Virus record (IMG/VR): IMGVR_UViG_3300006752_000075
Coordinates: 1 to 37,498 of that record
Reading direction: 5' to 3' (one strand)
Origin: a virus
Length of the DNA: 37,498 nucleotides
Of the stretch, positions 1-37,498 are shown one piece after another. Numbering within the stretch: position 1 is the stretch's first letter; every line of letters begins with the position of its first letter. The position numbers were made by a program, and so were the translations under genes. The notes under the pieces were generated by a model. The model had not been told where the DNA came from. It searched no databases and saw only the letters and a list, made by a program, of their open reading frames with translations.

Positions 1-10
1 GGTGAGCAAA

Positions 11-24
11 CTGACTTAAGTCAG
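11..24. repeat. 14-bp perfect palindrome
   Basis: CTGACTTAAGTCAG is a perfect 14-base palindrome near the left end of the window, inside the GC-rich repeat region. It could be a protein-binding site or part of a terminase cleavage region. Nothing in the sequence decides between these. Confidence 0.5.
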
Positions 25-104
25 CACACGCTGCTCCAGGTACTGGGCCGAATACCGAACAATTGTGAAGTCCGAATCCGACACCCAGTCAGTTGCTGGG
101 CCGT

Positions 105-142
105 CTGGGACGAACAATAGTTCGAGGTGCTCGAAGTCCCAG
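105..142. repeat. Nested inverted repeats (7-bp outer arms, 5-bp inner hairpin)
   Basis: CTGGGAC (105-111) and GTCCCAG (136-142) are perfect inverted arms. Inside them CGAAC (111-115) and GTTCG (120-124) form a 5-bp stem around AATA. A related dyad, CGAA...TTCG, lies at 163-176. Such nested symmetry beside a terminase gene fits a binding site for a multimeric DNA-binding protein; the function is not shown. Confidence 0.45.
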
Positions 143-354
143 CTTGCGGCCGCATGCGTGAGCGAACAATAATTCGATCTGACTGGACGGCGGCCTGGAA
201 GCACCGAACAAAGAGGCAAAAGCCAGAGGCACGGCAGTCTGAGAAGCAAGTCCGACACCGAACAAGTCCGAGACCGAAGTCCGAATCCGAGCCCGACACA
301 CCGACTGGTGAAGCCCGACCCTCACCGCCTCACCGAACACACCAAGTGATAGCG

Positions 355-882
355 TTACTTTTTGGTTTTTACGCTACTATGCTCTATCGTCTGTGGGTCT
401 TTATGGGTCTTTGTGGCTGTTTTCATGCGTTTCTGTGCAAGTGTTTGAAATTCTTGTAGTTTTTCCAGTATTTGTTCTCTTGTCATGCTATCAGCTTGTT
501 CATGTAGCACATGAGCCTTATTTACAAGCAGTCCAGTAGCCTTTAATCGCAGTTCTTCAGCACGGATTGCAGCACCATGATTACCGCTTTCCCACGCTTC
601 ATTTCTAATCTTGAGCAGATCACGGACTGACTTCTCTACTGTTACACCAAACCTAGTTCTAGCTTCTTCACGCATTTCTTGATAACGCTCTTGGACGACT
701 GGGTTACGCAACAAGCGAACAGCATCAACGCCAGGGTTCGCATATCCAGCAGATCGTGCTGCAGAAGTTTGCGTCATATCTTTGTGCATAAAGTTATCTA
801 AAAAATCCTGTTGTTTATCTGTTAATCGTTTCTGACCAGATAGCCTTTGCTCCCTAGACAAATCTTCTCCTACTCTTGGCAT
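355..882 (-). CDS. terS: Terminase small subunit
   Basis: This 175-residue protein fits the Terminase_2 family of phage terminase small subunits, which bind the packaging start site and guide the large subunit. The recognisable core is the N-terminal helix-turn-helix-like stretch with LTDKQQDFLDNF near residues 20-31, followed by TSAARSAGYANP and VRLLRNPVVQERYQEM, a pattern typical of the family. The C-terminal third is helical, charged and Lys/Thr-rich. The start codon shares its A with the TAA stop of the 66-residue gene upstream (TAATG), so the two are probably translationally coupled. No large subunit gene follows; only about 354 bases of GC-rich repeats remain before the window ends. A 6-bp inverted repeat (TAGCGT 350-355, ACGCTA 371-376) spans the stop codon but has no U-tract. 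Confidence 0.85.
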   Translation of the reverse strand: MPRVGEDLSREQRLSGQKRLTDKQQDFLDNFMHKDMTQTSAARSAGYANPGVDAVRLLRNPVVQERYQEMREEARTRFGVTVEKSVRDLLKIRNEAWESGNHGAAIRAEELRLKATGLLVNKAHVLHEQADSMTREQILEKLQEFQTLAQKRMKTATKTHKDPQTIEHSSVKTKK

Positions 883-1082
883 TACTTTTTCTCCTGTTTG
901 ATTTCTTTTAAATCTTCTTTTGTTAATGCGTCACGAAAAGTTAAACCAAAATCATATCCTTGTTTGTAATAGGCAGATGATTTTTTTTTAATATCTAGTT
1001 CACGATGTGCAACAGCGTCTATGACACCATCACAAAAAAATGATAAATAGCCTCTTCTTTTTTTCTCCAATGGGTTCTCCAT
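882..1082 (-). CDS. Small hypothetical protein upstream of terminase small subunit
   Basis: A 66-residue charged protein that I do not recognise. It starts with MENPLEKKRRGYLSFF and ends in a Lys/Glu-rich helix (KEDLKEIKQEKK). The middle contains YYKQGYDFGLTF. A good ribosome-binding site (AGAGGAC) lies a few bases before the ATG, and its stop overlaps the terminase small subunit start as TAATG, which supports a real, coupled gene. It may assist the terminase, but that rests only on position. Confidence 0.65.
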   Translation of the reverse strand: MENPLEKKRRGYLSFFCDGVIDAVAHRELDIKKKSSAYYKQGYDFGLTFRDALTKEDLKEIKQEKK

Positions 1083-1104
1083 TTTAGTCCTCTTTCGTTT
1101 TGGA

Positions 1105-1110
1105 ATTATA
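1105..1110 (-). promoter_or_regulatory. Possible -10 box for the terminase small subunit operon
   Basis: A perfect TATAAT reads on the minus strand at 1110-1105, about 20 bases before the ATG at 1082 and downstream of the repeats. No good -35 box lies 16-18 bases upstream; the GC-rich C/G tract is there instead. If it is used, it would need an activator, perhaps acting through the GGTAAGT repeats. Confidence 0.3.
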
Positions 1111-1136
1111 TAGGGTATGGGGTGGGTTACTTACCA

Positions 1137-1162
1137 CCCCCCTATACCCCCTATAGGGGGGG
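1137..1162. repeat. C-tract/G-tract palindrome CCCCC-TATA-GGGGG
   Basis: Two C-runs separated by TATA (1137-1142 and 1147-1151) are followed by TATA and a run of seven G (1156-1162). The core CCCCCTATAGGGGG at 1147-1160 is a perfect 14-bp palindrome, and the first C-run could pair with the same G-run instead. This is very unusual in an AT-rich genome. It could form a stable cruciform or RNA hairpin just before the terminase operon. It has no U-tract, so it is not a normal terminator. Confidence 0.6.
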
Positions 1163-1333
1163 AAGTTCGGTAAGTTGGTAAGTACCAATGAAATCAATGA
1201 CTTACAAGCTAAAGTTAACTTGCAATCGTAAAAAGTAAGTTCGGTAAGTAGATTTGATTTATCTAATATTATCAATGACTTATTACTTCCCTCTGTTTTT
1301 ACTTACCAAGTAAGTTGGTAAGTGGTAAGTAGA

Positions 1334-1663
1334 TTACTCATAAATGACCAAAATTTTGGGGTTATTTGTTCGTTTAAACCAGGTACCATTATCGGTAGCC
1401 TCATAGCCTAAATCACGCATAGCCGCCCAAGTTTGAACCCAGCAATAATGACATTCATCATCACCAAGACCGCTACCTTTGTAGCAGTTTAGTTTATGGT
1501 CCATATCAATACGCATTTTTTGAGTTAATCCCATTTCAACGGCACAACCGAGGCAGATTGTTCGTTTATTAACAACCAGTTCTCGGTTACGCAGAATTTG
1601 CTCGTTGCATTTTGTGCAGCGAACTCTAGGCAAGTTCTTGGAATTGTGGAAATCCGTCTTCAT
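1334..1663 (-). CDS. Zinc-ribbon protein, function unknown
   Basis: A 109-residue protein with several metal-binding pairs: C16xxC19 and C37xxC40 make a likely zinc ribbon, and C60 with C71/C74 (CHYC) could form a second site. I do not recognise the family beyond that. It starts inside the 3' end of the upstream gene (overlap 38 bases) after an AAGGA-type ribosome-binding site. Small zinc ribbons recur in this part of the genome, in the proteins at 5005-5124 and 6593-6892. Their roles could be nucleic-acid binding or host takeover, but the sequence alone does not say. Confidence 0.65.
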   Translation of the reverse strand: MKTDFHNSKNLPRVRCTKCNEQILRNRELVVNKRTICLGCAVEMGLTQKMRIDMDHKLNCYKGSGLGDDECHYCWVQTWAAMRDLGYEATDNGTWFKRTNNPKILVIYE

Positions 1664-1934
1664 TTTCCTTATACCTCACCTTTTGATGCAGTTCAAAATC
1701 ACTATAATTAGGTTCATTTTCCAAGACACCAACACCATTAAGGTTATCGCCATCTGTGATCTTGACCCACATTCGCTCTGAACCAACACCTTTGCTTTTA
1801 CCAAACGCATTAGCTGGAAAGCGAACTTTGGTAAATCCATCAAGCATAAATACTTCATCAGAAGCCAAACCCCAATTATTTGGTAGTGCAACCATATTCT
1901 TGCCTAAACTCTGACCTGCTTTAATTTTATTCAT
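1626..1934 (-). CDS. Hypothetical protein
   Basis: A 102-residue protein of unknown function. I place the start at the ATG at 1934 (MNKIKAGQSLGKN), because an AGGGAGA ribosome-binding site lies directly before it; the longer frame begins inside the upstream gene without support. The sequence contains MVALPNNWGLASDEVF and FTKVRFPANAFGKSKG, suggesting a compact beta-rich fold, and a charged C-terminus. It lies three bases after the gamma-glutamylcyclotransferase-like gene and overlaps the next gene by 38 bases. Homology not recognised. Confidence 0.6.
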   Translation of the reverse strand: MNKIKAGQSLGKNMVALPNNWGLASDEVFMLDGFTKVRFPANAFGKSKGVGSERMWVKITDGDNLNGVGVLENEPNYSDFELHQKVRYKENEDGFPQFQELA

Positions 1935-1936
1935 TT

Positions 1937-2473
1937 TTATCTCCCTTTTGCTTTGTTTGTTAATGGAACATGAGTGCCATCCCAATCGTATTCCCAATCG
2001 ACACCAAGTTCTAAATCATCATTCTTAGATACTTTTTTTGCTAGATTGAGTTTAAGTTCTTGGGCTTGTTCGGCTTCACGAGCCGCCCAGCACAAATTAT
2101 CTTTATCCATGCCAAAATCTTCATAGCCTTGAGCAATACAATTATAGTAAAATGCTTGTGGCACATTGAAGCCTTTTCTACGCATAACGTAGAACATACA
2201 CTTACCCTTTGCTCCTGGGATTTCAAGATTGATATAGATTTTTTTATAAAGATATGGGAAACCCTCGAATCTATCTAAGGCTTTCTCACATTTATCTGTA
2301 ATCTTCCATAAACCAATAGGCACTTCTGCACCCTTGCACTTAATGATGTCTGCAACACCATTAAATACAAGTTTATAGTCCTTAAGCATAAAACTAATCA
2401 TAGGCTTTGCTTGTGGACAACGCACTTCCATATTGGACATATTTAGATTCGCACCATACGCACCATAATACAT
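1937..2473 (-). CDS. Gamma-glutamylcyclotransferase-like (AIG2/GGCT fold) protein
   Basis: This 178-residue protein matches the gamma-glutamylcyclotransferase-like fold. The N-terminal substrate loop reads YGAYGANL (residues 3-10), and ALDRFEGFPYLYKK places the presumed catalytic acid at E70, in the usual LDxxEGxP setting. Known family members cyclise gamma-glutamyl groups, releasing 5-oxoproline from glutathione-related or gamma-glutamylamine substrates. Phage copies are common; their substrate is usually unknown. The C-terminal 50 residues are an acidic, helical extension. It starts by TAATG overlap with the stop of the gene at 2473-2937. Its neighbours are DNA methyltransferases and a deoxyribosyltransferase-like protein, so a role in removing amine or glutamyl adducts during nucleotide or DNA modification is possible but speculative. 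Confidence 0.75.
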   Translation of the reverse strand: MYYGAYGANLNMSNMEVRCPQAKPMISFMLKDYKLVFNGVADIIKCKGAEVPIGLWKITDKCEKALDRFEGFPYLYKKIYINLEIPGAKGKCMFYVMRRKGFNVPQAFYYNCIAQGYEDFGMDKDNLCWAAREAEQAQELKLNLAKKVSKNDDLELGVDWEYDWDGTHVPLTNKAKGR

Positions 2474-2937
2474 TACGCAGTTACTCCCTCATAAATATGC
2501 CAAGCACTATCAAATGATAAAAAGTTTAAACAAACATCTTTTGGATGTTTCTTTTCCATGTGCTTTTGAAACACAGTAGAATTAGCCACTTTTTTTGGAT
2601 AGGCATATAGTTGATTTTTATCATGGTCTACACAAATGTATTTAGTATTCATATCCCTTTTAAGTTTCTTTTGGTCTACAAAATCATACATCTTTTGATG
2701 ACACCAAACATCTAAAGGTTCAAATGAATCACCACTTTGTTTAATCAAAAAACTTTTGATGTTTTCAATATCTTTCCATGTGAATGAATCGGCTAAATCT
2801 TGTCTATCACAACCACCATGACCATTATTGCTTACATAAATAGCCTTTTTGCCATCAACATAAACAATTGCAGTATAACATGGAGTCTCCTGACTACCAC
2901 TTGCGAAATACTTAATATTTTTAAGTTCTAGTTTCAT
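2473..2937 (-). CDS. Hypothetical phage protein, first gene after a strong promoter
   Basis: A 154-residue protein that I cannot assign. The N-terminal half is a predicted beta domain with CYTAIVYVDGKKAIYVSNNG followed by HGGCDRQ, a motif that I associate with other uncharacterised phage proteins. The C-terminal half has a Lys-rich stretch and ends HIYEGVTA. An AAGGAGAG ribosome-binding site precedes the ATG at 2937. It is the first gene downstream of the promoter at 2973-3001, and its stop overlaps the next start (TAATG), so it probably leads an operon running to the terminase region. Confidence 0.65.
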   Translation of the reverse strand: MKLELKNIKYFASGSQETPCYTAIVYVDGKKAIYVSNNGHGGCDRQDLADSFTWKDIENIKSFLIKQSGDSFEPLDVWCHQKMYDFVDQKKLKRDMNTKYICVDHDKNQLYAYPKKVANSTVFQKHMEKKHPKDVCLNFLSFDSAWHIYEGVTA

Positions 2938-2972
2938 AACATACTCTCCTTTTGTTAAAATGTTATACTATA

Positions 2973-3001
2973 TATATAAGCACTCATTACCTATATGTCA
3001 A
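2973..3001 (-). promoter_or_regulatory. Sigma70-type promoter (TTGACA-17-TATATA)
   Basis: On the minus strand TTGACA (3001-2996) is followed after exactly 17 bases by TATATA (2978-2973). It overlaps the 3' end of the methyltransferase gene and would drive 2937 and onward. The spacer contains ATAGG and ATGAGTGC, elements shared with the promoters at 6568-6596 and 16275-16303. Confidence 0.75.
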
Positions 3002-4400
3002 ACAATTTTAACTGTGGTTTTACATTTTTTATTCTTGCTTTGGCGATTTCGTAGTATTCTTCTTCTTTTTCTATGCCAATGAACCTAAAATCTTCTTCTC
3101 TTGATGCCATGCCAGTTGATCCACTACCCATGAATGGATCGAGCACCAGTCCTCCTTTTGGCGTTACCAAGCGAACAAGATATTTCATTAACTCCACTGG
3201 CTTCACTGTTGGGTGATTGTTCGCAGCAACGGACTGGTTACGCTGATGTGGCAGCTCCACTTGTTTGTTTCTTCCATCATAGCTGTATTGCTTGGCTTCT
3301 CTACGCCCTAGCCCGAAATTACGCTCATCTTTTGATGTCTTTGCACAGTAGAAATACCGAGAAGCGTTGCCATGATCTCCATAAGCTGGCATAAAATCTC
3401 CATCATCATCTTTGTTATCTGACCATATTCCTTTGTGTGTTCGTTGTCTGCTGACCTCCGTGCTGCTCGTTGTTGGAAAGATTTCTTGTATTTGTTCGCT
3501 TCCGTCGTGCATCACATTACTGGGCCATCTGCCTCCAGTAGTATCAATGTCTGATGCTTCTTTACGCTTGGCGTTAGATGTCTGACCGAATGATAGCTTG
3601 TCTACACCAATTGCAGCCTTACTTTGTTCGCCTTGATCACGGAAGTCTGGCATAGTTTCTGGGTGTTTGACCTCGCCCTCTATCCTACAGCCATCAATGT
3701 TTATTGCACCAGTTCCGTGTTTCATCACATTGTCTGCTACCGACTTCTCCGACAAAGGCTTTCTTGCCAACACCATTGGTTCATGTGCAGGTTTCAACGC
3801 AGTACCCCAACCTTCCCATTCTGAGCTACCTTTAGTTTCCATCTCTGGATTTTTTCTCTCGCCACCATCTCTACCTAAAGAATTATGAAACCCTTTTCCG
3901 CCGGGAATCCCATTTTTGTATTGAGGGTGTTTAAATCCAACTTGCACTCTTTTATTACCCGTTTTCTTATCAACTTCTTTGCCTATATTGTGGCTTTTAG
4001 GAAACCCACTGCCATACAACCAAATACATTGATCTCTGATTTCAAACCCAGCATCTTCTATGGCAACTGCCATTCTGTGGTATGTTCGTGATCCACTGAA
4101 CGCAATTAGGTGACCTCCAGGCTTTAACAATTCATAACATTTACGCCATGTGTTTGCCTGGAAAGCTATGTCGCCACCATCCCACTCTTTACCCATGAAA
4201 CCTTTTGATGCTCTAGCATAAGCACCATCTGTACCAAATTGTGCTGGTGCTGAATCTTCTTTACCGAACCTTTTAACTATTGATGTAAGGTGATACGGCG
4301 GATCTGTGACAACGCTATCAACCGAACATTTATCTATTGTCTCCATGACTTCTAAACAGTCGCCATTATAAACTGTGCTACCCTCTATTATTACTTCCAT
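2991..4400 (-). CDS. DNA methyltransferase, beta-class (adenine-N6 or cytosine-N4 type)
   Basis: A 469-residue amino-methyltransferase. The catalytic motif TDPPYHL lies near residues 32-38 (DPPY 33-36), and the S-adenosylmethionine-binding motif LDPFMGSGSTG comes at the C-terminus (about 420-430); this order defines the beta class. HPTVKPVELMKYL precedes the SAM motif, as usual. DPPY favours adenine-N6, but N4-cytosine enzymes can carry related motifs. The long region between the two motifs (about 120-380) is the target-recognition part. It modifies phage or host DNA, probably to evade restriction; no cognate endonuclease is adjacent, so it looks like an orphan enzyme. The gene start overlaps the end of the 4378-4704 gene by 23 bases. 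A promoter for the downstream genes lies in its last codons. Confidence 0.9.
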   Translation of the reverse strand: MEVIIEGSTVYNGDCLEVMETIDKCSVDSVVTDPPYHLTSIVKRFGKEDSAPAQFGTDGAYARASKGFMGKEWDGGDIAFQANTWRKCYELLKPGGHLIAFSGSRTYHRMAVAIEDAGFEIRDQCIWLYGSGFPKSHNIGKEVDKKTGNKRVQVGFKHPQYKNGIPGGKGFHNSLGRDGGERKNPEMETKGSSEWEGWGTALKPAHEPMVLARKPLSEKSVADNVMKHGTGAINIDGCRIEGEVKHPETMPDFRDQGEQSKAAIGVDKLSFGQTSNAKRKEASDIDTTGGRWPSNVMHDGSEQIQEIFPTTSSTEVSRQRTHKGIWSDNKDDDGDFMPAYGDHGNASRYFYCAKTSKDERNFGLGRREAKQYSYDGRNKQVELPHQRNQSVAANNHPTVKPVELMKYLVRLVTPKGGLVLDPFMGSGSTGMASREEDFRFIGIEKEEEYYEIAKARIKNVKPQLKLFDI

Positions 4401-4704
4401 CTAATGTCCTATAAACCATTTCTATTCCGAGATTTTTTGCTATCTTCATGCCTTTTTTCATGCCATCTGACACACCTTTATCTATATAAACTGCCATTAA
4501 ATCTGCGTGTTTATACCAGTTAAATGCTCTATCCATACCCATTGCTCGTTGCGTTTTGATCGCATCGTCTAAGACTTGTGGATAAAGTAAATGCGAGGCA
4601 AATGGTGACTCGCCTCGCATTAATGAATCAAACATACACTTTTTAGCATATGATAAGTTTTGTTTAATTTTGCCCTTGTAGGGCGATTCTATTATGACCA
4701 ACAT
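4378..4704 (-). CDS. Nucleoside 2-deoxyribosyltransferase-like protein (DUF7768-type)
   Basis: A 108-residue protein beginning MLVIIESPYKG, a first beta-strand typical of the nucleoside 2-deoxyribosyltransferase-like fold and of phage DUF7768 proteins. Later motifs also fit: SPFASHLLYPQVLDD, and ADLMAVYIDKGVSDGMKKGM, which corresponds to the strand and loop that normally hold substrate-contacting residues. Family enzymes exchange or cleave the base of 2'-deoxyribonucleosides; whether this short version is catalytic is not clear. I chose the ATG at 4704 because the 36-residue gene upstream stops one base before it, suggesting coupled reinitiation; a longer frame from a TTG at 4752 has no support. 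It precedes the methyltransferase gene, in keeping with a nucleotide-metabolism and DNA-modification block. Confidence 0.6.
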   Translation of the reverse strand: MLVIIESPYKGKIKQNLSYAKKCMFDSLMRGESPFASHLLYPQVLDDAIKTQRAMGMDRAFNWYKHADLMAVYIDKGVSDGMKKGMKIAKNLGIEMVYRTLDGSNNRG

Positions 4705-4705
4705 T

Positions 4706-4816
4706 TTAAAAAGTTGTAATCCATTTAATAAGCTTCCTATATGTTTTGACAAACATATTTGGCTGCTTGTGAATAGTTGTAGTCATAATATGCAAATGCA
4801 AATATTTATTATTCAT
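4706..4816 (-). CDS. 36-residue small protein
   Basis: A short open frame of 36 codons starting at the ATG at 4816. It is preceded by a good AAGGGAG ribosome-binding site that overlaps the stop of the gene at 4818-5012, and it ends one base before the ATG of the 4378-4704 gene. The peptide is basic and His-rich (KYLHLHIM near the start, FVKTYRKLIKWITTF at the end). It fills the only gap between its neighbours. It may be a real small protein or a leader that couples translation to the next gene. Confidence 0.45.
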   Translation of the reverse strand: MNNKYLHLHIMTTTIHKQPNMFVKTYRKLIKWITTF

Positions 4817-4817
4817 G

Positions 4818-5012
4818 CTATGCTCCCTTTTGATATTTTTGTTCTTCATCATCTTGCTCATTGATTAAGCTTAGTGCATGATCATAACCAATGGAACCAT
4901 GTTTTTCTTTGATAACATTTAATGCCTGGTCGTTTGTCATGCCATAATCATTAAGTAAATCCCAAAAATGTTGTTCAGCATCAATCAATTCACTGTTTTG
5001 TAATTTAGCCAT
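4818..5012 (-). CDS. Small acidic hypothetical protein
   Basis: A 64-residue protein beginning MAKLQNSELIDAEQHFW, mainly helical and acidic, ending with a Glu/Asp/Gln-rich tail. I chose the ATG at 5012 because an AAGGAGC ribosome-binding site lies directly before it; the in-frame extension upstream overlaps the zinc-ribbon gene at 5005-5124 and lacks support. The start overlaps the end of that gene by 8 bases. Family not recognised. Confidence 0.6.
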   Translation of the reverse strand: MAKLQNSELIDAEQHFWDLLNDYGMTNDQALNVIKEKHGSIGYDHALSLINEQDDEEQKYQKGA

Positions 5013-5124
5013 TACGCTGCTCCTTTTCTTCATCTCTACAATCGTAACAAATTTCTCTACCATCATATGGTGGTTCGTCTAAATGGAATTTTTTATCACA
5101 ATCCCAACATTCATATTCACCCAT
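5005..5124 (-). CDS. 39-residue mini zinc-ribbon protein
   Basis: A 39-residue protein with two CxxC knuckles, ECWDC near residues 5-9 and ICYDC near 25-29, spaced as in a minimal zinc ribbon. The start ATG at 5124 overlaps the TAA of the large upstream gene (TAATG), and the stop lies 8 bases inside the next gene, so it fits exactly between its neighbours. The two CxxC pairs make chance unlikely. Possible roles are nucleic-acid binding or a protein adaptor. Confidence 0.7.
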   Translation of the reverse strand: MGEYECWDCDKKFHLDEPPYDGREICYDCRDEEKEQRNG

Positions 5125-6410
5125 TAGCTTTCTCCTTTTGCTTTTTGTAAGTTATAGTCGTTAATTTTAGAGCCTAAGTCTTTACTACCAGCCTCACACT
5201 GATCAACCCAAACTCTCTTTGTAACATTGCCTTTAGCATCACGATACCTTCTCCAATGTCCTCTTCTCAAGTGCCACCTCTTAGGTGATCCATGACCACT
5301 AAAAATCTTTTCATATACAGTTTTACCTCTAGGTTTAGGTAACTCAATATTGATAAGACTATATTCATTTGCAGGTACTCTTTTACCAAATCTGATGTGT
5401 TGAAGTTTGTTTTCAGCTGGTTCTTGCTTTTGTTTAACAATAAGATCGTAGTTTAACAAAGCTAAAACGCTAACAAGAAAACGAATATCACCACCTTGAA
5501 CCAAGTCCAAATGGGTTTTAGTCATTCTTGCCATTTCACTTTCAGCCCAACCCTCTTTAAATTTATCTTTTGGAATCAACCAGTGCATACTACTGCTTTG
5601 ACAAAGACTAAATCTTGAACAAATATTACTTAGTTCGTGCATTTTTTGAACGCCAAACTCATCTTCTTTGTCTGTATATGGAAAATCCTTAAAATATTTT
5701 AAAGAATAAGGACGACCAATAATCTTTTGTCCCATCATAACATTGTCTGCTGAATAAATTGTTTCTTCTTCATGTTTTTCTCTAAAACCATCAACATCTG
5801 ACATAAACTTTTCTCTGACAGAATTTGGTAATTCTTTTGAATAATTTTCTTTTCTCTTAAAATGATCATAAGAAATATCCATGTTCCATTCTTCTTCGTT
5901 ATGAACAATAGAGGCTAATGGTGATTGCAGCCATTTGCCATCAATCATGCACCACATCTCATACATAAACCAAGACTGACCACAAGGATGATCATAATGA
6001 AAGATGTGATAACCAATACGATCTAAATAATCTTCAGGCTTTTCAATCTTACCTTTGTACTCTGGTAAATATTTATCATACATTTGATTAAGATAATGAA
6101 CACGATTAGCCTCATTCCACTCAATAAACATATTTTTAAATGGTGGAATTGCAGTTTTAATCATTTCATTAAGTGCTTGAGGATTAGCCATTGAAGCCTC
6201 ACAAGCGTGTTCAATTAACTTATTGCTTACAACAAACTTTTGTGATTGCACTAATTGTGATTGCATTTGCCTCATTTTGCCCTCTGCAATAGAACCACCC
6301 TTATAACCCTGGATAGTTCTTTTTGGCTGCGACATAGCACCAATGATTTCACTTGCCATTAATGGTTTATTAATAAACTCATCTTTAATAAATTTTTCAA
6401 AGTTTGACAT
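5124..6410 (-). CDS. Large hypothetical phage protein
   Basis: A 428-residue protein starting MSNFEKFIKDEFINKPLMAS. I recognise no catalytic domain. The N-terminal half is helical and charged, with several Met/Gln-rich segments. The C-terminus carries RWHLRRGHWRRYRDAKG followed by KRVWVDQCEAG, a motif seen at the end of many uncharacterised phage proteins of similar size. It is the first gene after the tandem promoters at 6430-6470 and starts after a GAGG ribosome-binding site. It overlaps the mini zinc-ribbon gene as TAATG. It stands at the head of the modification block, and early expression is likely because of its strong promoters. Confidence 0.65.
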   Translation of the reverse strand: MSNFEKFIKDEFINKPLMASEIIGAMSQPKRTIQGYKGGSIAEGKMRQMQSQLVQSQKFVVSNKLIEHACEASMANPQALNEMIKTAIPPFKNMFIEWNEANRVHYLNQMYDKYLPEYKGKIEKPEDYLDRIGYHIFHYDHPCGQSWFMYEMWCMIDGKWLQSPLASIVHNEEEWNMDISYDHFKRKENYSKELPNSVREKFMSDVDGFREKHEEETIYSADNVMMGQKIIGRPYSLKYFKDFPYTDKEDEFGVQKMHELSNICSRFSLCQSSSMHWLIPKDKFKEGWAESEMARMTKTHLDLVQGGDIRFLVSVLALLNYDLIVKQKQEPAENKLQHIRFGKRVPANEYSLINIELPKPRGKTVYEKIFSGHGSPKRWHLRRGHWRRYRDAKGNVTKRVWVDQCEAGSKDLGSKINDYNLQKAKGES

Positions 6411-6429
6411 AATTAATCCTCATATTGCT

Positions 6430-6470
6430 AGTATAAGATAGTTATAATAGGAAGTCAATGCCAATGTCAA
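6430..6470 (-). promoter_or_regulatory. Overlapping sigma70-type promoters for the 5124-6410 gene
   Basis: Two candidate promoters overlap on the minus strand. The first has TTGACA (6470-6465) and TATAAC (6446-6441), 18 bases apart. The second has TTGACT (6458-6453) and TATACT (6435-6430), 17 bases apart. Either would start transcription just before the ATG at 6410. They lie directly downstream of the terminator at 6474-6508, so transcription is reset here. Confidence 0.65.
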
Positions 6471-6473
6471 GAT

Positions 6474-6508
6474 AAAAAAAAGACCCAGTTTTTAGCTAGG
6501 TCTTTTTT
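6474..6508. terminator. Strong, probably bidirectional intrinsic terminator
   Basis: AAAAAAGACC (6476-6485) and GGTCTTTTTT (6499-6508) form a 10-bp stem. On the minus strand it extends through a U-G pair and two more base pairs to a 13-bp stem with a 7-base loop, followed by a run of eight T. Each arm ends in an A- or T-tract, so it can terminate in both directions. It separates the upstream genes from the promoters at 6430-6470. Confidence 0.85.
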
Positions 6509-6561
6509 AAACAAACATTTTAAAACAAAAGGCGAAATCAAATAATGATTCCGTACTTCAT
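6474..6561 (-). ncRNA. Candidate small RNA or attenuated leader
   Basis: The promoter at 6568-6596 should start transcription near 6561, and the terminator ends near 6474, giving a transcript of about 85-90 bases with no real gene. It contains only a 7-codon frame (MKYGIII, ATG at 6559). The layout is that of a stand-alone small RNA, or of a leader whose terminator attenuates the 5124-6410 gene. The exact transcript ends are inferred. Confidence 0.4.
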
Positions 6562-6567
6562 AAATTA

Positions 6568-6596
6568 TATATAATAACGATAGGCACTCATGTCAA
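6568..6596 (-). promoter_or_regulatory. Sigma70-type promoter (TTGACA-17-TATATA)
   Basis: TTGACA (6596-6591) and TATATA (6573-6568) are separated by exactly 17 bases on the minus strand, just after the end of the 6593-6892 gene. The spacer contains ATGAGTGCCTAT, shared in part with the promoters at 2973-3001 and 16275-16303. The strong terminator about 60 bases downstream means it mainly yields a short RNA unless there is read-through. Confidence 0.75.
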
Positions 6597-6892
6597 CCGA
6601 AATCATCTAAAACACTCCTAGAAAATAAATGTGTAGAGTGTTTGTGTACTTTACCATATTCAACTTCTTGTAAAGCACGAGGATCATCTTTGAACGCATC
6701 TTTTGCGTGTTCCTCTGGGTCATATTTTGATATTACTTTTTCTTTTGCTTGTTTTTGTCTTAAAATTTTAATATTTTTTGATTTGCAAGCTTTGCAAACA
6801 GTTAAATATTTTACTCTATCATAAGAATCTTTTGTTTTTGCAAACAAGATTATTGGCTTACTTTCATTGCATTGTTTACAAGTTTTTATCAT
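6593..6892 (-). CDS. Small zinc-ribbon protein (HNH-like N-terminal knuckle, no HNH motif)
   Basis: A 99-residue basic protein. CKQCNESKPIILFAK followed by VCKACKSKN gives two CxxC pairs, the zinc knuckle seen at the N-terminus of many phage HNH and endonuclease VII-like proteins. No HNH or other catalytic motif follows; the rest is a charged helical tail ending in RSVLDDFG. It is therefore more likely a zinc-binding accessory protein than a nuclease. The gene overlaps the end of the cytosine methyltransferase gene by 17 bases, with a GAGGCAG ribosome-binding site inside it. It may work with the modification enzymes. Confidence 0.6.
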   Translation of the reverse strand: MIKTCKQCNESKPIILFAKTKDSYDRVKYLTVCKACKSKNIKILRQKQAKEKVISKYDPEEHAKDAFKDDPRALQEVEYGKVHKHSTHLFSRSVLDDFG

Positions 6893-8093
6893 TTTCTGCC
6901 TCTTTTATAGCGTAAAATATTCTAGCTACTACCTGTGGCACGATACTATTACCTAAACATCTAAGTCGGTGTACCCTGTTGGATACCCCATTAGCCACTC
7001 TACCCACACTGGGTTCAGCGTCCCAGAGGATCGGTCTTTCTCTGAAGGCTGGATTTCTTTCTTTGGATAATCCCACTCCACCATTCTTGGTGGTCTTAGT
7101 GTGCAACCCAACATCTCCTGTGCTTGTTGTTCGCTCATCTCCCCCGCTTCGACTTTCTTTCGGAAGATCATCGTCTGACCCATTGATGCGTGTCCGTACC
7201 CCTTGGTTGTTGGCGTCGGCCACATTATCTCTCTCTCTGCTACAAATGTCCCCAATGTGTGTGCTCTTGTTCCGTTCTGCACTGATGGTGGCACTGTGTA
7301 TCCGTCCTTCCAATCCCTCGCTCTCGGTGTTGGATACATTTTCACACTGTCTGCTAGGTTCAGACTGTGAGATGTCTGCCCGTCCTTGCTCAAACGTCTG
7401 TTGTTCGCTGTCAATTTTGCTTCTGGGTGTTCTATCTCTTGTGTTGTCGGTGTTGGCCACAAGGTCGAAGATGTCTGTTTGTACAAACTCATTGTCTGTT
7501 CGTCCACTTGCTCCCTCAAGTTTGCTGGTTTTGTCCTGCCCTTGCGGTGACCCTCCATCAGCTTGACTGTTCCCTCTTCTGAACGAGGTGGCAGATGATC
7601 CATTGTGTTCGGTGTAGCCCACAACCCAGCATCGCATTCGTCTATGTTTGGCATCGACGGCTGCAGCTGGAATAAGATATGGGATGGCTTTGTATCCGAT
7701 ACTTTCCAAGTCAGAGAGACTTCTTCGGAGACCCATTGGCATTGTAACAAAGCCTGACACATTTTCGCCAATGACCCATCTAGGCCGTATGTCTTCAATA
7801 ATCCTAACCATTTCGTGCCAGAGATCTCTGTCATCTTCGCTGCCTTTTTGAGCTCCTGCAACTGACCAGGGTTGGCATGGGAATCCTCCAACAACGATGT
7901 CTGCATCTTTGTAATCTTTTCCATTAAAACTCCTTATATCATTATATATTGGCACATCTTTCCAGTGTTTACGCAAGACTTTTTGACAGTATTCATCTCT
8001 TTCCACAAAGGCTACTGTCTCAAAGCCACCTACTATTTGTTCGGCGGCATAACTAAATCCTCCAACGCCGCTAAATAAATCTACTATTTTCAT
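6876..8093 (-). CDS. DNA cytosine-C5 methyltransferase (Dcm family)
   Basis: A 405-residue C5-cytosine DNA methyltransferase. Motif I is DLFSGVGGF (residues 5-13), motif IV FPCQPWS holds the catalytic Cys73, motif VI is ENV (110-112), motif VIII is KHRRMRCWVV (149-158), and the C-terminal RVANGVSNRV and LGNSIVPQVV make motifs IX-X. It methylates cytosine in a sequence-specific way. I start it at the ATG at 8093, which overlaps the upstream stop as ATGA; the longer frame runs into that gene. The region between motifs VIII and IX (about 160-355) is polar, low in hydrophobics, and does not look like a compact target-recognition domain. Exactly there, and across the core, a second long frame (6953-7924) runs through the same DNA. 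Confidence 0.9.
   Translation of the reverse strand: MKIVDLFSGVGGFSYAAEQIVGGFETVAFVERDEYCQKVLRKHWKDVPIYNDIRSFNGKDYKDADIVVGGFPCQPWSVAGAQKGSEDDRDLWHEMVRIIEDIRPRWVIGENVSGFVTMPMGLRRSLSDLESIGYKAIPYLIPAAAVDAKHRRMRCWVVGYTEHNGSSATSFRRGNSQADGGSPQGQDKTSKLEGASGRTDNEFVQTDIFDLVANTDNTRDRTPRSKIDSEQQTFEQGRADISQSEPSRQCENVSNTESEGLEGRIHSATISAERNKSTHIGDICSRERDNVADANNQGVRTRINGSDDDLPKESRSGGDERTTSTGDVGLHTKTTKNGGVGLSKERNPAFRERPILWDAEPSVGRVANGVSNRVHRLRCLGNSIVPQVVARIFYAIKEAENDKNL
6953..7924 (-). CDS. Embedded frame: WPTP-repeat phage protein overlapping the Dcm gene
   Basis: A 323-codon open frame starting at an ATG, shifted by +1 relative to the cytosine methyltransferase and lying wholly inside it, over Dcm residues about 57-380. 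The translation has the marks of a recurring phage protein family, as I recall it: ISGTKWLGLL, SLTWKVSDTK then LFQLQPSMPNIDE, repeated [WY]xTP motifs (LWATPNT, LWPTPTT, MYPTPRARDWKDG, MWPTPTT), and a terminal SGTLNPVWVEWLMGYPTGYT. The WPTPTT codons are the same bases that read VANTDN and VADANN in Dcm. No clear ribosome-binding site is visible. It may be a true overprinted gene or a by-product of Dcm sequence constraint; the intact 323-codon frame and its family-like motifs favour the first. Function unknown. Confidence 0.55.
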   Translation of the reverse strand: MEKITKMQTSLLEDSHANPGQLQELKKAAKMTEISGTKWLGLLKTYGLDGSLAKMCQALLQCQWVSEEVSLTWKVSDTKPSHILFQLQPSMPNIDECDAGLWATPNTMDHLPPRSEEGTVKLMEGHRKGRTKPANLREQVDEQTMSLYKQTSSTLWPTPTTQEIEHPEAKLTANNRRLSKDGQTSHSLNLADSVKMYPTPRARDWKDGYTVPPSVQNGTRAHTLGTFVAEREIMWPTPTTKGYGHASMGQTMIFRKKVEAGEMSEQQAQEMLGCTLRPPRMVEWDYPKKEIQPSEKDRSSGTLNPVWVEWLMGYPTGYTDLDV

Positions 8094-8905
8094 CCAGTAC
8101 ACTCCCCACCATCTGTTTGACAAAGGAAAGCTTCATCATTGAAAATCCAGTCTTGTTGTGCGTTAACAAACTTAGAAAAGTTTTTCATGCTTCTGTTACG
8201 CTCAAACCTTCTACCAAGTCTTTCTTCTGCATCAATCCACCATTGTGCTAGTTCTGGGTGATCTCTGACCATTGAAGCTAATTGTGATTCTGACTTTAAA
8301 AAACACAGATCACAGTTACCCTTAATTGTTTTGCCACGAACAACTGGTAAATCTAATTTAAATGATTGTTTTTGCCAAAATCTATCAACATCAAATATGC
8401 TATGATTGGCTTCAACCATAGGGTAATGTGGATAAAAACCATTTTGAAAACCATCTTTGCATCTATGTTTTTCATCTGACCTAATACCCATGATGTTATG
8501 CCACTTCTTCCAACCAAGACTTCTAAGGTATTTACTAATAGTATCTCGTTTAAGACTACCAGTACAAAATCTTGCTAATGGATTAGGTAACATCTGATGC
8601 TTATTAATTAGCTTATCGAATGGCTCACCCTTTTTACTTGATGTATCATAGTCAACTATTTTGAATATATGTTTATTTTCTTCGTTGAGATCATATTCTA
8701 GCCAGACGATCTCCAGGCCCCAGTTGAGCGAACAATCATCAATAAACTTAAGTGTTTGCGGCATTTCTCTACCAGTGTTCGCAAAACAAACAACAGCATT
8801 GCCTGGCAAACCATCATTATGATCCATGATTTGCCTCAACATAAATGCACTTGTTCTACCACCACTAAAGCTGATTACACAGTTATTGTCTGGAAGTTTA
8901 TACAT
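8090..8905 (-). CDS. PAPS-reductase/ATP-pyrophosphatase-like protein
   Basis: A 271-residue member of the phosphoadenosine phosphosulfate reductase-like (adenine nucleotide alpha-hydrolase) group. SFSGGRTSAFML supplies the PP-loop (SGGRTS, residues 14-19), FANTGREMPQTLKF follows, and RFCTGSLKR (C114) plus GNCDLCFLKS (C198, C201) are conserved Cys sites, possibly for an Fe-S cluster. Phage relatives are widespread; some related proteins, such as DndC, act in DNA phosphorothioation, but no Dnd partners are visible here. Start at the ATG at 8905, after GAGGGA and overlapping the upstream stop by 8 bases; its stop overlaps the Dcm start as ATGA. The tight coupling to Dcm points to a role in modification or sulfur/nucleotide metabolism, which is inferred. 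Confidence 0.75.
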   Translation of the reverse strand: MYKLPDNNCVISFSGGRTSAFMLRQIMDHNDGLPGNAVVCFANTGREMPQTLKFIDDCSLNWGLEIVWLEYDLNEENKHIFKIVDYDTSSKKGEPFDKLINKHQMLPNPLARFCTGSLKRDTISKYLRSLGWKKWHNIMGIRSDEKHRCKDGFQNGFYPHYPMVEANHSIFDVDRFWQKQSFKLDLPVVRGKTIKGNCDLCFLKSESQLASMVRDHPELAQWWIDAEERLGRRFERNRSMKNFSKFVNAQQDWIFNDEAFLCQTDGGECTG

Positions 8906-11069
8906 TATCCCTCGCAGTTGTAGCCTCATACTCACCACGACTCATATCGCCATCTATGGTGCCAAGCCACTTCCTACCACCACTTGCACTAAATGAATAT
9001 TTAGCAAGTCTACCCTCTTGTATGAGTTCTCTTACAATTCCATCTATCATTCTTTGTGTGCAATTATTTAATACGTTTGGTGCATCTGTATCGGCAGACA
9101 TACGTTGTAGTATTGCATCTGCTCCTGACTGTTGTGTCATGGCTCTGCCCTCACGCTCACAATCAGAAATCCAACTAAACAATGCGTTCTTTTTAATCTC
9201 TTTGTTACTTCCACTATGTAATCTTGATATGTCATCACTTCTATCTAAGAGTAAACCACTAAATTCATCTCTAATAAAGTGCCTTATATTTCTGTTTGCA
9301 GGACCATTTGATTTAACCACTGCACCATCAAAACATTTGTTTCTTTGATAATCTATACCTAAATCTTGGCAACGTCTTCTGCCAGTAGCTTCATCTATCT
9401 GCCATAGTGCAAACGCACAACGAACACCATCAACCAATGCTGACGTACCTCTAATCATATTCCTTGCTTGTTCAGGCGAGCTTACCACTGCATCTTCTTT
9501 AACCTTTGTCATATGATGACACATAATGACTGCCGCACCAGTTTCTGTAGCTATCTGTGCTAGTAATCCAGTCAAAGCTGCACCTGCCGCTGGATCAGAG
9601 TTTACATCTGCATGAACAAAAGATGCCAAAGGATCAAACACAATTAGTTTTAAATCTTTCATTTGCAGTATTTGTTCGTACAACTTGTCAAATTCTACAC
9701 TGGTTTTATAGCCATCATGTGTTTCTTGTAGTATAGGAAAAACACCACCAACATTAGGCAAACTCACGATTCGCAACTCATGTTCATAACTTGACCTATT
9801 GTTATCGTAGTCAAGTCTTTCAATTCTTCTGTGCATTTCTGATTCATCATCTTCTGCCGTAAAGATAATAGAGTTACCAAACTCACTTATATGACCACCA
9901 AACGCTTCTGACATAGGTTGACCACTAGATACTTTCATAGCTAAGTCTAGTGTCATCATACCTTTACCACTATCTCCTGCAGCAGAAAATATAATTGGCA
10001 CTGCTAATGGTAGTGTGTTCGCTATTAAAAACTTCTGTTGTGGTGCATCTCCAACAAATCTGTTTATCAATAAACTATCATCAAGAAGGTTTATGTTCTT
10101 CTTAACTTGCTTAATATTTGCATTAAGAAATTCGTTTATATTGAATTGTTCGGCTACTGCATCTACAACATCCCATCTCTCTGGCTTACCTCTTGGTGGT
10201 GTCAATGTTGTTACCGACTTAACTCCAGCATTTAAAGATAACTCCTGGACTAAATCTGCTACTTTGCGACCTGCATTATCATTGTCTGGCCATATGACCA
10301 GTTCTTTGTCATGTAATGGTGAGAAGTCAAATAAGTTTGCAGACTTTCTTGATAACATTCCTGCACCACCCATAGTGCAAGTCGCAGTATAACCAAGCTC
10401 ATTAAGTGCATCTGCACATTTCTCGCCCTCTACCCATATAATCTTATCTGATGCCACAATGTTCGGTATATTATAAAGTGGTCGTACATCAGGCATCTTT
10501 GGATAATTACTACCACCAGTAAATTGTCTAAACTCTTTCTTGGGCTTTCCATGACCATCTAATATTGGATTACCCTCGTTATCTTTTGCGTTGTATCTAC
10601 GAACAAGACATAACAGTTCTCCATCTGCATTTAGGTACTTATGCTCACTATCAAATGGTGTGTTAATGTTTATCTGTGGTGTGTTTGGCTTTATAATTGA
10701 GCTTATTGTTTCAATCTCAACTGGATTGTTACTATCAAGATAATCTGAAAATAACTCTTTGACCTCTGTTAATTTCATATTCCTACCCTCCATCAATATC
10801 TTAACAATGCCACCTACACCATCAGCTCCATTAAAATCTTGCCCTTTCATAAAATATGGGGATCTTGGATTAATGTCTATTTTTAAGGATTTGCCTGCTT
10901 CTCCACCTAACGAGCCAATGGTAAACTGATCACCTCTGACCACACCCTGTGGATAAGTATCCTTTAACATATTAATTTGCACATGAGATGGCACTTTATC
11001 GCTAATCAACTCAACGAGTTCTTTAGCATCCATTCCCCTTTTGTTATTGCCAAACCTAACAATGTTCAT
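8898..11069 (-). CDS. Primase-helicase (TOPRIM plus RepA-like ATPase)
   Basis: A 723-residue replication protein. An N-terminal segment with SPYFMKGQDFNG looks like the domain preceding TOPRIM in phage primases. The TOPRIM part has WVEGEKCADAL (about 213-222) and WPDNDNAGRK (260-269), with the acidic residues expected for metal binding. A RepA-like RecA-fold ATPase follows: Walker A SAAGDSGKGM (362-371), Walker B LIVFDPLASF (475-484) and a conserved CHHMTK (517-522). The C-terminal domain may bind DNA. It should prime and unwind DNA at the phage fork. I chose the ATG at 11069 because AGGAGG lies seven bases before it, although the frame is open further upstream. No DNA polymerase gene is seen nearby. 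Confidence 0.85.
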   Translation of the reverse strand: MNIVRFGNNKRGMDAKELVELISDKVPSHVQINMLKDTYPQGVVRGDQFTIGSLGGEAGKSLKIDINPRSPYFMKGQDFNGADGVGGIVKILMEGRNMKLTEVKELFSDYLDSNNPVEIETISSIIKPNTPQININTPFDSEHKYLNADGELLCLVRRYNAKDNEGNPILDGHGKPKKEFRQFTGGSNYPKMPDVRPLYNIPNIVASDKIIWVEGEKCADALNELGYTATCTMGGAGMLSRKSANLFDFSPLHDKELVIWPDNDNAGRKVADLVQELSLNAGVKSVTTLTPPRGKPERWDVVDAVAEQFNINEFLNANIKQVKKNINLLDDSLLINRFVGDAPQQKFLIANTLPLAVPIIFSAAGDSGKGMMTLDLAMKVSSGQPMSEAFGGHISEFGNSIIFTAEDDESEMHRRIERLDYDNNRSSYEHELRIVSLPNVGGVFPILQETHDGYKTSVEFDKLYEQILQMKDLKLIVFDPLASFVHADVNSDPAAGAALTGLLAQIATETGAAVIMCHHMTKVKEDAVVSSPEQARNMIRGTSALVDGVRCAFALWQIDEATGRRRCQDLGIDYQRNKCFDGAVVKSNGPANRNIRHFIRDEFSGLLLDRSDDISRLHSGSNKEIKKNALFSWISDCEREGRAMTQQSGADAILQRMSADTDAPNVLNNCTQRMIDGIVRELIQEGRLAKYSFSASGGRKWLGTIDGDMSRGEYEATTARDNV

Positions 11070-11115
11070 TACCATTCCTCCTGATGGTGGCACCTTGCTA
11101 CCTTCTGTGCCGCCA

Positions 11116-11907
11116 TCAACCATCACTCCAACAAGTATCTGTAAATTGACACCATTTACAATCAAAGACATCTTTGTTTTGTGCTATTCTAGGTAGCATT
11201 TCATTTTGTTTTGTAGCTTTTAATATATCAACTGCTCTATCACTAGCGTATTGAGCTAAATCTTGATTGAACGGAACCAGTTCATAAAATATTTCACTTG
11301 TGTTTTTATTTACAACTGTAAACAAACATGGATTATCTGTTAGTTCCATGTAAGCTTGATACAAAGCCACTTGCACTTCATATGTATGATTGGCTTTTAT
11401 GCCTCTCATTTTAAAATCTCTAAATTTTTTATCATTAGCAGATTTACATTCCCATAACATTGGATAGCCAACGCTTAAAGGACCAGAACATATGACACCA
11501 TCTATGTGTCCTTTTATCTCATCGCCTGCTATGGAAAAACCAAACTGTTCTCCCTTACTATCCATTGTTCGTATGTCAAATCCTGCATTTCTAATCCAAC
11601 CACCCATGCTTTCTTCTAAATCGTGTCCAAGCTGAAATATCCTTAATGTTTGTGCTTTAAAAGCTTTGTCCTCATCAGGATCTTGACCTTTGTATATGTA
11701 TTGTATTTTTCTAGCACACTTGTCTCCTAGCATTGAGCCACCTAAATATCTACGTCTAGGCTGCCTTTTATTTTTATCAACAATAGTTTTGTCAATAGTT
11801 TCTTCAAATAGGGATGTCAATTTCATCAACGGATTCTGATTGTTTGTCGTAGTTTGAGACATATTCAAGAAGTAATTTGTTGAGCTTGTCTTCTGTATAT
11901 TGTTCAT
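11116..11907 (-). CDS. PD-(D/E)xK exonuclease with likely Fe-S cluster (Cas4/AddB-like)
   Basis: A 263-residue nuclease-like protein. GHIDGVI (D136) and LWECKSA (E153, K155) are the catalytic core of the RecB/Cas4-type PD-(D/E)xK fold. One Cys near the N-terminus (C64, in GDKCARK) and three at the C-terminus (C250, C253, C259, in CKWCQFTDTCW) match the four-Cys iron-sulfur staple of AddB and Cas4 nucleases. Such phage enzymes process DNA ends for recombination. The start is uncertain: the ATG at 11907 has a GGAAG-type site but overlaps the upstream gene by 104 bases, while ATGs at 11862 and 11826 overlap less and lack a clear site. It lies between the helicase cluster and the primase-helicase. 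Confidence 0.8.
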   Translation of the reverse strand: MNNIQKTSSTNYFLNMSQTTTNNQNPLMKLTSLFEETIDKTIVDKNKRQPRRRYLGGSMLGDKCARKIQYIYKGQDPDEDKAFKAQTLRIFQLGHDLEESMGGWIRNAGFDIRTMDSKGEQFGFSIAGDEIKGHIDGVICSGPLSVGYPMLWECKSANDKKFRDFKMRGIKANHTYEVQVALYQAYMELTDNPCLFTVVNKNTSEIFYELVPFNQDLAQYASDRAVDILKATKQNEMLPRIAQNKDVFDCKWCQFTDTCWSDG

Positions 11908-12058
11908 CTTCTTCCAACCTTTTTGAAAATTGCATTATTAATATTGTAGCGAGTATTTGTTCTTCATTAAGTTCGCTTAGTCTTTTATCCCAACCAAATC
12001 TTGTAAATAACTTGGTTAAATTTTTTAGTGAATCGTTTCCGATTGTGGGTTTATCCAT
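11804..12058 (-). CDS. Small acidic hypothetical protein
   Basis: An 84-residue acidic helical protein beginning MDKPTIGNDSLKNLTKLF, with no motif that I recognise. A GAGAAGG ribosome-binding site precedes the ATG. It overlaps its upstream neighbour by 34 bases and the exonuclease gene by up to 104 bases, depending on the exonuclease start. It may be an accessory factor of the exonuclease, on position alone. Confidence 0.5.
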   Translation of the reverse strand: MDKPTIGNDSLKNLTKLFTRFGWDKRLSELNEEQILATILIMQFSKRLEEDEQYTEDKLNKLLLEYVSNYDKQSESVDEIDIPI

Positions 12059-12309
12059 CTACCTTCTCCCTCTTTATATAAACGTCCTTCTGCTACTTGT
12101 TGGTTTTCAACCTTGGCAACAAAACTAATATTTGAAACATAATTTTTATTTTTATCCATGACATTAATTAAAGCTTTATGTAAGTTATCTGCCGTATCAT
12201 CTGGTGTATCGTTAAAATTAAACTGAACAAACATCTTGCCATCTTTAAAGTTCTCAACACCTGCTTCATTTTCTTCGTGAATTATATATTCAACTACCAT
12301 TCTTGCCAT
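12025..12309 (-). CDS. Hypothetical protein of the replication block
   Basis: A 94-residue protein beginning MARMVVEYIIHEENEAG, with alternating hydrophobic and acidic segments suggesting a small alpha/beta fold. A GAGGCA site lies seven bases before the ATG at 12309, which supports that start over the second Met three codons later. It overlaps both neighbours (by 20 and 34 bases), like the rest of this compressed cluster. Not recognised. Confidence 0.55.
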   Translation of the reverse strand: MARMVVEYIIHEENEAGVENFKDGKMFVQFNFNDTPDDTADNLHKALINVMDKNKNYVSNISFVAKVENQQVAEGRLYKEGEGRWINPQSETIH

Positions 12310-12592
12310 CTTTTGCCTCTATCGCTAATGCCGCATATCCAATAATATCAATCATGTTGTCTTCAACCTTTGGATTCTGACTGTTTCTAATTTGTTTAAT
12401 CCCTATCATACATCTGTAAATGTCATTAATGTCTAAGTCTTCTTTCAACTTCTTTCTCAATAATATGTTCCACATTGCAGCGATATTAGTATGCGTATCA
12501 TAAGCATTACCATGAGTTTTAGCTCTAGGGCCGTTAATTATTAAATCTACTTTTTTTAATGCTTCACTGCGATGCACTGTTACCTCCTTCAT
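12290..12592 (-). CDS. DUF6378-type phage protein
   Basis: A 100-residue protein resembling the DUF6378 family of short phage proteins. The pattern is INGPRAKTHGNAYDTH near residues 19-34, then NIAAMWN, a central stretch with MIGIKQIRNSQN, and the end DNMIDIIGYAALAIEA. Members are helical and often found with nucleotide-metabolism or replication genes; the fold is thought to be MazG-like, though I cannot confirm that here. The start lies 29 bases inside the helicase 3' end with a GGAGGT site, so it is probably translated from the helicase message. Confidence 0.7.
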   Translation of the reverse strand: MKEVTVHRSEALKKVDLIINGPRAKTHGNAYDTHTNIAAMWNILLRKKLKEDLDINDIYRCMIGIKQIRNSQNPKVEDNMIDIIGYAALAIEAKDGKNGS

Positions 12593-14249
12593 AATAATTT
12601 AAAATTTTGACATCAATGTCCTTTTTATTCCACAAATAATTTAACCAACAAGCGGCTTTGTATTTGTTCCAACTGAAATCCATAGGTCTAATAAACTGAC
12701 CTAAACTAGCTAAAGCATCTTTCTGACGCATTGTTACACCTTGGTTCAACCATCTTTTACCCTTCTTTGAGCCATCACTGTCCTCAACGCCTCTTAGAAA
12801 GTCATCAGCAGACGCAATAGCTTGTTCCTTAGTACCAACACTAATGATTCGCAAACGCCCTTTGTTTCGCTTTACAATCGCCACAGACAAGTCATCTAAA
12901 TGTGCTACTAGGCTAAATCCATTAAAACCACTTGCCATCATACATCTTTTGTTTTCAAACAAGTCAAGCCATCTAAATGGCGATCTATCAATCAAATCAA
13001 CTTCTGTCATAGTAAAGTTTTCAAGAATTTCTTTGTCTTGAGTTCCAAACTCATAGCCACAAATAGGACACTCTCTTGATGATAAAGGTATTTCAGACTG
13101 ACACTCTGGACAGTTTTTAAGTGGTGTTGCACCTCCAGTGTTCGCTTGAGCACCATCTAGATCCACGCCCTCATCAAGTGATCCATGTGTTAAGACACTT
13201 GTGCCAAAATCTAAAACAACGCAGTCTTTCTTAATAAGTCCAGGGTGTTCTTCTTGATTAATTGGTCTTAATCCACGCCCAATCATTTGCACCATTGTAG
13301 ATTTGTATGAACATGGTCTAGTTAATACAATGCAACTAATTGGTGGTGCATCAAAGCCCTCTGTAAGCACAGCGACATTAACAACAACTTGAACATCTCC
13401 ATGTTCTAAATCATGTAATATTTGTCTACGTTGTTCGCTTGGTGTATCACCAGTTACAATTTCTGTTCTTACATTTTTACGCCTAAACTCATCACAAACA
13501 TCTTGTGCATGGACTATAGTGCTACAAAAAATTACTGTCTTTCTTTCATTAGCTTTGTCTTGCCATTCCTCAACAATCTTTTCATTGATGGCTCTCTTGT
13601 TCATAATCTTCTCGACCTCTGACATATCAAAGTCGGTTACAGTCCTACGAACACTCTCTAAATCTTTTTGCACACCTACATCAACAACGTATGTTTTTGG
13701 TGGTACAAGGAATCCTTCTCTAATCAGAGTGCTAATCTCAATCTGATGTGAGCAATTAGTAAATACTCTTTTTAAACCTTTTCTGTCTCCACGATTAGGC
13801 GTTGCAGTAAAACCAACAATCTCTACAGATTCATTAGCTTGTCTTACTTTATCAATGATACGGACATATGTATCTGCTACTGCATGATGACTTTCATCAA
13901 CAACAACTAAATCAAAATGTTCTATATTATTAAGATTGTTTTCTCTTGATAATGTTTGCACCATGCTAAAAATAGTACTGCCAGACCAGTTCTTTTCTGT
14001 GCCATCAACAATGCTAGTAGAAATATTAGGATTAACTTTGGAAAACTTAGTTTTATTCTGTCTTACTAACTCATCTCTATGTTGCAGAACAAGAACCTTT
14101 TTACCTTCTTTGAATCTTTTGCCAACCAAAGCAGATAACATAATTGTTTTACCTGCACCTGTGGGTGCAACTACAATTGTGTTTTTATGTTTATCTAGTG
14201 CAGTTGAGGCATCCTCTACTGCAACTTCTTGGTATGGTCTTAAAATCAT
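12564..14249 (-). CDS. Superfamily 2 DNA helicase with C-terminal zinc ribbon
   Basis: A 561-residue DEAD/DEAH-type SF2 helicase. Walker A is APTGAGKT (28-35), motif II is VVVDESHH (DESH 118-121), motif III is GFTATP (146-151) and motif VI is QMIGRGLRP (321-329). After the helicase core, CPEC (380-383) and CPIC (394-397) form a zinc ribbon, and a further domain of about 150 residues follows. Proteins of this layout are common in phage replication modules and probably act in fork remodelling or recombination. An AAGGA site lies six bases before the ATG, and immediately before that site lies the predicted RNA pseudoknot at 14268-14302, which suggests translational control of this gene. Confidence 0.9.
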   Translation of the reverse strand: MILRPYQEVAVEDASTALDKHKNTIVVAPTGAGKTIMLSALVGKRFKEGKKVLVLQHRDELVRQNKTKFSKVNPNISTSIVDGTEKNWSGSTIFSMVQTLSRENNLNNIEHFDLVVVDESHHAVADTYVRIIDKVRQANESVEIVGFTATPNRGDRKGLKRVFTNCSHQIEISTLIREGFLVPPKTYVVDVGVQKDLESVRRTVTDFDMSEVEKIMNKRAINEKIVEEWQDKANERKTVIFCSTIVHAQDVCDEFRRKNVRTEIVTGDTPSEQRRQILHDLEHGDVQVVVNVAVLTEGFDAPPISCIVLTRPCSYKSTMVQMIGRGLRPINQEEHPGLIKKDCVVLDFGTSVLTHGSLDEGVDLDGAQANTGGATPLKNCPECQSEIPLSSRECPICGYEFGTQDKEILENFTMTEVDLIDRSPFRWLDLFENKRCMMASGFNGFSLVAHLDDLSVAIVKRNKGRLRIISVGTKEQAIASADDFLRGVEDSDGSKKGKRWLNQGVTMRQKDALASLGQFIRPMDFSWNKYKAACWLNYLWNKKDIDVKILNYYEGGNSASQ

Positions 14250-14267
14250 GTTTGTTCCTTAAATGTT

Positions 14268-14302
14268 GGGTAGCTTTGCGGCATCGGTGCTACCCAAACC
14301 GA
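14268..14302 (-). promoter_or_regulatory. Predicted H-type RNA pseudoknot before the helicase ribosome-binding site
   Basis: On the minus-strand RNA, stem 1 pairs TCGGT (14302-14298) with ACCGA (14288-14284), and stem 2 pairs GGGTAGC (14295-14289) with GCTACCC (14274-14268). Loop 1 is TT and loop 3 is TGCCGCAAA. Alone, stem 2 can extend to 9 bp (TTGGGTAGC with GCTACCCAA, 14266-14297). The helicase AAGGA site starts seven bases after it. This matches the geometry of compact translational-operator or riboswitch pseudoknots. It is hand-folded and untested. Confidence 0.5.
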
Positions 14303-14303
14303 C

Positions 14304-14337
14304 TCTAGCAGACAGAGAAAGCAGTCTTGCCGCTAGA
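14304..14337 (-). promoter_or_regulatory. Bulged hairpin in the same intercistronic leader
   Basis: TCTAGC (14337-14332) pairs with GCTAGA (14309-14304), and AGAC (14327-14324) with GTCT (14313-14310), leaving a GGCA bulge and a 10-base loop. GCGGCA at 14333-14328 is the exact complement of TGCCGC (14283-14278) in the loop of the neighbouring pseudoknot, so the two elements could contact each other. It has no U-tract and so is not a terminator. Confidence 0.4.
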
Positions 14338-14348
14338 AATCTAGTAAC

Positions 14349-14945
14349 CTACTTTTGAGCCCAAGGTGGCAAAGTAGTATTAGCAGGTTGTGTTTGCGTT
14401 TGTGGTGTTTGCACTGGTTGTTGTGGTGCATTACCACTACCAATGTATTCTTTGCTATTCACAGCTAATGGCAGCAACATTTTATTTTTGTCGGCATAAC
14501 CATTTGTGCCTTTCTCAACAGCAATCTTTACACAAAACTCTGCACCATCAAGTACATTTAAATCGTTAATGTTACGTCTTGATGCCGCTTCAGGTGATGT
14601 ATCATTAGGGTCTAAACCAAAAGCACTATTGATAATATCTCTAAAAGTTCTTACGCCAATTTCTTTACACCAAGGCATACCACTTTCAGGATTAATCTTA
14701 CCACCATCAACCATGACGTTTTGCCAAAACTTACGTTTGTCATACTTGCCACCAACCACAGTAAATTCACATTCAAGCCATTTAGTGCCAGTCTGTCCTA
14801 CTTTAAACAAAGGTTGTGATGAGTAATCAGAAATAGTTTCTGATCCTCTTTTCATGGTTAAAATTACACGAGCAACAGTTCCAGCAGGGATAAGCTCAAA
14901 GTCACCACCCCCACCACCTGTAGGTACACTATTATAATCAATCAT
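14349..14945 (-). CDS. Probable single-stranded-DNA-binding protein (DUF669-like)
   Basis: A 198-residue protein with an N-terminal beta-rich domain (IPAGTVARVILTMKRG, then KWLECEFTVVGGKYDKRKFW) like phage DUF669 and other OB-type accessory proteins that substitute for SSB. The last 30 or so residues are a flexible Gln/Pro/Thr-rich tail ending TTLPPWAQK, as in SSB-like proteins, though without an acidic tip. It overlaps the Sak4-like ATPase gene by 8 bases, the usual partner in phage recombination modules. The SSB role is inferred from fold impression and context. A structured 100-base leader separates it from the helicase gene. Confidence 0.6.
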   Translation of the reverse strand: MIDYNSVPTGGGGGDFELIPAGTVARVILTMKRGSETISDYSSQPLFKVGQTGTKWLECEFTVVGGKYDKRKFWQNVMVDGGKINPESGMPWCKEIGVRTFRDIINSAFGLDPNDTSPEAASRRNINDLNVLDGAEFCVKIAVEKGTNGYADKNKMLLPLAVNSKEYIGSGNAPQQPVQTPQTQTQPANTTLPPWAQK

Positions 14946-15810
14946 TTACGTTCTCCTTCTCACTAGATTTGATTGCATTAGGATCAACAAAGTCCAAACT
15001 CTTGTCATCTGTCGATCTACCTTTAATTTTTGCCAATAACTTACCAAGATGTGGCTCCTCAATTACTTCTAATTGACCAGACCTATCTTTTGCTGGATAG
15101 CCATACTGATTAAGTGTTTGACATACAAAAGCCCTATACGGACCATGCTCTTCGCTTGGCATTACTGCCATAGTAATTACTTCATCAACGATCCCTGGTA
15201 ATTCACGACCAGTCTTTGAACCCTCAATTTGTAATTCATATACAGACCTTCCATAGTCATCTACTTTTTCATCAAGAATACCAACGAAGATTACGTTTTT
15301 ATCTCTGATGTGTTGTAGATGTGTAAGCCATGACATCATCTCACGACCTTGCATACCATAGACTGCTCTTGTATCAATCTTGCCTGTTCTATCAGATTTA
15401 TTATCCACATGACCAAGGCAATATTGAAAACAAAGTCTGCCTGCAACTGTAATACTATCTACAAAAATAGAATCATATTTTTTCATCATTGCAATTGAGT
15501 CACCATACATCTGTGAAACTCTTTCATATTCCACAACGCTATATGGTTGCTCGGGTGTTAGAGCTGGATTTGGACCACCAAGAAAACAAGCAAAATCTCT
15601 GCACTCTTCCCATGTCTTAGGACGAATCACATCAATTGGCCATCTCTCAATAGCAGCATCACCAGCTTCTAAGTCCATAAACAAAGTAGTATCAGGATCA
15701 AGGGTACGGGCAAGAGTTGTCTTACCCACACCACTTTGACCACAGACTACAATCTTATGACCTCTTTTTTCTGCTAATCGTTCATCAGCAGTAATAATCT
15801 TAAGAGCCAT
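14938..15810 (-). CDS. Sak4-like RecA-fold ATPase
   Basis: A 290-residue RecA-like ATPase of the Sak4/AAA_24 type, used by phages for single-strand annealing or strand exchange. Walker A is GQSGVGKT (24-31), SIFVDSIT near 114-121 serves as Walker B, and TLFMDLEAGDAAI and a late NVIFVGIL strand fit the core. The C-terminus is charged and disordered. Sak4 proteins generally work together with an SSB-type protein, which here follows directly (overlap 8 bases). The start lies 11 bases inside the upstream gene. I am confident of the ATPase fold, less so of the exact recombination role. Confidence 0.8.
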   Translation of the reverse strand: MALKIITADERLAEKRGHKIVVCGQSGVGKTTLARTLDPDTTLFMDLEAGDAAIERWPIDVIRPKTWEECRDFACFLGGPNPALTPEQPYSVVEYERVSQMYGDSIAMMKKYDSIFVDSITVAGRLCFQYCLGHVDNKSDRTGKIDTRAVYGMQGREMMSWLTHLQHIRDKNVIFVGILDEKVDDYGRSVYELQIEGSKTGRELPGIVDEVITMAVMPSEEHGPYRAFVCQTLNQYGYPAKDRSGQLEVIEEPHLGKLLAKIKGRSTDDKSLDFVDPNAIKSSEKENVND

Positions 15811-16234
15811 TAGTATCCTCCGTAATATCCACAGATGTACCTGTAAGTTCTACAGTTCTGTGTTCTTGTAGTTTACCCTTAATACCAGGAGGTGCATTGT
15901 TATACTTACGCTCATCAATACCATAAGTGATTTTAGCGTAATGCCTTGCATCATCTTCGCTCATATTCATCAAAGACTGTGCTAGACCTTCTTGATCCCA
16001 AGTTACCTTCTGTCTTAAGCTTACTTTAACTTTATAGCCCTGCTCATTAAATGTTACAGTTCCATAATCTTTGCCATCATCTGCAAGTTTGTTCCTTGCA
16101 GAGTTGCCAAATCTAATTGCAAGATCGTCATTAAGAACACCTTGCTTATCCTTTAACGCTTGGATTTGTTGCTTCAAGTCTTCACGATACTTGAACAAAT
16201 CCTGCAAAGGCATATTTAAAAAATCTACATTCAT
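15800..16234 (-). CDS. Hypothetical protein of the recombination module
   Basis: A 144-residue protein. The N-terminal 35 residues form a coiled-coil-like helix (LFKYREDLKQQIQALKDKQG), followed by a beta-rich middle (YGTVTFNEQGYKVKVSL) and a polar tail. Proteins of this kind often precede phage Sak4 or annealing proteins, but I do not know a function. It is the first gene after the promoter at 16275-16303 and has a good AAAGGA ribosome-binding site, so it probably heads the replication operon. Confidence 0.6.
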   Translation of the reverse strand: MNVDFLNMPLQDLFKYREDLKQQIQALKDKQGVLNDDLAIRFGNSARNKLADDGKDYGTVTFNEQGYKVKVSLRQKVTWDQEGLAQSLMNMSEDDARHYAKITYGIDERKYNNAPPGIKGKLQEHRTVELTGTSVDITEDTNGS

Positions 16235-16274
16235 AATAATTCCTTTCTCTTATAAAATAGACACTAGATACCTG

Positions 16275-16303
16275 AACATAGGCACACAAATCCTATTTGT
16301 CAA
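16275..16303 (-). promoter_or_regulatory. Promoter for the replication operon (TTGACA-17-TATGTT)
   Basis: TTGACA (16303-16298) and TATGTT (16280-16275) lie 17 bases apart on the minus strand, upstream of the 15800-16234 gene. The spacer, with ATAGG and GTGTGCCTAT, resembles the promoter at 2973-3001 (ATAGG and GAGTGCTTAT), pointing to a shared promoter class or operator. Confidence 0.6.
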
Positions 16304-16312
16304 CAACCAATA

Positions 16313-16687
16313 TCATTTTTTTTTGTAAGAGAGATGCAATTCTATATTATGAATAGCTTTCATAAGCTTCTTTTTAAGTTTAAACTCTGGTGTTAATATG
16401 CCTTTTGCATCTTCAACAACTAGGTTAAAAAGACCATTTTCTTCTTCTAATAAATACCTAAAATCTGCTATATAACTACATATTTTAACATCATTAATAG
16501 TCAAATCATATCGTATTTGACGCTCTAATTGAGTAACAATACCAGCTCTTTCCATTGATTTAAGCTGTCCCCAACGCTCTGCTTCCCACTTAGAATCAAA
16601 CTTTAATCCCATAGCCACAGTTTTTTTTGCGAAATATTTGTTGGGTCTTCGGGTTTTATTGGGTATAATTGGGTATTTATAATTCAT
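16313..16687 (-). CDS. DUF1064 nuclease-like protein
   Basis: A 124-residue protein of the DUF1064 family. FDSKWEAERWGQL (residues 30-42) contains the conserved E35; YIADFRY (D75) and VVEDAKG (E92, D93, K95) fit the catalytic core of a small PD-(D/E)xK nuclease, of a type often placed beside recombination genes and proposed to resolve branched DNA. A resolvase role is inferred. The start codon lies 12 bases from the divergent start of the plus-strand regulator, and no clear ribosome-binding site precedes it, so translation may be weak or the message leaderless. The promoter of the plus-strand gene lies within its first codons. Confidence 0.75.
   Translation of the reverse strand: MNYKYPIIPNKTRRPNKYFAKKTVAMGLKFDSKWEAERWGQLKSMERAGIVTQLERQIRYDLTINDVKICSYIADFRYLLEEENGLFNLVVEDAKGILTPEFKLKKKLMKAIHNIELHLSYKKK
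16641..16669 (+). promoter_or_regulatory. Promoter of the lone plus-strand gene (TTGGGT-17-TATAAT)
   Basis: TTGGGT (16641-16646) and a perfect TATAAT (16664-16669) are 17 bases apart. TTGGGT recurs at 16659 and 16669, and another TATAAT lies at 16678, giving a direct-repeat array overlapping the promoter. That would suit autoregulation by the ribbon-helix-helix protein encoded 24 bases downstream of the likely start site. Confidence 0.6.
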
Positions 16688-16699
16688 GGAGGTAGTATA

Positions 16700-16897
16700 A
16701 TGGCAGACACATCTAAATTCAAGTCAATAGGTATTGATGTTTCAACTTACAATAAACTTAAAATTATTTGCGATAAAGAAAGGAGAAATATACGCCAACA
16801 GATAGGTTTAATGGTTGATAAAGAATGTGAAAAACAAGGCATAAATAACAATGTTAAGACTTTAGGATTAGGTACCCTCGACCGCTCTCATCCTTGA
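16700..16897 (+). CDS. Ribbon-helix-helix DNA-binding protein, candidate regulator
   Basis: A 65-residue protein and the only gene that I support on the plus strand. The fold reads as ribbon-helix-helix: a beta-strand FKSIGIDV (7-14), helix 1 STYNKLKIICDKERRN (15-30) and helix 2 IRQQIGLMVDKECEK (31-45), as in Arc/CopG-type repressors that dimerise through the strand. A textbook GGAGG site lies seven bases before the ATG. It diverges from the DUF1064 gene (12 bases between starts) and overlaps the lysozyme gene tail-to-tail by 30 bases, so its transcript is antisense to the lysozyme 3' end. It sits at the border of the late (lysis and virion) and replication blocks, a likely place for a switch between them. 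Confidence 0.7.
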   Translation: MADTSKFKSIGIDVSTYNKLKIICDKERRNIRQQIGLMVDKECEKQGINNNVKTLGLGTLDRSHP

Positions 16898-17317
16898 AAT
16901 CAGGCGATTCGCTCTGTTTGTTACCTGTTTGTGCCATCTCGAATCTTCCATTTGAACGGCACATTCAGACCAGTCTTTGTTCGCTAGTGCTGCACGGAAC
17001 ATTTTAAATTTTGATAAACGAGGTCTACCCATATTAAACATCATGTTCGCACATATTTTTTGTACTTCTTCTGGTAAATCATCAAAGTTATCAAACAACT
17101 CTTTACACTCTGATATTGTTACTTCAATGTCTGTAGCAAACAATTCATTAACACGATCTTCTGATACTGCTGTACCAACTGGTTTGCCGTGTTCCTCATC
17201 TTGTTCGGTGATAAGATGGCCGATTCCTGTCGTTGGTAGGTTAAGGTGGTCGAGGTACACGGAGTTTACACTACCCTCATCACGCTTAATCTCTTCTCTT
17301 AATTCATCTATGTTCAT
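16868..17317 (-). CDS. Endolysin, T4-type lysozyme (GH24)
   Basis: A 149-residue glycoside hydrolase family 24 muramidase that cleaves the peptidoglycan glycan strand at lysis. The catalytic triad of T4 lysozyme (E11, D20, T26) is matched by E14 in KRDEGS, D23 in VYLDHL and T29 in LPTTGIGH. MMFNMGRPRLSKF and SRWHKQVTNRANRL fit the C-terminal lobe. There is no signal peptide or membrane anchor, so it needs a holin; no holin is adjacent, and the best candidate lies at 36368-36580. Its ATG overlaps the stop of the large internal protein as ATGA, so it is expressed with the virion genes. Confidence 0.9.
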   Translation of the reverse strand: MNIDELREEIKRDEGSVNSVYLDHLNLPTTGIGHLITEQDEEHGKPVGTAVSEDRVNELFATDIEVTISECKELFDNFDDLPEEVQKICANMMFNMGRPRLSKFKMFRAALANKDWSECAVQMEDSRWHKQVTNRANRLISRMRAVEGT

Positions 17318-20300
17318 CTGTTAAATAATTCCCCATATTGCTCTTTTGGCACACTTAATGGTGATCTAACTCTAGCTGCAATAGCCTGATTAGCTGGAGA
17401 TAAACCTAAAGCCGCACCAGTGCCAGGATTTGTTACATCTATGCTTCCAACAGCAGTGTTTGGATTTGCAGTTTGTATTCCTTGTATTTGATTTGTTGAC
17501 TGACTTACAACGTCTCTTACAGCTTTATTTACACCTGCGTTTTCTGCAAGTGCTCTTACTTGATTTGATGTATCGTTTACGCTTTCTTCAACAGATTGTG
17601 TGATGGCTTGACCTGGTCGGAAAGCATTGGACACGGCAGTTAAAAACACTCTTTGTTGTTCGGCAGTTGGATTTGCAGTTCCCTCTAATTTTTTAGAAGC
17701 TTCAATAATCTCTTTCATAGCTTTCTTACCAGTAAATAACTGGCCAAGAACGAACATTTTAGCAATTCTACCCACATTGTTGAATACATTAGCCAATATA
17801 CCTGCAGCAACAAGATCGCCCTTTGGTATATTATTTGATATTCTAGTTAGTATTTTGCCAAAATCTCTAATATTTCCAGCAACATCTTTTGTTGCTCCAG
17901 AATTTGGGAAAATTATATCAAGCTTGTTACTCTTATCTGCTCTAGCAATATTTTTTGCTAGTTGCTTCATACCATCTGCGTTTGTTACGGCACCAACATT
18001 ATCAAGCATATTCTCAACATAACTACCTCTGATAGTTTTAAGTTCTGCTGGACTGTTTTTATAAAAGTTCATAACGGCTTTTAGATCGCCACGAGTAGCA
18101 CCTGGAGACATGACCAAATCCAAAGCTTCTTCTGGGTCTAAATTATTGTTTCTAATTTTTGCAAACACACTATTAGATCTTAGTCTTGATGTCTCTTGTA
18201 AAGTTTCTATTGTATCTCCTAAAGCTTTAGCAACATTGCCATCTGCGTCTAAACCTTGTTTAACTAAAGTGCTAACTGTTTCTTCATCTAAATTTGTTAT
18301 TTTTAAGTCTTCAAATTGTTTAGCAAAAGTTTTTAATTGATTGTATTTTTGTCTACCATAAAGCTCAACGCCAGTATCACCTAAATCATCTAATGATTTA
18401 ATAAACTCATTTGGCTTAAAATTTGTTGGTTTTATAGAATCAAAACCAGTTTTGTTTAAAGCACCTTGCAACCAATCTTTACCCATTTGATTTTTGACTT
18501 GATTATATTGCGTATCATCTAAAGCTTTTTTTAATCTGTTAAGACCAGTGGGTGTGCCACCTTTGCCAATAACTTTTTGAGTTAGTCCAGTTAAAGCTCC
18601 AGGCCTTGCGATGTTAAATGCTCCACTACGCATTTGAGCAACAAGTTCTTTAGACCCTAAAGTGCTTGATATATCGTTATATAAAGCGGTTCCCTCTCTG
18701 AATTGTTTTCTTGCTTTAGGCAATAATTTAGATGCAACTTGTATTTTGCCGAATGCGTCTGAACCTAATTGTTCGGTAATGTCTTTGGTAAGTGAGTCAA
18801 TATTTGACCTTAGAAGAAGGTTGTCAACTTTGAGAATTGCATCATCCCAAACTTCAGTTAAATTAAAAGAGTTATCAATTATGCCTTTTTGTGCAAGTTC
18901 AGCTTCTGTTTTTGGTGCATTTTTGAGATCCCAAAGTTTTCTTCTTAGTTGGTAAGCATCTGTAAATGATGCTTTATCACCTAACGCTCTTAGATCTTCT
19001 ACTAAAGATAGACCAATTCTACCCTCTTGTGTAGCTAATCTACCAGTCCCTGCTTGTGCAAATTTCTTTTCTGCTAAATCTGCAACTTCTTTAACTAAAC
19101 TTGTAGGTATAATTCTAGCATCACCAATAGATGTCTCAATGACCTCATTTATAGTAGCCCATTGTTGTGACATAGTATCTTCAAAGTTCTTTGCAGATTG
19201 TTGCACAAAGTTAAAAACATTATCATCTATAAGTTGATTACGCTCTAATCCACCTGCTAAATTATCAGCAGATTGTTTTAAGGCACTCATAATTGTACCA
19301 TAAGCTTGTGTTTGTTTTTGTGCTAATTCTTTACCAAACTTCTTCTCAAACTCAATAAACAACTGTCCTGCGGATTTTTGACTACCCTCTGTAGCCGCTT
19401 GACTAATAAAACTGTTAAGTTCGTTGATTTCTTTTTCCATAGCTGCAGCTATTTTTTGCGTTCTTGGTGAGCCACCTAATACGCTCTCTTGTAATTGTTG
19501 AAACTTCGCGGCTATAGGTCTGCCTTTTATTTGTGCTATAGTAGGCTCTAAACCTTTTTCAATACCTTTTGCAGTAATTTTTAAATCTTCTTTACTTGCC
19601 TCTTGTATAAATTTCTTACCAGAAGGTGCTATTGCTCGGTAAGCTAATAAAGGTATGCCGAACAACAGTTCACCCGCAGCAGCTATGCCACCTTCGATTG
19701 CTGCATCTTGTGCAATGTCTCCAGCAGTTTGTTCGGAAACACCAGCAATACCCTCAATGGCTTCTTCAACAAGAGAGCCACCGCCACCACCAATAAAAGC
19801 TCCAACCGCACCACCAAGTAATGTTCCAATACCTGGAGCAATACCAGTTCCTATGGCAGCACCCTTTATTGCACCTGCAACACCAAATCCAAGTTCTGGT
19901 ATTATGCCAACTAAATCAGATAAATCGTTTCTACTAAAACCTTCTTCATCAATGAGGACATTTTTATCTGTTTGCACTCCAACCTTTTCAGCACCAGTGG
20001 GTGTTAAGGCAAGTCTACCTCGATTATCTCTTATATAATCTGACCTAGTAAACCCTTGTGCAGCCAATATCTTTTCTTGTTCTGCATCATTTTCTGCAAC
20101 TGACAATGCAGACCTAAGACCAAAATCTTGAATACCAGACTCTGTATCAAAGTTCGCTTGTGTTGGTTGACCTTTTACTTGAGAAGTTGTTTTTGTTTCT
20201 TCTAATAAATCATCAAAAGTAGGATCTTGTCTTTGTGTTTTAAAAAATTGTGATCTAATAGCATTTGTTTCTTGTTGAGTTGGTTCATCACCTGCTATCT

Positions 20301-20346
20301 CAACCTTTACTACTCCTTGTGGAGTTTCAACATTTATTATAGCCAT
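17314..20346 (-). CDS. Large internal virion / DNA-ejection protein
   Basis: A 1010-residue protein, probably ejected with the DNA in podovirus manner. Residues about 143-190 (including GVAGAIKGAAIGTGIAPGIG and GAFIGGGGG) and 212-238 are glycine- and alanine-rich hydrophobic stretches able to enter a membrane, as in ejection proteins that form a channel across the cell envelope. Most of the rest is helical and charged, with coiled-coil-like segments. It is the last and longest of four successive internal-type proteins before the lysozyme. It overlaps the preceding gene as TAATG. I see no transglycosylase motif, so the muralytic function may rest with the lysozyme. Confidence 0.7.
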   Translation of the reverse strand: MAIINVETPQGVVKVEIAGDEPTQQETNAIRSQFFKTQRQDPTFDDLLEETKTTSQVKGQPTQANFDTESGIQDFGLRSALSVAENDAEQEKILAAQGFTRSDYIRDNRGRLALTPTGAEKVGVQTDKNVLIDEEGFSRNDLSDLVGIIPELGFGVAGAIKGAAIGTGIAPGIGTLLGGAVGAFIGGGGGSLVEEAIEGIAGVSEQTAGDIAQDAAIEGGIAAAGELLFGIPLLAYRAIAPSGKKFIQEASKEDLKITAKGIEKGLEPTIAQIKGRPIAAKFQQLQESVLGGSPRTQKIAAAMEKEINELNSFISQAATEGSQKSAGQLFIEFEKKFGKELAQKQTQAYGTIMSALKQSADNLAGGLERNQLIDDNVFNFVQQSAKNFEDTMSQQWATINEVIETSIGDARIIPTSLVKEVADLAEKKFAQAGTGRLATQEGRIGLSLVEDLRALGDKASFTDAYQLRRKLWDLKNAPKTEAELAQKGIIDNSFNLTEVWDDAILKVDNLLLRSNIDSLTKDITEQLGSDAFGKIQVASKLLPKARKQFREGTALYNDISSTLGSKELVAQMRSGAFNIARPGALTGLTQKVIGKGGTPTGLNRLKKALDDTQYNQVKNQMGKDWLQGALNKTGFDSIKPTNFKPNEFIKSLDDLGDTGVELYGRQKYNQLKTFAKQFEDLKITNLDEETVSTLVKQGLDADGNVAKALGDTIETLQETSRLRSNSVFAKIRNNNLDPEEALDLVMSPGATRGDLKAVMNFYKNSPAELKTIRGSYVENMLDNVGAVTNADGMKQLAKNIARADKSNKLDIIFPNSGATKDVAGNIRDFGKILTRISNNIPKGDLVAAGILANVFNNVGRIAKMFVLGQLFTGKKAMKEIIEASKKLEGTANPTAEQQRVFLTAVSNAFRPGQAITQSVEESVNDTSNQVRALAENAGVNKAVRDVVSQSTNQIQGIQTANPNTAVGSIDVTNPGTGAALGLSPANQAIAARVRSPLSVPKEQYGELFNR

Positions 20347-22259
20347 TATGTAGTCTCTTGTGCTTTAAATCTATATACGCCATCTTCACCAACAACCATC
20401 TTAGTTCCTAATGATCCAGCACCTTTTCTATCTACTTTAACACCAAATTTTTCTAAATTGCTATAAGCTTCTTCAATCTCATCTCTTTTACTTGCAGTAA
20501 TTTGTTTAAATAATCTACCAAGTTTAGATTTAAGTAGTTTAATATCAGCGTCACCACTTATAACGCCTATACCTCCAACTATTGTATCAACTAATCTTCT
20601 ATCAGCATCAGAAATAGTTTTACCACTTTCACCTAAAATCTCTGCCGCACTTCTAGCTTTAAGTTCGGTTAACAAAGTATTTAATTGTTTTACTGGATCT
20701 GTTTCGCCATCGTCTATTGGCACACCAAAAGATATAGCTAACTGTTTAGCAAAAGATCTAGCTTGTTGTGGCAGAGCAACACCAGTTTGATTAATTACTT
20801 TTGCAATATCTCTAAACTTATCAATACGTCTTGTTAAGTCTTTTTCTATTGTCCCGATTGCGTTTACTGCTATATCAGGAGCAACAACTCTTGATTTTGC
20901 ACCAGTGTCATTGTTTGGATTTGCATAAAAAACATCAAAAGTTATCTTAGATCCACCGAACAATGGAACTGATCTAGGCTTTTCTAAATATACTTTTTTC
21001 TTATTTTTATTAGCAGCATTAATAAGAGTTTTTGTCATTTCATTAAAAGAAGAAGCATCTACAACCTCGAATCTTTTGCTAAATTCAGGGTTTTCCAATA
21101 AATTGTTAAGCTCATAACTATTAAGCCTTGAAAATCTACCTGTGTTTTGCAGAATACTTCTCTGAAGACCACCCTCTCTAGGTATAACAACGTAACCTTT
21201 TCTATCCATTGCTTTCTGTTGATCTGATTCTTTTTTACTTAAGGCATATGAACCTGCTTTAGCTCTTATTGCTTCTGCTTTGGCCACTGCTTTTCTAAAG
21301 TCTGGCATTGCAGCTTCGCCTGCTTCACCCACAGATGTAAGTATTTTGCTTATATCAAAGCCTTTACCTGCCCTATTTTGCATAAGTGCTAACCCAAAGG
21401 ACATAAGTGCTTGTTTAGTATCTGCCTCACCAGATACATCCAATCCAGTAGCCTCGCCGAATTCATTTATGTACTCATCAAATGTTTTAGGACTTATTCC
21501 AGGTCTTGCTTCTGCTAAGAATGCGTCTAAAGCCTTAACTGTAGCCTTTTTAGCAGGTGTATCTGCACCCTCTACCTCATTATCTCCAGTTGAATCTTTT
21601 GTATCTGCATCAAAGTCACTATCAAAACTCGTATCAACAACTTGACTTGTGTCAACTTCAGAAGATTTGTTTTTTTCTTGTTCTTTTATTTTATCCACAG
21701 TTGCTTGATCAACTTCGCCTTGTGGATCAAACGCACCTACATCACCAACACTTTTACCTATTAAATTTTTAAGTGCCTCTGATGTTTCAGATGTTAAACG
21801 ATCTTGTCCTTGTTGTGTAAAAACATCTGATCCTGGTATGGATGATGTTTGATCTTCTGGCAAAAACAATTCTGGACCTGCACCAATTACCTTATCTTTA
21901 GTTTGTTCTTTAAACTCTTCTGGCGTTACTTGTGATAAATAATCACCAAGTATGTTTCCTGCAGGATTTGTTAAAGCACCGATACCACCAGTAAGTAATC
22001 TACCTCCCTCAAGAGCCGCTAACGGAATATCCATAAGAAAATTTAATGCTCTTCTACCCTCTGTTTTAGGAGCACCATACATTTGCTCCATGCTTTTAAC
22101 TGGAGAAATAAATGTTTTAGCAGCTGGACCAGTGCCTGAAAACAATCCTTGTCCGTATAGACTAGACAGTTCTCCAAATGTTTTAGGTTTTTGAGGGAGA
22201 CCTAAACTTTTTAATAAAGTATCCGTATCTCCAAGATTTAAACCTTGTTTTGGTGCCAT
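20346..22259 (-). CDS. Internal virion protein
   Basis: A 637-residue protein starting MAPKQGLNLGDTDTLLKSLG. I chose the ATG at 22259, because the upstream stop ends two bases before it and GAGGG gives a ribosome-binding site; an earlier Met would lie inside that gene. It has an N-terminal Gly/Leu-rich part, an acidic linker about residues 160-240 rich in Ser, Asp and Glu, and a long helical C-terminal half with charged heptads. Position and composition match the second ejection protein of marine podophages. It has no recognisable catalytic motif. Confidence 0.6.
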   Translation of the reverse strand: MAPKQGLNLGDTDTLLKSLGLPQKPKTFGELSSLYGQGLFSGTGPAAKTFISPVKSMEQMYGAPKTEGRRALNFLMDIPLAALEGGRLLTGGIGALTNPAGNILGDYLSQVTPEEFKEQTKDKVIGAGPELFLPEDQTSSIPGSDVFTQQGQDRLTSETSEALKNLIGKSVGDVGAFDPQGEVDQATVDKIKEQEKNKSSEVDTSQVVDTSFDSDFDADTKDSTGDNEVEGADTPAKKATVKALDAFLAEARPGISPKTFDEYINEFGEATGLDVSGEADTKQALMSFGLALMQNRAGKGFDISKILTSVGEAGEAAMPDFRKAVAKAEAIRAKAGSYALSKKESDQQKAMDRKGYVVIPREGGLQRSILQNTGRFSRLNSYELNNLLENPEFSKRFEVVDASSFNEMTKTLINAANKNKKKVYLEKPRSVPLFGGSKITFDVFYANPNNDTGAKSRVVAPDIAVNAIGTIEKDLTRRIDKFRDIAKVINQTGVALPQQARSFAKQLAISFGVPIDDGETDPVKQLNTLLTELKARSAAEILGESGKTISDADRRLVDTIVGGIGVISGDADIKLLKSKLGRLFKQITASKRDEIEEAYSNLEKFGVKVDRKGAGSLGTKMVVGEDGVYRFKAQETT

Positions 22260-22260
22260 C

Positions 22261-23190
22261 TTACCCTCTGTTCGCTGTAGCTCCACCAAATGGTGCTATT
22301 TGTGATAATGTAGTATAAGCACCCACACCTTGTAAAAATGGATTTGCGGCGGGTGTTGTTGCTTGTTGAAATGTAGATGGAATACTTGCACTAGGCATAC
22401 CTTGCAATAAATTCTGACCTATCTGCAATCTTGTAAAAGGCTCTTGTGCTTGTTGCATAAGATTAGCTCTCATTGCATCTAATCCTGCTTGTTGTTGTCT
22501 TTGTCTTAATCCACCTAATTGTGATAATTGTGATACATCTGCTTGACCTAAAGCTTGTTGTAAACGCCCTAAATCACTTGTTGTACCTGCTAATGTGCCA
22601 AATGCTTGTCCAATACCACCAGATAATCTTCCTGCGTCTTGTGAGGCTTTTAAAGCTTGTCCAAAGCCTTGTGATAAAAGCTTTGTTAATGTATCGCCTT
22701 TGACTTGTTGTAAACCTCTTTCGGTTTCTGCTCTTTGCACACCCTCTCTTGATCCACCAAATGCTCCTGCTTTAATAGCTTGTGCATCGGCTCCAGCTCT
22801 ACGCATATCAGCTTGTCTGTTTAACTGATTCATTGCCACATCAATGACTTGTTCTTGAAATGGATCTTGAAATCTTTTAATAGAATCTGGTTGTAAGAAA
22901 CCTAAACCACTTGTTAAGGCTTGTTGTGCTGCAAGTGATTGATCTGCTGCTCCTCGCATAAAAGGTTGAAATGCACCAACCATTTGTTCGCCAAGTTGCG
23001 TTGCTTTATCTTGTAGTGGATCTGTTCCAGCAATTTGAAATCCCGGCAAACCTAAAGGTCTGTCTAATAATCCTGGTGCAGTTTGAGTTTCACCATCAAA
23101 GGTGCCAAACCCAGTTTGTAACATACGTTTTTGTAAACCCTCTAAAAATGGGGGTAATCTTTGTATATTTTCTACAGTTTGAACTGCCAT
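22261..23190 (-). CDS. Internal virion protein, Gln-rich
   Basis: A 309-residue helical protein beginning MAVQTVENIQRLPPFLEGLQ, rich in Gln, Ala and Gly. It includes ADAQAIKAGAFGGSREGVQ and repeated short Gln/Leu motifs (QLSQLGGLRQRQQQ). Proteins with this start and the GAFGGSR motif recur in marine podophages among the ejection proteins, from memory. It has no transmembrane segment. The start overlaps the preceding stop as TAATG. Confidence 0.65.
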   Translation of the reverse strand: MAVQTVENIQRLPPFLEGLQKRMLQTGFGTFDGETQTAPGLLDRPLGLPGFQIAGTDPLQDKATQLGEQMVGAFQPFMRGAADQSLAAQQALTSGLGFLQPDSIKRFQDPFQEQVIDVAMNQLNRQADMRRAGADAQAIKAGAFGGSREGVQRAETERGLQQVKGDTLTKLLSQGFGQALKASQDAGRLSGGIGQAFGTLAGTTSDLGRLQQALGQADVSQLSQLGGLRQRQQQAGLDAMRANLMQQAQEPFTRLQIGQNLLQGMPSASIPSTFQQATTPAANPFLQGVGAYTTLSQIAPFGGATANRG

Positions 23191-24014
23191 TATGCCCTAG
23201 CCTCCAAGTTATCCATCATATCATAAGCTCTTTGAATACCTTTTCTTTGATTGCCATCTCCTAAACCTTTGACAGCATCTTTTGTTAAAACAAATTCTCC
23301 TGCCATAAGCATTGCTGGCACATCATCTTTTGTACCAGAACCCTCTGATGGATCTATACCACCATTACGTCTTGGAAATCCCATTTGACCACCATCTGCG
23401 GCAAATCTTATGCCACCAAGTTGACCTCCAGGTCCACCTTGTCCAAAAGGTCTTCTCTCAAACTCTCTTCTAGTATCTTCTTCGTCATCTCCAGCAAGTA
23501 ACTGTGCAATTAATCCAGCAGTTAAACCTTCACCCATGCGTGTATTTAATAAACGAGATAATAAGTTATCTTCGCCAACTCCAGCTGCTTGTAATAACTC
23601 ACCACTAAATGTTTTAGGTTTAAAAGATTCAGCTATTTTTTTAGTTGCTTGTTCGGCTGGAATTGTTGATGTACCACCAGAAGAACCAGTTGGTACTAAT
23701 TGATTTCTTTCAATTTCTGCTCTACTAAATTGTCCAGGTTTTAAATTTTGACCATCTTGCACAACTTGTTGACCTGTAAAACTATCAGAAGCCATTCCAA
23801 GAGCACCACCAAGCAAAGCATTTCTTAATGCGTCTTTATTTTTACCACCCATCACTTTTGAAGTAAGAAAGGATGTTCCTGCTCTAGTTAAAAAAGGACT
23901 AATTGCTGATGATGTACCAAAAAGAGATCCTATGCCTGTCCCAACGGCTGGACCTGCCACTGCACCAATTGCTACAGGAAGAACTATATCTTTTAACAAA
24001 TCACCTAAATTCAT
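23190..24014 (-). CDS. Virion protein with N-terminal hydrophobic segment
   Basis: A 274-residue protein. Residues about 10-32 (VLPVAIGAVAGPAVGTGIGS) form a Gly/Ala-rich hydrophobic stretch like a membrane-active segment. The C-terminus has the common phage motif GSGTKDDVPAMLMAGEFVLT, followed by KDAVKGLG. This motif marks a widespread but uncharacterised domain of phage structural and internal proteins. It is the first of four ejection-type genes in transcription order. Confidence 0.65.
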   Translation of the reverse strand: MNLGDLLKDIVLPVAIGAVAGPAVGTGIGSLFGTSSAISPFLTRAGTSFLTSKVMGGKNKDALRNALLGGALGMASDSFTGQQVVQDGQNLKPGQFSRAEIERNQLVPTGSSGGTSTIPAEQATKKIAESFKPKTFSGELLQAAGVGEDNLLSRLLNTRMGEGLTAGLIAQLLAGDDEEDTRREFERRPFGQGGPGGQLGGIRFAADGGQMGFPRRNGGIDPSEGSGTKDDVPAMLMAGEFVLTKDAVKGLGDGNQRKGIQRAYDMMDNLEARA

Positions 24015-24046
24015 GTAATTATCTTACCTCAATTTTATTTATTCGT

Positions 24047-24274
24047 CTATGTCTTAACTTTTATAGTTCCATTATCGTTAAATAAAGCACCCACCTCTAA
24101 ATCTGTATCACTTGTAGGTAAATCCGTCAAAGTAATCTTAGTGCCACGAAGTTCTCCAGGGTTTTGTAATTGTGTTACAAGTTGGCTTAAACTTCTTACC
24201 ATTTCGTTGAAATACTGAACATCATACTCATCTGGTGGCAAAGAAAAATTTGGTGGTACTAGTTGTCTGCTCAT
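24047..24274 (-). CDS. Small conserved virion-region protein
   Basis: A 75-residue protein beginning MSRQLVPPNFSLPPDEYDVQ. It has an amphipathic helix (YFNEMVRSLSQLVTQLQNPG) and a beta-type C-terminus ending with a GALFNDNGTIKVKT hairpin, typical of a short trimeric fibre or spike segment. It overlaps the stabilization gene stop as ATGA. It is probably a small structural or tail component; similar short genes are known to follow this stabilization gene in marine podophages. Confidence 0.6.
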   Translation of the reverse strand: MSRQLVPPNFSLPPDEYDVQYFNEMVRSLSQLVTQLQNPGELRGTKITLTDLPTSDTDLEVGALFNDNGTIKVKT

Positions 24275-25812
24275 CTATCACCATCCTGTCTTATATCAAC
24301 TCTATTTGTTCCTAATCTCCAATTTACGCCTTGTGTTGTGCTTTCTACTCTAAGACCAAATGATCTACCACGCAATCGTAAATGATTAAGTTCAGTTGCT
24401 GGAGACACAGTATTTGTAGATGTTTTAACAAAACCACCATTTGGAGTCCTTTGTGCTTTTAATGAAAACACGGCTTGTTTGTTGTCATTACTAATACCAG
24501 TATCACTATTGTTAAAACTAACATCAGGTATCATTCTTCTAATAAAAACAAATTGATCTCCATCTTGTATATCGATAGGACTTGACTCAATAAACGATGT
24601 AAATGCAGTACCATCGTTATCATTTCCTTTTTCGTGATTGTATACAAAATTAGAATCTGTAGCCATTGGATACTGATAAACACCTCTATCTATCCATGAT
24701 GATCTTGCAAGGTTGCCTACATACCATATCTTTTGATCATAATTATACACTACATATCTATCATTTTCATCTGTACCATTGTTTGCACCAGAGTTAGTTG
24801 CAGAGGGATAGAACCAGAATACTTCACCAAAAGCTGAATTTATTCCAGCGTAAACTTTATCGGATTGTGTTTCGTTAAAATCTTGAAATACATGATCTCT
24901 TACAGAACAAGGTATAACTTGAACACGACCATCATACACATAAAAACGATCATATCCCATCCAAAACACACTATCACCTACGGCAACTGCTGAATTAAAT
25001 CCTCTTACTGTTATGGCACTTGCTAATTGATTTATACCAAATGTAAAGGGAGGACCTATAAACTGCATACTATGAACAGATGAATCTGTTAAAACAATCA
25101 TCTCTCGTCTTGTTTTAACAGCAGTTATTATTTCTGATCCTGAACCTATTCTTAAACTTCCAGTAGTGTTAGTTGCACTAGGTGTCCATAGAAATGGATT
25201 TTCTTGTGAACTAAAGCGAACAAGCAATCTGTCTTGTACTGATTCACCTATTGGATTTGCACCAAAACAAATTACATGACGATCTCTTTCAGATACAATG
25301 ACCTTCCTAGATTTTGTCGGTGCAGCATCTGATAATTCAATTAAATTTTTTGCTCTTGCACCTGTTCCAAGAGTTTTATCCCAATAAAAAACAAACCCAT
25401 CTCTTTGATTAAAAATTAAATCTTCACCAAAATTATCTTGTGACCATAAACGCAAAGTACCACCACCAGCAGTTTCACCAGAAGCAGAACCCCATCCATC
25501 TGCTCCCCAAGTGCCAGCACCCCATCCATCTCCAGGCACAACAGTATTAATACCTACGTTAAGTTGATATTCTGCATCAGCCGATCCAGCACTAGATAAA
25601 GCAGCATCTGCGTTATCACTAAGAGTAATAATATAACTATTAGCATCTGTTATAGATGTTATAGAAAATTCATTGTTTAGTTTAGAGTTTAAACCAAGAT
25701 TACCTGTGTTAGCATTACTAAATGTAACAAAACTACCAAGTATAGCTCCATGACTAGCATCATTCACAGTAACACTTGTGCTATCAGTTGCAGATATAAA
25801 TGTTATCGCCAT
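24271..25812 (-). CDS. Tail stabilization protein, main part (P22 gp10-like)
   Basis: A 513-residue protein corresponding to the main part of the P22 gp10-like stabilization (tail hub) protein that connects head-to-tail adaptors with the tail. Characteristic stretches are LRLWSQDNFGEDLIF, then VFYWDKTLG, DRHVICFGANPIGE, ENPFLWTPSATNTTGSL and SVFWMGYDRFYVYDGRVQ, suggesting a beta-propeller-like repeat. In the marine podophages that I remember, this part is in one frame with the N-terminal domain now found as a separate gene at 25814-26392. Here the two frames are offset by one and separated by a single base, so either the gene is naturally split or a frameshift is present. Confidence 0.75.
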   Translation of the reverse strand: MAITFISATDSTSVTVNDASHGAILGSFVTFSNANTGNLGLNSKLNNEFSITSITDANSYIITLSDNADAALSSAGSADAEYQLNVGINTVVPGDGWGAGTWGADGWGSASGETAGGGTLRLWSQDNFGEDLIFNQRDGFVFYWDKTLGTGARAKNLIELSDAAPTKSRKVIVSERDRHVICFGANPIGESVQDRLLVRFSSQENPFLWTPSATNTTGSLRIGSGSEIITAVKTRREMIVLTDSSVHSMQFIGPPFTFGINQLASAITVRGFNSAVAVGDSVFWMGYDRFYVYDGRVQVIPCSVRDHVFQDFNETQSDKVYAGINSAFGEVFWFYPSATNSGANNGTDENDRYVVYNYDQKIWYVGNLARSSWIDRGVYQYPMATDSNFVYNHEKGNDNDGTAFTSFIESSPIDIQDGDQFVFIRRMIPDVSFNNSDTGISNDNKQAVFSLKAQRTPNGGFVKTSTNTVSPATELNHLRLRGRSFGLRVESTTQGVNWRLGTNRVDIRQDGDR

Positions 25813-25813
25813 G

Positions 25814-26392
25814 TTAAGATCCGCCTACAGTAACAGTTGATTCATTAGTTATAGATATTGTAACAGAACCAAGACCCGTAGTTCCAGTTAAAGATATAGC
25901 AGTAGGAGGAATGTCTATTGTAACTGTGCCAACTTGTCCTACACCTATTGATAAAACACCAGAATCTGGGTTTCTTGCCAAGACGGGAACATCTTGAGAT
26001 CCAAGTACAATAGCGGTGCCAATTTGACCAGTTCCTGCACTTCCAGATGGTGCAGCAATTACTGTTAGACCATCTAAATCAAAAACAGTTACACCATTTA
26101 CAACTTTACGTCTTAAGGGAGTAATATCATTGTAACCTTGTGACTCTTCTATATAGAATTTTATCTCTGTGCCTATACCTAGATAACTATTACCTTGAAG
26201 ATTCGCCCAAGCATGAAGAGATCTTGAAGAACCTAAAAAAGTAGAGCCGCTGTATTTCTCCCAACCACCTAATTTTTCTGGATACCCAAAACGAAACCGA
26301 ACAAGATCACAATCATTCCAACCGCCTTTGTTTGAATAAGACGTTGTTTCCTTATTTATACCAGGTCTGAATTGTAATTTTGTTATAGGCAT
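25814..26392 (-). CDS. Tail stabilization protein, N-terminal part (separate gene)
   Basis: A 192-residue protein. The first 95 residues (MPITKLQFRPGINKETTS, then GGWNDCDLVRFRFGYPEKLG and YNDITPLR) are the usual start of the marine P22 gp10-like stabilization protein. The remaining 95 residues are a different, beta-rich Gly/Thr/Val sequence (GQVGTVTIDIPPTAIS, ISLTGTTGLGSVTIS) like the VTG-type repeats of the protein at 31052-31909. It stops one base before the start of the main part, in another frame. The two products may assemble together. Insertion of a repeat module could have split an ancestral single gene. Confidence 0.7.
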   Translation of the reverse strand: MPITKLQFRPGINKETTSYSNKGGWNDCDLVRFRFGYPEKLGGWEKYSGSTFLGSSRSLHAWANLQGNSYLGIGTEIKFYIEESQGYNDITPLRRKVVNGVTVFDLDGLTVIAAPSGSAGTGQIGTAIVLGSQDVPVLARNPDSGVLSIGVGQVGTVTIDIPPTAISLTGTTGLGSVTISITNESTVTVGGS

Positions 26393-26402
26393 TTAACACC
26401 TT

Positions 26403-27218
26403 TTACGCAGAATACTTAAGCATACGACTGTCAGGAAACGTTTGCCCTGCACTTGGTCTACCTTGTGAAGTAAACGTCTGTGCAGTACCATCACTAGATA
26501 AACCTGTTAGTGATACAACTGCTTCATCTCCACAGTTACTATGACTTTCTGATAATTTAAAGGTGTTTGTTGTTGCAGATATTACATAATAAGATGTACC
26601 ATTTACTAAGCCACCAATCACTGTTGCAGTTTCATTACTAGAATTTTGTCCTACATTATAAGAAACTTGCTCATCATTCACAAATCCATGACCATTACTT
26701 GTAATAGTATTATCTGACGTACTAACTACACTAGACGATGTTGCATCTATTGTTTTAGCTGTTTGCGATGCACCTGCTACTGTTTCATAACAAGCCTGTA
26801 ATCCTGCTATATCTGAAGCATTACCTATGGCAGTCTTTAATGCAGTATAATTAGTTCTAACTGCTGTTCTATATGCAGTTATTCCACTTGGTATTGCAGT
26901 AGATGTTTCTGATTTACGAGTTACATACCAATCTGTGTCTTGCAATAAACTTGCAGATGTTTGTTTAGCTTGGTCTATTTTAGCAGTTTTTAAATCTGCA
27001 AGTGGCTTTGGTAATAAAGCATCACCATCAGAGTTCCAACCCCAATAATAAAAACTATCATAAGCACCTAAAGGTGTTGGGTCATCTTCCCAAACCAAAC
27101 CAGCAGACTTTTTTTCTGCGTCTGTAAGATTGTTCCATTGACGAGGGTATTTAGTATTATCATCACTAACCCATGCTTTTCCTACTTGTATGGTTCTACC
27201 ATTATGTTTCCAAGCCAT
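26403..27218 (-). CDS. Tail-fibre-associated protein (assembly-protein-like segment)
   Basis: A 271-residue protein. The N-terminal half resembles tail fibre assembly-type proteins: LLQDTDWYVTRKSETSTAIP followed by SGITAYRTAVR is a familiar pattern there. The C-terminal half is a Ser/Thr/Asn-rich beta region with NGHGFVNDEQVSY and SYYVISATTNTFKLSES, like a phage Ig/fibronectin-type or ubiquitous surface repeat. It directly follows the large fibre gene, as expected for a chaperone or small fibre component. Which role applies is not clear. Confidence 0.6.
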   Translation of the reverse strand: MAWKHNGRTIQVGKAWVSDDNTKYPRQWNNLTDAEKKSAGLVWEDDPTPLGAYDSFYYWGWNSDGDALLPKPLADLKTAKIDQAKQTSASLLQDTDWYVTRKSETSTAIPSGITAYRTAVRTNYTALKTAIGNASDIAGLQACYETVAGASQTAKTIDATSSSVVSTSDNTITSNGHGFVNDEQVSYNVGQNSSNETATVIGGLVNGTSYYVISATTNTFKLSESHSNCGDEAVVSLTGLSSDGTAQTFTSQGRPSAGQTFPDSRMLKYSA

Positions 27219-27227
27219 TATTTTCTC

Positions 27228-29780
27228 CTATCTTGCATTAGCATATTTAAACGGGTTTTCGGCGAACGCCATATATATGTATGAGCCATTATTATAACCA
27301 GTAGAATTAGCACGAGGTTTGAAGCCATTACTTAGAATGTCTAATACTGAACCAAGTTGTGATTCATAATAGACATCATCAGCAACTAATAGTGAACCAC
27401 TACCCATTGGATTAAAAATTCCTCTTGTAGTATCCCAAATATGCCAATTATTAGCTGCATCATATCTTTTCACCATAAGCCAAGCAGGTCTAAATCCCGT
27501 ATAGACAAACGTACCATCTGCTACGCCATTTCCAGTATAACTGCCAAATTTGGAGTAACCTGATATTCCTCTAAATAAATAAGCCACAAAATTATCAGAA
27601 GAACCAGTATTGCTTGCAGTACCTACAGTAAAAACTGTTGAAGTCGGTGTAGTATCATTCCACATAGTTGAATCATCAACAACTCCACCAGTTCCACTTA
27701 AATTTAAATAATCTGTATGTGGGTCACTTGCCATTTTATGATGATATGTTCCAGACCAACTATGTGCTCCATCTCTATTTTTTACAATCATCATTTCAGG
27801 AACACCACCTAATCCATGTGCAATACTTCCTGCACTTCCAGTTCCAGTATAAGTCACAATACTAAATCCTGCTGTAGTATTTGCTTGATAAGTAGAATCT
27901 ATTGTACCAACACCAGTTGCACTTGCATCATTCGTTGTCAAATTTCCACCATTAGCTTTCCAGTTCCAAGCTACATATGTACCAGAGCCTATATTTATAA
28001 AACCACCACTAGCTACATTTGGAGTAGTAAAACCATTAGTATCAAGTGAACCTAATGTTCCTGCTGTTGAAGTATCCTCATCATCTGATGCGTTTGAATA
28101 TAAGGCAGATTTATTTGTTCTGTTTGAATCCCACAAACCATGATAATAAGAACCAGACCTTGATTTTACCCACAACCAATCAGGTTTGAAATTTATTTTA
28201 CCACCAATATCAGTCCCCCCAGAAACTATACTTCTTGAAGCACTGCCACTACCAGTATAAGTTAGTATTCCAAAATGATCAGTAGCTTGTGTAGCAGCAT
28301 TAGGACTTATGGTTAAATCATCATCACTAAGGTTAGCTGTGCATATTGCTAGAAAGCCTGATGGTGGCGAATAATAAAATTGACCTATTCCTTCAGAATC
28401 TGTGGCATTAGCTGAACCACTTGTTTTGTTTCCTGCAAATGTATCATCTTGTCCACAATTAAAAATTCCCGAACCACTTGCACCATTCCCCGCTATAGTT
28501 ACACCTATAGAAGATAAATCATTTGTTGAACCAGTACTTTGATTTGTGCCATTAGCAGGGTCACCTGAAAATAAGTATGTACCATTTTTACCAAACCATA
28601 TTTTTCCTGCATCTACATCAAAAGCAATATTAATTATATCTCCATTTGCAAATGATGATGGAGTGCCTCCTGCTGTTCCCTCGTCATAAAAATAACCACG
28701 ACTATCCCACATACCTAAATCTGTGTTAGCACCAAAATCACCACTACTTTGATAAATATTATTTGTAACTTCTTGTACACCAAATTGAGTTAAACTAGTG
28801 TTAGCCATGTATCCTTCACAATACCATTTACCACTAAACAAAGGTATTGTACCTAATACATTTCCAAAATTATTACTAGTATTGCAAACAAATTTTAAAG
28901 CACCTTCAGACAAAGCAACATTTGTTGTTCCTCTTGCATTGTGATTAAGCGTACAAAAATTATTCTCAGGACTATCAGGCAAGGCACAATCATGTGCTTC
29001 AACATTAGTATTAGCTGTAGAAGTCCAATGGCGTGAATTACCACTTGAATCTGCACCAATCGTTGTATCGGATGGACTACCCACTCCAGTTTGGTCAAAC
29101 TTTAAATGCCAACCTTTATTACCAAATGATGGAGAAGAATAGTTTTTTGGAATAAATACCCCATTTTTAAATTCACCTACTGTATCAACTGGTGTAACTG
29201 CCGAACCATCTAACCACCACCAATCAGAATAATAAACATGACCACCATACCCTGAATTTGAATGACCAAAGAAATGTGTTTTGTTTTGATTAAGACCAAC
29301 TGTATCAGCATTTAATGAAGGAGCAGTTGCTGTTGCAAAAGATGTTTCTCTAACACCATTTATCCAAAGTTGAACTCTATCTCCTTCTGTACTATCTGTG
29401 GTATCTATTCTCACCCAAAGATGCATCCAAGCACTTGTATCACGAACTAATCTAGTAGTTATATAATTAAAGGTTGTTGCACCCCCTGCTGTTAAATCCT
29501 GCACAGCAACCTGGTCAACACTAATGCTATTACCACCCATCCATATATAACCTTGCCCAACACCACCACCACCTAATGTGGCAGAAAGTAAATTAGAGTA
29601 GTGTCCAGTCTGTTGTCTTTTTACCCAACCACCAAATGACATAATTTTAGTGCTTGTAGGAGAAGCACCATAATCTCTAGTTAATGTTTGAGTTGGAATG
29701 TTTCTGTATGAAGTTGTGGCAACACCATTATAGAAACCTGTGTCTTGATCTCCTGCGCCATTTGCCTTTATTATGCTCAT
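27228..29780 (-). CDS. Large tail fibre with LamG-like and SPRY domains
   Basis: An 850-residue probable receptor-binding fibre. The N-terminal 230 residues look like a concanavalin/LamG-type jelly roll (GGWVKRQQTGHYSNLL, VQLWINGVRETSF). Residues about 280-460 form a SPRY-like domain (SGKWYCEGYMA, DIINIAFDVDAGKIWFGKNG). The C-terminal part has three repeats of a Trp-rich motif: FKPDWLWVKSRSG, VPEMMIVKNRDGAHSW and FRPAWLMVKRYDAANNW, of the kind called DUF7483 in marine phages. Such modules bind carbohydrates or surface proteins. It is the largest appendage protein in the window, so it is the first candidate for the host-range determinant. Confidence 0.75.
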   Translation of the reverse strand: MSIIKANGAGDQDTGFYNGVATTSYRNIPTQTLTRDYGASPTSTKIMSFGGWVKRQQTGHYSNLLSATLGGGGVGQGYIWMGGNSISVDQVAVQDLTAGGATTFNYITTRLVRDTSAWMHLWVRIDTTDSTEGDRVQLWINGVRETSFATATAPSLNADTVGLNQNKTHFFGHSNSGYGGHVYYSDWWWLDGSAVTPVDTVGEFKNGVFIPKNYSSPSFGNKGWHLKFDQTGVGSPSDTTIGADSSGNSRHWTSTANTNVEAHDCALPDSPENNFCTLNHNARGTTNVALSEGALKFVCNTSNNFGNVLGTIPLFSGKWYCEGYMANTSLTQFGVQEVTNNIYQSSGDFGANTDLGMWDSRGYFYDEGTAGGTPSSFANGDIINIAFDVDAGKIWFGKNGTYLFSGDPANGTNQSTGSTNDLSSIGVTIAGNGASGSGIFNCGQDDTFAGNKTSGSANATDSEGIGQFYYSPPSGFLAICTANLSDDDLTISPNAATQATDHFGILTYTGSGSASRSIVSGGTDIGGKINFKPDWLWVKSRSGSYYHGLWDSNRTNKSALYSNASDDEDTSTAGTLGSLDTNGFTTPNVASGGFINIGSGTYVAWNWKANGGNLTTNDASATGVGTIDSTYQANTTAGFSIVTYTGTGSAGSIAHGLGGVPEMMIVKNRDGAHSWSGTYHHKMASDPHTDYLNLSGTGGVVDDSTMWNDTTPTSTVFTVGTASNTGSSDNFVAYLFRGISGYSKFGSYTGNGVADGTFVYTGFRPAWLMVKRYDAANNWHIWDTTRGIFNPMGSGSLLVADDVYYESQLGSVLDILSNGFKPRANSTGYNNGSYIYMAFAENPFKYANAR

Positions 29781-29789
29781 AAATCAACC

Positions 29790-31052
29790 TTATGTTAATA
29801 TTGCCGATGCTGAAACTAATATTGTATTACTGCCACTTGCCGCAGTACAAAAGTAAGCAAGATGATATGTGCCACTTGCACTTATTGTACTAAGCACATC
29901 TGCATTTATTGCAACAAGTGCGTTTGCAGTTATTGTATGATTACCACCATTTACAAATTTTATATTACCAGATTGTCCAGCAGCAGCATTACTAAATGTT
30001 ATTTCGGTATTGCCAGTGGTGGTGCAAGTAAAGTCATTACCTACAGCTAAATCAAAACTACCATCATTTTCCGCTGTAACTGTTACACCAACTGATCTTC
30101 CAGTAACTTCGACATCATTGCTAACTGTAACTTTGGTTGATGCAGTTAAATCTATTGTTGGTGCAGTAATTTCACATTCTGTGTCGGCATCAATATCTAA
30201 CTGTCCATCTGTGCTTGAACTTACAGATAAAGCACTATCTCTAAAAGTCATTTTTATAGCATCATTTAATAATAAAGCACTATCATGTACATGAGTTAAA
30301 GTTACATCATTATTTTCACCAAAACCCAAAACTGATGAATCGCTATCTAACTTGAGATCATTACTTACAAGAACGGCTGTACTTGCATTTAAATCAATGG
30401 TTGCCTCACCATCTACTGTTAAAACACCATCTGAACTTTGATGTACAAAACTAGCGGCATCACCAAATGTTAATTTATTAGTTCCATTAAGAGTTAAACC
30501 TGTGCCGTCTGTATGTGTTAAAGTAGTGTCCGTATCAGCACCAAAGCCTAATACTGCACTATCTGATTTAAGAGTTACATCATCAGACACAATCAAATCA
30601 TCATCTACAGTTAAATCACCAGCAGCTAAATGTGCAAAAGCATCAACAACGGCTGCACCAGATCCCGCACCATCTAAGTAAAGAACTTTTGCAGTGCCTG
30701 GTGTTATTGTAACATTCGCACCAGATCCTTGAGATATTATAATATTTTGTGATCCACTAGTTCCATTTTCAATTATATGCACTCTTTTCATTGTGTTTGG
30801 AGATATAGTAATAGTACAAGCAGAATCTAAGGTTCCCGTGTATTTAATAAACATGGCTCTTCCTGCATCACTAGTAGCATCTGCCACAGTGGTTGCATGA
30901 GTGTCTGCGTTTGTTGTTATGGCTTCCGTGCCAAACCCTAATGCCTCACCTATGAGTTCTAAGTTTGTATTAGTTTTAGTACCCCATTGTCCTGACTGTT
31001 CGCCAGTATTCATTTCTTCGAGTCTTAAATTATTTACAAATGTACTTGCCAT
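29790..31052 (-). CDS. Tail fibre/collar protein with internal repeats
   Basis: A 420-residue beta-rich protein. After MASTFVNNLRLEEMNTGEQS, a start common in phage fibre proteins, it has two clear copies of a unit: TLKSDSAVLGFGADTDTTLT and LKLDSDSSVLGFGENNDVTL, each followed by a Leu/Asn-rich turn and a predicted strand. A third related copy without the GFG motif follows. The C-terminus (TYHLAYFCTAASGSNTILVS) resembles a trimer-closing domain. Repeats of this kind build long fibre shafts. It starts by TAATG overlap with the cupredoxin-like protein gene. Confidence 0.7.
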   Translation of the reverse strand: MASTFVNNLRLEEMNTGEQSGQWGTKTNTNLELIGEALGFGTEAITTNADTHATTVADATSDAGRAMFIKYTGTLDSACTITISPNTMKRVHIIENGTSGSQNIIISQGSGANVTITPGTAKVLYLDGAGSGAAVVDAFAHLAAGDLTVDDDLIVSDDVTLKSDSAVLGFGADTDTTLTHTDGTGLTLNGTNKLTFGDAASFVHQSSDGVLTVDGEATIDLNASTAVLVSNDLKLDSDSSVLGFGENNDVTLTHVHDSALLLNDAIKMTFRDSALSVSSSTDGQLDIDADTECEITAPTIDLTASTKVTVSNDVEVTGRSVGVTVTAENDGSFDLAVGNDFTCTTTGNTEITFSNAAAGQSGNIKFVNGGNHTITANALVAINADVLSTISASGTYHLAYFCTAASGSNTILVSASAILT

Positions 31053-31909
31053 TATGCCACCTCTTGCCAGTTAGCTGTTTGATTTGGTACTATTAAGCTA
31101 TATACTAATTCTTCTCCCGTACTACCAGTAGCACCAAGTCCAATTAAAGATACCACACATTGTGGCACTGTGACAACACTAGATATTCCACTTTGTGCCG
31201 CAACTAATGTAACTGCTATATCTACACTTGTGGTAACTGTTTCTGAACCTAGTGCTGTTGTACCAACAACATTAGTTACAGATGCTCCAGTTGTTGTTGC
31301 TATGTTAGGAATACCAAGGGTATTTGCAAAATAACCCATTAAAGCATGATTATAACATTGGTAATGCAATGTAGGTGCTCCGTCTGGAACAGTTATTTCT
31401 ACATATCTAGTTGAGCCTGCATTAAAAGTAGAAGTGTCAACATAAGATGATTGAGATACAGAAGAACCATCTATATTATAACTAACACCACTTGTGTATG
31501 TTGTATTTTTGTCTTTATCTTCATAAAAGTTGATAGGATGGCCATTATTACTGCTATCACTTTGATCAAATCTATATGTATTACCTTCATACATAGTTAA
31601 AGTAACATCAGACGTAGCAGTCGATCCACCAATAGCATATTTATTGGTGGAGCCTTGATTATAATATGGGTGATTTGATGGATTGCCAGAAACAACAGTA
31701 ACAGTATATGTAACTGTACTAGCACCAGTTTGACTTATAGCAGTAGTTGCAGAAACACCTGTTACGGCTACATTTACACCAGGAATACCATCTGGAGTGC
31801 CTAACGCAGTTGTTCCTACTACTCCAGTAACAACAACGTCAATCTCTTCATTCCAAGGACCTTGACCCCATGTGCCTCTACCCCAACCTTGTAAGGTAGA
31901 ATTTGACAT
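31052..31909 (-). CDS. Virion protein with cupredoxin-like domain
   Basis: A 285-residue structural protein with three parts. An N-terminal VTG-type repeat region (VVVTGVVGTTALGTPDG and VAVTGVSATTAIS) is followed, about residues 88-197, by a domain with all four usual type-1 copper ligands: H124 in NNGHPINF, then C185, H188 and M191 in HYQCYNHALMG. The strand MYEGNTYRFDQSD and the end VPDGAPTLHYQC match plastocyanin-like proteins. More VTG-type repeats close the protein. Similar domains occur in marine phage structural proteins, from memory. Copper binding is inferred from residues only. WGRGTWGQGPWNEE at the start is a common lead in these phages. Confidence 0.7.
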   Translation of the reverse strand: MSNSTLQGWGRGTWGQGPWNEEIDVVVTGVVGTTALGTPDGIPGVNVAVTGVSATTAISQTGASTVTYTVTVVSGNPSNHPYYNQGSTNKYAIGGSTATSDVTLTMYEGNTYRFDQSDSSNNGHPINFYEDKDKNTTYTSGVSYNIDGSSVSQSSYVDTSTFNAGSTRYVEITVPDGAPTLHYQCYNHALMGYFANTLGIPNIATTTGASVTNVVGTTALGSETVTTSVDIAVTLVAAQSGISSVVTVPQCVVSLIGLGATGSTGEELVYSLIVPNQTANWQEVA

Positions 31910-32362
31910 TTAGGCTATCCTTATAATCGCATTACTTGCATCAGCAGTTGGAAATTGAACTGTAAATGTACCAGATGTTGAAGTTTTATTAGATGTAAAA
32001 TCTAAAACACAAACTGCTTTATTACTATTAGTGTCATTGTATATTAATGCACCCATAGCCGTAATCGTTGCAGTTGTAAAACTTAAATCAGCAAAATCTG
32101 TAAATGCCGTTGTTCCAGAAGTTGTTGGTGCAACTTTAGTCAAAGCTCCACCACCAGCAGTGTACGAACCACTGTTCGCTATTTCACCTGTCGTAGTATA
32201 AGCAGTTGTTGCCGCACCTAATGTTGCAGTAGTAGAAGATTTACCTCCGCCACCCTCTGCGTATAGTGCTAATTTAAAAGCATTACCATTTGTTGCAAAG
32301 TTGTGTGTACCTAACATTAACTCTTGTTTAAATGCAGTACACATTGCTTGTGCTATTGCCAT
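31910..32362 (-). CDS. Structural protein, small beta-rich
   Basis: A 150-residue protein beginning MAIAQAMCTAFKQELM, then HNFATNGNAFKLALY. Its remainder is Ala/Thr/Gly-rich beta sequence ending SGTFTVQFPTADASNAIIRIA. Short proteins with this start are very frequent in marine phages and in other tailed phages near tail fibre genes; I know no defined function. It lies two bases after a small helical gene and abuts the cupredoxin-like gene (stop directly before it). Confidence 0.65.
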   Translation of the reverse strand: MAIAQAMCTAFKQELMLGTHNFATNGNAFKLALYAEGGGGKSSTTATLGAATTAYTTTGEIANSGSYTAGGGALTKVAPTTSGTTAFTDFADLSFTTATITAMGALIYNDTNSNKAVCVLDFTSNKTSTSGTFTVQFPTADASNAIIRIA

Positions 32363-32363
32363 G

Positions 32364-32651
32364 TTATAATCTCCTTATATATTCAGCCGTTTCTTTTTGA
32401 CCACCTGATAGCAAGGCTTGAATGATAGTACCACGCTCTTCTCTTCTTGCCAAGAGTAGATAATGATACAGAACATTTTTGAGATGTTCTCTAAATTGAT
32501 TAGCTTGTTGTCTAATGTGTGCAGGAGCATCATCTGATATGCTCACTATCTTATCAACAGCTAAGTCTGCAATTTGTTCATTTGTTAATCCTCCATTATT
32601 TGAAGTCATAACATTGACATTTCCAGCTTGTGATATTCCAACATTAAACAT
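32364..32651 (-). CDS. Small helical conserved phage protein
   Basis: A 95-residue helical protein: MFNVGISQAGNVNVMTSNNG, then NEQIADLAVDKIVSISDDAP and HIRQQANQFREHLKNVLYHY. The SVSDDAPAxIRxQA-like motif recurs in short proteins of many marine phages near structural genes. The role is unknown; helix-rich and acidic/basic alternating composition suggest a scaffolding, chaperone or adaptor helper. Confidence 0.6.
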   Translation of the reverse strand: MFNVGISQAGNVNVMTSNNGGLTNEQIADLAVDKIVSISDDAPAHIRQQANQFREHLKNVLYHYLLLARREERGTIIQALLSGGQKETAEYIRRL

Positions 32652-33362
32652 TTATTTCTCCTCATAACTAATACCAGGTATATCATCTCTGCCAATTAGA
32701 TTAGGCTTTGAATCCAATGGTTCTGGTGGTTCTAATTTTGATTTCTTTGTTATTAACATACTACCTTGTGTTGTTGTAGAAACAAGGGGATCATCAAGTC
32801 TGTGATAACCATAAAGCTTTTGATCATCTGGTACATTCATATCAAGCAAAGATGAACTATTTGCTATGTGAACTTTAATTTTTTTTGAAATAGCTATGGC
32901 TAACCAAAATTCACAACAAGCTCTGCCTGCTTCGGCAAACGCAACATCTTTATGAGTAAAATCTATTCCATATAAATGCAAATCAGAAACCTCTTGTGCA
33001 ATAGCATAACCCAAAGAGTATGATACTGTATTGTTAAAATAAGCATAACCAGTCTTTTGTATTACTTTTTGTAAGGGAAACTCAACAACATCTGGACATC
33101 TTTTGTCCAAACAACAAGAGAAAATAGGTATATCTTTCTTTTCTCTTAATCTATCTTGCATTATATTTGTTTGTTTTCCTGCATTTGGAGTATCAAGAAA
33201 TCTTGAAGGAGGGTCCATCATAAAACACTTATCGTGATATATAACTCCAGACATAGAGTTTATAGTCCACACCTCATCAAATTTTTCACTACGAATTTTT
33301 GCTAATATATATTCAGAAAAACTATTGCCAAGTGCAACAATAGCAATACTTTTATTTTTCAT
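32652..33362 (-). CDS. Rossmann-like protein (DUF115-like, possible glycan-modifying)
   Basis: A 236-residue protein. KSIAIVALGNSFSEYILAKI gives a beta-strand and Gly loop like a nucleotide-binding Rossmann fold; VWTINSMSGVIYHDKCFMMD and SDLHLYGIDFTHKD continue the alpha/beta pattern. It resembles phage proteins related to DUF115, a family tied to surface-glycan biosynthesis, but I cannot point to catalytic residues. The C-terminal 60 residues are Pro- and Lys-rich and disordered. It lies between head-to-tail adaptor and small structural genes, which suggests a role in decorating the virion or an assembly role. Confidence 0.5.
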   Translation of the reverse strand: MKNKSIAIVALGNSFSEYILAKIRSEKFDEVWTINSMSGVIYHDKCFMMDPPSRFLDTPNAGKQTNIMQDRLREKKDIPIFSCCLDKRCPDVVEFPLQKVIQKTGYAYFNNTVSYSLGYAIAQEVSDLHLYGIDFTHKDVAFAEAGRACCEFWLAIAISKKIKVHIANSSSLLDMNVPDDQKLYGYHRLDDPLVSTTTQGSMLITKKSKLEPPEPLDSKPNLIGRDDIPGISYEEK

Positions 33363-33373
33363 TGTGCTACCTT

Positions 33374-34021
33374 CTATTGTTTTGGAACTCTAACCAAACC
33401 CTCCCTATAAGCATCTGTGTTTTCTTGACCTTCACCATATATTTTTAATCTACTTATGGCTTCTGTAAATCTTGCAGTATACAGTTGAATTAAATCAGAT
33501 TCACCTTTCATAAAGGTGTAAGCCTCTACCAAACTAGCATACAACAAGGCATCAGGTGCATTTGTACTAATCCATGTGCTACCAGAGTCGTCTGTTGTTA
33601 GTGAAGCGGGTCTATAATAATAATGAAGTTCAACTGAATAGCTTGAATCTGGTGTAGGTGCCACAATAAATGTATTCACATCAAACGATGAATAAAATCT
33701 TGGACTTCCTGTAGTGCTTGGGTTTGGGGTAAATTCTTGTATGTAATTAACATCTTTTTGTAATAAAAAAACATTTTGACTACTCGAATTTACATAAGAT
33801 AAAGAAAATGTAGATAAATAATCTGATGGTTTTTCTAAAAATTTATTTCCGCTAGTCATACCTCCAGTAACATTTTTTCTAAAATAATCTAAATCAACTA
33901 CTTTAAATATTCTTTCTTCTGCGTTTTTAATGAAAAAAGGTATTTCTGCTACAAAAGTAGTTTCATCATTTTGTGTCCATTCTTGGATTGATGCAGTCAA
34001 TGTTGTTAAAGTAAAACTCAT
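33374..34021 (-). CDS. Head-to-tail adaptor protein (second)
   Basis: A 215-residue protein. TLTASIQEWTQNDETTFVAE and IPFFIKNAEERIFKVVDLDY form the helical start, followed by a beta core (YYYRPASLT) and a helical end with DALLYASLVEAYTFMKGE and RFTEAISRLK. This pattern is that of the phage adaptor family seen directly downstream of the gp4-like adaptor in marine podophages. The start overlaps the preceding stop as ATGA. Confidence 0.7.
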   Translation of the reverse strand: MSFTLTTLTASIQEWTQNDETTFVAEIPFFIKNAEERIFKVVDLDYFRKNVTGGMTSGNKFLEKPSDYLSTFSLSYVNSSSQNVFLLQKDVNYIQEFTPNPSTTGSPRFYSSFDVNTFIVAPTPDSSYSVELHYYYRPASLTTDDSGSTWISTNAPDALLYASLVEAYTFMKGESDLIQLYTARFTEAISRLKIYGEGQENTDAYREGLVRVPKQ

Positions 34022-34332
34022 GTTGTACTCACTGTTACACTACCTACACTTGCAGTAGCACTAAAAGATGTTAATAAACTTCCTAAATTTCCAAGACCTT
34101 GATTAGTATAAACTATGAAAGCTTTATTGTCATCTTTCACATCTGATCTTGCGTCTCTTATAGCTTCTAAATCTGTCCTTATTCTAGGAGGAGTTAATTG
34201 TGGATGTTTTTCTTCATATTCATCATATCCAACAACACTTCCATTCCATTCTTTTCTCATATCTTTAATACGATAACGAAATCCAGAACGATCAGATATT
34301 CTGTAAGCGTATTTTCCTTGTGCAAAAGCCAT
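34018..34332 (-). CDS. Conserved structural-region protein
   Basis: A 104-residue protein beginning MAFAQGKYAYRISDRSGFRY, with RIKDMRKEWNGSVVGYDEYE and KHPQLTPPRIRTD. This well-defined, Tyr/Arg-rich N-terminus is very familiar from marine tailed phages, where it lies between the two adaptor proteins and is thought to be a small connector or tail protein. The C-terminus has a Ser/Val-rich beta tail (FSATASVGSVTVSTT). Coupled at both ends by TAATG and ATGA overlaps. Confidence 0.65.
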   Translation of the reverse strand: MAFAQGKYAYRISDRSGFRYRIKDMRKEWNGSVVGYDEYEEKHPQLTPPRIRTDLEAIRDARSDVKDDNKAFIVYTNQGLGNLGSLLTSFSATASVGSVTVSTT

Positions 34333-35000
34333 TATCCAACCTTATAATATGATAATTGTGGGCTTACTGTGAAAGATGATCTGTCTCTATCTTCGCCCAT
34401 TGCCCTTTCAAATTCTTCCTCATATACTGTTTTTAATAATTGTATTCTATCTGGTGCTCTTTTCATGGCTATATAATAAGCCAATCCTGCCGTAAGACAA
34501 GGATAAAACCTAAAAGGTATCTCCATTGTATTTACTTGTGTGTCAGCGTCTTGTATGCGTGTTAAAGCATCATAAACAATAATATCTGTGCTATTCTCTG
34601 GTGCTGGCCATATCTTCAAGTTTGGTGTTACTTGTCTATCAAGAAAATATTGCGTAGGTCTACCAGTTGTAGTTTTGGTTGGAATATTAATATATGTGTC
34701 TCTGCTAATTCTACTCATGCTAAAGTCTGTCCCACTCCTGCGAACAACAGCAGATAATATATCAATAATGTCTGTACCCAAACTATACTCTGAATCAGAT
34801 GCAGTAAGAGCTTGTGTCTTTTGTTCAATAGTCCATTGATTAAGACCACGATTAGCCCACTCTGCTAACATGATGTTCATAGAACGTCTAGCTGTTTGCA
34901 GATCATATCCAGTTCTAGCTTCTAAGCCACATCGCTCAAAAGCCTCTTCTATATATTCTGCTACATCTAATTCAAAGTTAGTTGAGCTTGATGTTGCCAT
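34332..35000 (-). CDS. Head-to-tail adaptor protein (P22 gp4-like)
   Basis: A 222-residue protein resembling P22 gp4-like adaptors that bind below the portal. YIEEAFERCGLEARTGYDLQ and ARRSMNIMLAEWANRGLNQW open the helical domain, SEYSLGTDIIDILSAVVRRS follows, and FRFYPCLTAGLAYYIAMKRA with LKTVYEEEFERAMGEDRDRS closes it. These correspond to the recognisable core of the family. The start shares its A with the stop of the small Met/Gly/Lys-rich gene (TAATG). The portal itself is not in the window. Confidence 0.8.
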   Translation of the reverse strand: MATSSSTNFELDVAEYIEEAFERCGLEARTGYDLQTARRSMNIMLAEWANRGLNQWTIEQKTQALTASDSEYSLGTDIIDILSAVVRRSGTDFSMSRISRDTYINIPTKTTTGRPTQYFLDRQVTPNLKIWPAPENSTDIIVYDALTRIQDADTQVNTMEIPFRFYPCLTAGLAYYIAMKRAPDRIQLLKTVYEEEFERAMGEDRDRSSFTVSPQLSYYKVG

Positions 35001-35176
35001 TAGGCTTTACCACCTTTTTTCATTTTCTTAGCCATGCCGCCACCACGCATTTTTTTAGGTTTCGTAGCCATGCCACCACCCATCATTTTTTTGACTTTGC
35101 CGCCGTCCATCATTTTTTTAGCAGCATTTTTAAGTTGATCGCCCATAGCCATCATTTTTCTTGGACTCATTGCCAT
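35000..35176 (-). CDS. Small Met/Gly/Lys-rich protein
   Basis: A 58-residue highly basic protein built from repeats such as KKMMDGGKVKKMMGGGM and RGGGMAKKMKKGGKA. AGGAG lies six bases before the ATG at 35176, so I prefer that start over the second Met at 35170, which would give an ATGA overlap. It ends as TAATG on the adaptor gene. Such Met/Gly/Lys-rich mini-proteins are frequent beside structural genes of marine phages. They may bind DNA or membranes; nothing is proven here. Confidence 0.7.
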   Translation of the reverse strand: MAMSPRKMMAMGDQLKNAAKKMMDGGKVKKMMGGGMATKPKKMRGGGMAKKMKKGGKA

Positions 35177-35718
35177 TTTAGTCTCCTATAATAGTTTTCG
35201 CGTTGCTTATAAATGTCTTCAACATTGTACATATTATAATAATTATCATAATATCCAAGTTTCTTCAATTTATTTGCACTTTCTTGAAGTTTACTTAGTC
35301 TTTGTACAAATATCAAAGAATATTCCTCACTGACAATTTCATCAAATGAACCATCATCTATAAGCTCATTTATATCATCATCAGGGTGGAATCCCATTAA
35401 CCAAATATCTTGTTGGTCAAATTTATTTTCATGTATTAATACGTTTAAGTTAGATAAATTATTATGAAATATTTCGTTATCTTCATAACATAGATCAATA
35501 ACTATAATTAAGTCTTTGGAATTATGAAACTTATTTATCAAAGTATAAACAATATCATAATTATTATTAGTTTTTAAAGCAAAACCAACTTTGTTGTTTT
35601 TCCAAGCAGTTTTTGCATATGGACATGATGGTAAATTGTTATAATTTTTATTTGGTATTTCTAAGGCGTGTTTTGACCACTGACGTACTTCTTCGCAAAT
35701 TTTATCTTCGAGGCTCAT
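35167..35718 (-). CDS. Hypothetical protein
   Basis: A 183-residue acidic protein beginning MSLEDKICEEVRQWSKHALE. Alternating hydrophobic strands and helices (DLIIVIDLCYEDNE, QDIWLMGFHPDDDINELIDD) suggest an alpha/beta fold; I recognise no catalytic motif. AT-rich and Asn/Tyr/Asp-rich, it differs from the lysine-rich proteins on both sides. It may be a late-acquired gene, or simply a soluble virion helper. Confidence 0.55.
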   Translation of the reverse strand: MSLEDKICEEVRQWSKHALEIPNKNYNNLPSCPYAKTAWKNNKVGFALKTNNNYDIVYTLINKFHNSKDLIIVIDLCYEDNEIFHNNLSNLNVLIHENKFDQQDIWLMGFHPDDDINELIDDGSFDEIVSEEYSLIFVQRLSKLQESANKLKKLGYYDNYYNMYNVEDIYKQRENYYRRLKWQ

Positions 35719-35993
35719 TTCTTTTTTCTTCTTGCTGCTTGAACTCTTCTTGGCTTACCTGCTGGTTGACCTAATCTTTTCTTTTGTGCAATACGTTTTC
35801 TTTTCTCTGAAGTAGACATTTCAGATCCAGTTTTAGGAGTTTTACTGGAAATTCTTTTTGATGGCCTACAGTATGGCGTACCTCTCTTCTCTCCTTTTTT
35901 TCTTCCACAAGCCTTGCCAGTCCTTTGATCTTTCCAATCTTCTTTGAACCATCGTTTTAGTGCAAGACCTGCTTTTGTTTTACGAACAGCCAT
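35715..35993 (-). CDS. Small lysine/arginine-rich protein
   Basis: A 92-residue very basic protein. LALKRWFKEDWKDQRTGKAC followed by GTPYCRPSKRISSKTPKTGS is a pattern that I associate with DUF5872-like proteins found in marine phages and in some large eukaryotic viruses; the assignment is from memory. The tail is almost pure Arg/Lys (QAARRKKK). It may condense or package DNA in the virion. It overlaps the upstream gene as TAATG and the downstream gene as ATGA. Confidence 0.65.
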   Translation of the reverse strand: MAVRKTKAGLALKRWFKEDWKDQRTGKACGRKKGEKRGTPYCRPSKRISSKTPKTGSEMSTSEKRKRIAQKKRLGQPAGKPRRVQAARRKKK

Positions 35994-36277
35994 TATCTAA
36001 ACTTTGTAACTTTACGTCTATTTTCCATAACAGCTCCACAACCACGAGCTATATTAGGATTGTTTGTTTTTCTTTTACGAGTTCTTTTAGGTACATTGCC
36101 ACCATTTTTAAGCTCTATTACACCACCTTCTGCTTTCTTTTTAGCCTTCTTTTTACCACCAGTACCATAGTTTGCGGCACCTACTTTACGGCATTTTGCG
36201 ATGGCCCCACTAGCATAAGCACTTGGAAAAACTCTGTAGCGAGCTTTAACTTTTCTGTAACAAGCGTCTTTTGGCAT
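35993..36277 (-). CDS. Small basic protein with PKDACYRKVKARY motif
   Basis: A 94-residue basic protein. MPKDACYRKVKARYRVFPSA then YASGAIAKCRKVGAANYG is a well-conserved N-terminal module of marine viral proteins, with paired Cys residues (C6, C29) that could bind metal or form a disulfide. A GGVIELKNGGNVPKRTRKRK linker and Arg/Lys tail follow. Ribosome-binding site AAGGTG before the start. Possibly DNA-binding and packaged; function unknown. Confidence 0.65.
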   Translation of the reverse strand: MPKDACYRKVKARYRVFPSAYASGAIAKCRKVGAANYGTGGKKKAKKKAEGGVIELKNGGNVPKRTRKRKTNNPNIARGCGAVMENRRKVTKFR

Positions 36278-36368
36278 TTTTTTTCACCTTTAATATTTTT
36301 TTTACTTTTTTCTTTTTGTTTGGTGGCTTTGAGATTTGCTGACTCATTTGCGATCTACCTATAACCAT
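36246..36368 (-). CDS. 40-residue basic small protein
   Basis: A 40-codon frame starting at the ATG that shares its A with the TAA of the 36368-36580 gene (TAATG), the same coupling used by its neighbours. The product is lysine-rich, MVIGRSQMSQQISKPPNKKK at the start, and overlaps the 36277 gene start by 32 bases. The coupled start is the main support; the composition matches the other basic proteins of this cluster. Confidence 0.5.
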   Translation of the reverse strand: MVIGRSQMSQQISKPPNKKKKVKKILKVKKNAKRRLLQKS

Positions 36369-36580
36369 TATTTTAACAACGCCAACAATTCTGTTACCGC
36401 TCCTGTATTAGTAACAGCTATAACTGCCAAAGCACCAATTAACATCCACTTTGCTTGAAAGACTGCTCTTTTAATATCTGTCATATCTGATCTTAATTCA
36501 TCAACATGTTTGACAAGATAATCTTGTTTGGATTTCCATTCAGCAAATTCTATTTGCAAAGATTGAACATTTTTTGTCAT
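36368..36580 (-). CDS. Small coiled-coil membrane protein, candidate holin (XhlA-like)
   Basis: A 70-residue protein. I start it at the ATG at 36580, which overlaps the preceding stop as TAATG and has AAGGTGG before it; a start four codons earlier lies inside that gene. A coiled-coil-like N-terminal helix (QDYLVKHVDELRSDMTDIKR) is followed by a single hydrophobic segment, WMLIGALAVIAVTNTGAV (45-62). This is the plan of hemolysin XhlA-like phage proteins that help holins. As no other membrane protein is near the lysozyme gene, it is the best holin candidate in the window, 19 kb away. Confidence 0.5.
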   Translation of the reverse strand: MTKNVQSLQIEFAEWKSKQDYLVKHVDELRSDMTDIKRAVFQAKWMLIGALAVIAVTNTGAVTELLALLK

Positions 36581-36864
36581 TAACACTTCCACCTTCTTCT
36601 AGCTTGTCTTAATCTACTATTAGGATTTTTTGCAGCTTTAGGAAATTTTTTCATTTGCCCTGCTGATCTTGCACAATATGACTTACGTCTCTTTGCAGCG
36701 GTGCTACCTTTTTTTACTTTACCAGTAACTGCCGTTTTTAATTTACTTCCAGGGTTGTCTCTACGATACTTAGCAACACCCTTTGCAGTCATTCCCGCCC
36801 CACTTTTAGTAGAGCGGAAATACTTTTTAGTTTTAGGTGGTTGCTTGTCAGGCTTCCGAGCCAT
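36580..36864 (-). CDS. Small basic protein (DUF6321-like)
   Basis: A 94-residue basic protein: KKYFRSTKSGAGMTAKGVAK followed by YRRDNPGSKLKTAVTGKV, then STAAKRRKSYCARSAGQMKK and a C-terminal ARRRWKC. This is the family that I know as DUF6321 in marine phages and large algal viruses. Two Cys and many Lys/Arg residues. A role in compacting DNA or in the capsid interior is plausible but unproved. TAATG overlaps at both ends. Confidence 0.7.
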   Translation of the reverse strand: MARKPDKQPPKTKKYFRSTKSGAGMTAKGVAKYRRDNPGSKLKTAVTGKVKKGSTAAKRRKSYCARSAGQMKKFPKAAKNPNSRLRQARRRWKC

Positions 36865-37268
36865 TAGTCATAACTCTTTCTAACTTGCATTATGATTGTA
36901 TAGCTATCTGCTGATGAATGACCCACTGTAGTAAACATTATATCACCAGTTACACCAGAACTTGCTGGGTTTGTTAATCCACCAAATGATGTGTAATCGT
37001 GATGTCCACTTTGATTTTCGCCTAACTCAATACAAAAGTCGTCTGTTGAAGCATCAAACAAAACCTTGACTTTCATACCATTACACTGCCACCAAATTTT
37101 TTCTATGGTTGCTCTAGTACAAGCCTCTCCTCTAACATTTGTTGCTAAAGCAGAGACATCAACTTTTTTTACTGCACCTTCACCTGATCCATCAGAGACA
37201 TTGGTAAACTTCAAGACAGCAGTTTGATGTCCATCAACCAAAGTTTGCGAAGTAACTGCGTCTGCCAT
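36864..37268 (-). CDS. Virion structural protein
   Basis: A 134-residue protein, beta-rich and acidic: MADAVTSQTLVDGHQTAVLK, then FTNVSDGSGEGAVKKVDVSA and IEKIWWQCNGMKVKVLFDAS. It ends GHSSADSYTIIMQVRKSYD. Proteins with this WWQCNGM-type core are typical of the structural block of marine tailed phages, near the capsid gene, and may decorate the head. GGGAGG, a strong ribosome-binding site, precedes the ATG. The stop overlaps the next start as TAATG. Confidence 0.7.
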   Translation of the reverse strand: MADAVTSQTLVDGHQTAVLKFTNVSDGSGEGAVKKVDVSALATNVRGEACTRATIEKIWWQCNGMKVKVLFDASTDDFCIELGENQSGHHDYTSFGGLTNPASSGVTGDIMFTTVGHSSADSYTIIMQVRKSYD

Positions 37269-37281
37269 TTAAACCTCCCTA

Positions 37282-37498
37282 TTATTGATCAGCGAAAGCT
37301 GGAGCGTCTTCAGAAACTACATTACCCCAAACATAGTAATTAGTACTATCTTTACCAACTATGTTTATTTCCATACTACCAAAGTCAGTTAATGTTAACT
37401 TTGAGTTAGAACTTCCATTTGCATAAACAGAAACATTGTCTGCATTTGTATCTAAATGCTGAACATTTCCTAAGAAAAAGTTAGTGTTACCAGGAGTA
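37282..37498 (-). CDS. Structural protein, C-terminal fragment (cut by window end)
   Basis: An open frame runs in from the right edge and stops with TAA at 37284-37282. The 71 visible residues (including NFFLGNVQHLDTNADNVSVY, NSKLTLTDFGSMEINIVGKD and DAPAFADQ at the end) are beta-rich, like small head or fibre-type structural proteins of marine phages. The start is outside the window. It directly precedes the structural protein at 36864-37268. Confidence 0.75.
   Translation of the reverse strand, partial: TPGNTNFFLGNVQHLDTNADNVSVYANGSSNSKLTLTDFGSMEINIVGKDSTNYYVWGNVVSEDAPAFADQ

Follow-up and report, generated by a model that had tools for sequence, protein, structure and literature searches.

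Split cytosine methyltransferases and the locus

The multispecific methyltransferases (MTases) of SP-beta-group phages carry tandem, exchangeable TRDs of ~40 aa between motifs VIII and IX. In M.EcoHK31I (YGGCCR), the small polypeptide is said to be encoded within the large gene in another frame, as reportedly described by Lee, Kam and Shaw in 1995. The published sequence of this enzyme is X82231 (PMC6174562); it is an m5C MTase whose motif IX lies on the separate small polypeptide, while the large subunit holds motifs I-VIII and X and was also assigned the predicted TRD (PMC3404938). M.AquI (CYCGRG), which likewise has two subunits, is split after motif VIII, with the distal half of the variable region and motif IX on the small subunit (PMC3404938). 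Two adjoining DNA-cytosine methyltransferase genes, gp62 and gp63, have been reported in a set of 48 P. larvae phage genomes (PMC6070908).

The window analysed here, a stretch of 37,498 nucleotides that makes up IMG/VR virus record IMGVR_UViG_3300006752_000075, carries on its minus strand an ATG-started frame of 323 aa (beta) that is nested completely within a cytosine methyltransferase gene (alpha) (Table 1). The initial annotation had placed a 323-codon +1 frame inside a Dcm gene at this position; its coordinates were borne out, and all of the motifs quoted from its translation were present. Beta is read in +1 relative to alpha, with beta codon positions 1, 2 and 3 corresponding to alpha positions 2, 3 and 1. 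Since position 2 of beta is position 3 of alpha, every silent third-position change in alpha alters beta. The PDB matches to alpha, covering residues 1-162, were M.HhaI and M.HaeIII.

Table 1. Features of the alpha/beta locus (positions in the window)
Feature	Position	Strand	Remarks
alpha, cytosine-C5 DNA methyltransferase, predicted catalytic subunit, 405 aa	6876..8093	-	Pfam PF00145 7.6e-47; TIGR00675 2.4e-41; alignment
alpha start	ATG 8093	-	TTG further upstream at 8123 possible
alpha motifs I-VIII, residues 1-157	7623..8093	-	PDB matches; position-specific rates
alpha residues 158-357, low-complexity linker	7023..7622	-	beta dictates sequence; stop-free
alpha C-terminus with motif X (EPSVGRVANGVSNRVHRLRCLGNSIVPQV)	6876..7022	-	alignment; alpha-frame constraint resumes
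beta, +1-frame gene, 323 aa, PHROG 1008 family, putative small MTase subunit	6953..7924	-	
AAGGAG Shine-Dalgarno, 5 nt 5' of beta ATG	7930..7935	-	kept in the window's clade
beta N-terminal region, residues 1-100, TSG...LTWK...LLFQLxPSMP	7625..7924	-	overlaps alpha motifs IV-VIII
beta module 1, WATPNTMDHLPPRS...NLREQVDEQTM	7460..7621	-	common to 88/192 betas
beta module 2, WPTPTTQEIEHPEA...SLNLADSVK	7337..7459	-	
beta module 3, YPTPRARDWKDGYTVPPSV...	7223..7336	-	
beta module 4, WPTPTTKGYGHASMGQ...	7019..7222	-	
beta motif IX, LNPVWVEWLMGYPTGYT	6968..7018	-	near-invariant; beta-IX matrix finds canonical motif IX

A PAPS-reductase-like gene (window 8090-8938) overlaps the start of alpha, and a PAPS reductase also adjoins the alpha/beta pair of phage C72C1 (L002). 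Elsewhere in the window (2991-4400) lies an N6/N4 DNA methylase (PF01555) in which the 220-position profile spans 428 residues, so this gene, too, has a long insertion in its middle; the ORF list shows no long frame that overlaps it.

Based on alignment, alpha holds motifs I-VIII, including IV (PCQ) and VI (ENV), and motif X, without motif IX; the PF00145 match together with motifs I, IV, VI, VIII and X identifies it as a C-5 cytosine DNA methyltransferase. The C-terminal end of beta is motif IX-like (LNPVWVEWLMGYP), and its final LNPxWVEWLMG[YF]P was near-invariant across 89 sequences. When a matrix made from 206 beta ends was run over canonical single-chain MTases, the best window coincided with canonical motif IX in 7 of the 8 with a recognisable IX (in E. 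coli Dcm, LTPRECARLMGFEA); in SPR it ranked second. An earlier weighting of the matrix had placed canonical IX first in 4/4 MTases then scored. The canonical enzymes SPR, E. coli Dcm, IPP52 and that of a Klebsiella phage carry motif IX in frame, and a +1 ORF bearing this motif was found in none of the four. Of the loci sampled through alpha, 71 had a complete alpha. Each of these carried a beta in +1, recognised by pattern in 64 and by eye in 7, and in none did the alpha frame contain the canonical IX expected of a single-chain enzyme. Sampling through beta yielded 164 loci that fit the pattern, with no beta lacking an alpha where the flank sufficed.

Beta was matched by PHROG 1008 (‘DNA methyltransferase’) at E 4.3e-29, residues 2-321 aligning to positions 33-281 of the 329-position profile. 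Scores were 103 bits for the window's beta, 250 for Shelly gp56 and 344 for Tophat gp82, and the family spans both layouts, internal beta and beta as a neighbouring ORF. Pfam, NCBIfam and PDB sequence searches did not recognise beta, and an AF2 model of beta alone (pLDDT 64, pTM 0.30) gave no convincing fold match, with best Z values up to 3.3. The presence of motif IX in beta, its absence from alpha and the existence of relatives in which IX runs on into X suggest that beta is the C-terminal half of the enzyme. The phage protein family that had initially been regarded as a group of stand-alone hypothetical proteins therefore seems not to be unrelated to Dcm, as its members provide motif IX of the MTase and probably the recognition modules too.

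As in M.EcoHK31I, to which the pair is likened through the published description of that enzyme's motif division, the large chain has motifs I-VIII and X and, judged by sequence, IX resides on a separate polypeptide. The two differ in that the TRD of M.EcoHK31I was predicted in the large subunit, whereas the variable region of the window is constrained in the beta frame and built as a module array; moreover, M.EcoHK31I is part of a restriction-modification system and the window's MTase is phage-borne. Our gammaproteobacterial and E. coli searches did not reach M.EcoHK31I itself, their matches being E. coli prophage pairs. In M.AquI motif X is on the small subunit, unlike the window, where X is in alpha and the overlap of the two genes is almost complete. 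Tandem, exchangeable units of ~40 aa before motif IX are shared with the SP-beta-group MTases, but there the units lie in the same chain and frame, and SPR has its IX in frame and lacks a long +1 ORF. Lastly, beta is by sequence a member of PHROG 1008, yet this is the name of a protein family in which neither the overlap nor the division of motifs is stated.

Coding and selection in the two frames

A stop-free run of 326 codons was obtained in 0 of 20,000 synonymous-codon permutations of alpha, the longest being 251; permuted genes contained a mean of 18.7 stops in the +1 frame. Against a profile made from distant alternate-frame proteins, the real beta frame scored 272 bits and the shuffles a mean of 60 (maximum 120). 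The part of beta that lies over alpha motifs IV-VIII, tested alone, scored 112.7 bits versus 57 +/- 9 (maximum 88, 2000 shuffles). Across 207 non-redundant loci the median number of expected stops was 5.1, and the beta frame was uninterrupted in every complete relative.

Substitution patterns were compared in 68 locus pairs, with each locus entered once and the alignment based on beta. Through the middle of the overlap (alpha residues ~160-375), beta was the constrained frame in 68/68 pairs: changes that alter alpha and are silent in beta occurred at 0.193 per site versus 0.008 for the reverse, a ~20x difference, and the N/S rate ratio of beta was about 0.056. An alignment based on alpha gave the same result. 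Many of the loci are related, so the locus counts given here do not represent independent events. On either side of the overlap, 5' and 3' of it, close relatives showed the usual third-position pattern of alpha; over alpha residues ~160-375 the third position of beta took over as the site that varied most. Alpha was the more constrained frame over its residues 1-157 (motifs I-VIII), and the constrained frame switches twice, from alpha to beta after motif VIII and back to alpha before motif X. The N-terminal region of beta was nonetheless conserved beyond what alpha forces. Beta is thus a real gene under strong selection, and both frames are selected.

With beta held fixed, about 6 stops would be expected in the alpha frame through the middle, yet it is open, which argues that alpha is read through to its motif X. 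As a protein, the middle of alpha is almost free, while its frame is kept stop-free. This agrees with the suggestion in the initial annotation that the odd middle of Dcm is shaped by the other frame. Its proposal of dual coding was likewise supported by codon shuffles, substitution patterns and internal ribosome-binding sites, and stops in relatives or a lack of extra constraint, which it had named as counter-evidence, gave way to the opposite result: an open frame under strong constraint.

While the Shine-Dalgarno (SD) site of the window is retained within its clade, other lineages use different SD/ATG pairs, located about 44-74 nt 5' of the PCQ codon. An in-frame internal ATG preceded by an SD match of 4 nt or longer was present in 88/135 loci (65%), versus 11.5 (8.5%) expected from codon shuffles. 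This conservation and enrichment point to separate initiation of beta rather than frameshifting.

Probable recognition modules, proposed enzyme and rival readings

Between its N-terminal region, for which AF2 predicted helices and a hairpin, and motif IX, beta carries an array of 1-8 units that start with [W/Y/F]xTP and have a median length of 40 aa (690 units from 192 betas, of which two showed none by pattern). The window's beta has four, of 38-68 aa. A given family of units turns up at various positions and beside various neighbours, the units are shuffled between relatives, and insertions extend both frames together. Based on their position and size, which resemble those in multispecific phage MTases, the modules are probably target-recognition units. 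A beta insert at L031:2501-3907 showed a weak HTH-like signal (KTTIEHWFRKD...SIEDWEKIK).

Taken at the level of sequence, the locus very probably encodes a two-subunit phage m5C MTase of the M.EcoHK31I kind, with both chains produced from overlapping frames. Alpha, in frame 0, would use motifs I-VIII and X to build the domain for AdoMet binding and catalysis, and its middle would be a mere linker, kept open so that the ribosome gets to motif X. Beta would be translated in +1 from a Shine-Dalgarno/ATG of its own that lies about 170 nt inside alpha, contributing motif IX and the variable region absent from alpha, with the four modules most likely reading the targets. The two chains may then come together as a single enzyme whose methylation of phage DNA would presumably protect that DNA from host restriction.

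The reading in which beta is a passive by-product, with the openness of +1 owed only to the amino-acid and codon use of alpha, draws on the fact that the conserved motifs of alpha do force part of beta, so that shuffled alphas still reach ~60 bits; but no shuffle attained the open length, the real score exceeded that of every shuffle, and it is beta, not alpha, that is conserved in the middle. Tested by codon shuffles and substitution patterns, this explanation was rejected and has practically no probability left. We regard as very improbable that the ribosome changes frame twice, once past motif VIII and once ahead of X, to make a single long MTase, the start of beta being incidental. The constrained frame does change at exactly those two places, but protein-level conservation extends over the first 100 residues of beta, which lie 5' of the first switch, internal SD/ATG pairs show strong enrichment, and the middle of alpha stays open although it would go unread.

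A further reading takes beta for a functional protein that is overprinted on Dcm and serves a separate purpose (e.g. anti-restriction or regulation) instead of being an MTase subunit. This fits beta's own start, N-terminal region and modules, one of them with the weak HTH-like signal, as well as its lack of a recognisable fold. Nevertheless, the C-terminus of beta resembles the very motif missing from alpha, and members of the family in L102, L136 and actinophages run on into motif X, which makes this reading unlikely, if somewhat less so than a double change of frame.

Distribution, variant layouts and significance

Hundreds of contigs, viral as well as bacterial, show the same layout. Searches with beta gave at least 487 confirmed cases among the 600 candidates listed from viral contigs, and 225 of 358 candidates were confirmed in genomes of many phyla. 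Named phage cases include those of P. larvae, Lactobacillus, Vibrio, Synechococcus and marine Autographiviridae; further cases were found on a P. polymyxa plasmid and in E. coli prophages in which alpha alone is annotated. By motif IV/VI sequences, alpha falls into at least three distinguishable clades. In actinophages such as BellusTerra (gp80/gp79) and Tophat (gp81/gp82), alpha stops after motif VIII, as it does in L102 and L136, and beta is the neighbouring ORF; in these betas, as in those of L102 and L136, the modules, IX and X are in one frame. Motifs IX and X were thus found together on the small subunit, as in M.AquI, in L102, L136, BellusTerra gp79 and Tophat gp82, and not in the window. 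The proposal that the family as a whole is the alternate frame of phage Dcm genes accordingly holds where beta is internal and fails for actinophages, where it is an adjacent ORF with motif X.

Several individual loci deserve mention. One E. coli PT62 prophage has two alpha/beta pairs (L308:440-1426 and 3398-4135) with only the alphas annotated, and these belong to different clades (GSCPCQPFS and GFPCQDIS types). In E. coli PCP07014 (L309:3374-4135) alpha is annotated as a pseudogene owing to an internal stop, and beta is broken at the same place. Five beta matches of equal length and score (L159-L163) lie on one Roseovarius chromosome (OX638333.1), perhaps from a multi-copy prophage. A Trichormus plasmid MTase without recognisable IX or X (L315:1592-2353) has a 179-codon open +1 run and is a possible variant. 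Two loci considered as natural alpha-beta fusions, in a Pelosinus MAG (L190:2455-3711) and Paenibacillus macquariensis (L192:2661-3593), were rejected when reading of all frames revealed in each a single frame slip, located between modules and disrupting alpha and beta alike; they are natural mutants or sequence errors. An AF2 model of the L190 fusion had a good N-terminal domain and a small domain with pLDDT of about 50, and L190 was a poor choice for modelling.

The initial annotation had taken the overlap to be undescribed. The principle is in fact known from M.EcoHK31I, PHROG 1008 and phage Shelly, whose gp56 is annotated as ‘g55 internal gene’; its breadth was not found described. Within the collection of papers searched, we found no earlier account of the alpha/beta overlap in phages or of the general phenomenon, and likewise no description of the double switch of the constrained frame or of double-coded module arrays.

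On balance we favour, with some reserve, the view that these loci represent a large and hitherto overlooked group of m5C MTases from phages and bacteria, in which the specificity subunit is encoded in the +1 frame of the catalytic subunit and carries tandem, shuffled recognition modules. If true, many annotated ‘Dcm’ genes that are taken to be complete encode only half of the enzyme. Many such annotations in phages and prophages would be wrong: the ORF that bears the name has neither motif IX nor a conserved variable region, and its partner, the probable determinant of the target, would be absent from gene lists, as in E. coli PT62 and PCP07014, where alpha alone is annotated. Each swapped cassette would be double-coded, a recognition module in one frame and an open linker in the other, and one recombination step could change specificity. 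This would account for the strange low-complexity middle of such Dcm enzymes and offer a testable way to predict and swap methylation specificity. It would also provide a long, widespread same-strand overlap with selection measured in both frames, a natural experiment in the sharing of DNA by two proteins, with constraint in one frame, then the other, then back.
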